Source: Xanthobacter autotrophicus (GTDB lineage Bacteria; Pseudomonadota; Alphaproteobacteria; Rhizobiales; Xanthobacteraceae). From it: DNA of 36,795 bases. The position numbers and the translations under genes are program-made. Each line of letters opens with the position of its first letter. Positions within the stretch are counted from its first letter, which is position 1. Below the pieces are notes generated by a model. It was given only the letters and a program-made list of their open reading frames with translations, was not told the DNA's origin and did not search any database. This document shows positions 1 to 36,795 of the stretch, one piece after another. The stretch spans positions 1 to 36,795 of the forward strand of contig NZ_JAIVFN010000034.1 in NCBI RefSeq assembly GCF_030015065.1. Direction: 5' to 3'.

Positions 1-186
1 GCCCTCAAGGCCCTGCTCACGGCCTGCCCCGCCCGCTGCTACGAGATGAATGACAAGGGCCAGGTGGAAATCACCGCCGATGGCTGTGTCGAGTGCGGCA
101 CCTGCCGCATCATCGGCGAGCCTTCGGGCGACATCGAGTGGAACTATCCGCGCGGCGGCTACGGCGTGCTCTTCAAGTTCGGCTGA
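1..186 (+). CDS. fixX: FixX ferredoxin-like protein, C-terminal part
   Basis: The open frame from the first base to the TGA at 184-186 encodes the last 61 residues of a FixX-type ferredoxin. It shows the cysteines of ACPARCY and the CVECGTC cluster, and it ends in the family signature [17 protein letters not shown]. FixX is the iron-sulfur partner of the FixABC electron-bifurcating flavoprotein complex, which feeds low-potential electrons to nitrogenase. The 5' end, and presumably fixABC, lie left of the window. The frame has no stop and the C-terminal signature is very characteristic, so the call is firm although the gene is truncated by the window edge. Confidence 0.95.
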
Positions 187-424
187 TCGCCGGGGGCATT
201 TTCCGCTTCCGATGTTTCAGGGAAGATGCTCGACCCATTTTGATTGCCTTGCCGCGCGAAGGGCACCCGTTTCGCCCTTGACCTTGATACGCCTCTGGGA
301 TCGGCCGCTCGCGCCGATTCCGGAGGCGGTATTTTGATGGGTGTCGGCGACATGGATGCGGTCGCGCGGCCCCCTCTGGCACAGCTTCGCCTTCCCTCCT
401 AGATTGGGGGCGGGAGGACTGCTC

Positions 425-1195
425 ATGTCCGCATATATGGCCGGAGAGCCAGATACCGCTGCCGAAGCCCTCGACTGGCAGGGGCGCCCGTTGCGCTGCC
501 AGGATTGCCCCCACGAGGACATTCACGCCGAAGGCCGCTGCGACCTCGGCAAGATCTGTGTGGCCGACCGTCGGCGCAAGCGCATTGATCGCTTCTTCTC
601 CCAGAACGCAGCGCTGGCGGCGCGCTATCTGGATCATCCCTATTTCGAGGTCCGCGCGCTGGCCGCCAAGCACGCCAGCGTGTTCCTGCTCACCCCGCTG
701 AAGGATGACCCGGAGCCGGACGTGCGGGTCGTCGCCGCCGCGCGCCTGCCCCTCGCCCGGATCAGGGACATGCGGTTCGACCCTGAGGCCCGGGTTCGGA
801 TCGCGCTCGCGGAGCGCATGGAGGGCAACGACCTCGTGGCCTTGCTTGGCGATAGCGACTACCAGGTGCGCATCGCCGCGGCTCGGCGCGCGCCTCCGGA
901 CGCGCTGGTCTATCTCATGCACGATCCGGAAACCGATGTGCGGCGCGTGGTGGCGCGGCGGCTGCCCCAGGGCCACCTCGCCCGCATGGTCAATGACGAC
1001 GACCCTCTCGTGCGGGTCGTGGTGGCCGAGCATCTGGAACCCGAGCGCCTCGCCCCCCTCGTGGCGGACCCCGACATGCGCGTCCGCTTCGTCGTCGCGG
1101 AACGGATCGACCCGCGGTTTCTGCCCGCCCTGGCCGAAGATTCGGTCCCGCCTGTGGCCGAGGTCGCCCGCCAGAGGCTTGCCCCCACAAGCTGA
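425..1195 (+). CDS. 4Fe-4S LRV (leucine-rich repeat variant) protein, copy 1
   Basis: This 256-aa protein has an N-terminal cysteine cluster (C25, C28, C39, C45; spacing C-x2-C-x10-C-x5-C) of the LRV [4Fe-4S] type. From about residue 60 to the end it carries tandem repeats of roughly 24 residues, with the recurring pattern DPDxxVRxxVAxRL. LRV proteins are known from the nif region of Azotobacter vinelandii, where their role is unresolved; a scaffold or interaction role is my inference. The ATG at 425 has a GGGAGG ribosome site 7-8 bases upstream; an upstream in-frame start at 341 lacks one. A paralogue with the identical cysteine spacing lies at 14415-15194 on the other strand. Confidence 0.88.
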   Translation: MSAYMAGEPDTAAEALDWQGRPLRCQDCPHEDIHAEGRCDLGKICVADRRRKRIDRFFSQNAALAARYLDHPYFEVRALAAKHASVFLLTPLKDDPEPDVRVVAAARLPLARIRDMRFDPEARVRIALAERMEGNDLVALLGDSDYQVRIAAARRAPPDALVYLMHDPETDVRRVVARRLPQGHLARMVNDDDPLVRVVVAEHLEPERLAPLVADPDMRVRFVVAERIDPRFLPALAEDSVPPVAEVARQRLAPTS

Positions 1196-1217
1196 CACCG
1201 GCCCGAAGCAGGGGGGA

Positions 1218-1259
1218 GACAGGTTCAGCCGGCGGCCTGGTCCGCCGGCTGAACCTGTC
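1218..1259 (+). terminator. Strong hairpin after the LRV gene
   Basis: An 18-bp perfect inverted repeat (arms 1218-1235 and 1242-1259) with a 6-base loop sits 22 bases after the LRV stop codon. There is no U-tract, so it may terminate or mainly protect the 3' end. Confidence 0.6.
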
Positions 1260-1368
1260 CGCAGCATCGCGACTGACAGTCGGTCGCAGTCTAGCGCACC
1301 GGCGCGCGCCATCCATCCGGGGCACATCCGTAATATTCCGGAATGGACAAGAGGCCAGACACTGATTC

Positions 1369-1383
1369 TGGCATCCTAACTGC
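1369..1383 (+). promoter_or_regulatory. Sigma54 promoter of the dienelactone-hydrolase-like gene
   Basis: TGGCAT-CCTAA-CTGC matches the -24/-12 consensus TGGCAC-N5-TTGC, with exact 10-base spacing between GG and GC. It lies 76 bases ahead of the ATG at 1460. I found no TGT-N10-ACA NifA site upstream of it. Confidence 0.75.
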
Positions 1384-1459
1384 ATGGCAATGTCGTGGAT
1401 GAATGGCAGAGCGAGCGCCCCTGCCCCGTTCGAGAAGACGCTCGAGAACCGAGGATGCC

Positions 1460-2218
1460 ATGATCGAAGTCACAGCAAACGACGTGAAATTCTCCGCCTA
1501 TCGGGCGGATCCCGAAGGCACGCCCAAGGGCGCCGTGGTGGTCTTGCAGGACGTGTTCGGTGTGAATGCCGACATTCGCAAGATTGCGGACGGCTTTGCC
1601 GCCGCCGGCTATGTCGCGGTTGCGCCCGCCTTGTTCGACAAGGTGAAGTCCAACATCGAACTTGATGCCTCGGCTGACGAAGAGGGTCGCTCGCTCACCA
1701 CCGAGCTTGGCACCGAATGGCCGATCGAGGCCATCCAGGCCACTGTCGATACGGTGAAGGATGCTGGCAAGGTCGCGCTCGTGGGCTATTCCTGGGGTGG
1801 TTTCCTCGCCTATCTCGCCGCCAACAAGGTCTCCGGCCTCGCCTGCGCCATCGGCTATCATGCCGACGGGCTCCTGGAGGTGGTCATGGAGAAGCGCCGC
1901 ATTCCGACCCTGATCCATTTTGCCGAGAAGGATCCGCTCATTTCCGAGGAGGAGATCATCCAGTTCCGTGCCCGCCGGCCCGACGTTTCCGCCTTCTCCT
2001 ATCCCGAAGCCACCCGCGGTTTCGGCTACGCCGCCGGCCCGGCCTACAATGCCGAGGCGGCCTCGAAGGCGCAGGAGCGCACCCTGTTCTGGATCTCCCA
2101 GTATGTCGTGGGCCAGGGTCCCGTTCAGATGAAGAATGGCGGCGCCTACGCCCAGGCCAAGACCGAGAAGAAGGGCAAGAAGAAAGCCGACGACGACATG
2201 GGTCCGCCCCTCGACTGA
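1460..2218 (+). CDS. Dienelactone hydrolase family protein
   Basis: This is a 252-aa alpha/beta-hydrolase of the dienelactone hydrolase family. The nucleophile elbow is GYSWGG (S111), the acid is D158 in FAEKDPL, and strand order fits the family. The third catalytic residue looks wrong: the canonical GxGHGF is ATRGFGY here, placing Arg186 where the histidine should be. The product may therefore not be a normal hydrolase. The last 25 residues are Lys/Asp-rich and look disordered. The ATG at 1460 has GAGG 5 bases upstream and lies 76 bases from a -24/-12 promoter, which argues for nif co-regulation. The substrate is unknown. Confidence 0.85.
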   Translation: MIEVTANDVKFSAYRADPEGTPKGAVVVLQDVFGVNADIRKIADGFAAAGYVAVAPALFDKVKSNIELDASADEEGRSLTTELGTEWPIEAIQATVDTVKDAGKVALVGYSWGGFLAYLAANKVSGLACAIGYHADGLLEVVMEKRRIPTLIHFAEKDPLISEEEIIQFRARRPDVSAFSYPEATRGFGYAAGPAYNAEAASKAQERTLFWISQYVVGQGPVQMKNGGAYAQAKTEKKGKKKADDDMGPPLD

Positions 2219-2232
2219 GGATGGCCTCGCCA

Positions 2233-2260
2233 GCGCATCCCGCCGAGCCGCGGGATGCGC
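2233..2260 (+). terminator. Hairpin after the dienelactone-hydrolase-like gene
   Basis: An 11-bp perfect stem (2233-2243 with 2250-2260) and a 6-base loop begin 14 bases after the stop codon. No U-tract follows. Confidence 0.55.
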
Positions 2261-2435
2261 CAAGCCTGCCTTCTTGGCCGCGTCCGCTTTCAAAAGCCAG
2301 GAACATCAACTATTCCATGACCGGATTCGGGCGGGTTTTTCTGTCGATTTGGGATGGAAATATTTGCCGACTTGGTCCAAGCTCAAAAACGTTTCATCGG
2401 ATCCCGTCAGGCGGGAGGCCATCTGGGAGGCCACC

Positions 2436-2765
2436 ATGAGCGTGATCGAGCATGATTTCGGCGCCGGAAAGCGGCGCAAGGAGAAGCGGTTCCGGGAGCT
2501 GCTGAGTCTCGACGCCCTGCATGAGCAGAATGTCCGGGCGAATCCCCTGCCCTATCTGGAGCGAGCGAGCGAGCGCATCTTTCAGCTGGAACGCACCCTT
2601 TTCGAAGCGGCCCTTGCGGGGCGGCCGCCGGCCGGTGGCGATGCGCCCGGCGCAATGGTGACCATCAGCGAAGCGGAGCACCAGCGCCTCGTCGCCTGCC
2701 GGGCTGTGGTGGATACCGCACTAGCGGAAATACAGGCGCGGCCGGAGAGCGACGACATCGTCTGA
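2436..2765 (+). CDS. Hypothetical 109-aa protein
   Basis: The frame encodes a 109-aa, mostly helical, charged protein beginning MSVIEHDFGAGKRRKEKRF. I do not recognise its family. GGGAGG at 2425-2430 gives a good ribosome site for the ATG at 2436, and third positions are GC-rich as in neighbouring genes. It contains a single cysteine (near residue 90) and no membrane segment. It follows the dienelactone-hydrolase-like gene by about 220 bases on the same strand, past a hairpin; whether it has its own promoter is not clear from the sequence. Its amphipathic stretches (LERASERIFQLERTLFEAAL) suggest a helical bundle or short coiled coil. Confidence 0.6.
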   Translation: MSVIEHDFGAGKRRKEKRFRELLSLDALHEQNVRANPLPYLERASERIFQLERTLFEAALAGRPPAGGDAPGAMVTISEAEHQRLVACRAVVDTALAEIQARPESDDIV

Positions 2766-3227
2766 CCGCCTCCCCCGCAAACTCTGCGGCAAATGCAGCC
2801 CCTCCCGAGCGGCACGCAGGCAGGCGAAAGCCCCGCTGCGATGCGACGCCCCTCGATATGACCGGTGACCCCACCTCACATCTTGCGACTAGCGACAGGC
2901 GGCGTCTCCCCTGACGGCAACCCGCCACGACCTGGAGCACGCGCTCTCTATTTCCAAGTCAAAGCGCTTTCTGCGCGCCCCGACTCAGGGAAAAATCGCT
3001 TAAAATTTCTGACTGAACGCGTTTTCTGCGCGCGGATTCAGGATCCGCTTTGCTCGAAAACGCTCCAGATCACTCCGAAGACGGACCCTGAGCGAACAGC
3101 CCGGGCCACACCCGGACCGTCCACGCTGAGTTCAGGCCGCTTCAATCCGGCCCACCCCCGGCCAGTCGACGGCAGACCGCCGGCTCATGACCATGGCGTC
3201 CAAGCCATTGAGACAACAGGCGTTCTG
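2766..3227. other. Non-coding gap between convergent genes
   Basis: Apart from the repeat at 2932-3068 I see no ribosome-site-preceded frame, RNA gene or promoter in these 462 bases. The long plus-strand open frame crossing it is the antisense shadow of the gene at 3228-3713. Confidence 0.5.
2932..3068. repeat. Intergenic repeat element bounded by CTGGAGC/GCTCCAG
   Basis: The 137-base stretch begins CTGGAGC (2932-2938) and ends GCTCCAG (3062-3068). It contains an imperfect internal direct repeat (2964-2989 and 3019-3042), each copy holding TTTCTGCGCGC and TCAGG. The base composition is more AT-rich than the neighbours and no gene is visible. It looks like a small non-coding palindromic or MITE-like element in the gap between two convergent genes. 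Confidence 0.45.
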
Positions 3228-3713
3228 TCAGTTGTGGACCGACGGCGGCGGGGTCCATTGGTAAAGGTCGCCCCAACCGCTTTCCGCCTTCGCCTCATGG
3301 GTGAAGCCCAGCTCGCCGAGCGCGGCGGCGAAGCCCAGCTGCTCCCCGCTCTTGACGCTGGCCAGAAGCGGAACCTTCTTCTCCTGCAGTTCGCCGAGAA
3401 GGGCGGGCAGCACCTTATCCTCGCGCACCGCCGGCGCCACGGCGGCATAAGCCACGTGGATGGCCTCGCTGTTGCGGAAGCACCACTCGAAATCGTCGCG
3501 CCGCGCGAGGAGCGCGCCCACGATGCCCTTCTCATTGTCCACCAGCACCGGCGACAGGCCGGAAGTGCAGCACGCCATCAGCTCGGACAGCAGGCTTTCC
3601 TGCTCCAGATCATCCTCCAGCTTGAAGGGGATCTCGGGCGACACCTGGCGCAGCAGGCCCCAGATGCCCTGCACGTCGCTCAACGACGCCATGCGTCGGG
3701 TCAATTCGGCCAT
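3228..3713 (-). CDS. GNAT-like acyltransferase-fold protein
   Basis: This 161-aa protein resembles a GNAT-fold acyltransferase. There is a strand-turn element around IVGALLARRDDF, a central HVAYAAVAPAVR strand followed by a helix (KVLPALLGELQEKKVP), and a terminal LGELGFTHEA typical of the last GNAT helix-strand. The usual acetyl-CoA loop (Q/R-x-x-G-x-G/A) is not evident, so activity is uncertain. The start at 3713 has GGAGAG upstream. It lies head-to-head, across 255 bases, with the NifA-controlled 81-aa gene. I saw no clear -24/-12 box on its own strand. Confidence 0.5.
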   Translation of the reverse strand: MAELTRRMASLSDVQGIWGLLRQVSPEIPFKLEDDLEQESLLSELMACCTSGLSPVLVDNEKGIVGALLARRDDFEWCFRNSEAIHVAYAAVAPAVREDKVLPALLGELQEKKVPLLASVKSGEQLGFAAALGELGFTHEAKAESGWGDLYQWTPPPSVHN

Positions 3714-3774
3714 AACATCTCTCCGGCGAAATCAAAAAATAACTTGCACATTTTAGATCATCGGCCAGAATTTT

Positions 3775-3795
3775 CAATATTCGTGATCCATATTG
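3775..3795. promoter_or_regulatory. Inverted repeat, possible operator
   Basis: CAATAT-N9-ATATTG lies in the divergent intergenic region 62 bases upstream of the GNAT-like gene. The symmetry suggests a dimeric regulator site; which protein binds is unknown. Confidence 0.3.
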
Positions 3796-3841
3796 CTGGA
3801 CAATTCGGCATGTCACGAAGCACACGCGCGCGCCATAGTGC

Positions 3842-3857
3842 TGTTGGATCCGCGACA
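3842..3857. promoter_or_regulatory. NifA upstream activator site (distal)
   Basis: TGT-N10-ACA exactly matches the NifA site. It is the first of two sites 17 bases apart, ahead of the promoter at 3897. Confidence 0.75.
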
Positions 3858-3858
3858 C

Positions 3859-3874
3859 TGTCGCCTCTCCGACA
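3859..3874. promoter_or_regulatory. NifA upstream activator site (proximal)
   Basis: A second exact TGT-N10-ACA follows one base after the first. It is only about 23 bases upstream of the -24 element, closer than usual, so DNA looping geometry would be tight; the distal copy may be the main one. Confidence 0.7.
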
Positions 3875-3896
3875 TCCGGATGCGCGTCTCCGCGTC

Positions 3897-3911
3897 TGGC
3901 AAGAACCTTGC
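3897..3911 (+). promoter_or_regulatory. Sigma54 promoter of the 81-aa gene
   Basis: TGGCAA-GAACC-TTGC is a near-perfect -24/-12 promoter, 58 bases from the ATG at 3969, with two NifA sites upstream. Confidence 0.88.
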
Positions 3912-3968
3912 TCCGCGACATGGAGCGGGGCCGCCGCGGTAGGCCCCGCCAAACCTGCGGAGTAAGGC

Positions 3969-4214
3969 ATGTCGACGATTGACGGTTTTTTCATCGACTG
4001 GGACGGTAACGCCCGCAGCGTCTCCGATCCCGGCGGTGGCTATCTGTGCGAGACGGACAAGGTGGCCAAGTATGTGGCAATCACCACCAAGACCGGAACG
4101 CTGGTGCACGAGGGCACCTTCTACAAGACCATGGAAGACATCGCGAAAGCCGGCATCAAGGCGGCTTTCGTTCCGGGCTCCCATCCCTGGGGCACGAAGC
4201 AGGACGGCTTCTGA
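3969..4214 (+). CDS. Small NifA-regulated protein of unknown function (81 aa)
   Basis: The frame encodes an 81-aa soluble protein, MSTIDGFFIDWDGNARSVSD... to ...GTKQDGF, which I cannot assign to a family. It is rich in glycine and aromatic residues, has one Cys (C27) and no membrane segment. It is preceded by a near-ideal sigma54 promoter with tandem NifA sites, so nitrogen-fixation-specific expression is well supported even though function is not. GGAG sits ahead of the ATG. A GC-rich hairpin follows at 4221-4241. The next small gene (4380) is on the same strand and could be co-transcribed by read-through. Confidence 0.75.
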   Translation: MSTIDGFFIDWDGNARSVSDPGGGYLCETDKVAKYVAITTKTGTLVHEGTFYKTMEDIAKAGIKAAFVPGSHPWGTKQDGF

Positions 4215-4220
4215 CGCAGC

Positions 4221-4241
4221 GGGCGGGCACCGCGCCCGCCC
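4221..4241 (+). terminator. Hairpin after the 81-aa gene
   Basis: GGGCGGGC and its complement (4221-4228 with 4234-4241) enclose a 5-base loop just after the stop codon. No U-tract is present. Confidence 0.5.
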
Positions 4242-4257
4242 CTATCCCTGATGGCCT

Positions 4258-4312
4258 TGAACGCGTGATCCGGTCAGGTTGCACAGCAGGCTGATCGGTG
4301 CGCGCTCCAGCC
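4258..4312. repeat. Diverged copy of the intergenic palindromic element
   Basis: The block reads GAACGCG-TGATC ... TTGCA ... GCTGATCGG-N-GCGCG and aligns with the better preserved copies at 4617-4736 and 7913-7992, but with many mismatches. Confidence 0.35.
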
Positions 4313-4379
4313 CAGCGCGGCATGCCAGCCGCGGTACACAGCACGCGCGTTACACCAGCCGCGACAAGGAGATTCGGCG

Positions 4380-4619
4380 ATGCTCCCGACGACGATTCTC
4401 ATCGACGAGGCCCCCCGGTGCGTCGTTCGCCCGAACGACACCAAGGACCTCAACCGCTTCCTGCGCAACGCCAAGTCCTACCTCCTGGCGGAAAAGCCGG
4501 AAGGCAAGATCACCCATCGCAGCGCTTCCGACGAGGAAATGGCGAAATGGCGCAGCGCGCTCGCCTTGCACCAGGCCTGGGGGGGCTCGGACGAGGACTT
4601 CTTCGGCGTCCCGCTTTAG
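4380..4619 (+). CDS. Hypothetical 79-aa protein
   Basis: This small protein (MLPTTILIDEAPRCVVRPND...) has no family that I recognise. AAGGAG lies 8-9 bases upstream of the ATG at 4380, and codon use matches the region. One Cys (C14) is present; the middle is basic and helical, and the C-terminus SDEDFFGVPL is acidic. Its TAG stop coincides with the TAGAGCGC edge of an intergenic repeat element at 4617, so the present C-terminus may have been set by insertion of that element. No sigma54 box was found directly upstream; read-through from the 81-aa gene is possible. Confidence 0.6.
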   Translation: MLPTTILIDEAPRCVVRPNDTKDLNRFLRNAKSYLLAEKPEGKITHRSASDEEMAKWRSALALHQAWGGSDEDFFGVPL

Positions 4620-4736
4620 AGCGCGGTCCGAGCAAATGGAATCCATTTGCTCGGTGAATCGCCCTCTAAACGCAAGAAAGAGAACGCGTTCTCCGATCAG
4701 CTTGCGATGCAGGCAGATCGGCGCGTGCTCTAGCGC
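4617..4736 (+). repeat. Intergenic palindromic repeat element, full copy
   Basis: The element runs from TAGAGCGCGG to GTGCTCTAGCG. It contains a perfect palindrome (4628-4640 / 4642-4654, spelling CCGAGCAAATGGA and its complement) and then a segment at 4653-4733 that matches, inverted, the copy at 7913-7992. An imperfect stem spans 4693-4721. It sits in a convergent gap and its palindromes could double as terminators. Confidence 0.65.
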
Positions 4737-4936
4737 GAAGCCCATACCACTCCGTGCGAAAAACGCGCTTCGCCACCGGGCCTCAGGTCGCTTGCCGCAA
4801 GCCGGCGCGAACGCAAGCCCTGGTCAGGCCCCTTCCAGCCTGACGCTTTTCGGCGGCACACAGCGCGGGCGGTGACGCCCAGGCCCGGCCGAGCTGGCCC
4901 CAAACGCGCGGCAACCGCACGTCGTCAGGCCGCCCC

Positions 4937-5371
4937 TCAGGGCCGCGCCGCGTGGCCCACCGTATCGTGGGGATTGCCGGCGGTGTTGCGCATCCAGTCG
5001 GCAAGCTTCGCCATGGCGCCATAGACCTCATCCCGCGCCGCCTGGTCCGCTACCGTCTCCTCCAGCGCCCCGCGCATGCACAGCAGCCACGCGTCGCGCT
5101 CGCTGTTGCCGATGGCGAAGCCCATATGCCGTTGGCGCAGGCGCGGATGCCCCTTCTCCACCGAATAGAGCTTGGGACCGCCGGTCCATTCGGTGAGGTA
5201 GCGTTTCAGCACCTGCTTGGTCTGGGAGAGGTCGTCAGCATGCATGCCGCGAATGCCCTCGGCCTCCGGCAGCGTGTCCATGCGGTGATAGAAGGCTTCC
5301 ACCAGCCGGTCGATGACCACTGCGCCGCCCAGGCGCTCGAACATTGTAACCGCCTCGACCGTGTCGGACAT
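4937..5371 (-). CDS. Group II truncated haemoglobin
   Basis: This 144-aa globin is of the trHbO/group II class. The proximal haem ligand is H82 in HPRLRQRHMGF, the G8 tryptophan is W95 in RDAWLLCM, and the B-helix carries FYHRMD with Tyr28 at the B10 position. Such globins bind O2 or NO. In a diazotroph, O2 delivery or buffering at low tension or NO detoxification are plausible roles, both inferences here. The ATG at 5371 starts MSDTVEAVTMFERLGG, the normal N-terminus. It is the last gene of a leftward group with a 55-aa protein, a small acidic protein and a Rieske ferredoxin. Confidence 0.92.
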   Translation of the reverse strand: MSDTVEAVTMFERLGGAVVIDRLVEAFYHRMDTLPEAEGIRGMHADDLSQTKQVLKRYLTEWTGGPKLYSVEKGHPRLRQRHMGFAIGNSERDAWLLCMRGALEETVADQAARDEVYGAMAKLADWMRNTAGNPHDTVGHAARP

Positions 5372-5431
5372 GGGTCAACCTCGCGCAAAGGGTTCGCGGA
5401 TCGGGGCTTGGCCGACAAGGCCACGCCCCGC

Positions 5432-5599
5432 CTATTCGTCCATGTTAGGCAGGAGGATCACCTCCGCCGGGGCGCCCGCGCCCTGGGCCTCGACGAAATC
5501 GAGCGCAGAGACGAGGGAGAGCCCACCGTCGCTTTCCATCAGCACCACCGCGTCCGGCGGCAGCTTGCCGAGCGCCTCGAGGAGTTGTGCCACCGTCAT
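5432..5599 (-). CDS. 55-aa hypothetical protein
   Basis: A short frame encodes a 55-aa acidic protein beginning MTVAQLLEALGKLPPDAVV and ending LLPNMDE. GGGAGGG stands 6-7 bases upstream of the ATG (5597-5599), one of the better ribosome sites here. It sits between the haemoglobin and the 107-aa gene on the same strand with gaps of about 60 bases. Third positions are GC-rich. It is predicted as helix-strand-helix-strand. I do not recognise the family. The strong ribosome site and its place in the operon make it a real gene in my judgement. Confidence 0.65.
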   Translation of the reverse strand: MTVAQLLEALGKLPPDAVVLMESDGGLSLVSALDFVEAQGAGAPAEVILLPNMDE

Positions 5600-5657
5600 G
5601 ACCGTCCCTCCCGCGACATCCCGTTTCCCGTTGAAGTGAGCGCAGCCATCGCCATGT

Positions 5658-5981
5658 TCAGGCCGGCCCCAGCGGCGCGCCGGCCTCGTCGAAGGCGAGC
5701 ACCACCGTCTCCTCGTCCATGGTCACCTCGGCCCGGCACAGGGCGCCGTTGCCGTGATACTGGTAGCGGTGCGCCAGCTCGATCTCGCCATAGACCATCT
5801 TGTCGAAACCCGTCAGCACCCCATCCGCGTCGAAATAGGCGCGGATGAACGTATTGCGATGGGTCAGCTGCTCCTGCGGAATGGCCTCGACCAGCCGGAA
5901 GGGCATCCTTACCCCAGTATAGGTCGTGTAGAAGCGGCATTCGCCCGCTTCCGCCACCGTCATCCCCGTATCACCTGTCAT
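5658..5981 (-). CDS. Small nif-associated protein (possibly DUF6156)
   Basis: The product is 107 aa if the ATG at 5981 is used (GGAG upstream); an in-frame TTG at 6011 would add ten residues. The central region (CRFYTTYTGVRMPFRLVEAIPQ) and a run of beta strands ending FDEAGAPLGPA recall a small uncharacterised family, possibly DUF6156, that occurs with nif genes. That family name is from memory and should be treated as tentative. Two cysteines are present, with no metal motif and no membrane segment. It is co-oriented and closely spaced with the Rieske gene upstream, implying an operon. Confidence 0.6.
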   Translation of the reverse strand: MTGDTGMTVAEAGECRFYTTYTGVRMPFRLVEAIPQEQLTHRNTFIRAYFDADGVLTGFDKMVYGEIELAHRYQYHGNGALCRAEVTMDEETVVLAFDEAGAPLGPA

Positions 5982-6028
5982 TCCGTCTCCACCCCGGACA
6001 TCGTCTTCCAAACCGCTCCCGGCCCGTT

Positions 6029-6478
6029 TCAGTCGGGCGAGATCATGATCTCCATGGTGTCGTCGAAATCGTCATACGGGAAGGGCCGCACGTCCTCTTC
6101 CACCAGCTTGACGCCGCACAGGCACACGTCGTCCCCCACCACGGCGAGGGCGATGGGCTCAAGATGCTTGCCCTCGCACTTGCCTTCCACGCAGACGCCG
6201 CTCTCAATATCGAACAGGGAGCCGTGGCGGCCGCAACGCAGACGCGTGCCGTCCTTGTTGAAAAATTCACCGCCGCCGATGTTGAGCCAGGTTCCCTGGT
6301 GCGGGCAGGCGTTCACATAGCCCGCGAAATCCGAGGCTCCCGTGCGAATGATCACGATGCGGAAGGGCCGCGCCTCCCCCTCCTCGGTCACGCGGGAGAG
6401 ATCGAACGCCTTGGCCTCACCCAGGGCAATATCGTCAATTTCGCAAATGGCATAAACGTCGATCTCGTCGGCAGACAT
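6029..6478 (-). CDS. Rieske-type [2Fe-2S] ferredoxin, copy 1
   Basis: This 149-aa soluble Rieske protein has the ligand motifs CPHQG (C58, H60) and CGRHGSLF (C82, H85), flanked by the usual beta-sandwich sequence. It has no transmembrane anchor and no dioxygenase domain, so it is a ferredoxin-like electron carrier. The ATG at 6478 is chosen for GGAGCGGGA directly upstream; the open frame extends further but its upstream part is low-quality arginine-rich sequence. It is the first gene of the leftward group ending in the truncated haemoglobin. An electron donor for a redox partner there is plausible but unproven. A second Rieske protein lies at 23018. Confidence 0.9.
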   Translation of the reverse strand: MSADEIDVYAICEIDDIALGEAKAFDLSRVTEEGEARPFRIVIIRTGASDFAGYVNACPHQGTWLNIGGGEFFNKDGTRLRCGRHGSLFDIESGVCVEGKCEGKHLEPIALAVVGDDVCLCGVKLVEEDVRPFPYDDFDDTMEIMISPD

Positions 6479-6828
6479 TCCCGCTCCCGCCCTGCCCGTG
6501 ACGCGCCGGCCTCCTGGAGCACGCGGAGCGCGGGTTGCATCGCAATCCGACATTCTCCGCATTCTGCCCCGAAGTCTGGAGCGGCTGGCCCCCAGGTCCA
6601 TTGAACCTGATCGGATCCAGCCCCAGGTGCCGACCCCTGTCGCAAATGAAACAGACTGTCAGGCCTTTCCGCCCGGCGGGCGGCCAGTTCCCGAACTGCC
6701 CCGATATTTGCATGAAGCATGCCGACCGCCGTCCCGCTGCCGAAACGGCTGCGCGACGCAGCGCGCCAAACGCCGCGCCAAGAGCCGCGCCAACGCCGCA
6801 CCAAAAGCCGCGCGAGGAGCAACACCCG
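6479..6828. other. Divergent intergenic region
   Basis: This 350-base stretch separates the Rieske and glutathione-transferase-like genes. It carries a weak -24/-12 candidate at 6710-6724 and a CTGGAGCACGCG motif at 6513 shared with the repeat at 2932. No RNA gene or small gene is evident. Confidence 0.4.
6710..6724 (-). promoter_or_regulatory. Candidate sigma54 promoter, Rieske-haemoglobin operon
   Basis: On the minus strand CGGCAT-GCTTC-ATGC keeps GG and GC at the right spacing but deviates at the first base and at the -13 T. It lies about 230 bases from the start at 6478 and has no visible NifA site. Confidence 0.35.
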
Positions 6829-7488
6829 ATGCCCGCGATGAAGTTCTACATGACGCCCGGCTCCTGCTCCACGGGCATCCACATCATATTGGAGGAGCTG
6901 GAGGAGATCTTCGAGGCCCATATCGTGAACCTTCCGGCGGGGGACCATTTCAAGCCGGAATACGTGGCGGTGAACCCCAAATCCACCATACCCGCTCTGG
7001 TGCGGCCGGACGGCAGCGCCCTCACGGAGGTGGTCTCCATTGCCTACTGGCTCGCGCTCAGCCGCGGACGGGGCCGGCTCTGGCCCACCGAGGCCGATGC
7101 CGCGACACGGGCGCTGGAGACCATGGTCTATGTGGTTTCCACCGTGCACGGCCAGGGCTTCGCGCGCATCTTCTCCACGCCCACCTTCGCCGCCAGCCCG
7201 TCCGACCGCGCAAAGGTGGAGACGCTGGGCCGGGACATCGTCAGCCAGGGCTTCTCCATCCTCGACCGGGCGCTCGACGGCCGCGACTATGTGGCCGATC
7301 GCTTTTCCGCCGCGGACCCCATCCTCTTCTATGTGGAATTCTGGGCGGACAAGACCGGCATGGAGCTGCCGCCCAACATCTCGGCCCACTACCGGCGCAT
7401 GCTGGCGCGGCCTGTGGTGCAGCGGGTCCTGCGTGAGGAAGGCTACAATCTCGCCCTTCTGGGCGTGACGCAAAGCCTCCCGAACTGA
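6829..7488 (+). CDS. Glutathione S-transferase-like protein
   Basis: The 219-aa product begins MPAMKFYMTPGSCSTGIHI, a thioredoxin-fold GST N-terminus whose PGSCS replaces the typical catalytic Ser/Cys region. It continues with NPKSTIPALV (the cis-Pro glutathione-binding loop) and an all-helical C-domain with FSAADPILFYVEFW. It would conjugate or reduce with glutathione; the substrate is unknown. GST-like genes recur in rhizobial and Xanthobacter-type nif regions, where an oxidative-stress role is suspected. GAGGAG is 9 bases before the ATG at 6829; a long upstream extension is unlikely because it lacks a ribosome site. Confidence 0.88.
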   Translation: MPAMKFYMTPGSCSTGIHIILEELEEIFEAHIVNLPAGDHFKPEYVAVNPKSTIPALVRPDGSALTEVVSIAYWLALSRGRGRLWPTEADAATRALETMVYVVSTVHGQGFARIFSTPTFAASPSDRAKVETLGRDIVSQGFSILDRALDGRDYVADRFSAADPILFYVEFWADKTGMELPPNISAHYRRMLARPVVQRVLREEGYNLALLGVTQSLPN

Positions 7489-7576
7489 CACGCGGGCGGC
7501 AGGCGAGAGCGCGCGCCGATCGGAGTGCGCGTTCTCTTTTTTGGTTTTGAGGACGATTCAGGCAAGGAGAGCGCAA

Positions 7577-7861
7577 ATGGCCGACATGATCGTGGTGAGC
7601 GAGGAAAACCGGGACGACCTCTCCCGCAAGGCCGGCGTGTTCCTGTATTCCGAAACCAAGCTCTGGCTTGAGGATGCGAGCGTGCACCGCACGGACGGCC
7701 CTGCCCTCATCTCCCCCGACGGGGTGGAACGCTGGTATGTGCGCGGCGCCGAGGTGACCCGGGCGGTCAAGGACTTCTTCGCGCAGAACAAATGGTCCCT
7801 GTCGAAGGGCCTGGACACCGAGGAGAAGCGCGCCCGCTTCGCTGCGCAGTTCCTGGGCTGA
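7577..7861 (+). CDS. Hypothetical 94-aa protein
   Basis: This is a 94-aa soluble protein (MADMIVVSEENRDDLSRKAG...). The middle, DGPALISPDGVERWYVRGAEVT, reads like a small beta-rich module of paired strands and is followed by a helical C-terminus. I do not know the family. AAGGAG lies 8 bases upstream of the ATG. It follows the GST-like gene by 88 bases on the same strand and precedes a GC-rich hairpin, so the two could form an operon. It has no cysteines, signal peptide or membrane segment. Confidence 0.65.
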   Translation: MADMIVVSEENRDDLSRKAGVFLYSETKLWLEDASVHRTDGPALISPDGVERWYVRGAEVTRAVKDFFAQNKWSLSKGLDTEEKRARFAAQFLG

Positions 7862-7891
7862 CGCCGCCCACCACCCCGTCAAAACGGAAAC

Positions 7892-7910
7892 GGCCGGCGC
7901 TTGGCCGGCC
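7892..7910 (+). terminator. Hairpin after the 94-aa gene
   Basis: GGCCGGC pairs with GCCGGCC across a 5-base loop and is followed by ATTTCT. It is a plausible weak terminator between convergent genes. Confidence 0.5.
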
Positions 7911-7912
7911 AT

Positions 7913-7992
7913 TTCTAGTGAACGCGCCGATCAACTTGCATCGCAAGCTGATCGGGCAACGCGTTCTCTTCCTTGAATCGCCCTCTAGGGTC
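7913..7992 (-). repeat. Intergenic palindromic repeat element, short copy
   Basis: The block from TCTAG to CTCTAGGG contains a near-perfect palindrome (7927-7939 with 7943-7955, one mismatch). In inverted orientation it matches 4653-4733 closely, sharing GAACGCGTT, GATCAGCTTGCGATGC and AATCGCCCTCTA. It lacks the GAGCAAATGG palindrome of the full copy. No coding frame is present. Confidence 0.65.
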
Positions 7993-8009
7993 GAAGCCCC
8001 TCGATGGGA

Positions 8010-8405
8010 TCAGATCAGTCCCAGCTCCAGCTGGACCTCGTCGCTCATGCGCGACTTGTCCCACGGGGGATCGAACACAAGCTTCATCTTCACGTCGGAA
8101 ACACCCGGAACGACGCCAACCGCCTCCTGCACCCAGCCCAGCATCTGGCCGGCGACCGGGCAGCCCGGAGCGGTAAGCGTCATGTCGATCTCGACAACCC
8201 CGCCATCCTTCACCTCAATGAGGTAGATCAGACCGAGATCGTAAATGTTAACCGGAATTTCAGGGTCATTCACCGTTCGCAGGGCAGCGATGATGGATTC
8301 CATCAACACCGCCTCATCTTCGCCGAATTCGTCAAAGCTCCGCACTTCACCATGGAAGATCATCGTGGTCGGAGCGGCAATGCCGTGATCACTTGGCTGA
8401 GTCAT
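8010..8405 (-). CDS. SufT-like MIP18/DUF59 Fe-S assembly protein
   Basis: This 131-aa protein is of the MIP18/DUF59 family. The signature DPEIPVNIYDLGLIY occupies residues 48-62, and TAPGCPVAG carries the conserved reactive cysteine C82. SufT-type proteins help to mature Fe-S proteins when demand is high, which fits nitrogenase synthesis. The ATG at 8405 is chosen over one at 8438 because a sigma54 promoter at 8446-8460 puts the transcription start near 8434, and GGAGG lies 10 bases upstream of 8405. It is last in a leftward set with a TPR protein and a YqeB-like protein, but has its own promoter. Confidence 0.88.
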   Translation of the reverse strand: MTQPSDHGIAAPTTMIFHGEVRSFDEFGEDEAVLMESIIAALRTVNDPEIPVNIYDLGLIYLIEVKDGGVVEIDMTLTAPGCPVAGQMLGWVQEAVGVVPGVSDVKMKLVFDPPWDKSRMSDEVQLELGLI

Positions 8406-8445
8406 TTGCCCATTGCCTCCTGCCCCCTCGTCATACATTCCATTA

Positions 8446-8460
8446 GCAAGTGCAATGCCA
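8446..8460 (-). promoter_or_regulatory. Sigma54 promoter of the SufT-like gene
   Basis: Read on the minus strand, TGGCAT-TGCAC-TTGC matches the -24/-12 consensus with correct spacing. It decides the start codon at 8405. Confidence 0.85.
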
Positions 8461-8507
8461 ACGGCAAGCCCACCCGGTGGAATGAGGCCCTGTTACGCCG
8501 GCACGCC

Positions 8508-8987
8508 TCAGTCGAGCCCCTCCGCGAGCGCCGCCACCACCGGCCACCCGACGGCGCCGGTCGGGTCGAGGACCTTCAGGGCCTCGAGCTTCTCCGCCGC
8601 CTCCTCCGGCCGGCTCTGGCGCAGATGGATGAAGGCCAGCGCCTTCAAGGTATAGAGCGCAAAGCGGCCCGGCCCATCCGGCAGGATGTCATGGGGCTCC
8701 CACCGCCGCCAGTCCAGGTCCCAGCCGGCCTGGCTCGCCGCCTCCTTCAGGCCACCCTCGGCCGCAGCTTCCGCCTCGTCGAGATTGCCCTGATAGGTAT
8801 GTATCTTATAGAGGCAGAAATAGACCGGCAGCTCGGCCGGCGCGGTGGCGAGCGCCTGGCGGAACAGCTCGTCCGCCCGCTGGCGATCGCGGCGATATGC
8901 GATGACGCCCTGCTGGAGCAGCGCGTTCACCGCGTCCGACACCTCGCCGAAATTGATGACATCCGTATTGGGCAGCAGGTCGATCAT
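8508..8987 (-). CDS. TPR-repeat protein, copy 1
   Basis: The 159-aa helical protein has TPR-like hairpins around ADELFRQALATAPAELPVYF, KIHTYQGNLDEAEAAAEGGL and FIHLRQSRPEEAAEKLEALK. It is a likely protein-protein adaptor. A longer relative at 15184-15729 shares the overall order: a TPR pair, a tryptophan-containing insert around DLDWRRWE here and PADWRDV there, then FTLKGYAYL-like and ALYTLKALAF elements. The ATG at 8987 has AAGGG upstream. It is 42 bases downstream of the YqeB-like gene and so probably co-transcribed. The partner is unknown. Confidence 0.75.
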   Translation of the reverse strand: MIDLLPNTDVINFGEVSDAVNALLQQGVIAYRRDRQRADELFRQALATAPAELPVYFCLYKIHTYQGNLDEAEAAAEGGLKEAASQAGWDLDWRRWEPHDILPDGPGRFALYTLKALAFIHLRQSRPEEAAEKLEALKVLDPTGAVGWPVVAALAEGLD

Positions 8988-9029
8988 GACATCGGCCCTT
9001 CGTTGGGGCTGGCGAAAGGCGTGAGTGAC

Positions 9030-9893
9030 TTATTTCACCAGATAGGGATGGGACGGAACGTCGGTGGTCCGCGCGCTGCGGAAGGACAGCGCCCGGCTCA
9101 CCGCCTTGGCGATGACAAGGGCCCGGGCGTCGAGCCCGGTCCACTCGGCGCCGCGACCGCGCGGGTCGATTTCGAGGAGCTTCACGCCGGCGGGCACTTC
9201 CGTTCCGTCGCGCACGACGCCACGCACGATGCCGTCGAACGGAGCACGGACCGACTCCCCGCCGAGATAGCCGATGTGGAAATCCTTGAACACGCGCGCC
9301 CCGATCTCGATGGCGCTATGCCAGCGGCCCGCCACCGCGGACCGCACGAAGCGGTCGGAGGCAGCCGTCCCGAGCGGACGGGCGATGCCGTCCGGCGCGT
9401 CGGTGGGGCCGTGCTGGATGATCTGCCCTTCCTTGCCGGGGCGCGTCTCGATCGCAAGGTCGCAATTGGCGCCGCCGCTGAAGCCGGGCCCGAGCCCGAT
9501 GGTGAGCTGGGCCAGGCGGCGCAGGTCCGGCGTGACCTGATACTTGTTCATGCGGGCATCCACGAGCAGGTCGATGGTGCCGAGGACGATGAGGTCCAGA
9601 AGCCCCAGGCTGGTGACCAGCACCTCATTGCGTGACAGGCCTTCACGGATCTTGACCCCGGTGTCCGCGCGCGCCGCCTTCACGCCATCGACGCTCACAT
9701 CGTCCTCATAGAGGGCGTCGTGAAACGCCATCTTCCGCCGGATGACCGGCGGCATGGGATCGTGCGAGAGGACGACACTGTAGCCGCCCCGATGGAGTTC
9801 GACCGCGACGGCCGAGGCGATCTCGTTGGTGCCGAGAATCGTTGCGAAAGCGCGGCGCACGCGCGTTCGGCCCTGCTGTTGCAAATCGCTCAT
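9030..9893 (-). CDS. YqeB/EF2563-like molybdo-enzyme maturation protein
   Basis: This 287-aa protein resembles the EF2563/YqeB family, known as an accessory factor of selenium-dependent molybdenum hydroxylases. The signature stretch is IGLGPGFSGGANCDLAIET, followed by GYLGGESVRAPFDGIVRG and a biotinyl-like C-terminal barrel. The N-terminus has a Rossmann-like GTNEIASAVAVELHRGGYSVV. No molybdenum hydroxylase gene is in the window, so a role in Mo supply to FeMo-co is tempting but is inference. Two ATGs are possible (9893 and 9911), neither with a strong ribosome site. A weak -24/-12 box precedes it and a NifA site lies about 100 bases further upstream. Confidence 0.75.
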   Translation of the reverse strand: MSDLQQQGRTRVRRAFATILGTNEIASAVAVELHRGGYSVVLSHDPMPPVIRRKMAFHDALYEDDVSVDGVKAARADTGVKIREGLSRNEVLVTSLGLLDLIVLGTIDLLVDARMNKYQVTPDLRRLAQLTIGLGPGFSGGANCDLAIETRPGKEGQIIQHGPTDAPDGIARPLGTAASDRFVRSAVAGRWHSAIEIGARVFKDFHIGYLGGESVRAPFDGIVRGVVRDGTEVPAGVKLLEIDPRGRGAEWTGLDARALVIAKAVSRALSFRSARTTDVPSHPYLVK

Positions 9894-9928
9894 AACCGGT
9901 CTCGTTTCCATGGGGCGACACTTCGAAA

Positions 9929-9943
9929 GCAAGAGCCGGGCCG
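9929..9943 (-). promoter_or_regulatory. Candidate sigma54 promoter of the YqeB-like gene
   Basis: The minus strand reads CGGCCC-GGCTC-TTGC: a good -12 and a partial -24 with exact spacing. The NifA site at 10047-10062 is at the typical distance of about 110 bases. Confidence 0.5.
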
Positions 9944-10046
9944 CTTGGAACAAGTGCAGGGTGCCCCCCAACACCCCCGCGAGGACGCCGTGCCTCCCCG
10001 AAGGATCCCACGCAAGGCGCATTGTGCAGCAAGCGGGACAGCAGGC

Positions 10047-10062
10047 TGTCGCGTTTACGACA
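10047..10062. promoter_or_regulatory. NifA site shared by divergent promoters
   Basis: TGT-N10-ACA lies 42 bases before the bolA -24 box and about 105 bases before the candidate promoter of the YqeB-like gene, so one site may serve both. Confidence 0.7.
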
Positions 10063-10103
10063 GGGCGCGCGTCCTGCAGGACCAGAGCGCCGCCCGCCCC
10101 ACT

Positions 10104-10118
10104 TGGTTTCGACCTTGC
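10104..10118 (+). promoter_or_regulatory. Sigma54 promoter of bolA-grxD
   Basis: TGGTTT-CGACC-TTGC has a perfect -12, an invariant GG at -24 and exact spacing. It lies 32 bases upstream of the bolA ATG. Confidence 0.75.
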
Positions 10119-10149
10119 ATGGGGACGCGCGACAGAAGGAGACAATGCA

Positions 10150-10383
10150 ATGGCCATGGCCGCAGAGGAAATCGAACGCCTCGTGAAGGAGGCCCTTCCG
10201 GACTCGCAGGTGGTGATCATCGACCTTGCCGGCGACGGCGACCACTACGCCGCGCGGATCACCTCGGAAGCGTTCCGGGGCAAGAGCCGGGTGCAGCAGC
10301 ACCAGATGGTCTATGCCGCGCTCCAGGGCCACATGGGCGGCACGCTCCATGCCCTGAAGCTCGAAACCCTCGCCCCGAAATAG
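10150..10383 (+). CDS. bolA: BolA family protein
   Basis: This 77-aa BolA-fold protein has the class II-like pattern: helix ALPDSQVVIIDLAGDGDHYAA, then FRGKSRVQQHQMVYAAL with the conserved histidine that co-ligates a [2Fe-2S] cluster with a monothiol glutaredoxin. It pairs naturally with the Grx4 gene 79 bases downstream; BolA-Grx4 heterodimers handle Fe-S clusters and iron sensing. A sigma54 promoter and NifA site precede it, so this pair looks dedicated to nitrogen fixation. AAGGAG before the ATG at 10150 sets the start; a nearby ATG at 10145 is out of frame. Confidence 0.9.
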   Translation: MAMAAEEIERLVKEALPDSQVVIIDLAGDGDHYAARITSEAFRGKSRVQQHQMVYAALQGHMGGTLHALKLETLAPK

Positions 10384-10462
10384 GGCGCCTGAAGCGGATG
10401 CCAGCGCCGCCGGCGGCCGCCAGTCGTTTTGTTGAAATCTTCTTCACAGCGGAGTTCTTGCC

Positions 10463-10795
10463 ATGGCCAATTCTGCCGATCGCATCCAGGACATCATTTC
10501 CTCGAGCGACGTGGTTCTTTTCATGAAAGGCGTGCCCGCCGCGCCGCAGTGCGGCTTTTCCGCCGCCGTGGTGCAGGTGCTCGCGCAGGTGGGGGTGCCC
10601 TATCGCGCGGTCGACGTGCTGCAGGATCCCTTCGTGCGCGAGGGCATCAAGGCCTTCTCCAACTGGCCGACCATTCCCCAGCTCTACATCAAGGGTGAGT
10701 TTGTCGGCGGCTGCGACATCGTGCGCGAGATGTTCCAGGCCGGCGAACTGACCGCCCTGCTCGCCGACAAGGGCGTGACCGCGCCCGCCTCCTGA
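10463..10795 (+). CDS. grxD: Monothiol glutaredoxin Grx4 (CGFS type)
   Basis: This 110-aa protein is a CGFS monothiol glutaredoxin with the active site CGFS at C30-S33, preceded by the MKGVPAAPQ motif. Family glutathione-binding elements [19 protein letters not shown] follow. Such proteins bind a glutathione-ligated [2Fe-2S] cluster as homodimers, or with BolA, and pass it to A-type carriers. Placement after bolA under a NifA-type promoter implies a nitrogen-fixation-induced Fe-S delivery module. GGAG lies upstream of the ATG. Length and motifs are standard. A large hairpin at 10837-10870 closes the transcript. Confidence 0.93.
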
Positions 10796-10836
10796 ACCCG
10801 GCGCAAGCGCCCCTCTTCGCACCACGACGTCGTCCC

Positions 10837-10870
10837 GACGGCCCGTCCGCAATCCCGCGGGCGGGCCGTC
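10837..10870 (+). terminator. Hairpin after grxD
   Basis: GACGGCCCG and CGGGCCGTC form the outer stem, continued by CCGC/GCGG after one mismatch, around a 6-base loop. No U-run follows. Confidence 0.6.
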
Positions 10871-11009
10871 GACCATTGATAGCTCTCCAATGAGCCGGAC
10901 CGCCATGCACCGGCACGGACGGCGTCGCAGACCGCTTTTCGGGGCACGCCAGAACACCGCGCGCCGGAGCGGGCGGTGTTTGAGCATTCGCAATGCTTCG
11001 GAAAGCAGT

Positions 11010-11042
11010 CCACCTCGCGCGAGGCTTCATCGCGCGAGGTGG
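11010..11042. terminator. 13-bp perfect hairpin between convergent genes
   Basis: CCACCTCGCGCGA pairs with TCGCGCGAGGTGG across a 7-base loop. It could stop transcription from either side (grxD or the 74-aa gene). The rest of the 307-base gap holds nothing that I recognise. Confidence 0.5.
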
Positions 11043-11102
11043 AAGCTACGTATTCGCCCGGATTGCGCCGGACTCTTCGGGCGGCTTCAATAGCCCGACC
11101 AA

Positions 11103-11327
11103 TCAAGCCGCCTTGGCGGTCGCTTCCGTCTTGAACGCGTCCACGGCGGCGCGCGTGAGGCGGAAGACGCCACGGCCACCGGCCAGCGCCTGGTAGCTGT
11201 CGGCGGCCTGATAGGAGAGGAAGTTGAACCAATCCTGGGGGTCGAGCCCCGCGGGACGCTCGCTGATTTCCACGATCGTGCCGTTGGGAGCAAACCGGGC
11301 GTGAATGATAACCGTTTCCGCGTCCAT
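11103..11327 (-). CDS. Hypothetical 74-aa protein
   Basis: This small protein starts MDAETVIIHARFAPNGTIVEI at 11327 with GGAG upstream. An N-terminal beta hairpin (VIIHARFAPNGTIVEISERP) and a helical middle (DPQDWFNFLSYQAADSYQAL) are followed by a basic helix. I do not recognise the family. No cysteine or membrane segment is present. It lies 222 bases downstream of the ferredoxin-like gene with hairpins between, so separate transcription is likely; a convincing sigma54 box was not seen. Confidence 0.6.
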   Translation of the reverse strand: MDAETVIIHARFAPNGTIVEISERPAGLDPQDWFNFLSYQAADSYQALAGGRGVFRLTRAAVDAFKTEATAKAA

Positions 11328-11451
11328 CGTGCTTCTCCACTTTGACCTCGTCGCGAATCGGCAGATCCCCATCCCCTCTTCGCGACGAACCTAAAAAACG
11401 AAAAACTCTACCGGCGGCAGGACCTATCCCTGCCAGTCCGGCATCTTGCCC

Positions 11452-11490
11452 ATCCGCCTTGCCGTGCCAGCGGCAGGGCGGATTTTCTTT
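11452..11490 (+). terminator. Hairpin with T-tract
   Basis: Arms 11452-11463 and 11472-11483 form a 12-bp stem with one G-U pair, followed by TTTCTTT. The orientation is plus, although no plus-strand gene immediately precedes it. Confidence 0.45.
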
Positions 11491-11513
11491 GTCCCGCCCA
11501 TGGACGGGATGAG

Positions 11514-11537
11514 ACGCCCCGCAACCCGGCGGGGCGT
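11514..11537. terminator. Hairpin downstream of the ferredoxin-like gene
   Basis: ACGCCCCGC pairs with GCGGGGCGT around a 6-base loop, 13 bases past the stop codon at 11550. CCCTTTT follows on the plus strand. Confidence 0.6.
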
Positions 11538-11549
11538 CCCTTTTGTCGA

Positions 11550-11864
11550 TCAGAGGCCGGAGAACTCGCCGAGGAGTTCCACCGTCACGTTCTCGGTGCC
11601 CAGCACCGTGATGTATTTCGCAAGGCGCGACTTCGAGCCAACGCCCACGATCGCGTCGAGCTGCTCGTTCTCTTCACGCGTGGTCTTGGAAAGACCCTTG
11701 CGGCCCTCCTGGATGAAGACGTGGGACGCGCTGCCGTCCTTGTCGGTCTTCTGCCGCTCGGCGAGGCCGGGCTCGACGGTGATGAGTGCTTCGAGGAGGT
11801 TCGTCCCTTCCGCAACCTCGATGGTCTTTCCGGTGGGCAGAACCTTCAGCGTAACCGTGGACAT
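11550..11864 (-). CDS. Ferredoxin-like protein lacking all cluster cysteines
   Basis: The 104-aa protein reads like a plant/adrenodoxin-type [2Fe-2S] ferredoxin: VLPTGKTIEVAEGTNLLEAL is the beta-grasp start and VFIQEGRKGLSKTTREENEQLD matches the region after the cluster loop, followed by VGSKSRLAKYITV where SRLACQ is normal. There is no cysteine anywhere. The cluster loop is EPGLAERQKTDKDGSASHV and the last ligand is Lys, so no classic cluster can bind. The ATG at 11864 has AGGAG 7 bases upstream. It ends the sigma54 operon that starts at 13386, directly after the DegT-fold gene. Confidence 0.75.
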   Translation of the reverse strand: MSTVTLKVLPTGKTIEVAEGTNLLEALITVEPGLAERQKTDKDGSASHVFIQEGRKGLSKTTREENEQLDAIVGVGSKSRLAKYITVLGTENVTVELLGEFSGL

Positions 11865-11917
11865 CAACAACTCCTGTCGTTTCAGCTTTTGTGGTTGGGG
11901 TGCGATATTGTTAGCCT

Positions 11918-13123
11918 TCAGTAGATGGCGGCGCCCGCCCCTACGTTGATCGAGGCATCCTTCATCGTTGCGACGATGAACTCGATTTCTCCCTCGGCGA
12001 GATGCGTGTGGAACGGCAGGGCGATCGCCCGGTCGGCCACTTTTTCAGTCACCAGGAAATCCCCACGGCGATAGCCGAGGTCAAAATAATGGCGCTGCAG
12101 ATGCAGCGGCGCGCTGTAGGCGGCCGACTCAACCTTCTCCACCTTCAGGTCGTCCACGATGGCATCGCGGCTCGACTTGGAAAAGCGGGTACCCAGATGC
12201 ACCACGTAGAGAAACCAGTTCACCTCTGTCACGTCCGGGCCGATGAAGGGATCCTTGATCCCCTCGAAGGACTGGACGTACTTGAGGTAGAGGTGCTCGA
12301 CCGTGCGCCGCTGCTCGAGAATTTCCTCAAGCCGCCTCAATTGGGTCAGGCCGAGCGCCGCGGTCACGTCGCTCATGGCCCCCTGGTAGGGTGCGCTCAT
12401 GGAGACCACCACCGACGAGCGCTCATCCAGGCGATGGGAGCGGAAGCGCCGCAACGCCACGGCCACGTCGATGTCGTCGGTCACCACCATGCCGCCTTCG
12501 CCGCACACGATGGGGAAGGGCTGTGAGAAATCGAACACGGCTGTGTCGCCGAACGACCCAACGAGCCCGCCCTTGTAGCGCGAGCCGATGGCCTCGGTGG
12601 AATCCTCGATGAGCGGCAGGCGGTGCGCCCGCGCCAGGTCCTGGAACGCGGTCCACGGCGCGGGATGCCCGTTGGTGTTGCCCGCGACGATGGCCTTGGT
12701 CTTCTCGGTGATCTTCGCGACCACCTTGTCCGGAACCAGCGTTCCGGCCCAGTAGTCGATATCGGCGAAGACCGGCCGCGCACCGGACAGGCTGACCGCG
12801 TGAACGGTCTCACGGAAGGAATAAGGCGAGCAGATCACCTCGTCGCCCGGCCCGACGCCATAGGCCTTGAGGGCATAGAGCAGCCCCAGCGTGCCGCTCG
12901 GCACCGCAACCGCATATTTACGGCCCAGATAGCCCGCAAACTCCGCCTCGAAGGCCTCCGCCAGCGGCCCGCTCGACAGGCGGGGCGCCTGCATCGCCTC
13001 GGCCACGGCCTGAAGCTCGATCACCGTGATGTCGGGGTCCGACAGCAAGATGGACGTGGCCTCGCCTTCGTCGCCGTCCTCCGCCGGAAAATCGGCGTCG
13101 TCGATGAGATCCATGTCGCTCAT
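11918..13123 (-). CDS. DegT/DnrJ/EryC1 aminotransferase-fold protein without catalytic lysine
   Basis: This 401-aa protein has the DegT sugar-aminotransferase fold. SGTLGLLYALKAYGVGPGDEV is the PLP phosphate region, LIEDSTEAIGSRYKG carries the PLP-contacting Asp, and VVHLG and LPFHTHL lie near the end. The Schiff-base lysine of the usual FSFHxxKNxxxGEGG motif is missing: the sequence is FDFSQPFPIVCGEGG, with Phe203 in place of Lys. A normal transamination is therefore unlikely. The first 30 residues are acidic. The ATG at 13123 overlaps the preceding gene's stop (TGATG), indicating translational coupling. Nothing nearby suggests sugar biosynthesis. Confidence 0.85.
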   Translation of the reverse strand: MSDMDLIDDADFPAEDGDEGEATSILLSDPDITVIELQAVAEAMQAPRLSSGPLAEAFEAEFAGYLGRKYAVAVPSGTLGLLYALKAYGVGPGDEVICSPYSFRETVHAVSLSGARPVFADIDYWAGTLVPDKVVAKITEKTKAIVAGNTNGHPAPWTAFQDLARAHRLPLIEDSTEAIGSRYKGGLVGSFGDTAVFDFSQPFPIVCGEGGMVVTDDIDVAVALRRFRSHRLDERSSVVVSMSAPYQGAMSDVTAALGLTQLRRLEEILEQRRTVEHLYLKYVQSFEGIKDPFIGPDVTEVNWFLYVVHLGTRFSKSSRDAIVDDLKVEKVESAAYSAPLHLQRHYFDLGYRRGDFLVTEKVADRAIALPFHTHLAEGEIEFIVATMKDASINVGAGAAIY

Positions 13124-13386
13124 CACGCGCTCCGCCGGGCGAGAATGACACCGGTGGCGCGCGTGGGATCCAGCGTGATGTGCGCGCAATGGTCGGCGGT
13201 GTCGAGCAGATGGACGTCGAATTGGGAATAGGTGCGGAATGGCGCTTCCGTGACATCGGACGCGTCGCACTGGGTCCACGACAGGGCCGGAAACCGGCGA
13301 CGCAGCTCGGCGAAGACCGGCGTGGACGTATCCTCGGCGGTGAGCACCTTCTCGATCTCCGTGAGGTCGCTGTCGCTCAGGGCCAT
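13123..13386 (-). CDS. Small nif-operon protein (87 aa, possibly DUF6129)
   Basis: An 87-aa protein starts MALSDSDLTEIEKVLTAED at 13386. Helix-rich at first, it then shows LRRRFPALSWTQCDASDV and a C-terminal HLLDTADHCAHITLDPTRATGVILA, which ends like a small ligand-binding or ferredoxin-like fold. It resembles a short family seen in other nif clusters (I recall the name DUF6129, but cannot check it). It is the first gene after a strong -24/-12 promoter and overlaps the DegT-fold gene by one base. The two cysteines and a nearby His are not in a known metal motif. Confidence 0.65.
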   Translation of the reverse strand: MALSDSDLTEIEKVLTAEDTSTPVFAELRRRFPALSWTQCDASDVTEAPFRTYSQFDVHLLDTADHCAHITLDPTRATGVILARRSA

Positions 13387-13453
13387 AACCTTACTCTCCC
13401 TTGCCGAAGATGAGACACGTCCGCGTCTTCTGTCGCGGGCCAAGGAGCCCCAT

Positions 13454-13468
13454 GCAGGATCATTGCCA
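13454..13468 (-). promoter_or_regulatory. Sigma54 promoter of the 87-aa/DegT/ferredoxin-like operon
   Basis: On the minus strand TGGCAA-TGATC-CTGC fits -24/-12 with exact spacing, 68 bases before the ATG at 13386. The -24 segment is duplicated 16 bases upstream at 13474-13486. Confidence 0.82.
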
Positions 13469-13486
13469 AATTAGATCATTGCCAAA
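13458..13486. repeat. Tandem repeat duplicating the -24 element
   Basis: GATCATTGCCAAA occurs at 13458-13470 and again at 13474-13486, a 16-base period. The second copy runs into the 3' end of the DUF3024 gene, whose TGA stop lies within it. Only the first copy has a correctly spaced -12. Confidence 0.8.
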
Positions 13487-13805
13487 ATTTGCGTTCGCTA
13501 TCGTCATTGAGGAGGTCGAGCACCTCCTTCAGCCGCTCGTGGATACTGTCGAGTTCCCACAGCCGGGTGCCGTGGTTCTTGCGGAACAGCTGCCACGCGC
13601 CCTCGTCCGCATCGAACAGCAGGAGCGCGATATCGACGATGCCGCCTTCCGGGTCCACATTGCGCGAGCAGCACGCGCTTTCAATACGATACCCGCCCTC
13701 CGTGGCAAGCACGCGAGGCGTGACATAGCGATAGCGCTTGCGCGCCTTGATGGCGCGCTCGATGCGCTTCTTGTCGAGATCGTTCGGATGAGCGGGCAGC
13801 CTCAT
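13476..13805 (-). CDS. DUF3024 domain protein
   Basis: This 109-aa protein begins MRLPAHPNDLDKKRIERAIK and contains the features of the DUF3024 family: a basic N-terminal helix (ARKRYRYVTPRV), a beta segment GYRIESACCSRNVDP, and a C-terminal acidic helix. Its C-terminus KFWQ stops within the duplicated promoter element. The biochemical function of the family is unknown, but it recurs near nifZ in several proteobacteria. The ATG at 13805 has a GAGACGAG ribosome-like site; the upstream open-frame extension is arginine-rich non-coding sequence. It follows nifZ by 44 bases in the same direction. Confidence 0.75.
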   Translation of the reverse strand: MRLPAHPNDLDKKRIERAIKARKRYRYVTPRVLATEGGYRIESACCSRNVDPEGGIVDIALLLFDADEGAWQLFRKNHGTRLWELDSIHERLKEVLDLLNDDSERKFWQ

Positions 13806-13849
13806 CGTCTCGTCTCTTTCCCTCAGGGAGCCGCCATTGCGGCCGGAGC

Positions 13850-14095
13850 CTATTCGAGCGGTTCGATTTCTTCCTCGAGGCAACCCACCACCAGGCGCTC
13901 GTTGAACTCGATGAGGTAAATGGGCGTGTTGGTGTCGGTGTGCGTCCCGACCTGCACGATCTCGCCGGTGGCGCCATGGCCCACCAGAAGAGCCTCTTCC
14001 GGCACGTCCGGATAGGAGCCGTCATTGTAGAGATCAATGAGGGTCTTGACCTTCATGCCCCACTGGTACTTCGGGTTGCGCGGCTCGAGGATCAT
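13850..14095 (-). CDS. nifZ: NifZ-family protein, short copy
   Basis: The 81-aa protein has a NifZ-domain pattern: KVKTLIDLYNDGSYPD near the N-terminus, a Gly-rich HGATGEIVQVGTH turn and a closing IYLIEFNERLVVGCLEEE strand, ending IEPLE. It is shorter than the usual NifZ and probably a second NifZ-domain protein. NifZ is needed for P-cluster maturation of the MoFe protein. The ATG at 14095 overlaps the upstream nifZ stop by four bases (ATGA), indicating translational coupling. The Cys in VVGCLEE is at a position conserved in NifZ relatives. Confidence 0.8.
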   Translation of the reverse strand: MILEPRNPKYQWGMKVKTLIDLYNDGSYPDVPEEALLVGHGATGEIVQVGTHTDTNTPIYLIEFNERLVVGCLEEEIEPLE

Positions 14096-14418
14096 GCTTT
14101 GGGTGCTCCGGGCATAGGGGGCAGGGGAATGTCTTCTTCGTCGCGCGGGATCGCGCTTTCGAGTTCCTTGCGCTTCATGCCGACGCGATTGCCGCTCTCA
14201 GTGAACTCCACACCGTAAATGTAGAACTGCTGAAGGAAGGTCCCGATGGAGACGACATAGCCGATCTCGCCTTTTTTCGCGAGAATCTCGCCGATTTCCT
14301 TGCCGGCATACGTCCCGTCATTGCGGATGACGCGCTTTGCCTTCACCTTTTCGCCGAAGTTGAAGTAAGGCGGTTCGGAAACCTCGACCACATCGCTATC
14401 ACGAACAATGTTGCTCAT
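14092..14418 (-). CDS. nifZ: NifZ, MoFe protein P-cluster maturation factor
   Basis: This 108-aa protein has the classic NifZ core: FNFGEKVKAKRVIRNDGTYAG, then a GEIGYVVSIGTFLQQFYIYGVEF stretch ending VGMKRKELE. NifZ acts after NifH to mature the second P-cluster half in the apo-MoFe protein. It overlaps LRV copy 2 by four bases upstream and the short NifZ by four bases downstream, a tightly coupled LRV-nifZ-nifZ unit. Having two NifZ-domain genes in tandem is less common than one. The proline-rich C-terminus is probably disordered. Confidence 0.92.
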   Translation of the reverse strand: MSNIVRDSDVVEVSEPPYFNFGEKVKAKRVIRNDGTYAGKEIGEILAKKGEIGYVVSIGTFLQQFYIYGVEFTESGNRVGMKRKELESAIPRDEEDIPLPPMPGAPKA

Positions 14419-15194
14419 AGCGGCATCTCCCTTACAAGCTCCCCTCCCGCCTGCACGCGGGAGCGGGCGACCTCGCGCACGAAGTCGTCGTCGTCATCGA
14501 TGAGCTGGGACACGTGGGCGGGCGCGATGCGGCTCGCCACCTCGTAGCGCACCCGCCAGTCCGGATCGGCGACGAGCGCGGAGAGAAGGTCGGGCGCAAG
14601 GCGCTGGGCCACTTCAAGGCGGACCTGCGCGCTCCTGTCATTGACCATGCACAGGAGCCATTCGGCCGGCAGGCGCTGGGCCACCACCCGGCGAACCTCG
14701 GCCTCCGGGTCGTCCACCATGCGCGACAGCAGTGGCGGCGCGATACGGCGCGCCACCACGAGGCGCACATAATAGTCCTCATCCGCCATCATGGGCGTGA
14801 GGTCGGCATCCTCCAGCAGCGACACGATGCGGATCCGCACTTCCCGGTGCGGATCGTAGCGCAACGGGAGGATCTTGGTCTTCGGCAGGCGCCGCGCCGC
14901 ATTCCAGCGCACCGTCTCCTCGGGGTCATTGAGGAGCGGGGGCAGGACAAACACGTCCGCGTGCTTGGCTGCTATGGCGCGCACCTCGAAATGATCGTGC
15001 CGCACATAGGAATTGGCGAGGGACGGATTCCAGTTGAAGAAACGATCTATGCGCCGGGCGTAGCGGTCGTTCACGCAAGCCCGTCGCAGACGGCATTTAC
15101 CCTCCGCCAGGAGGTCCTGGTGGGCGCACGAGGAGCAATCAACGTCTTCCCCGAGCCAGGTCTTGGCTTCGTCGATGTCGTCTTCAGTCGTCAT
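14415..15194 (-). CDS. 4Fe-4S LRV protein, copy 2
   Basis: The 259-aa protein shares the N-terminal C-x2-C-x10-C-x5-C motif (C20, C23, C34, C40) and the RIDRFFNWNPSLANSYVRHDHFEVRAIAAKH region with the copy at 425-1195. It then has LRV repeats of the form DPxxxVRxxVAxRL. It overlaps the TPR gene by 11 bases and nifZ by four, so the three are co-translated. Two copies on opposite strands of one cluster suggest gene duplication followed by separate recruitment. The function is uncertain. The ATG at 15194 is preceded by AGGACG. Confidence 0.88.
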   Translation of the reverse strand: MTTEDDIDEAKTWLGEDVDCSSCAHQDLLAEGKCRLRRACVNDRYARRIDRFFNWNPSLANSYVRHDHFEVRAIAAKHADVFVLPPLLNDPEETVRWNAARRLPKTKILPLRYDPHREVRIRIVSLLEDADLTPMMADEDYYVRLVVARRIAPPLLSRMVDDPEAEVRRVVAQRLPAEWLLCMVNDRSAQVRLEVAQRLAPDLLSALVADPDWRVRYEVASRIAPAHVSQLIDDDDDFVREVARSRVQAGGELVREMPL

Positions 15195-15729
15195 CGTCCT
15201 GCCCTGCCCTGTTCAGCACATCAAGCAAGAGCTTCGCACCGATCTTGTCGGTGGGATCGAGCTCCAGCAGCTTCATCACCGCGGCCCGCCCCTCCTCAAG
15301 ATCGCCGAGGCGCATGTTGAGGTAGGCGTAGCCTTTCAGCGTAAACAGGAAGAAGCGCGGCATCAGCCGGTCGTAGCGGGAGAACTCCGCGTCCTCGGCC
15401 CGCACGTCCCGCCAGTCGGCCGGCAGATTGGTCTCCCGCTGAGCCTTGGAGAGGCACTCCCTCGCCACCTCCAGGCATTCCCGGAGCCGGCCCTTGTAGA
15501 AATAGAAACGGTAGAGACCGATCAGAACCGCCGCATGGCCCGGCGCCAGCGCCTCAGCCTGCCGCAGATGGGCTTCCGCAACTTCGTCCTGTTGGTAGGA
15601 AAGGCCGGCTTCCCACAGATGATACTGCGCGTCCTCCGGTAGCCCTCCCCCCATCACGGCGCTCGCCAGGAGCGCCTCGGGGGTGAGGAAATCCGGTTCG
15701 CCCGAAACCTGCGAGCCTTCCATTCCCAT
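15184..15729 (-). CDS. TPR-repeat protein, copy 2
   Basis: The 181-aa protein (start at 15729, or 15723 with better ribosome-site spacing) has TPR helices in AHLRQAEALAPGHAAVLIGLYRF, YKGRLRECLEVARECL and YLNMRLGDLEEGRAAVMKLLELDP. It is 22 residues longer than the other copy at 8508-8987 and shares its middle tryptophan-containing insert. TPR-containing proteins are scaffolds; an interaction with NifZ or the LRV protein translated immediately after is plausible. It overlaps LRV copy 2 by 11 bases. It follows iscA after a large hairpin. Confidence 0.75.
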   Translation of the reverse strand: MGMEGSQVSGEPDFLTPEALLASAVMGGGLPEDAQYHLWEAGLSYQQDEVAEAHLRQAEALAPGHAAVLIGLYRFYFYKGRLRECLEVARECLSKAQRETNLPADWRDVRAEDAEFSRYDRLMPRFFLFTLKGYAYLNMRLGDLEEGRAAVMKLLELDPTDKIGAKLLLDVLNRAGQDDDD

Positions 15730-15773
15730 CCCCTTACTTCCCTCTGCAGCCCTCCGACCGGGAGCCGGCTGCG

Positions 15774-15823
15774 CGTGACGCTTGTCCGGGACGGGGACGC
15801 CGCCCCGGACAAGAAGCGTCACG
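15774..15823. terminator. Hairpin between iscA and the TPR gene
   Basis: A 17-bp stem with a 3-base bulge (15774-15790 with 15804-15823) lies immediately after the iscA stop. No U-tract; it could reduce read-through from iscA into the TPR gene or act as a processing site. Confidence 0.55.
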
Positions 15824-15825
15824 AT

Positions 15826-16140
15826 TCAGTGCGTGTGCGAGCTGCAGGTGGTCGCCTTCGGATCCTGGAACACCAGGCCGGTCTTGGCAGCGGTATCGGT
15901 GAAGTCGATGGTGACGCCATCGAGCAGCAGGCGGCTTTCCGCCGGCAGGAACAGCTTCAGGCCGTCCTTCTCCACCACCGCATCACCCGGCGCAGGCTCC
16001 TGGAGCACCGCGATGTCGGCATTGAGCCCCGAGCATCCACCGGGGGTCACATGCATCCGGAAACCGGCGCTCGGACCACCGTCGGCCATGATCATCATGC
16101 GGATGAAACGCTGGGCCGAACGGGTCATCGTGAAGTTCAT
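15826..16140 (-). CDS. A-type Fe-S carrier (IscA family), copy 2
   Basis: The 104-aa protein has the IscA fold: FRMHVTPGGCSGLNADIAV contains the first cysteine C36, then VTIDF and a C-terminal QDPKATTCSSHTH. A typical IscA ends CGCG with two cysteines; here only C99 remains and the second is a Ser, followed by a His-rich tail. It probably still binds iron or clusters but with altered chemistry. It sits 11 bases after fdxN, in the nifB operon. The copy at 21356 is canonical (CSCG), so this one is the diverged partner. Confidence 0.88.
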   Translation of the reverse strand: MNFTMTRSAQRFIRMMIMADGGPSAGFRMHVTPGGCSGLNADIAVLQEPAPGDAVVEKDGLKLFLPAESRLLLDGVTIDFTDTAAKTGLVFQDPKATTCSSHTH

Positions 16141-16151
16141 CGCGTCTCTCC

Positions 16152-16376
16152 TTACGCGGTGGGCTGATAGCGGGGATATGCGTTGTCGATGACGCAGGTA
16201 TCGTCCACCGGGCAGACCGCCGCGCACTGGGGCACGTCGAAGTGACCGATGCACTCGGTGCACTTCTTCGGGTCGATCACGAACGTCCCGTTCTTCTCCG
16301 AAATGGCCACGTTGGGGCACTCCGGCTCACAGGCCGAGCAGCTCGTGCACTGCGACGCCACGATTTTCAACGTCAT
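16152..16376 (-). CDS. fdxN: FdxN, 2[4Fe-4S] ferredoxin
   Basis: This 74-aa ferredoxin has two clusters: C10-x2-C13-x2-C16-x3-C20 and C39-x2-C42-x8-C51-x3-C55, the longer spacing being typical of nif ferredoxins. FdxN delivers electrons to nitrogenase reductase or to NifB in many diazotrophs, and its position right after nifB is conserved. AAGGAG lies 8 bases upstream of the ATG at 16376. A GC-rich hairpin at 16447-16479 separates it from nifB. The C-terminus ends AYPRYQPTA, a family feature. Confidence 0.95.
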
Positions 16377-16446
16377 GGGATGCTCCTTTGATGCCGAGCG
16401 CGCGATCTGATCGGCAGGACGGTCGGTTTGCTTCAACTTGCTGGCA

Positions 16447-16479
16447 GATCCGCCCGGGCCCTTTCAAGCCGGGCGGATC
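16447..16479. terminator. Hairpin in the nifB-fdxN gap
   Basis: GATCCGCCCGG pairs with CCGGGCGGATC around an 11-base loop. Being inside an operon without a U-run, it more likely tunes relative mRNA stability than ends transcription. Confidence 0.5.
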
Positions 16480-16497
16480 CAGATCCTGATGCCTCGT

Positions 16498-18060
16498 TCA
16501 GGCCGCGTTGATGAGGGCGCCTTGACGGATCTCGGCGTCGCCGCGCACCACGTGCTCGATCTCGCCGGTCTTCACCTTGTTGAGGTATTCCTTGAACCAG
16601 GTGATGGCCGACTTCTCGATGAACTCGTGGGCGAACCCGTCCACCGGCTCGATACCGGCCTTGACGAGGTCGGCCTTCGGGCAGCCGCCGATCTTCGCCA
16701 CGAACACCGCATGGCAGTCGTTGATGGCGCGGATGATGGTCTCGAGGCTGTCCTCCTCGCCGTAGCCGCCCTGGCAATACAGGTCGACGCGGCGATGGCC
16801 GACGAACTTGGCGCCGCCGGTGGAGAGCTCCCACACCTGGAACTCCTTGGCGTGGCCGAAGTGCTCGTTGATGAGGCCCGAGCCCTTGGTGGCCACGGCG
16901 ACGAGAAGCTTGATGTCGCTCTGCTCGCCGGCGAGAGCCTCCAGCTCCTCCTGCTTCGCGGCCACCTTGGCCACGCGCTCTTCCTCGACCAGGGCCTGGT
17001 AGGCCTTGCGGCTTTCGAGGTCGTAATTGACCTCCATGGCCATGATCTTGTCGGTGGTGAACTCGGCGGAGCGGTCCTCACCGAGGAGGCCCACCGCGTC
17101 GGCGCGGCACTGGCGGCAGTGGCGCATCATGTTCATCTCGCCCTCGCACTCGTCCTGGAGCGCCTTGAGCTCCTGGGCGGTCGGGCCGCGCTGGCCGTTA
17201 AGGCCGAACACGGTGCCGTGCTCCGGGGAGGAGATGAGCGGCATGATGTTGTGCAGGAACGCGCCGCGGGACTTCACCGCCCGGTTCACTTCAACGAGGT
17301 GCTTGTCGTTGATGCCGGGGATCATCACCGAGTTGACCTTGCAGAGAATGCCACGCTCGGTAAGCATTTCCAGGCCCAGCATCTGCCGGTCGGTGAGGAG
17401 CTTGGCGGCCTCGTAGCCGGTGTAGCGCTTGTGCTTCCAGAACACCCACGGATAGATCTTCGCGCCGACTTCCGGGTCCACCATGTTGATGGTGATGGTC
17501 ACGTGGTCGACGTTGAAGCCGGCGATGGTGTCCACATGGTCGGGCAGGGCCAGGCCGTTGGTGGACAGGCAGAGCTTGATGTCGGGGGCAGTCCGGTTGA
17601 TCAGCTCGAAGGTCTGGAAGGTCTTCTCCGGATTGGCCAGCGGGTCGCCGGGGCCGGCGATGCCAAGCACGGTCATCTGCGGGATGGTGGAGGCGACCGC
17701 GAGCACCTTCTTCGCCGCCTGCTGGGGGCTCAGCTTCTCGGAGACCACGCCGGGGCGGGATTCATTCGCGCAATCATACTTGCGATTGCAGTAGTTGCAC
17801 TGGATGTTGCAGGCGGGCGCGACCGCAACGTGCATACGCGCATAGTGGTGATGGGCTTCTTCACTGTAGCAGGGATGGTTCTTCACCTTTTCCCAGATCT
17901 CGGTGGGCAGGTCGCCCTGGCCGGCGGACGAACCGCAGCTGGCCTTGCCCGAACCACCGGAGGTGCCGCAGCCCTGGTGTTCCGCCTTGGCCTGCATGAC
18001 CTCGGCGAGCTTGTCGGCCATACCGACTTCGGTCGTCTCGTGCTGTGTCGACGCGTGCAT
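16498..18060 (-). CDS. nifB: NifB, FeMo-cofactor core synthase (radical SAM plus NifX-like domain)
   Basis: This 520-aa protein makes NifB-co, the Fe8S9C core of FeMo-co. The radical SAM motif is CNIQCNYC (C84, C88, C91), and HPC with C64 is also conserved. A NifX-like domain runs from about residue 390 ([23 protein letters not shown]) to the end. The start at 18060 is chosen over an upstream one because a sigma54 promoter at 18116-18130 puts the transcript start near 18105, and GAGGAG lies 7 bases upstream. It heads an operon running through fdxN and iscA. The leading 45 residues are Gly/Ser-rich. Confidence 0.98.
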
Positions 18061-18115
18061 GAAACTGCTCCTCGCTTCCAGCAGGATCCTCAAAAAAATC
18101 CTTGGCCCTGGATGA

Positions 18116-18130
18116 GCAACTGGCGTGCCA
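18116..18130 (-). promoter_or_regulatory. Sigma54 promoter of nifB
   Basis: The minus strand reads TGGCAC-GCCAG-TTGC, a perfect -24/-12 consensus. It fixes the nifB start at 18060, since the longer frame would begin almost at the transcription start. Confidence 0.93.
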
Positions 18131-18186
18131 GCGTGACATAGGGAAAATACGTAATGAAATTCAGCAGCTTATGAAATCGAGCCAGC

Positions 18187-18202
18187 TGTAGGCTTGCCAA
18201 CA
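18187..18202. promoter_or_regulatory. NifA site, nifB proximal
   Basis: Exact TGT-N10-ACA, about 60 bases upstream of the -24 box of nifB. Confidence 0.8.
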
Positions 18203-18224
18203 CCCACAGAACGGGTGAACGACA

Positions 18225-18240
18225 TGTTGGAAAAGTTACA
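18225..18240. promoter_or_regulatory. NifA site, nifB distal
   Basis: A second exact TGT-N10-ACA, 22 bases beyond the proximal site. Paired NifA sites upstream of nifB are typical. Confidence 0.8.
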
Positions 18241-18279
18241 TGCTCCAACGTTGGGTTTCGGCCGGATTCGGCGCAGACA

Positions 18280-18293
18280 TTGATCTTGATCAA
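18280..18293. promoter_or_regulatory. FixK/FNR box
   Basis: TTGAT-CTTG-ATCAA is a perfect FixK/FNR half-site pair, 150 bases upstream of the nifB -24 element. Adding oxygen-responsive control to a NifA promoter is unusual; no separate sigma70 promoter is evident. Confidence 0.75.
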
Positions 18294-18331
18294 TGCGGTG
18301 CGGAAAACGCCAGCCATCCCACAGAAACGAA

Positions 18332-18361
18332 GAGAGCATGTCCGGGAACGGACATGCTCTC
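18332..18361 (-). terminator. Terminator of the iscA-nifU-nifS-nifT-SIR2 operon
   Basis: GAGAGCATGTCCG pairs with its complement across a GGAA loop (18332-18344 with 18349-18361), 23 bases past the stop at 18385; the minus-strand sequence after it is T-rich. Confidence 0.75.
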
Positions 18362-18384
18362 CAAAGACGTTGGAACTGAAAAGA

Positions 18385-19254
18385 TCAGGCGGCCGACGTG
18401 ATGATGTCCACCGCCTTGGGCAGCGCCATGGCGATGGGCGTGATGCCGTGGGTCAGGAGGAAGCGCAGCTCGTTCTTGGTCAGGACCTCTTCGTCCACGA
18501 TGGCGAAGTGCGGCAGGCGGGAACGCTTCGTGATCTGCCGCGCGTAGGTGCGAAGCATCTGGTCGTGGAAGCGGCAGCCGAGGAACAGGAAGCTGCGCTC
18601 GGTACGCCGGTTCTTCACCACGTCGGGGATCGGCGTCTGGATGTCGATCTCGGTCAGAACCTCGACATAGTCGGCGTCGGAGATCAGCCAGTTCTTGGCC
18701 GGCGCGACGCTGCCATGGGGCTTGTAGAGCACGGTCTGCCAGGTCTCCGCCGTGGCGCGGTCGCTCTCCTTGCCGTCGGCGTCGTAGAAGCGGTACCAGC
18801 GATCCTCGCCGATGCCGGCTCGGGTGATGCCCTGCACCTCGCCCCAGCCGGTGCTGCCGGCAAGGGCTGCACGCATGGCCCCGTCATACCAGGTGTCCAC
18901 GATCATCGGCAGCTTGAGGCCGGCGAGGAAGGTGTGGATCGGCAGCGGCGCCACCTCGGGCCCGAAGGCCTCGGCCATGAGCGCCGAAACGGTGTTGCGG
19001 TGCTTCATGCTCTCGATGTGCTGGGCGGCGGTCCAGGCATTGCCCTTGGCCCGCTTGGGCAGCGCCACCTTGGTGCCGAAGAAGACCGAGAGGGCTTCCG
19101 GGGTGGTCGGGATGGCGGGCGGCGACAGATCGAGAAGGCCGGGCCCCAGATAAGGCACGACCTTGCCCGCAACGAGCTCCGCCGCCACGTCCTTCAGGAC
19201 GGCTTCGGCGTCGGCGAGCTTCAGCGTCTCAATATTGGCGACGGAAATATTCAT
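18385..19254 (-). CDS. SIR2-like family protein in the nif operon
   Basis: This 289-aa protein resembles the SIR2-like (SIR2_2) family. [12 protein letters not shown] is the Rossmann start with a changed Gly-rich motif, TWYDGAM and YKPHGSV mark the NAD-binding region, and [14 protein letters not shown] corresponds to the conserved FLGxSxxD end. Classic sirtuins deacylate lysine with NAD; defence-type SIR2 proteins hydrolyse NAD. Here it follows nifT by six bases, its ribosome site lying inside nifT, so a nif-related role is likely but unproven. It may be a nucleotide sensor. It ends with a good terminator at 18332. Confidence 0.75.
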
Positions 19255-19260
19255 GTCAGG

Positions 19261-19476
19261 TCACTCCTCCTCGCCGCGCTTCTTCGCGTTCACGGTGATG
19301 GGGAGGGTCGTGCCCTCGGCCATCTCCGGCAGATCAAGCACCCAGCCGTTGGCGATCTTGATCCAGCCGCCCCACAGGGTCTCGTGCTCGGTCTCGACGA
19401 TCGGCTCCTCAAGGTCCTTTTTGGGAACGTAGATGGACAGCCCCATCTCCGGAGAACGGCGAATCATAATCTTCAT
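19261..19476 (-). CDS. nifT: NifT/FixU family protein
   Basis: The 71-aa protein matches NifT: MKIMIRRSPEMGLSIYVPKKDLEEPI, then WGGWIKIANGWVLDLPEM and a basic-acidic end. NifT is small, conserved in nif clusters and without assigned biochemistry. GAGGAG is placed 8 bases before the ATG at 19476. It is separated from nifS by about 200 bases containing the 18-base tandem repeat, and the SIR2-like gene begins 6 bases after its stop. Confidence 0.93.
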   Translation of the reverse strand: MKIMIRRSPEMGLSIYVPKKDLEEPIVETEHETLWGGWIKIANGWVLDLPEMAEGTTLPITVNAKKRGEEE

Positions 19477-19648
19477 ACAACTGGCTCCTCGATCGGGCGG
19501 GGCTCGCCGCTATGACCCGCGCCGACATCCCTGCGATGTCGTTCGTGGACGGTCCTCGTGCGCGCGACGACCGCCCAGGCGGTCGGCATCGGGCACGCAT
19601 GTTCGGGGGAGAGGGTGACGTGCGCCGGCACGCCCGCGCCATCGCCGC

Positions 19649-19684
19649 ATCCGGGTGCGAGGCTAGATCCGGGTGCGAGGCTAG
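19649..19684. repeat. Perfect 18-base tandem duplication at the nifS 3' end
   Basis: ATCCGGGTGCGAGGCTAG occurs twice in a row (19649-19666 and 19667-19684). The second copy includes the nifS stop codon, so nifS is followed by a second in-frame TAG 18 bases later. Confidence 0.9.
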
Positions 19685-20901
19685 ACATGGCCGGCCACGG
19701 GCGCGCCTTCCGCACCCTCCCGCCCGAGCCAGGCCGGCGACATGGCGCGCAGGCGCGAGACGATCTCCGGCAACGCCTCCAGCACCCGGTCCACATCCTC
19801 GCCGGTATTCTCACGGGAGAGCGAGAGGCGCAGCGCGCCGTGCAGCGCCGTGGACGGCAGGTTCATCGCCCGCAGCACGTGGGACGGCTCGGTGGAGCCG
19901 GAGGTGCAGGCGGAACCCGTGGAGGCGGCGATGCCGACCTTGTTGAGATTATGCAGCACCGCCTCGCCGTCCAGATATTCGAACGCGATGTTGGCGGTGT
20001 TCGGCAGGCGGTTGTCGGCGTCGCCGTTGAGCAGCGCGTGGCTCACCTGCTGGAGGATGCCCTGCTCGAGCCGGTCGCGCAACGCCTTCACCCGGGTGCG
20101 CTCTTCCTCCATGTGCTGGAGTGCCAGCTCGGCGGCCATCCCGAGGCCAATGATCGCGGGCACGTTCTCGGTGCCGCCGCGCCGCCCGCGCTCCTGGTGG
20201 CCGCCGCGGACCAGCGGGCGGAACTTCACGCCCTTCTTCACATAAAGCGCGCCGATACCCTTCGGTCCGTGCAGCTTGTGGCCCGACAGGGACAGCATGT
20301 CGATGGCGGTCGACTTCAGGTCGATGGCGACCTTGCCCGCCGCCTGCACCGCATCGGTATGGAACAGCGCACCGGCCTGGTGCGCCAGCTCGGCCAGCTC
20401 GGCGACGGGGAACAGGGTTCCGGTCTCGTTGTTGGCCCACATGACCGAGGCGAGCGCGGTCTTCGGCGACAGCGCGCCGGCATAGGCGTCCATGTCCAGC
20501 CGGCCGTTGCGATCGACGCCGATCAGATGGACCTTGATGCCGCGCGTTTTCTCGAGATGCGCCACGAGGGTGAGAATCGCCGGATGCTCCACCGTGGTGG
20601 TGACGATCTCGTCCCGCCCCTCCTGCACCTCCAGCGCCGAAAGGATGGCCGCATTGTCGGCTTCCGTCCCGCCGGAGGTGTAGATGATCTCGTGGTCGAA
20701 GGCGGCACCAAGCAGGGCCTGGAGCTGCTTGCGCGCAGCCTTGACCGCCTCCCCGACCTTCTCGCCGAAGGCGTGTGTCGAGGAGGCGTTGCCGAAATGC
20801 TCGGAGAAGAACGGCAACATGGCCTCGACCACAGCAGGGTCGGTCCGTGTCGTCGCGTTGTTGTCGAGATAGACAGGCCGCACGGCAGCACCCCCTGGCA
20901 T
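19681..20901 (-). CDS. nifS: NifS, cysteine desulfurase
   Basis: The 406-aa PLP enzyme removes sulfur from cysteine for nitrogenase Fe-S clusters. Seen are YLDNNATTRTDP at the start, H106 in VEHPA, the PLP lysine K209 in SGHKLHGPKG, and the persulfide-forming Cys332 in STGSACTSGS. Length agrees with NifS/IscS. It follows the nfu-only nifU by 23 bases and probably continues into nifT and the SIR2-like gene. The C-terminal tail (EGAEGAPVAGHV) is extended relative to the core. The alternate upstream start is less likely. Confidence 0.97.
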   Translation of the reverse strand: MPGGAAVRPVYLDNNATTRTDPAVVEAMLPFFSEHFGNASSTHAFGEKVGEAVKAARKQLQALLGAAFDHEIIYTSGGTEADNAAILSALEVQEGRDEIVTTTVEHPAILTLVAHLEKTRGIKVHLIGVDRNGRLDMDAYAGALSPKTALASVMWANNETGTLFPVAELAELAHQAGALFHTDAVQAAGKVAIDLKSTAIDMLSLSGHKLHGPKGIGALYVKKGVKFRPLVRGGHQERGRRGGTENVPAIIGLGMAAELALQHMEEERTRVKALRDRLEQGILQQVSHALLNGDADNRLPNTANIAFEYLDGEAVLHNLNKVGIAASTGSACTSGSTEPSHVLRAMNLPSTALHGALRLSLSRENTGEDVDRVLEALPEIVSRLRAMSPAWLGREGAEGAPVAGHV

Positions 20902-20924
20902 CGTCTGGACCGAGGCGCGCCGCC

Positions 20925-21290
20925 TCAGCGCGTCGGAGACGGCACGGCGGGGGCCGGAGCCACCGGGGCGGCGGACGGAGCGGGAGCGACGCCCTTGAGG
21001 CTCACCAGCGGCTTGTTCTGCGCGCCGGCCACCGGGATGAGGCGGATGAGCTCGCCCAGACGCTCCACGATCTTGGTCTGGATGCCCTCGATGGTCTCGC
21101 TCGCCAGCTTGCAGAACACGCAGGCGCCGGTCATCTTGACCATCACCTTGTTGCCGTCGATCTCGACGAGCTCGCAGTCGCCGCCGTCGCGCTTGAGGTT
21201 CGGACGGATCTCCTCGATCACCTCGCGGATGATCGCCTCACGCTTGGCTTCGCGGGTGAGCGGCGCGCTCTCTTCGGTCTCGGCCAACAT
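20925..21290 (-). CDS. nifU: NifU reduced to the Nfu domain
   Basis: This 121-aa protein has only the C-terminal Nfu domain of NifU: REVIEEIRPNLKRDGGDCELVEI, then GACVFCKLAS with the cluster-binding cysteines C57 and C60, and EGIQTKIVERLGEL. The N-terminal IscU-like scaffold and the central [2Fe-2S] domain of a full NifU (about 300 aa) are absent. A Pro/Ala-rich tail of about 30 residues follows. Nfu domains carry [4Fe-4S] clusters to target proteins. It is placed between an IscA-type carrier and NifS, so the scaffold role may be split among these. Confidence 0.92.
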   Translation of the reverse strand: MLAETEESAPLTREAKREAIIREVIEEIRPNLKRDGGDCELVEIDGNKVMVKMTGACVFCKLASETIEGIQTKIVERLGELIRLIPVAGAQNKPLVSLKGVAPAPSAAPVAPAPAVPSPTR

Positions 21291-21355
21291 CGCTCTGTCC
21301 TTTGTCTGTAGGTTGTTCGACCCGTATGCCCCTGGCCGCATCGGCCGAAGGACGC

Positions 21356-21676
21356 TCAGCCGAAGGATTTGCCGCAGGAGCAGCTCGAGGTGGCGTTCGG
21401 ATTCTCGAAGGTGAAACCGGAACCCTCCAGCGCCACCACGAAGTCGATGACGGTGCCGGCGAGCAGTTCGTGGCTCTGATTGTCCACGAACACCTTCACG
21501 CCCTCGCGCTCGACCACGGTGTCGTCCGGCTCGGCGTCGCTGACGAGGCCCATCTTGTACTGGTAGCCGGCGCATCCGCCCGTCTCGACCATGATGCGCA
21601 GACCGCTGACGGGCTGATCCGCGCCCAGGATCGCGTCCCGGACCGCATGCAAGGCGCTGTCGGTCAAATTGATCAT
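21356..21676 (-). CDS. iscA: A-type Fe-S carrier (IscA family), copy 1
   Basis: The 106-aa protein has the full IscA signature: LRIMVETGGCAGYQYKM (C35) and the C-terminal CSCGKSF (C99, C101), with a normal length. A-type carriers bind iron or Fe-S clusters and pass them to apoproteins. It is the first gene of the nifU-nifS-nifT operon, with a near-ideal sigma54 promoter 43 bases upstream of its ATG. Compared with the nifB-linked copy at 15826 it keeps all three cysteines. The start at 21676 has AAGG upstream. Confidence 0.95.
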   Translation of the reverse strand: MINLTDSALHAVRDAILGADQPVSGLRIMVETGGCAGYQYKMGLVSDAEPDDTVVEREGVKVFVDNQSHELLAGTVIDFVVALEGSGFTFENPNATSSCSCGKSFG

Positions 21677-21718
21677 CGCTCGACCTTCGCTTGAGAGGTT
21701 GCTTCGGGCCTCCATCCA

Positions 21719-21733
21719 GCAAGCGTCGTGCCA
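21719..21733 (-). promoter_or_regulatory. Sigma54 promoter of iscA-nifU-nifS
   Basis: On the minus strand TGGCAC-GACGC-TTGC is a perfect -24/-12 match. A NifA site lies about 60 bases upstream. Confidence 0.93.
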
Positions 21734-21793
21734 GACAGCAAAGGACTGATTTGCCTGATTTTTCGGGAACTCAGCTGTTGCCTTTGCGACGCG

Positions 21794-21809
21794 TGTCTGA
21801 TTCCGGACA
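21794..21809. promoter_or_regulatory. NifA site between iscA and the 195-aa gene
   Basis: Exact TGT-N10-ACA, 61 bases upstream of the iscA promoter and 180 bases upstream of the divergent promoter at 21989. It may serve both. Confidence 0.78.
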
Positions 21810-21988
21810 AGCCGATGGGCGCTTCCGCGGGGCCGGCGGGCGGCGCCCGTTCGGCCCTCCCCGCGGGGCAGGAACCCCGCCGCCGCCAGGAATTGCAACG
21901 TTGCGTCTTGCCCCGGAGGGCTCCCGCGTCGCCCTGGGGATGGCCGATTGTCGCGCCGCCCCCTTGCGGCGGCCGGCACCGTGCGGCG

Positions 21989-22003
21989 CGGCAAAGGGCT
22001 TGC
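21989..22003 (+). promoter_or_regulatory. Sigma54 promoter of the 195-aa gene
   Basis: CGGCAA-AGGGC-TTGC deviates only in the first base and has exact spacing. It is 146 bases from the ATG at 22149, leaving a long leader of roughly 130 bases. Confidence 0.7.
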
Positions 22004-22148
22004 ATGTGCTTCGCGCCTGCCCCCTTGCGCGGGCGGCACGCCGAACGGGATTTCGGCGGAGAGCGGTGCCTTCGCGCCGAGGGCGCTCCCCTGCTCGCGC
22101 CCGACTGAGACCGTCTGAGAGTTGTGTGCTGAACCGGAGATTTTTTTG

Positions 22149-22736
22149 ATGACTGCGATCGAGAACACCCCCCTGGGCCGGCTTGATAAAGAGGGGCGAC
22201 TCCTGAATGCCGTGCTCAAGCAGGCGACCAAGCCTGGCCGCTTCGACTTCCGCGGCGACATCGCCCTGAAGTTCCAGCAGCAGGTGGCCGACGAGAAGCG
22301 CCCGCCGGAATACACCATGGAGCAGGTCATCACCTTCGCGGAGGAGGGCAAGCCCACCATTCCCGTGCTGGCCGGCTACCTGCAGAACTTCGCCTTCCTC
22401 TCGGATGTGGCGGACGTGCTCGGCGATGCGCTTGCCCCCGACGGCAAGTATTTCCTGTTCTGCAACAACATCGACCTTCTCGCGAAGTATCGCGTCACCT
22501 ACGGCGACAAGACGTTCTACGTCCTGCCCTGCGACGAATCGACCGTGTGGAAGGAGATGATGGATCTCCTCAGCCTCGACAAGAACGACATCAAGAAGCT
22601 GGACACCGGCGGCAAGACCGACGTGGTGCTGGACGCAGCGCTGGGCTGGCACGAGGATTACGAGACCATCACCTATGAAAAGGGCGTCTCCATCATGGAG
22701 CCGGTGAAGAACCGGAACGAGAACCGTCCGGTCTGA
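22149..22736 (+). CDS. 195-aa protein of unknown function under a sigma54 promoter
   Basis: The protein (MTAIENTPLGRLDKEGRLLN...) is soluble and mixed alpha/beta. Segments such as RFDFRGDIALKFQQQVADEK, IPVLAGYLQNFAFLSDVADVL and TFYVLPCDESTVWKEMMDLL are not diagnostic of any family known to me. Two cysteines occur (FCNN and PCDE), too far apart for an obvious metal site. GGAGA lies about 9 bases before the ATG after a T-run. A -24/-12 box and an upstream NifA site indicate nif-linked expression. It stands alone between the iscA operon and the Rieske gene. Confidence 0.75.
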   Translation: MTAIENTPLGRLDKEGRLLNAVLKQATKPGRFDFRGDIALKFQQQVADEKRPPEYTMEQVITFAEEGKPTIPVLAGYLQNFAFLSDVADVLGDALAPDGKYFLFCNNIDLLAKYRVTYGDKTFYVLPCDESTVWKEMMDLLSLDKNDIKKLDTGGKTDVVLDAALGWHEDYETITYEKGVSIMEPVKNRNENRPV

Positions 22737-22797
22737 TCGACCCGGTTCCGGAAACGGGCCCTCGCCGGCATCGGAGCGGGGGCCCCTCACATGCCCG

Positions 22798-22817
22798 CCG
22801 GGGGCCTCGGCCCCCGG
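22798..22817 (+). terminator. Hairpin after the 195-aa gene
   Basis: CCGGGGGCC and GGCCCCCGG almost touch (2 bases apart), forming a very stable stem 61 bases after the stop. No U-tract. Confidence 0.5.
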
Positions 22818-23017
22818 GACAACCAGGCTCCGCAGATGCCACTCCCCAGGCAACGCCAAGCCCGGGGAACGTCACTCCCCGGGCAGGAGCTGAACGGCTC
22901 CGATGCCTTGAAAGCAACAGGGACGTGACGCCCGAGGAGAAGACATCCCGACACTGTTCGGACAAAACCATCCCGGCCAGGAGGGCGCGCCGGGCGACAG
23001 GCACCCGGCTGCCGAAT

Positions 23018-23476
23018 TCAAACGCCGCCGCCCTCGTCGGAGCAGGAGGTCACTTCCTCCTCGTCGTCCTCTTCCTCCTCCGCCAGCGTCACCCCGGTCA
23101 CGCAGATGTCGTTGTCGATGACGCTCAGCGACACCGGGGTCAGGCTGCGGCCCTTGCAGGGCCCGTCGATGCACACGCCGGTGCCCAGCTCGAACAGGGC
23201 GCCGTGCTTGCCGCACATGAGGCGGATGCCGTTGGGATCGAGGAACTGGTTGCGCTCCCAGTCCAGCTTCACCCCGTCATGGGGGCAGAGGTTGACATAG
23301 CCGAACACCTGCCGGCCCCAGCGGACGACGACGAGATTGAACGGCTTCTCGACCCCGTCCTCGACCTTCATCAGCTCGAAGCCGCGCGCGCGCTGACTCG
23401 GAATGTCGCTCATGGAGCAGATGACGTAGGCGATGCCGCCCTCGGGCGCGCTTTCTTCCGCGATGCTCGGTTCCAT
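23018..23476 (-). CDS. Rieske-type [2Fe-2S] ferredoxin, copy 2
   Basis: This 152-aa soluble Rieske protein has CPHDG (C64, H66) and CGKHGALF (C88, H91). An acidic tail EEEEDDEEEV and a C-terminal Cys-Ser-Asp run are unusual and may mediate docking. It follows the FAD amine-oxidase gene directly: a GTG at 23491 overlaps that gene's stop (GTGA), and an ATG at 23476 has GAGGAC upstream; I choose the ATG. The pair suggests that the ferredoxin serves as redox partner of the flavoprotein, but this is inference. The other Rieske protein is at 6029. Confidence 0.88.
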   Translation of the reverse strand: MEPSIAEESAPEGGIAYVICSMSDIPSQRARGFELMKVEDGVEKPFNLVVVRWGRQVFGYVNLCPHDGVKLDWERNQFLDPNGIRLMCGKHGALFELGTGVCIDGPCKGRSLTPVSLSVIDNDICVTGVTLAEEEEDDEEEVTSCSDEGGGV

Positions 23477-23487
23477 CTTGTCCTCGT

Positions 23488-25137
23488 TCACGATGCACTC
23501 GTCAGGAACGGACCCTTGCCGGGGCCCGCGCCGGGGGGAAGGCCATTGCCGGCCTGCGCCAGGCCCGCCTCGGCCTTGGCCAGCAGGCGGCGGTTGGCGG
23601 CGAGGCAGAAGTCGCGCCAGGCCGCCGCCACGTCGCGCAGGATGGTCTGCACGTAATCCCGCGACAGATGGTGCTCGCCCGGGAAATTGGACAAGGCGCA
23701 GGACGTGCGGTTGAAGGCGATGATGTCGTCGAGCAGGGTCTGGATGAAATCGCGGAACGGCAGCTGCACGTCGCTCATCAGCGCCGAACGGCCCTTCTCC
23801 ACCGGCACCTCCCGCATGTCGAAGGGCAGCGTGTCCAGCATGTCGGCGGCGCGCTCGTAGATGTCCTCGATGGCGCCGAGCATGGCCCGCTGCGTCAGTT
23901 GCTCGCGCTGCTGGGAGGCAAGCGCCCGGTTGAGGCGCACGCGATAGGCCTCGAAGGCGGCATCATTCAGCGTCGCCACCCAAGCGGAGAAGCGCGCAAG
24001 GCTCGCCGCGTTGACGGACAATCCCTCGGGCAGCGCCAGGTCCACATCGTCGGTCCGCGCCCTGGCCAGCGCGCGCTCGATGCGCCGCGCCGCCTCCAGC
24101 GCGCCCTCCAGGTAGCCCGCGCCCTGGGTCGCGGTCTCGGAGCCGCCCAGGTGCAGCCGGCCGTCCCACAGGGGCCGGCGCAGCAGGGGATTGGAGAAGG
24201 CCACATGCTCGCCCGCCGGCTCAGCGCGGTCGCGGGCGGAGCAGGTGAAGGGCTCCAGCGCCCAGTCCTGGTAATGCTGCTCTCCCCCTTCGGCCGCGTT
24301 GCCGAACACCTGCACCATCTGGCTGTCCATGAGCATGGGCAGGCCAGCGACGAAGGCTTCGCGGAGGTCCGGCGGGAAGCTCAGGAAGCCACCGAGGGCC
24401 GCCTTGCTACCGGTGGCGTCGCAGGCATCGAAGATTTCGCCCACCACCGCCTGCTCATGGGTGACGAATGCGTTGCCGGACTGGCCGGCCGCCCGCCAGA
24501 ACGGCGCGGCATAGGCCATCACGACCTTGGCCTGCGCCGCCATCCAGGTGGGGGCGGCGCCCATGGCGTCGCGGGTGGCCCCGTCGAGATCCGGCGCGAA
24601 GCGCACGGTTTCCGCCACCAGCCGCGGCGGCAGGGCGATCACCACATGGCGCGCCTCGACGGTGAGGAAGGCGTCGTCCACCCGGAAGGTGAGCACCACA
24701 TGGTCGCCCATGTCCTCCACCTTCTGGAGCACGTGGCCGAGCCGCACCTGATCCTCGCCAAGGCCGTCCGCCAGCGTGGCCACGATCCGCGCCATGCCGC
24801 CGGCGACGCGCTGCGCTCCGCCATGGACCTGCTGGGCGAAGCCCTGGGGGTTCTTGTCGGCCTCGGTGAGGTGGAGCACCGCGCCTTCGTCGTGCTGGGC
24901 AAAGGTGGAAAGGCCAAGCTCCGAGACGAAGGCGCTGATGAGCGGCTGGGTATCGGGCCAGAACCAGGTCGGCCCCAGATCCACCGCCTCGCCGGTCGTA
25001 GCGGGGACCGCGGTCAGGATACGGCCTCCAAGCCGCGCCCGGGCCTCGAACAGGGTAAAGCCGCGCTCCGCCTTCCTGAGGTGCCGCGCCAGCGCGAGGC
25101 CGCACAGCCCGCCGCCGATGATCGCCGTGTCCAGCAT
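23488..25137 (-). CDS. FAD-dependent amine oxidase-like protein
   Basis: The 549-aa flavoprotein starts with the FAD-binding dinucleotide motif AIIGGGLCGLALARHL and an LFEARARLGGRI segment. It then shows DLGPTWFWPD, VVIALPPRL, and the C-terminal LHLGGSETATQGAGYLEGALEAA, all typical of the monoamine oxidase/phytoene desaturase superfamily. About 170 extra C-terminal residues are helical and atypical. Substrate unknown. Its stop overlaps the start region of the Rieske gene, so the two are a likely redox pair. The ATG at 25137 has GGGATTGAGA upstream. No convincing sigma54 promoter was found. Confidence 0.88.
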   Translation of the reverse strand: MLDTAIIGGGLCGLALARHLRKAERGFTLFEARARLGGRILTAVPATTGEAVDLGPTWFWPDTQPLISAFVSELGLSTFAQHDEGAVLHLTEADKNPQGFAQQVHGGAQRVAGGMARIVATLADGLGEDQVRLGHVLQKVEDMGDHVVLTFRVDDAFLTVEARHVVIALPPRLVAETVRFAPDLDGATRDAMGAAPTWMAAQAKVVMAYAAPFWRAAGQSGNAFVTHEQAVVGEIFDACDATGSKAALGGFLSFPPDLREAFVAGLPMLMDSQMVQVFGNAAEGGEQHYQDWALEPFTCSARDRAEPAGEHVAFSNPLLRRPLWDGRLHLGGSETATQGAGYLEGALEAARRIERALARARTDDVDLALPEGLSVNAASLARFSAWVATLNDAAFEAYRVRLNRALASQQREQLTQRAMLGAIEDIYERAADMLDTLPFDMREVPVEKGRSALMSDVQLPFRDFIQTLLDDIIAFNRTSCALSNFPGEHHLSRDYVQTILRDVAAAWRDFCLAANRRLLAKAEAGLAQAGNGLPPGAGPGKGPFLTSAS

Positions 25138-25457
25138 GGATCTCAATCCCCTGCGTGTCGCTTTTTGGAGCCCTTGCAAGATTCGCGCACAGCCGGGAAC
25201 GGGCTGGTTTGCGCCGCTCCCAGCGGAGCGCCACGTCGGATTTCACGCGATCTACGACGCATTTCCGACATGCCGCCGTCGACCTCCGACACTCGATCCG
25301 GCACGAACCGTCAGGCCGCCCAGGGGCATGCACGCCTGCATTTGCAGCGGTTCCGACGGGTCCTGCGCCCCTTGGACGGGATATGGACCGCGCTGGCACG
25401 AAAATTGATCAGCCGGGGGAACCGTTCGTCACACCTGATTGTCTAGTGGAGATTGAC
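25138..25457. other. Divergent intergenic region
   Basis: This 320-base gap separates the amine-oxidase gene from the 153-aa gene. It contains a candidate -24/-12 box at 25394-25408 for the rightward gene. I saw no NifA site, RNA gene or small coding frame. Confidence 0.5.
25394..25408 (+). promoter_or_regulatory. Candidate sigma54 promoter of the 153-aa gene
   Basis: TGGCAC-GAAAA-TTGA has a perfect -24 but -12 is TTGA where TTGC is expected. It sits 64 bases from the ATG at 25458, a typical distance. Confidence 0.5.
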
Positions 25458-25919
25458 ATGATCGTCGCGTCGGAATTCGCCACCCGCTCCCTTGAAGAGA
25501 TCAAGGAGCTGCTGGCGGGCGGCACCCTGACCGTTTATTCCGTGGCCCGTCCCGTGAGCGCCGACCACGCCGTCGACCGCAGCGGCAAGCTTGCCGTCTT
25601 CACCTTCGCCACCCCGGCATTCAACACCCCGTCCGAGGACGGCACCGAAGTGCCGAACTTCGCCGCTCCGGTGGTGAGCGCGACCGACGTTGGCACCCCC
25701 GGCTTCGCCCGCGCGGTGACCGCCGACGGCAAGGTGGTGGCCGACTTCTCCGTCGGCCCCGGCGACCGGGAGGTCAAGCTCGCCGAGGTGTCCTGCTCCG
25801 CCGGCGCGCCGGTGAAGGTCGTCAACTTCAAGTTCAACCCGGAAGGCGGCTGGCCGGAGCGCGTGGACTATTACGACGCCCACCCCCGTCCCGGCTACAG
25901 CCTGCCCAAGGTGCGCTGA
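25458..25919 (+). CDS. 153-aa protein of unknown function
   Basis: The frame gives a 153-aa protein with mostly beta-rich, hydrophobic-polar alternation (AVFTFATPAFNTPSEDG, KVVADFSVGPGDREVKLAEV), one Cys and a C-terminus RVDYYDAHPRPGYSLPKVR. No family, signal peptide or transmembrane segment is apparent; the repeated short strands suggest a beta-sandwich. GGAG precedes the ATG. Two hairpins (25933-25954 and 25970-25992) follow the stop. A near-consensus -24 element 64 bases upstream suggests sigma54 control. The next gene, a sulfurtransferase, follows on the same strand. Confidence 0.65.
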   Translation: MIVASEFATRSLEEIKELLAGGTLTVYSVARPVSADHAVDRSGKLAVFTFATPAFNTPSEDGTEVPNFAAPVVSATDVGTPGFARAVTADGKVVADFSVGPGDREVKLAEVSCSAGAPVKVVNFKFNPEGGWPERVDYYDAHPRPGYSLPKVR

Positions 25920-25932
25920 GCGCAATATCGGC

Positions 25933-25954
25933 CGGCGGCACGCCGATGCCGCCG
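25933..25954 (+). terminator. Hairpin after the 153-aa gene
   Basis: CGGCGGCA pairs with TGCCGCCG around a 6-base loop. A second GC-rich stem (25970-25978 with 25984-25992) follows. Confidence 0.5.
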
Positions 25955-26041
25955 CGCCATCGACACGTTCCGCCGGGCCGCCCGCCCGGCGGGTTCTGAA
26001 CCGAGCCGATGTTCGAACCCCGACAGGGAGACACTTGCGTC

Positions 26042-26902
26042 ATGTCCACCGTTCTTCCCGGACCGTTGGTGAGCACCGATTGGCTGGCCGAGCATCTCGA
26101 AGCCCCGGACGTGAAGATCCTGGACTGCACCTGGCTGCATGAAAGCAGCAACATGGACGGGCGCACCCAGTATCGCGGGCGCCATCTTCCCGGCTCCGTG
26201 CATTTCGACATTGATCATGTGGCGGACAAGAGCAATCCGCTCCCCCACATGCTTCCGCCCGCCGCCGAGTTCGCCAAGAAAGTGGGCCTGCTCGGCATCG
26301 CCGACGGCGACAAGATCGTGGTCTACGATCGCCTGTGCGGCGGCGCGGCGGCCGCGCGGGTGTGGTGGATGTTCCGCATCTTCGGCTACCCGGACGTGGC
26401 CGTGCTGGACGGCGGCTACGGCAAGTGGGTGAAGGAGAAGAAGCCTTCCGACATGTCGCCGGTGCGGCCCGAGCCGAAGACCTTCACCGCCGCCTTCAAT
26501 CCCGTCCTCGTGCGCAACATGGGCGAGATGATCGCCAACCTGTCCAGCAAGGCCGAACAGGTGATCGACGCGCGCGGCCCGGCCAAGTACGCCGGCACGC
26601 AGGACGACGTCTTCCCGGTGAAGAAAAAGGGCCATATTCCCGGCTCGGTGAACCTGCCCTGGGGCGACCTCATCGTCGAGGAGACCGGCGTGCTGGTCTC
26701 TCCCGAGGCTCTCGCTGCCCGTTTCGCATCGGCCGGGATCGACATCACCAAGCCGGTGGTTGCGACCTGCGCTTCCGGCACCATCTCGGCCGTCCTATTG
26801 CTGGCCTTGTTCATCCTCGGCAACACGTCGGCGGCGCTCTATGACGGCTCCTGGGCCGAATGGGGCCTCGCCGAGGACACGCCGGCGGCAGCCGCGGCCT
26901 GA
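26042..26902 (+). CDS. Thiosulfate/3-mercaptopyruvate-type sulfurtransferase
   Basis: This 286-aa protein has two rhodanese domains. The N-terminal one runs from VSTDWLAEHLEAPDVKILDCTW to GYGKWVKEKKP, and the C-terminal active one contains VDARGPAKYAGT-like QVIDARG and the catalytic loop CASGT with Cys243. It transfers sulfane sulfur. Nif-linked rhodaneses such as RhdN occur in Azotobacter. The ATG at 26042 has a GGGAGA ribosome site. Downstream are two small genes in the same direction within 15 and 6 bases, indicating an operon. Confidence 0.92.
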   Translation: MSTVLPGPLVSTDWLAEHLEAPDVKILDCTWLHESSNMDGRTQYRGRHLPGSVHFDIDHVADKSNPLPHMLPPAAEFAKKVGLLGIADGDKIVVYDRLCGGAAAARVWWMFRIFGYPDVAVLDGGYGKWVKEKKPSDMSPVRPEPKTFTAAFNPVLVRNMGEMIANLSSKAEQVIDARGPAKYAGTQDDVFPVKKKGHIPGSVNLPWGDLIVEETGVLVSPEALAARFASAGIDITKPVVATCASGTISAVLLLALFILGNTSAALYDGSWAEWGLAEDTPAAAAA

Positions 26903-26916
26903 CGGGAGCAGCACCC

Positions 26917-27168
26917 ATGGCCGACACTCTGCCCCTCATCAGCGACGGCGAGGAATTCACGCTCCTCGCCTCGGACGACCAGTCCCATTTCGTGCTCCGC
27001 TTCAAGCCGGACGGCCTCACCGCAGACCTTTCCGGAGAGGACGCGGAGCGCTTTCGCGGTGATTATGAAACGGTAAAGTCGCAATTTCCGGACTGGAGTT
27101 CGGATCAGGTTCTGGCGCAGCTCTGGGACCAGGGCGGCTACAGTTGGCTTGCAGCTCAGGACGGGTGA
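26917..27168 (+). CDS. Hypothetical 83-aa protein
   Basis: A small acidic protein (MADTLPLISDGEEFTLLASD...) of 83 aa, starting 15 bases after the sulfurtransferase with GGGAG upstream. The N-terminus looks beta-rich; the C-terminal half is helix-strand with GGYSWLAAQDG at the end. It has no cysteines, metal motif or membrane segment. I do not recognise the family. The tight spacing indicates translation with the sulfurtransferase, and the next gene follows by five bases. Confidence 0.7.
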   Translation: MADTLPLISDGEEFTLLASDDQSHFVLRFKPDGLTADLSGEDAERFRGDYETVKSQFPDWSSDQVLAQLWDQGGYSWLAAQDG

Positions 27169-27173
27169 CCCAA

Positions 27174-27491
27174 ATGGCAACCACGCTCATCAAGACCACT
27201 TCCGACGGGCGCAAGCTCGAAGTCTCCGGCCTCGCCATCCTGCTCGACGGGCAGCTCGAGGCCTTTGACCTGACCGAGATCAAGCTTCATCCCAACTGCC
27301 GAAAAGTCTGGTCAGTCCACCCGGAGGCCACCCATCTCGCTGGCCGCGTGACGCTGACGAAGGAAGAGGCGGACCTGGTGGAAAAGGCATTCAAGGAGGC
27401 TGAGGCCGAGATCCTCGCGAGCCCGGCCGCCATCAACGAGCGATTTCGGATCGCCATGATGTGGCGCGCCCGCAGCGAAGGCATCGAGTGA
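27174..27491 (+). CDS. Hypothetical 105-aa protein
   Basis: A 105-aa protein begins MATTLIKTTSDGRKLEVSGLAI. The first half is beta-rich with one Cys (HPNCRKVW), the second half is a charged helix (LTKEEADLVEKAFKEAEAEIL) and a basic C-terminus. No family recognised. It follows the 83-aa gene by five bases and is the last gene before a good intrinsic terminator. The three genes 26042-27491 look like one transcript. Confidence 0.7.
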   Translation: MATTLIKTTSDGRKLEVSGLAILLDGQLEAFDLTEIKLHPNCRKVWSVHPEATHLAGRVTLTKEEADLVEKAFKEAEAEILASPAAINERFRIAMMWRARSEGIE

Positions 27492-27531
27492 GGACGCCGG
27501 CCACGGCCGATTCCCGGGACCATTGATGGTG

Positions 27532-27566
27532 AGCCCGGCTTCGCATTTCGCGAGGCCGGGCTTTTT
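27532..27566 (+). terminator. Rho-independent terminator
   Basis: A 13-bp stem (27532-27544 with 27550-27562, one G-U pair) and 5-base loop are followed by TTTT. It ends the sulfurtransferase operon and is one of the clearest terminators in the window. Confidence 0.85.
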
Positions 27567-27741
27567 CGTGAAACAGGGCGCGAGCGACAACGAACAAGGC
27601 CCCGTTCAGCCTGACATCACGCGGCCGGCATGGAGCAGCGTCGAAGTCGGCTCTTGATAAAGGGGCTGGCGGGCTGCAGGGGGATGCCGCCCACGGCCAA
27701 TCGCAAAGCGGTGATGCATGCCGACGCCGGCGGCAATCGTC

Positions 27742-28398
27742 CTATTCGGCCGCCTCGGGCAGCGCCGTGCCAGGCGGCTCGTTGCCGTTCGCAACGGCAT
27801 TCCGGTTGCGGGCGAGCCGGGATTCGCCATCCTCCGCGCCGAAGCAGATATGGAATTCGTCGCAATCGGAGCACACCGGCGCAGCGCACAGGGAGAAGCC
27901 CTCCGAACCGCACACCATGCGGTAGAGGAACTTCTTCCATTTCATGTCCTGCCGGTTCTTGAGCGCCAGCGGCTCAAAGCGTCGCGTCATGAGCGCCCGC
28001 AGTTCCTGGCGATCCCGCAGGCCCAGGTCCTGCCACAGGTGATGGGGCGACTGACAGCGCCGCGCGATCATGGCGATGAAATGGGTTTGCAATCGCCCGG
28101 TATCAGAGGAATAAATGCCAAGAATGTCCCGAACCGACTGCTCTTCCGCCTCGATCGTGAGGACGCGGCCTTCCACCTGTCGGTCAAGCGCTTCCACCGC
28201 CGCGGGAAACAGGATACGTGCGAGATCCAGGAACGCCGGCTTCTCAAGGCCGAGCACCTCAAGGGGATTCCGGCCATCCTCCTCCGCCTCGACAAAGGCA
28301 ACGGCGGTGATGGCGGCCGCCACATGCACGTCAAAAGGGTCGCCGGCCGAAGAGGTCGATGAAGCAATCAACCAGTCATAGACCTCTTCGGCCGCCAT
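27742..28398 (-). CDS. nifQ: NifQ, molybdenum donor for FeMo-co
   Basis: The 218-aa protein ends with the NifQ motif C-x4-C-x2-C-x5-C (C171, C176, C179, C185), preceded by MKWKKFLYRMVCGSEGF. NifQ binds a Mo-Fe-S cluster and passes Mo to NifE/NifN. The N-terminal half is helical. The ATG at 28398 has GAGGAG upstream; an upstream extension is unlikely. It is last in the nif operon from nifH. A 142-base gap with a hairpin-rich sequence separates it from fdxB. The C-terminal 25 residues are Ala/Glu/Pro rich. Confidence 0.95.
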   Translation of the reverse strand: MAAEEVYDWLIASSTSSAGDPFDVHVAAAITAVAFVEAEEDGRNPLEVLGLEKPAFLDLARILFPAAVEALDRQVEGRVLTIEAEEQSVRDILGIYSSDTGRLQTHFIAMIARRCQSPHHLWQDLGLRDRQELRALMTRRFEPLALKNRQDMKWKKFLYRMVCGSEGFSLCAAPVCSDCDEFHICFGAEDGESRLARNRNAVANGNEPPGTALPEAAE

Positions 28399-28472
28399 GG
28401 ACCCACTCCTCAGAGCATGCGCTGTTCCGCCCGCGTCACGCGCCGATCGGATACCGCATTCCCTTCCCGAAT

Positions 28473-28524
28473 GTGTGGAGAGGGATTCCATCTGATGGAT
28501 CCATCTCCGGGACAGGCTCCACAC
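28473..28524. other. Inverted repeats in the fdxB-nifQ gap
   Basis: GTGTGGAG (28473-28480) and CTCCACAC (28517-28524) enclose a perfect 12-base palindrome (28494-28505). It may form a nested hairpin that tunes nifQ expression. No promoter was found here. Confidence 0.4.
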
Positions 28525-28540
28525 TCAGGCGTGGCGACCG

Positions 28541-28837
28541 TCAGGCCGCTGCCTGCTCATGGCCGTGAACCTGGCAATTGGCCGGGCAGACACGCGCGCA
28601 CGCACCACAACCGATGCAGGCGCCCGTATCGTTCATGACCATGACCTTCTTCTCGACCTCGTCGTCCTCGTCATCATCGAGCTCGACGACATCGCCGTCC
28701 TCGTTGATGCCCTTCAGCGTCATCACGTCCCGGCCGCAGACCTTGAAGCAGCGCCCGCAACCGATGCATTTTTCAGCGTCGATATCGAGCAAATAGTCTG
28801 GCTGCCAGGCTCGACCATCTCGGGTTTCGTTTGACAT
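28541..28837 (-). CDS. fdxB: FdxB, nif-specific ferredoxin III
   Basis: The 98-aa protein has two [4Fe-4S] motifs, CIGCGRCFKVC (C24, C27, C30, C34) and CIGCGACARVCP (C74, C77, C80, C84). Between them lies a highly acidic linker, ELDDDEDDEVEKK, typical of the nif ferredoxin III family. It carries electrons, probably for FeMo-co synthesis or nitrogenase. It lies 18 bases after the DUF683 gene. The C-terminus has a His-rich CQVHGHE. Confidence 0.94.
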   Translation of the reverse strand: MSNETRDGRAWQPDYLLDIDAEKCIGCGRCFKVCGRDVMTLKGINEDGDVVELDDDEDDEVEKKVMVMNDTGACIGCGACARVCPANCQVHGHEQAAA

Positions 28838-28855
28838 TTCGAAAAAGCCTTCAGG

Positions 28856-29056
28856 TTAGGCGGCCTCAAGTGCTTTCAGGTCCGCGCGCTTCTGTTCCAG
28901 CTCGGCGAAGGCGCTATGCGCCCTCTTGGCGACATCCATGATCGTCTCCCAGCTGATGGGGAGTTCTTCGGACAGATCGTGGAGGTCCATTTTTGCTTGC
29001 GTCGCCTTGGCGGACAGCTTCTTGATCTCGGCCTTGAGTTCTTCCACGTCGCTCAT
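28856..29056 (-). CDS. DUF683 / CCE_0567-type metalloprotein
   Basis: The 66-aa helical protein MSDVEELKAEIKKLSAKATQ... matches the DUF683 family (CCE_0567 metalloprotein), a short helical hairpin that recurs next to nifX. It lies 15 bases after the DUF269 gene and is followed by fdxB. The function is unknown; the family was suggested to bind metal. Sequence is about 95 percent helical with heptad-like charge patterns and a conserved HDLSEELPISWETIMDVAKR. Confidence 0.88.
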   Translation of the reverse strand: MSDVEELKAEIKKLSAKATQAKMDLHDLSEELPISWETIMDVAKRAHSAFAELEQKRADLKALEAA

Positions 29057-29071
29057 GGGTGCACCTGATCT

Positions 29072-29542
29072 TCAGTAGTTGGCCACTTCCGGGAACTTCC
29101 GGATCATCTCGACGCCCGAGGTGACGAATTTCGTCCCCTCCTCGCCCAGCTTGGCGAGATTGTCGAAACCGTAGCGGTGGACATCCCGCAGTTGCTTGTT
29201 GACCACGATCAGCCGGCCGCCGATGAGCACCATGCGGCCGAAGCCTTCGTGGCTCATCTTCAGCATGGGGGTGATCATCACCTTGGTCTCACGCTCGATC
29301 ATGAGGCACACGGCGTTGAAGAACAGCTCCATCCGCCAGATGGTCTCGGGATCGGGATCACCGATGATGGGGAGGGCGCGGCGCGCCTCCTTGTCCACGA
29401 TATAGGGCGCGATCAGATCGAGATCGGCCTTTCCTTCCCACGCGCCGTGGGTGTCCTGGGCGCGCCAGACCTTGATGAGTTCCTTGACGAACGGATTGTC
29501 TTCTGCCGACACCGGTTCGATCACTTGCGCTGCTTCGGACAT
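29072..29542 (-). CDS. NifX-associated protein (DUF269)
   Basis: This 156-aa protein is the NifX-associated DUF269 family: [21 protein letters not shown] and a [34 protein letters not shown] core are diagnostic. Its biochemical role is unknown but it consistently sits between nifX and DUF683. The start at 29542 (MSEAAQ) has GAGG 6 bases upstream; ATGs at 29548 and 29554 are alternatives. It is 8 bases after the nifX stop, in an operon. Confidence 0.93.
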
Positions 29543-29550
29543 GTCCATCC

Positions 29551-29946
29551 TCATTCATCAAAATCGAAAGTACGTTCCTGGCCCTTCGACATCACCTTGC
29601 GCAGCCAGGGCGGCGGCGTGCCACGCAGCACCGTGGTCAGCTTCTCGATGAGGTCTTCGATCTCCTCGGGCTGGTTCACCTTCATGGGGTGGATGTTGTT
29701 CGCCACCACCCGCGCCGCGCCCGAGCCACCGATTGCGGCCACGTAGAGGATCGCGCAGTCCTTGATCGCCTCGATCTTCGGGGCGAGCTTGTCCTCGTTG
29801 CCATCCTCCTTCAGGTCGCCGTCGAACTCGATGGCTTCCACGAAGTGGTGACTTTCCGGGCCAACCTCGTAGATGGCGATGTTCTTGGCCCACCCGAAAT
29901 GGGCATCGACCCGTTTGAGGTCCTGGGTTGCAAATGCGACTTTCAT
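29551..29946 (-). CDS. nifX: NifX, FeMo-co biosynthesis carrier
   Basis: The 131-aa protein has the NifX/NafY fold: [21 protein letters not shown] at the start and [24 protein letters not shown]. NifX binds NifB-co and VK-cluster between NifB and NifE/NifN. It lies 24 bases after nifN. The C-terminus is Trp/Arg rich ([19 protein letters not shown]). The normal NifX length is respected. The start ATG is the only reasonable one. Confidence 0.96.
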
Positions 29947-29970
29947 GGGAGGGTGCGCCTCTGCTCGTTC

Positions 29971-31398
29971 TTAGTGATGGGCCGTGCTCACGGCGGAGCC
30001 GTGGGTGGGCGTCGCCGCAGGGGCATGGGAGTGGCCGTGGCCATCCCCGTCCCACGGATTCTTCCAGGTGTCGGGCGTCACCTCGTGGTTCGCCTCGTGA
30101 TCGGCGATGCACAGGTTCGCCAGCGTGAAGATCAACTCCCGGGTGCCGCGGTAGCCGGCGATCATCCGGTGCCCGGCTCCGATGCGATCGAACATGGGAA
30201 TGCCGATGCGGTGGAACGGAATGTTCAGGCGCTCCGCCGCCTGCCGGCCATGGGAGTGGGTCAGCAGCAGGTCGCAACCACGCTCCTTGGCCAGCGTCTC
30301 CAGGTCCTCGAGGTCGCCGAGCAGCACCTCTTCCGCCGGCAGCTTCTCGAACACCGGCGACTGGGTCGTGGTGACGGCGGTCGTGATGTGTGTGCCCATC
30401 TCATGGAGCATGGAGGCCACATCGTACAGAAGGTCCGGCTCGGCGCCGATGGCGAGCTTGCGCCCGCCCAGATGGAAATGCGCGTCCAGCATGGCGTCCA
30501 CGAGTTGCCCGCGCTGGCGGCGATACTTCCTGGGCACCTCGCGTCCCGAGATCTCGCTCAGGAACATAAAGAACTCGTCGTTCGGCCCAAGCCCGCAAAG
30601 CCGCTCGAACAGGCGATAGGGGATGCCCGTCTTCTTCTGCATGGCCTCGGCCGCGGCCCGCATCTGCTCGCCGATGGCGATGGTCCAGGACGCCTGGCCC
30701 ATGGCGGCCACCTCCTGGACGCTGATGCCGCCGATGGTGGTCGGGGTGAAATCGTCAGGAATGTGCCCGTCGAGCGAGCCCGCGAGATCCGGAAGGAAGG
30801 AGGGCTCGAGGCCGAAATCCTCCAGGATAGTGCGCAATTCGTCGAGGTCGCCCGGCGACAGATGCGAGCCCGGCAGCACGTTGACACGCTTTGGATCGGG
30901 CGTGGCGTCCGGCTCCGGCTTCTTCACCAGCACCTGGACCATCTTCTCGACCGTCTTCTCCCAGCCGTCCTGGAAGGCACCCTTGAAGTCCGGCGTCGAG
31001 ACATAGACCATCGGGAAGTCGGCGAGCTGCGGATACTTATCTCGGATCAGCTTGATATAGCCATCCACATCGTCACCCTTGGTCTCGGTGACGCCGGTGG
31101 AGCAGATGCCGATGATTTCCGGCTTGGTCCGGTTATAGATGTTGAGGACCGCCTGCTCCACATTGTCCAGTCCGCCGAGCACGGTGGCAACCTCGCTCAT
31201 GGCGGTGGTCTGGAGCGGGATCGCCTCCTTGAAGTGGCGCACGAACAGCACCAGGCCGAACGAGGTGCAGCCCTGCGAGCCGTGCAGCAGCGGCATGGCG
31301 CCCCGAAGCCCCATGAAGGCGAGCGCACCACCAATGGGCTGGCTCATCTTCAGGGGATTGACGGCGCAGGCCTTCTTGCCCTGAACGAATTTCGCCAT
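29971..31398 (-). CDS. nifN: NifN, FeMo-co scaffold subunit
   Basis: This 475-aa protein is the beta subunit of the NifEN scaffold on which FeMo-co is completed with Mo and homocitrate. Visible are KACAVNPLKMSQPIGGALA (C11) and GSQGCTSF (C44), the bridging [4Fe-4S] region, and STGVTETKGDDV. The C-terminal tail is unusual: DGDGHGHSHAPAATPTHGS to STAHH is histidine-rich (about seven His in 24 residues) and could bind metal. GGAGG precedes the ATG at 31398. Ten bases after nifE. Confidence 0.97.
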   Translation of the reverse strand: MAKFVQGKKACAVNPLKMSQPIGGALAFMGLRGAMPLLHGSQGCTSFGLVLFVRHFKEAIPLQTTAMSEVATVLGGLDNVEQAVLNIYNRTKPEIIGICSTGVTETKGDDVDGYIKLIRDKYPQLADFPMVYVSTPDFKGAFQDGWEKTVEKMVQVLVKKPEPDATPDPKRVNVLPGSHLSPGDLDELRTILEDFGLEPSFLPDLAGSLDGHIPDDFTPTTIGGISVQEVAAMGQASWTIAIGEQMRAAAEAMQKKTGIPYRLFERLCGLGPNDEFFMFLSEISGREVPRKYRRQRGQLVDAMLDAHFHLGGRKLAIGAEPDLLYDVASMLHEMGTHITTAVTTTQSPVFEKLPAEEVLLGDLEDLETLAKERGCDLLLTHSHGRQAAERLNIPFHRIGIPMFDRIGAGHRMIAGYRGTRELIFTLANLCIADHEANHEVTPDTWKNPWDGDGHGHSHAPAATPTHGSAVSTAHH

Positions 31399-31407
31399 CG
31401 CCGCCTC

Positions 31408-33306
31408 CTATTCCGCTGCCACGAGGGTGGCGGGCACACTGGTAGACGCCGCGGCATCCAGCATCTCCTCAATGCGCTCGGCGCAACCGCCGCAGCCGCT
31501 GGAGGCCTTGGTCTGCGCCTTCACATCGGCGAGATTGCTCGCGCCGGCGTGGATGGCATCCTCGATGGCGCCTACATCCACGCTCTTGCAATTGCACACT
31601 TTCTTGGCCCGCCGCTTGGCTTCCGCCGCGATCGGGTCGAGCTCGGGCTCTTCCGCGGGGACAAGACCCCTGGCCTCGAAGATCTCCTCAATCCGCACGC
31701 TGCATGCGCCGCAACCACCGGACGCATTGGTATGCGTGCGCACCCCCTCCACCGTGGTGAGGCCGTGGGCCGCGATGGCATCCTCGATGGTGCCGAGGTC
31801 CACGCTCTTGCAGTTGCAGATCTTCTTGGAGCGCCGGGCCTTTTCGGCCGCCACCGGATCAGCGGCAAGGGCGGCGGCTTCCGCCTCCATCTCGGCGATG
31901 GCGCGGTTCTGCCAGTTGTTGGCGGGATTGTCCCACGGGGCGGGCTTGCGCACCTGTTCCCAGATGGGGTTGTAGAGCGCCTTGTCAATCTCCTCGACCA
32001 GCTTCACCATGCCCACATAGCCCATATAGGCGTGGTGGCGCTCCTGGTTGATGTCGAGCCACGGCATGGCCGCTTTCAGGGCGATGAACTGCGAGCGGCC
32101 GCCCGAGAGCATGATGTCGGCCTTCGCGTCCTTCAGCATCTTGTACATTTCGCGGGGCGTCATGTCGTCGATCATGTGGGCGTCCTGCCCCATGAGCTCC
32201 TTGATGCGCTCCTTGTCCTCCTTGGTGGACTTCTTGACGGAGGTACCCACCAGCTCGAGACCCGCCTCCTGCAACGCGGCCACCACCGACCAGGACTTCA
32301 CGCCGCCGGTGATGAGCAGCACCTTCTTGTCCTTGAAGCGGGGCTTGTACTTGGCGATCGCCGCCCAGGCCCTCGCCTCCTCGCGCTCGATGATGGCTTC
32401 GGTCCGGTCCATCAGTTCCGGGTCGGCGCCGCGCTCGATGAGCATGCGGGCGATCTCGCGGAGGGAATCGGAGGAGTCCTGGATGCCGTAGAACGAGCCC
32501 TCGAAGAAGGGAATGTCGTAGCGCTCCTCCATCTTACGGGCCACGTTGATCATGGCCTTGGAGCACACCATCATCGCCGCCTTGGCGCGATGGGAGGCGG
32601 CCACGTCCTTGTAGCGGCCGTCACCCGAGATGCAGGCGAGGATGCGGATGCCGAGCTCGTCGAGCAGCGGCTTCACCTGCCACAGCTCTCCGGAAAGATT
32701 GTATTCACCGATGATGTTGATGTCGTAGGGCGTCGTGTATTCGGGCTCTTCGGTGCCGATGACGTGCTGGAGGATAGCCTCGCCGGCAAGCTTGTTGCCC
32801 AGATTCTTCGGACCCACGAAGCCGGGAGAGTTCACCGGGATCACCGGCGTTCCGAACTTCTCCTTGGCCGCCTTGCAAACCGCGTCGATGTCATCGCCGA
32901 TCATGGCGGGCACGCAGGTCTGATAGACGAAGACGGCGGGCGGGTTGTACTTCTCGATGATTTCCTTGATCGACTTGAACAGACGCTTCTCACCGCCGAA
33001 CACCACATCGGTCTCGTTGATATCGGTGGTGAAGCCGGTGCGCCAGATCTGCGAGCCGGACGATTTCGCGCCGCGATTGTCCCAGCTGTTGCCCTCGCAG
33101 GCGATGGGGCCATGGACGAGATGAGCCACGTCGGTCAAAGGCTGCAGGGCGATCTTTGCCCCGTCGAAGGCACAGCCGCCGGCAGCGCCGCCGGGCTGGA
33201 GCTGCTTGGTGCACCCTTTTTTCTTTTCCGCCTCCGATTTGTTCTGGTTCTTCGCGCAGCCGGGCTCGTTGAAGACTTCCTGGATCGTGGCGGAAACCGA
33301 GCTCAT
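31408..33306 (-). CDS. nifE: NifE with two C-terminal BFD-type [2Fe-2S] domains
   Basis: The 632-aa protein is the alpha subunit of NifEN. The core (about 1-470) shows GCAFDGA (C45), GPIACEGNSWD (C70) and a QTCVPAM cysteine. Beyond it lie two repeats of a bacterioferritin-associated-ferredoxin fold: CNCKSVDLGTIEDAI ... GGCGACSV (C497, C499, C532, C535) and CNCKSVDVGAIEDAI ... SGCGGCAE (C571, C573, C605, C608). Each has C-x-C-x31/32-C-x2-C, like the central [2Fe-2S] site of NifU. The ATG at 33306 has AAGGAGAG upstream; a TTG at 33324 is less likely. Ordinary NifE is about 475 aa. Confidence 0.97.
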   Translation of the reverse strand: MSSVSATIQEVFNEPGCAKNQNKSEAEKKKGCTKQLQPGGAAGGCAFDGAKIALQPLTDVAHLVHGPIACEGNSWDNRGAKSSGSQIWRTGFTTDINETDVVFGGEKRLFKSIKEIIEKYNPPAVFVYQTCVPAMIGDDIDAVCKAAKEKFGTPVIPVNSPGFVGPKNLGNKLAGEAILQHVIGTEEPEYTTPYDINIIGEYNLSGELWQVKPLLDELGIRILACISGDGRYKDVAASHRAKAAMMVCSKAMINVARKMEERYDIPFFEGSFYGIQDSSDSLREIARMLIERGADPELMDRTEAIIEREEARAWAAIAKYKPRFKDKKVLLITGGVKSWSVVAALQEAGLELVGTSVKKSTKEDKERIKELMGQDAHMIDDMTPREMYKMLKDAKADIMLSGGRSQFIALKAAMPWLDINQERHHAYMGYVGMVKLVEEIDKALYNPIWEQVRKPAPWDNPANNWQNRAIAEMEAEAAALAADPVAAEKARRSKKICNCKSVDLGTIEDAIAAHGLTTVEGVRTHTNASGGCGACSVRIEEIFEARGLVPAEEPELDPIAAEAKRRAKKVCNCKSVDVGAIEDAIHAGASNLADVKAQTKASSGCGGCAERIEEMLDAAASTSVPATLVAAE

Positions 33307-33371
33307 GGATCTCTCCTTCGACAAGCGGGCTGTGTAAAGATCAGAACTTCCGAAAGGGGCAGGCTCCCGTT

Positions 33372-33405
33372 CGATCCGGCCCGGGCGGGGCCCCGGGCCG
33401 GATCG
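33372..33405 (-). terminator. 14-bp hairpin between nifK and nifE
   Basis: CGATCCGGCCCGGG pairs perfectly with its complement across a 6-base loop. There is no U-tract on the minus strand, so it is probably an attenuator or mRNA-stability element in the operon. Confidence 0.6.
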
Positions 33406-33426
33406 ATTGTCGTCAGACTTCTGCGA

Positions 33427-34986
33427 TCAACGGATGATGTCGAACGAGTAGTCGGTCTTGGCGGGGACGATGGTGTTCTGGTCGATGGTGTCGAAGATCT
33501 TGTCCAGGATCCACACCAGAACGTTCATGCCGCCCTGATAGCCCCACACCGGGTAACGGTGGTGGTGGTGACGGTCGAACACCGGGAAGCCGATGCGGAT
33601 CAGCGGGGTGCCCGTGTCACGCTCCAGATACTTGCCGTAGGTATTGCCGATCAGGAAGTCCACCGGCTCCGTGAAGAGCAGGGAGCGCATGTGCCAGAGG
33701 TCGCGCCCGGGATAGACGTGGCAGTTCTGGCCGAACGGCGAAGAGTCGAACAGCTTCTGCACCTTGTCGGCCCACTTCTGGTTGCCGTTGGTGGCAAGCA
33801 CGTGGGTGGGTTCCGCACCGAGCTCCAGGAGGAAGCCGGCGAGGCCGAGGCAGAGGTCCGGATCGCCGTAGATGGCGAACTTCTTGCCGTGGATGTGGGC
33901 GTTGGAGTCGGCGATAGCGTCCACCAGGCGGCCGCGCTCGCGGGCGAGCTCCTCGGGGATCTCCTTGCCGGTGATCCGCGACACCGCCATGAGGAACTCG
34001 TCGGTGCCCTTCACGCCAACCGGGTGGTTGAAGGCGACGACTTCCTGGCCGTGGTTGGCGATGAGCGGCAGGGTCTTCTCGGTGCAGTATTCCTGCATGG
34101 AGATGGTGGCCTTGGCGTGCAGCGCGTTGGCCGCCTCTTCCAGGGTGGTGCCACCGTCATACATGCGGAATTCGCCGTCGGTGGGGGTATCCCACACTTC
34201 GGAATTGTCGGCGAGGATCGTGTAGTCGACGCCCATCACGTTGAAGAGACGCTTGATTTCGCGCAGGTTGCCGACGGTATAGCCGTCGAAGCCGCCGATG
34301 AAGTTGATCTTCTCGTTGGGGACGCGCTCGAGCTTCGGCGCGGTGCCGGCCTTGCCGTCCCAGAAGTGCTCGAAGATGCCCTTGAGCACGTTGTCGTAGC
34401 CGGTGATGTGGCTGCCGACGAAGGCCGGGGTGTGGGCGAAGGGAACGTCGTATTCCTGGGGAACCGAGCCCTTTTCCTTGGCGGTCTTGATGAAGGCGTT
34501 CAGGTCGTCACCGATGACTTCCGCCATGCAGGTGGTGGAGACCGAAATCATCTTCGGCTTGTACATGTTGTAGGTGTTGGCGAGGCCGTCGATCATGTTG
34601 TTGAGGCCGCCGAACACCGCCGCGTCTTCCGTCATGGAGGAGGACACGCAGGAGCTGGGCTCCTTGAAGTGACGCGAGAAGTGCGAGCGATAATACGCAA
34701 CGCAGCCCTGCGAGCCGTGCACGAAGGGAATGGTCTCCTCGAAGCCCACCGCGGCGAACACCGCGCCGAGCGGCTGGCAGGCCTTGGCCGGGTTCACGGT
34801 CAGGGCTTCACGGGCGAAGTTGAGTTCCTTGTACTCGGGGGTCTTGGCCCACTCGCGGACGCGCTCGACTTCGGCGGGATCGCGGGGGTTCTCGAACAGC
34901 TTCTTCTTGTTGGCCAGCATCTGCTGGTACTCGGGACCGCGGAACAGCTCGAAGTGATCGAGCACGTTATCTGCATTCTGTGGCAT
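33427..34986 (-). CDS. nifK: NifK, nitrogenase MoFe protein beta subunit
   Basis: The 519-aa protein has P-cluster cysteines C70 (AKACQPLG), C95 (GSQGCVAY) and C153 (TTCMAEV), matching the positions in Azotobacter. It forms the alpha2-beta2 MoFe protein with NifD. Length is normal for proteobacterial NifK. The gap to nifD (84 bases) contains a 10-bp hairpin, and that to nifE (120 bases) a 14-bp hairpin. ATG at 34986 follows AGGGG. Confidence 0.99.
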
Positions 34987-35030
34987 CTCGAACCCCTATG
35001 GGTGGGTCAAACGGATCAAGCCCGCCGGTT

Positions 35031-35055
35031 GCCCCTCCCCGAAAAGGGGAGGGGC
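35031..35055 (-). terminator. Hairpin in the nifD-nifK gap
   Basis: GCCCCTCCCC pairs with GGGGAGGGGC around GAAAA. Without a U-tract it is more likely a stability or ribosome-spacing element than a terminator. Confidence 0.55.
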
Positions 35056-35070
35056 TTCGGGCTCAGGCGG

Positions 35071-36576
35071 TCACTCGGCCGCGAGCAGGCCCGGCTGCGC
35101 GGGCGCCTGCTTCCACGGAGCCTTGGTCATCTTCCAGACGGGGGAGTTGATGGCCATGTCCATGTCGCGGGCGAAGATGGCGAAGCCGTCATAGCCGTGA
35201 TACGGGCCGGAATAGTCCCAGGAGTGCATCTGCCGGAACGGCACACCCATCTTCTGGAACACATACTTTTCCTTGATGCCAGAGCCGACCAGGTCGGGCT
35301 GGATCTTCTCGACGAACTTCTCGAACTCATAGCCGGTCACGTCGTCATAGATGATCGTGCCATCCTTGACGTAGTGCTGGGCGGTGCGCTGATAGTCGTC
35401 GTTGTGGCCGAACTCGTAGCCCGTGCCAACCACTTCCATGCCGAGGTCTTCGTAGGCGCCGATCACGTGACGGGGACGCAGGCCGCCCACGTACAGCATG
35501 ACGGTCTTGCCCTCGAGGCGCGGACGGAACTTGGCGATGACCGCGTCCATCAGGGGCTGGTACTTCGCGATCACGCGCTCGGCACCTTCCTTGATCTTGT
35601 CGTCGAAGTAGCCGGCGATCTTGCGCAGCGACTCGGCGATCTTGGACGGGCCGAAGAAGTTGTACTCGCACCACGGGATCCCGAACTTCTCTTCCATATG
35701 GCGGGAGATGTAGTTCATGGAGCGGTAGCAGTGGAGGACGTTCAGCTTGGCCTTCGGGGTGGCCTCGAGCTCGGCGAGCGAGCCGTCGCCGGACCACTGG
35801 GCGATCACGCGCAGGCCCATCTCCTCGAGAAGGATACGGGAAGACCAGGCATCGCCGCCGATGTTGTAGTCGCCGATGATGGCGACGTCATACGGAGACG
35901 GCTCGAAGCGGGGGGCCGCATTCGGGTCCATCTTGTCGAACACCCAGTCACGGATCGCGTCGTTGGCGATGTGGTGGCCGAGCGACTGCGACACGCCGCG
36001 GAAACCTTCGCAGCGGACCGGCACGATGGTCTTGTTGTCGTATTCCTTGGACTTCGCCTTGGACACGGCCTCGATGTCGTCGCCGATGAGGCCGATCGGG
36101 CACTCGGACTGGACGGTGATGCCGTTGTTGAGCGGGAACAGCTCCTGGATTTCGTCCATGATCTTCGCGAGCTTCTTGTCGCCGCCGAAGACGATGTCCT
36201 TTTCCTGGAAGTCCGAGGTGAACTGCATCGTCACGAAGGTGTCGATGCCGGTCGTGCCGATGTAGTAGTTGCGGCGGGCGGCCCAGCTGTACTGGCCGCA
36301 GCCCACCGGGCCGTGGGAGATGTGGATCATGTCCTTGATGGGACCCCACACCACGCCCTTGGAACCGGCGTAAGCGCAGCCGCGGATCGTCATCACGCCC
36401 GGGATGGACTTGATGTTCGACTTCACGCCGCAATCGGACTTGCCGGATTCATGGACATTGAGGTGCTTCGCGCGGCGCTTCGCGGTCTTCTCGGGATAAA
36501 CCTTGAGAACTTCCGCGATGAGTTCCTTGTTGCGCGCCTTGATTTCAGCAACGCTTTGCGGTTGGGCCAAGCTCAT
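35071..36576 (-). CDS. nifD: NifD, nitrogenase MoFe protein alpha subunit
   Basis: The 501-aa protein reduces N2 at FeMo-co. P-cluster cysteines are C67 (IRGCAYA), C93 (GPVGCGQY) and C159 (QSECPIG). FeMo-co ligands are Cys283 in [10 protein letters not shown] and His451 in [16 protein letters not shown]. All are intact. The ATG at 36576 follows nifH by about 76 bases and a hairpin. No promoter lies in the gap, so it is read from the nifH promoter right of the window. Confidence 0.99.
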
Positions 36577-36610
36577 TTCGAAATCTCGCTCTCGTTTTGG
36601 ATGCCGTATG

Positions 36611-36640
36611 AAGGCCGACCCCGCAATTGGGGCCGGCCTT
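36611..36640 (-). terminator. Hairpin in the nifH-nifD gap
   Basis: AAGGCCGACCCC pairs with GGGGCCGGCCTT (one mismatch) around a 6-base loop. Hairpins here in other diazotrophs stabilise the nifH mRNA and allow its higher level. Confidence 0.65.
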
Positions 36641-36652
36641 GCGGGGACAGCG

Positions 36653-36795
<143 letters not shown>

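Follow-up and report, generated by a model that had tools for sequence, protein, structure and literature searches.

DegT-family sugar aminotransferases are dimer-forming enzymes of fold-type I, and two of them, GDP-perosamine synthase and ArnB, resemble the DegT-like protein described here over the whole length of the fold (3bn1, TM 0.85/0.93, 32% identity). For the ferredoxin-like protein encoded next to it, the best sequence-profile matches are the ISC-type [2Fe-2S] ferredoxins 1i7h (E. coli Fdx) and 3ah7 (P. putida FdxB), which share its helix F segment, and the best structural match of its model is R. capsulatus FdC (9i2a). Genes of both kinds have been listed in photosynthetic bradyrhizobia, where BRADO5410 (2Fe-2S ferredoxin) and BRADO5411 (DegT aminotransferase) appear next to NifZ and LRV genes among those peculiar to Nod-independent strains (Table 3 of PMC3899966). 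The likeness to these is by name and position only, the sequences compared here being those of BTAi1 (locus L044), not ORS278. The neighbouring genes BRADO5414, 5416, 5418 and 5424 make up an operon conserved in A. caulinodans, whose stem-nodule bacteroids up-regulate this cluster, 5410 and 5411 not being named at that point; the sections of the paper that bear on these genes call the DegT protein an aminotransferase and mention neither a missing lysine nor a cysteine-free ferredoxin branch (PMC3899966). Conserved hypothetical genes 2, 5 and 6, described as common with BTAi1 in the relevant part of PMC3169532, may or may not be the present genes. A literature search found no functional study of a nif-linked DegT protein, only the annotation-level mention in the sections of PMC3899966 cited above, and the family is not named in the corresponding portions of PMC3912193, PMC9769520, PMC3916325 and PMC7341956. 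Efforts to engineer nitrogen fixation in crops or yeast call for a full list of helper proteins, and a conserved nif-linked pseudoenzyme family that carries an aminotransferase label would wrongly be modelled as metabolism.

The window (the whole 36,795-nt stretch of Xanthobacter autotrophicus DNA analysed) carries the genes as follows:

19681..20901, minus strand: nifS (TIGR03402, 614.1 bits against a cut-off of 530.75)
16498..18093, minus strand: nifB, upstream in the same gene run (TIGR01290, 683.5 bits against a cut-off of 343.65)
13476..13805, minus strand: DUF3024 gene, directly upstream of the set
13123..13386, minus strand: DUF6129-like gene (87 aa)
11918..13123, minus strand: DegT-like gene, predicted DegT/DnrJ/EryC1/StrS-fold pseudo-aminotransferase (401 aa; Pfam PF01041, E 1e-86)
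11550..11864, minus strand: ferredoxin-like gene, ISC-type ferredoxin fold without cysteine (104 aa; NCBIfam fdx_isc, E 1e-9)
11103..11327, minus strand: fourth member of the set, encoding a conserved 74-aa protein

The DUF6129-like and DegT genes overlap by a single base (TGATG at 13123), as the first-pass annotation had noted. It had overlooked the 74-aa gene, which travels with the other three; all four occur together in 75 of 80 named loci, and of the five without the full set two stop 72 and 333 bp past DegT. In 14 of the 80, mostly beta- or gamma-proteobacterial, the DUF6129-like gene is directly preceded by a nifS homologue. These loci come from a contig scan for relatives that retained 80 of 230, and since one of its two search patterns sits just before the lysine site it is biased toward members of the DegT family; the profile surveys of genomes described below are free of this bias. 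For the 74-aa protein, the profile scan gave no Pfam or NCBIfam assignment, and a sequence-based structure search nothing above chance. The open frames are undamaged, as claimed, in the 12 cysteine-free Xanthobacter sequences compared. Codon use was also said to be normal, and by GC3, the sole measure taken, the three larger genes are close to their neighbors (0.85–0.86, against 0.87–0.91 in nifB, nifS and nifDKEN). An annotation artefact or frameshift is ruled out by frames undamaged in many species and by the position of F203 within a gap-free aligned motif.

The DegT-like protein matches the PF01041 profile (E 1e-86) and has the DegT fold (Foldseek E 8.3e-37 to 3bn1; predicted structure pLDDT 86.9), with phenylalanine in place of the PLP lysine, as first reported: F203 aligns with K186 of perosamine synthetase. 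Two codons mark the altered pocket:

12515..12517, minus strand: F203 codon at the PLP-lysine site, placed by alignment of the family with the canonical set
12530..12532, minus strand: D198 codon, aspartate in 102/102 family members and serine in 26/26 canonical members

Not one of the 102 orthologue rows in the alignment has lysine at site 203 (91 of the rows are distinct, the remainder being same-species repeats), against 26 of 26 canonical sequences. The latter are an unbalanced sample (24 next-best matches fetched as loci and two paralogues from the same genome). Residues at the site are G39 S30 F22 L7 M2 A1 Q1 in all rows and G38 S26 F16 L7 M2 A1 Q1 in the distinct ones. The serine at canonical position 198 is presumably the one that binds the PLP phosphate. 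The family retains 37 of the 48 columns conserved in the canonical set, and N149, S175, E177, D198 and R235 are fixed in at least 101 of its 102 rows, positions at which the 26 canonical members nearly always differ (S175 in 1/26, E177 in 2/26). Compared with GDP-perosamine synthase and ArnB, it is without the Schiff-base lysine and carries Asp for Ser198, Asn for His149, Ser for Ala175 and Pro for Gly245 (87/102), among others. A lysine missing throughout, together with a PLP pocket rewritten around new fixed residues, points to an old, re-specialised pseudo-transaminase family. Judging from the alignment, loss of the lysine predates the divergence of the known family members, and the protein would be without PLP catalysis. 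Cofactor binding may nevertheless persist, since lysine-to-alanine mutants of DegT enzymes have been crystallised with PLP or a sugar ligand (structure titles 3dr4, 4oca and 3nys). A frame break in DegT was seen at one locus, L020.

ColD and E1 are DegT enzymes without the lysine, carrying histidine at that site, and E1 operates with an iron-sulfur partner. The present protein could likewise be a lysine-less, cofactor-using enzyme resembling these PMP-dependent dehydrases and drawing electrons from the ferredoxin; its matches include structures of ColD and E1, D174 is kept in 102/102 rows and T78 in 93/102, and the ferredoxin partners mostly have four cysteines (65/98). Histidine, however, occurs at the lysine site in 0/102 rows, which rules out membership of the ColD/E1 type, and the change of Ser198 to Asp is found in all 102. 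A site that varies among G, S, F, L, M, A and Q but is never His is unlikely to hold a catalytic base. Xanthobacter, moreover, retains the DegT protein though its ferredoxin is without any plant-type cluster ligand, and this reading is considered quite improbable.

The DegT family is restricted to nifN-positive genomes in both surveys made. In the first, of 398 genomes with at most four candidates scored in each, it was found in 6 of 41 nifN-positive and none of 357 nifN-negative genomes, with a bimodal score distribution (six members scoring at least 419 bits, then a drop to 219). In a second survey, of relatives, it was found in 17 of 28 nifN-positive and none of 53 nifN-negative genomes; pooled, the two give 22 distinct genomes with the family, all nifN-positive. 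With 11 of the 28 nifN-positive relatives lacking it, the DegT protein must be dispensable for fixation in general. Gene context suggests a role of the set in nitrogenase assembly.

Repurposing of the DegT and ferredoxin proteins as a complex had been proposed. Repurposing remains the better account, but three Bradyrhizobium-group loci in which DegT is intact and the ferredoxin gene broken, fragmentary or not found make an obligate complex less likely. In Bradyrhizobium macuxiense the ferredoxin match downstream of DegT carries two in-frame stops, and in the relative L104 the gene is reduced to a fragment. Survival of DegT without a sound ferredoxin indicates that the pair is separable, although the proteins of the set may still form a physical complex where they occur together.

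The ferredoxin-like protein has no cysteine in its 104 residues, so that all cluster ligands are gone, as the first reading had it. Their former positions delimit one further feature:

11616..11753, minus strand: former cluster-ligand span, residues 38 (Q), 44 (G), 47 (S) and 83 (K), which takes in the conserved helix F segment (63–82) and the larger part of the rewritten loop

The fold and the helix F segment are present (model pLDDT 80.5), and the best PDB match in a family profile search is E. coli Fdx (1i7h, E 4.9e-15). The protein falls short of the fdx_isc (TIGR02007) cut-off, with 38.5 bits against 132.1, and has no match to Fer2 (PF00111), which 32 of 43 scanned family members do match. 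Unlike ISC-type ferredoxins it is cysteine-free, and in Xanthobacter it would probably carry no cluster; its four-cysteine orthologues could be ordinary cluster proteins.

These orthologues are the majority. Four cluster cysteines are retained in 65 of 98 ferredoxin loci, a count that contains repeats though loci L133–L148 and L001 were excluded as such (also from the DegT column comparison); on the DegT tree, built without repeats and without L020 because of its frame break, the figure is 64 of the 86 rows whose ferredoxin was scored. Cysteine counts in Xanthobacter are graded (3, 2, 0), the cysteine-free state is confined to that genus, and a separate drop to one cysteine is found in four Methylocystis-type loci. 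At least six changes of cysteine state are required on the tree. The alignment of orthologues upholds a conserved loss for the lysine, which is family-wide (0/102), and not for the cysteines, whose loss is late and limited to certain lineages. Cysteine-intact close relatives, named beforehand as telling against the proposal, do exist for the ferredoxin, and the idea of paired degeneration is not borne out. The different depths of the two losses also exclude a recent joint decay of both proteins.

What has been kept in the cysteine-free proteins is unevenly distributed. Between Xanthobacter and the four-cysteine relatives the cluster loop (residues 32–49) has 12% identity, the helix F segment 82% (80% within the four-cysteine set); within the cysteine-free group (11 sequences) the rewritten loop is 80% and helix F 90% conserved. 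Helix F is where ISC ferredoxins dock on cysteine desulfurase; in the system described in the relevant part of PMC11618653, FDX2 contacts NFS1 through it. A comparable case of ligand loss with the fold retained under selection is the plant mitochondrial complex I ferredoxin (mFDX-like, C1-FDX), a mitochondrial-type ferredoxin that, in the account given in PMC10069907, turned into a structural subunit as its cluster ligands were progressively lost. It differs in lineage, host complex and organisms, and is an analogue in mode of work; the window protein is not a member. With ligand loss that went stepwise within one genus and recurred elsewhere, these ferredoxins form a natural series in which docking could be told apart from electron transfer during metal-cluster assembly.

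Compensation by a second four-cysteine copy in Xanthobacter was considered and rejected: there is one match per same-genus genome, and in four named Xanthobacter genomes searched further ferredoxin matches are weak (E 7e-9 or worse). Methylocystis isolate B8 has the one-cysteine copy and weak matches only; one Methylocystis MAG has a one-cysteine module plus a second, four-cysteine module. Beijerinckia mobilis has a second ferredoxin copy with five cysteines, with no DegT match in the surrounding 3.3 kb.

The Xanthobacter ferredoxin might also be merely decaying, with DegT and DUF6129 as the functional parts. The graded loss of cysteines is consistent with this, as is true decay of the same gene elsewhere (the B. 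macuxiense stops and the L104 fragment), and the dN/dS of the cysteine-free proteins exceeds that of the four-cysteine groups (0.038–0.117). The one-cysteine Methylocystis proteins, at 0.183 from only five pairs, lie above those groups too, so some relaxation in cysteine-poor ferredoxins is possible. On the other hand, the frame is sound in all 12 cysteine-free sequences, their median dN/dS is 0.153 with a maximum of 0.403 (66 pairs), and both the rewritten loop and helix F are conserved among them as given above. Selection is purifying on all three proteins, with medians of 0.153 for ferredoxin, 0.139 for DegT and 0.188 for DUF6129. Simple decay is accordingly judged improbable, and repurposing, as originally suggested, is the better fit to real losses in undamaged frames under purifying selection.

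Xanthobacter is an aerobic diazotroph, and the set could be an oxygen-protection module in which the ferredoxin fold binds nitrogenase in the manner of the Shethna protein FeSII, with DegT assisting. A structure search with the ferredoxin model does reach FeSII and the MoFe:Fe:FeSII complex, but as distant and weak matches (ranks 38–48, E≥1.5e-3) that are outranked by R. capsulatus FdC and ISC-type ferredoxins. FeSII works via the redox state of its cluster, which is absent from the window protein, and the genomic setting is that of cofactor assembly, not nifHDK. Such a role seems very unlikely.

Among 21 aligned orthologues of the DUF6129-like protein, C40, D41, D44, H66 and C67 are invariant. 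The window protein itself scores just below the PF19624 cut-off (21.2 bits against 23.6), with 16 of the 21 matching at E≤0.01 (best 6.5e-8). Three nif genomes that lack DegT still carry the gene, one of them with the 74-aa gene at a distance of about 160 bp. The persistence of DUF6129 there and its invariant residues (C-D-x2-D ... H-C) would fit a metal-ion or small-ligand carrier in which DUF6129 is the chemically active part and the DegT and ferredoxin folds are scaffold. Metal binding is, however, unsupported by any structure or homologue match, a sequence-based structure search for this protein having returned chance-level matches only, and the carrier reading is considered unlikely.

The reading preferred here, to which about an even chance is given, is that of a nif metal-cluster assembly module with the pseudo-DegT protein as platform and the Xanthobacter ferredoxin turned into a redox-dead adaptor. 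DUF6129, pseudo-DegT, ISC-type ferredoxin and the 74-aa protein would together form a four-gene accessory module at the nifB/nifZ end of the nif cluster. The DegT protein would have given up PLP transamination and had its pocket refitted with new fixed polar residues, making it most likely a fold-type-I docking platform or a binder of another small ligand. Its ancestral ferredoxin partner would have held a [2Fe-2S] cluster and been able to deliver electrons. Xanthobacter and, separately, one Methylocystis group would then have shed the cluster ligands while retaining the docking helix, which suggests that their ferredoxins take part in metal-cluster assembly as redox-dead adaptors or regulators. 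The pair could also mimic a cysteine desulfurase-ferredoxin complex, the dead fold-type-I protein holding or competing for an ISC-type ferredoxin and so setting sulfur and electron supply in NifS/NifU/NifB cluster assembly, with both sides chemically dead in Xanthobacter and one Methylocystis group; this is thought rather unlikely.

Regulation of the set is a separate matter. An independent -24/-12 promoter had been proposed, and the element is present:

13453..13468, minus strand: sigma54-like -24/-12 element TGGCAATGATCCTGCA, upstream of the DUF6129-like gene

It is missing in most relatives, however, with a similar string in just 14 of 79; in 13 of the 79, no more than 5% of random stretches from the same locus match the best -24/-12 site. 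In other genera the W-Q-stop end of DUF3024 overlaps the -24 element, so part of its conservation is coding. The consensus of the NifA upstream site is TGT-N10-ACA, and the 350 bp preceding the DUF6129 start in the window contain none; 6 of 79 relatives have one. NifA-type regulation of the three genes, also claimed, therefore finds no backing in an adjacent site or in a sigma54-like element that is rare among relatives, and an independent NifA promoter as a general feature is ruled out, most relatives tested being without a like element. A loose -24/-12 pattern occurs six times in the window, where 0.33 would be expected; nifB has a -24/-12 pattern at 18115–18130, with TGT-N10-ACA sites upstream of the gene at 18187, 18225 and 18339.

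The first-pass annotation had reported a DegT-fold protein without its catalytic lysine beside a ferredoxin-fold protein without cysteines; both losses are genuine and are not due to chance. The simplest account makes the pair an old nif-linked pseudo-transaminase and its ISC-type ferredoxin partner. As to mechanism, we infer that both proteins would belong to an accessory module of four genes that serves metal-cluster assembly, and that the redox role of the ferredoxin would have been lost in Xanthobacter and again in Methylocystis. Genes of this kind have already been published, labelled aminotransferase in the accessible portions of the reports; literature searches found no functional study of a nif-linked DegT. 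The module genes, in transcription order, are:

13123-13386, minus strand: DUF6129-like gene, first
11918-13123, minus strand: DegT-fold gene, second
11550-11864, minus strand: ferredoxin-fold gene, third
11103-11327, minus strand: conserved 74-aa gene, fourth

In the window, the module sits on the minus strand inside the nif cluster. On its upstream side are DUF3024, two nifZ, an LRV iron-sulfur protein, an IscA-like protein and a 4Fe-4S ferredoxin, and farther upstream nifB, nifS, nifN (about 30.1-31.4 kb), NifE with a BFD domain, nifK and nifD. The close named relatives are Xanthobacter species. The BFD-like [2Fe-2S] domain is at the C-terminal end of NifE (31408-33324); NifE of this type is known from Bradyrhizobium, Xanthobacter and Azorhizobium, according to the part of the source available (PMC3169532). 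Between nifB and nifS, 18385-19254 encodes a protein with a SIR2-like domain (PF13289, E 2.4e-25), and a Grx4-family monothiol glutaredoxin gene (TIGR00365; 10463-10795, plus strand) faces the module's end.

The module is linked to nitrogen fixation. Of 81 relatives, 28 have nifN, and all genomes with the DegT family (17), DUF6129 (20) or the 74-aa protein (19) are among these 28. The 17 genomes with DegT also carry the ferredoxin, for which a nifN-negative genome gave one further, weak match (E 8e-4). The module does not occur throughout: 11 of the 28 nifN-positive relatives are without the DegT protein. In a survey of 398 genomes sampled evenly across the phylum, DegT was found in 6 of 41 nifN-positive versus 0 of 357 other genomes. 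The counts of both surveys are uncorrected for relatedness. With the profile, these six, including the genome studied, score at least 419 bits, and the next protein 219. The full four-gene set is present in 75 of 80 named loci. A nifS homologue lies at most 2.6 kb before DegT in 14 of the 80 (L080, L081, L085, L087, L088, L092, L094-L098, L100, L101 and L103), chiefly beta- and gammaproteobacterial records plus Methylocapsa and Beijerinckia; in three made out in frame lists (L080, L085, L088) it immediately precedes DUF6129.

In the DegT protein, Phe203 occupies the alignment position of the perosamine synthetase catalytic Lys. No Lys occurs at this site in any of the 80 named loci, nor in any of 102 alignment rows (91 distinct: G38, S26, F16, L7, M2, A1, Q1). 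It is present in all 26 canonical sequences used for comparison, namely the 24 next-best matches fetched as loci and two own-genome paralogues. Conservation reaches 85% or more of these 26 at 48 columns, and at 37 of those the DegT family shares the canonical majority residue. Of the 11 changed columns, seven fall in motifs that we take to form the cofactor site. The changes are V148 to a small residue, H149 to N, A175 to S, A176 to T/S, S198 to D, loss of K203, G231 to R/K and G245 to P, with mild ones at 283, 383 and 386. E177 and R235 are found in 102 of 102 family rows, yet are variable in the canonical set. On this pattern the site looks rewritten rather than randomly decayed. The fold predicted by the structure model is normal. 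A point against the model is that, to go by structure titles, lysine mutants of DegT enzymes can still bind PLP.

The top match to the ferredoxin family profile is E. coli Fdx, and the window protein, as modelled, is similar to R. capsulatus FdC and to ISC ferredoxins. All three sister genera with the gene have the four Cys. Over 98 ferredoxin loci, four Cys ligands are present in 65; Xanthobacter ferredoxins have 3, 2 or 0, and those of a Methylocystis group one. Altered sets also occur in Roseibium marinum, Methylocapsa acidiphila, Beijerinckia mobilis, the alphaproteobacterium L106 and, as a fragment, the relative L104. Some of these, such as the Methylocapsa protein with five Cys, may still carry a cluster. 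At least six changes of Cys state are required on the DegT protein tree, a quick tree with many weakly supported forks. Between 11 Cys-free Xanthobacter and 65 four-Cys sequences, identity is 41% in the N-terminal part, 12% in the cluster loop (residues 32-49), 69% in residues 50-62, 82% in the helix F segment (63-82; 80% within the four-Cys set) and 56% in the C-terminal part. FDX2 docks on the cysteine desulfurase NFS1 through helix F (PMC11618653). The plant mFDX-like protein, described in the text available as a cluster-less structural ferredoxin, is a precedent (PMC10069907). A D-K-D-G string in the former cluster loop (11616-11753), found in 20 of 20 Cys-free Xanthobacter rows, is reminiscent of acidic metal-binding loops.

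Median dN/dS among 12 Cys-free Xanthobacter (66 pairs each) is 0.153 for the ferredoxin, 0.139 for DegT and 0.188 for DUF6129; comparison genes, with 33-36 pairs, gave 0.048 (nifZ1), 0.049 (fdxN) and 0.227 (lrv). The ferredoxin value is 0.073, 0.038 and 0.117 in three four-Cys groups and 0.183 in the one-Cys Methylocystis group (5 pairs). By these values (Nei-Gojobori pairwise medians, not a formal test), selection is purifying, though somewhat weaker once Cys are lost.

Also against the model, the two proteins are separable. Three loci of one Bradyrhizobium group keep DegT with no intact ferredoxin gene. In Bradyrhizobium macuxiense (L076), a ferredoxin match with two in-frame stops lies about 100 bp after an intact DegT; L104 has a fragment; and in L045, a MAG, no ferredoxin was found near DegT, with weak matches only elsewhere. 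Their tree neighbours L057 and L058 retain four Cys. Judged by gene content, the ferredoxin is a dispensable partner in that group, since DegT persists there without it.

A -24/-12 element, TGGCAATGATCCTGCA, is located at 13453-13468 on the minus strand. A similar string (TGGCAATGA, two bases, TTGCA) is found in several other genera, where it overlaps the final codons of DUF3024; a second copy, clear of that coding end, is present in the window and in the Xanthobacter relatives nearest to it. The window has a short direct repeat of TTTGGCAATGATC (13453-13486), of which one copy is at the stop of DUF3024 and the other, free, within the element. A -24/-12-like string occurs in 14 of 79 relatives tested, and in 13 of the 79 no more than 5% of random stretches from the same locus match the best site. 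The DUF3024-DUF6129 gap is under 20 bp in Bradyrhizobium BTAi1 and Nitrospirillum, and the closest clear sigma54/NifA arrangement in the window is upstream of nifB. The module and nifB may share a transcript, with an extra sigma54 promoter in some lineages.

In Azoarcus BH72, the NifA-dependent 2Fe-2S ferredoxin gene fer22 adjoins nifZ outside the main nif cluster (azo3366-azo3368), as given in the part of the report available (PMC3916325). For the 74-aa protein, the same genome holds a second, more distant match elsewhere (G000:C26:31042-31230, E 2.8e-16), and several relatives have one too. In the DUF6129-like protein (13123-13386), a C-D-x2-D ... H-C set is invariant in 21 of 21 sequences and is a possible metal or persulfide site.
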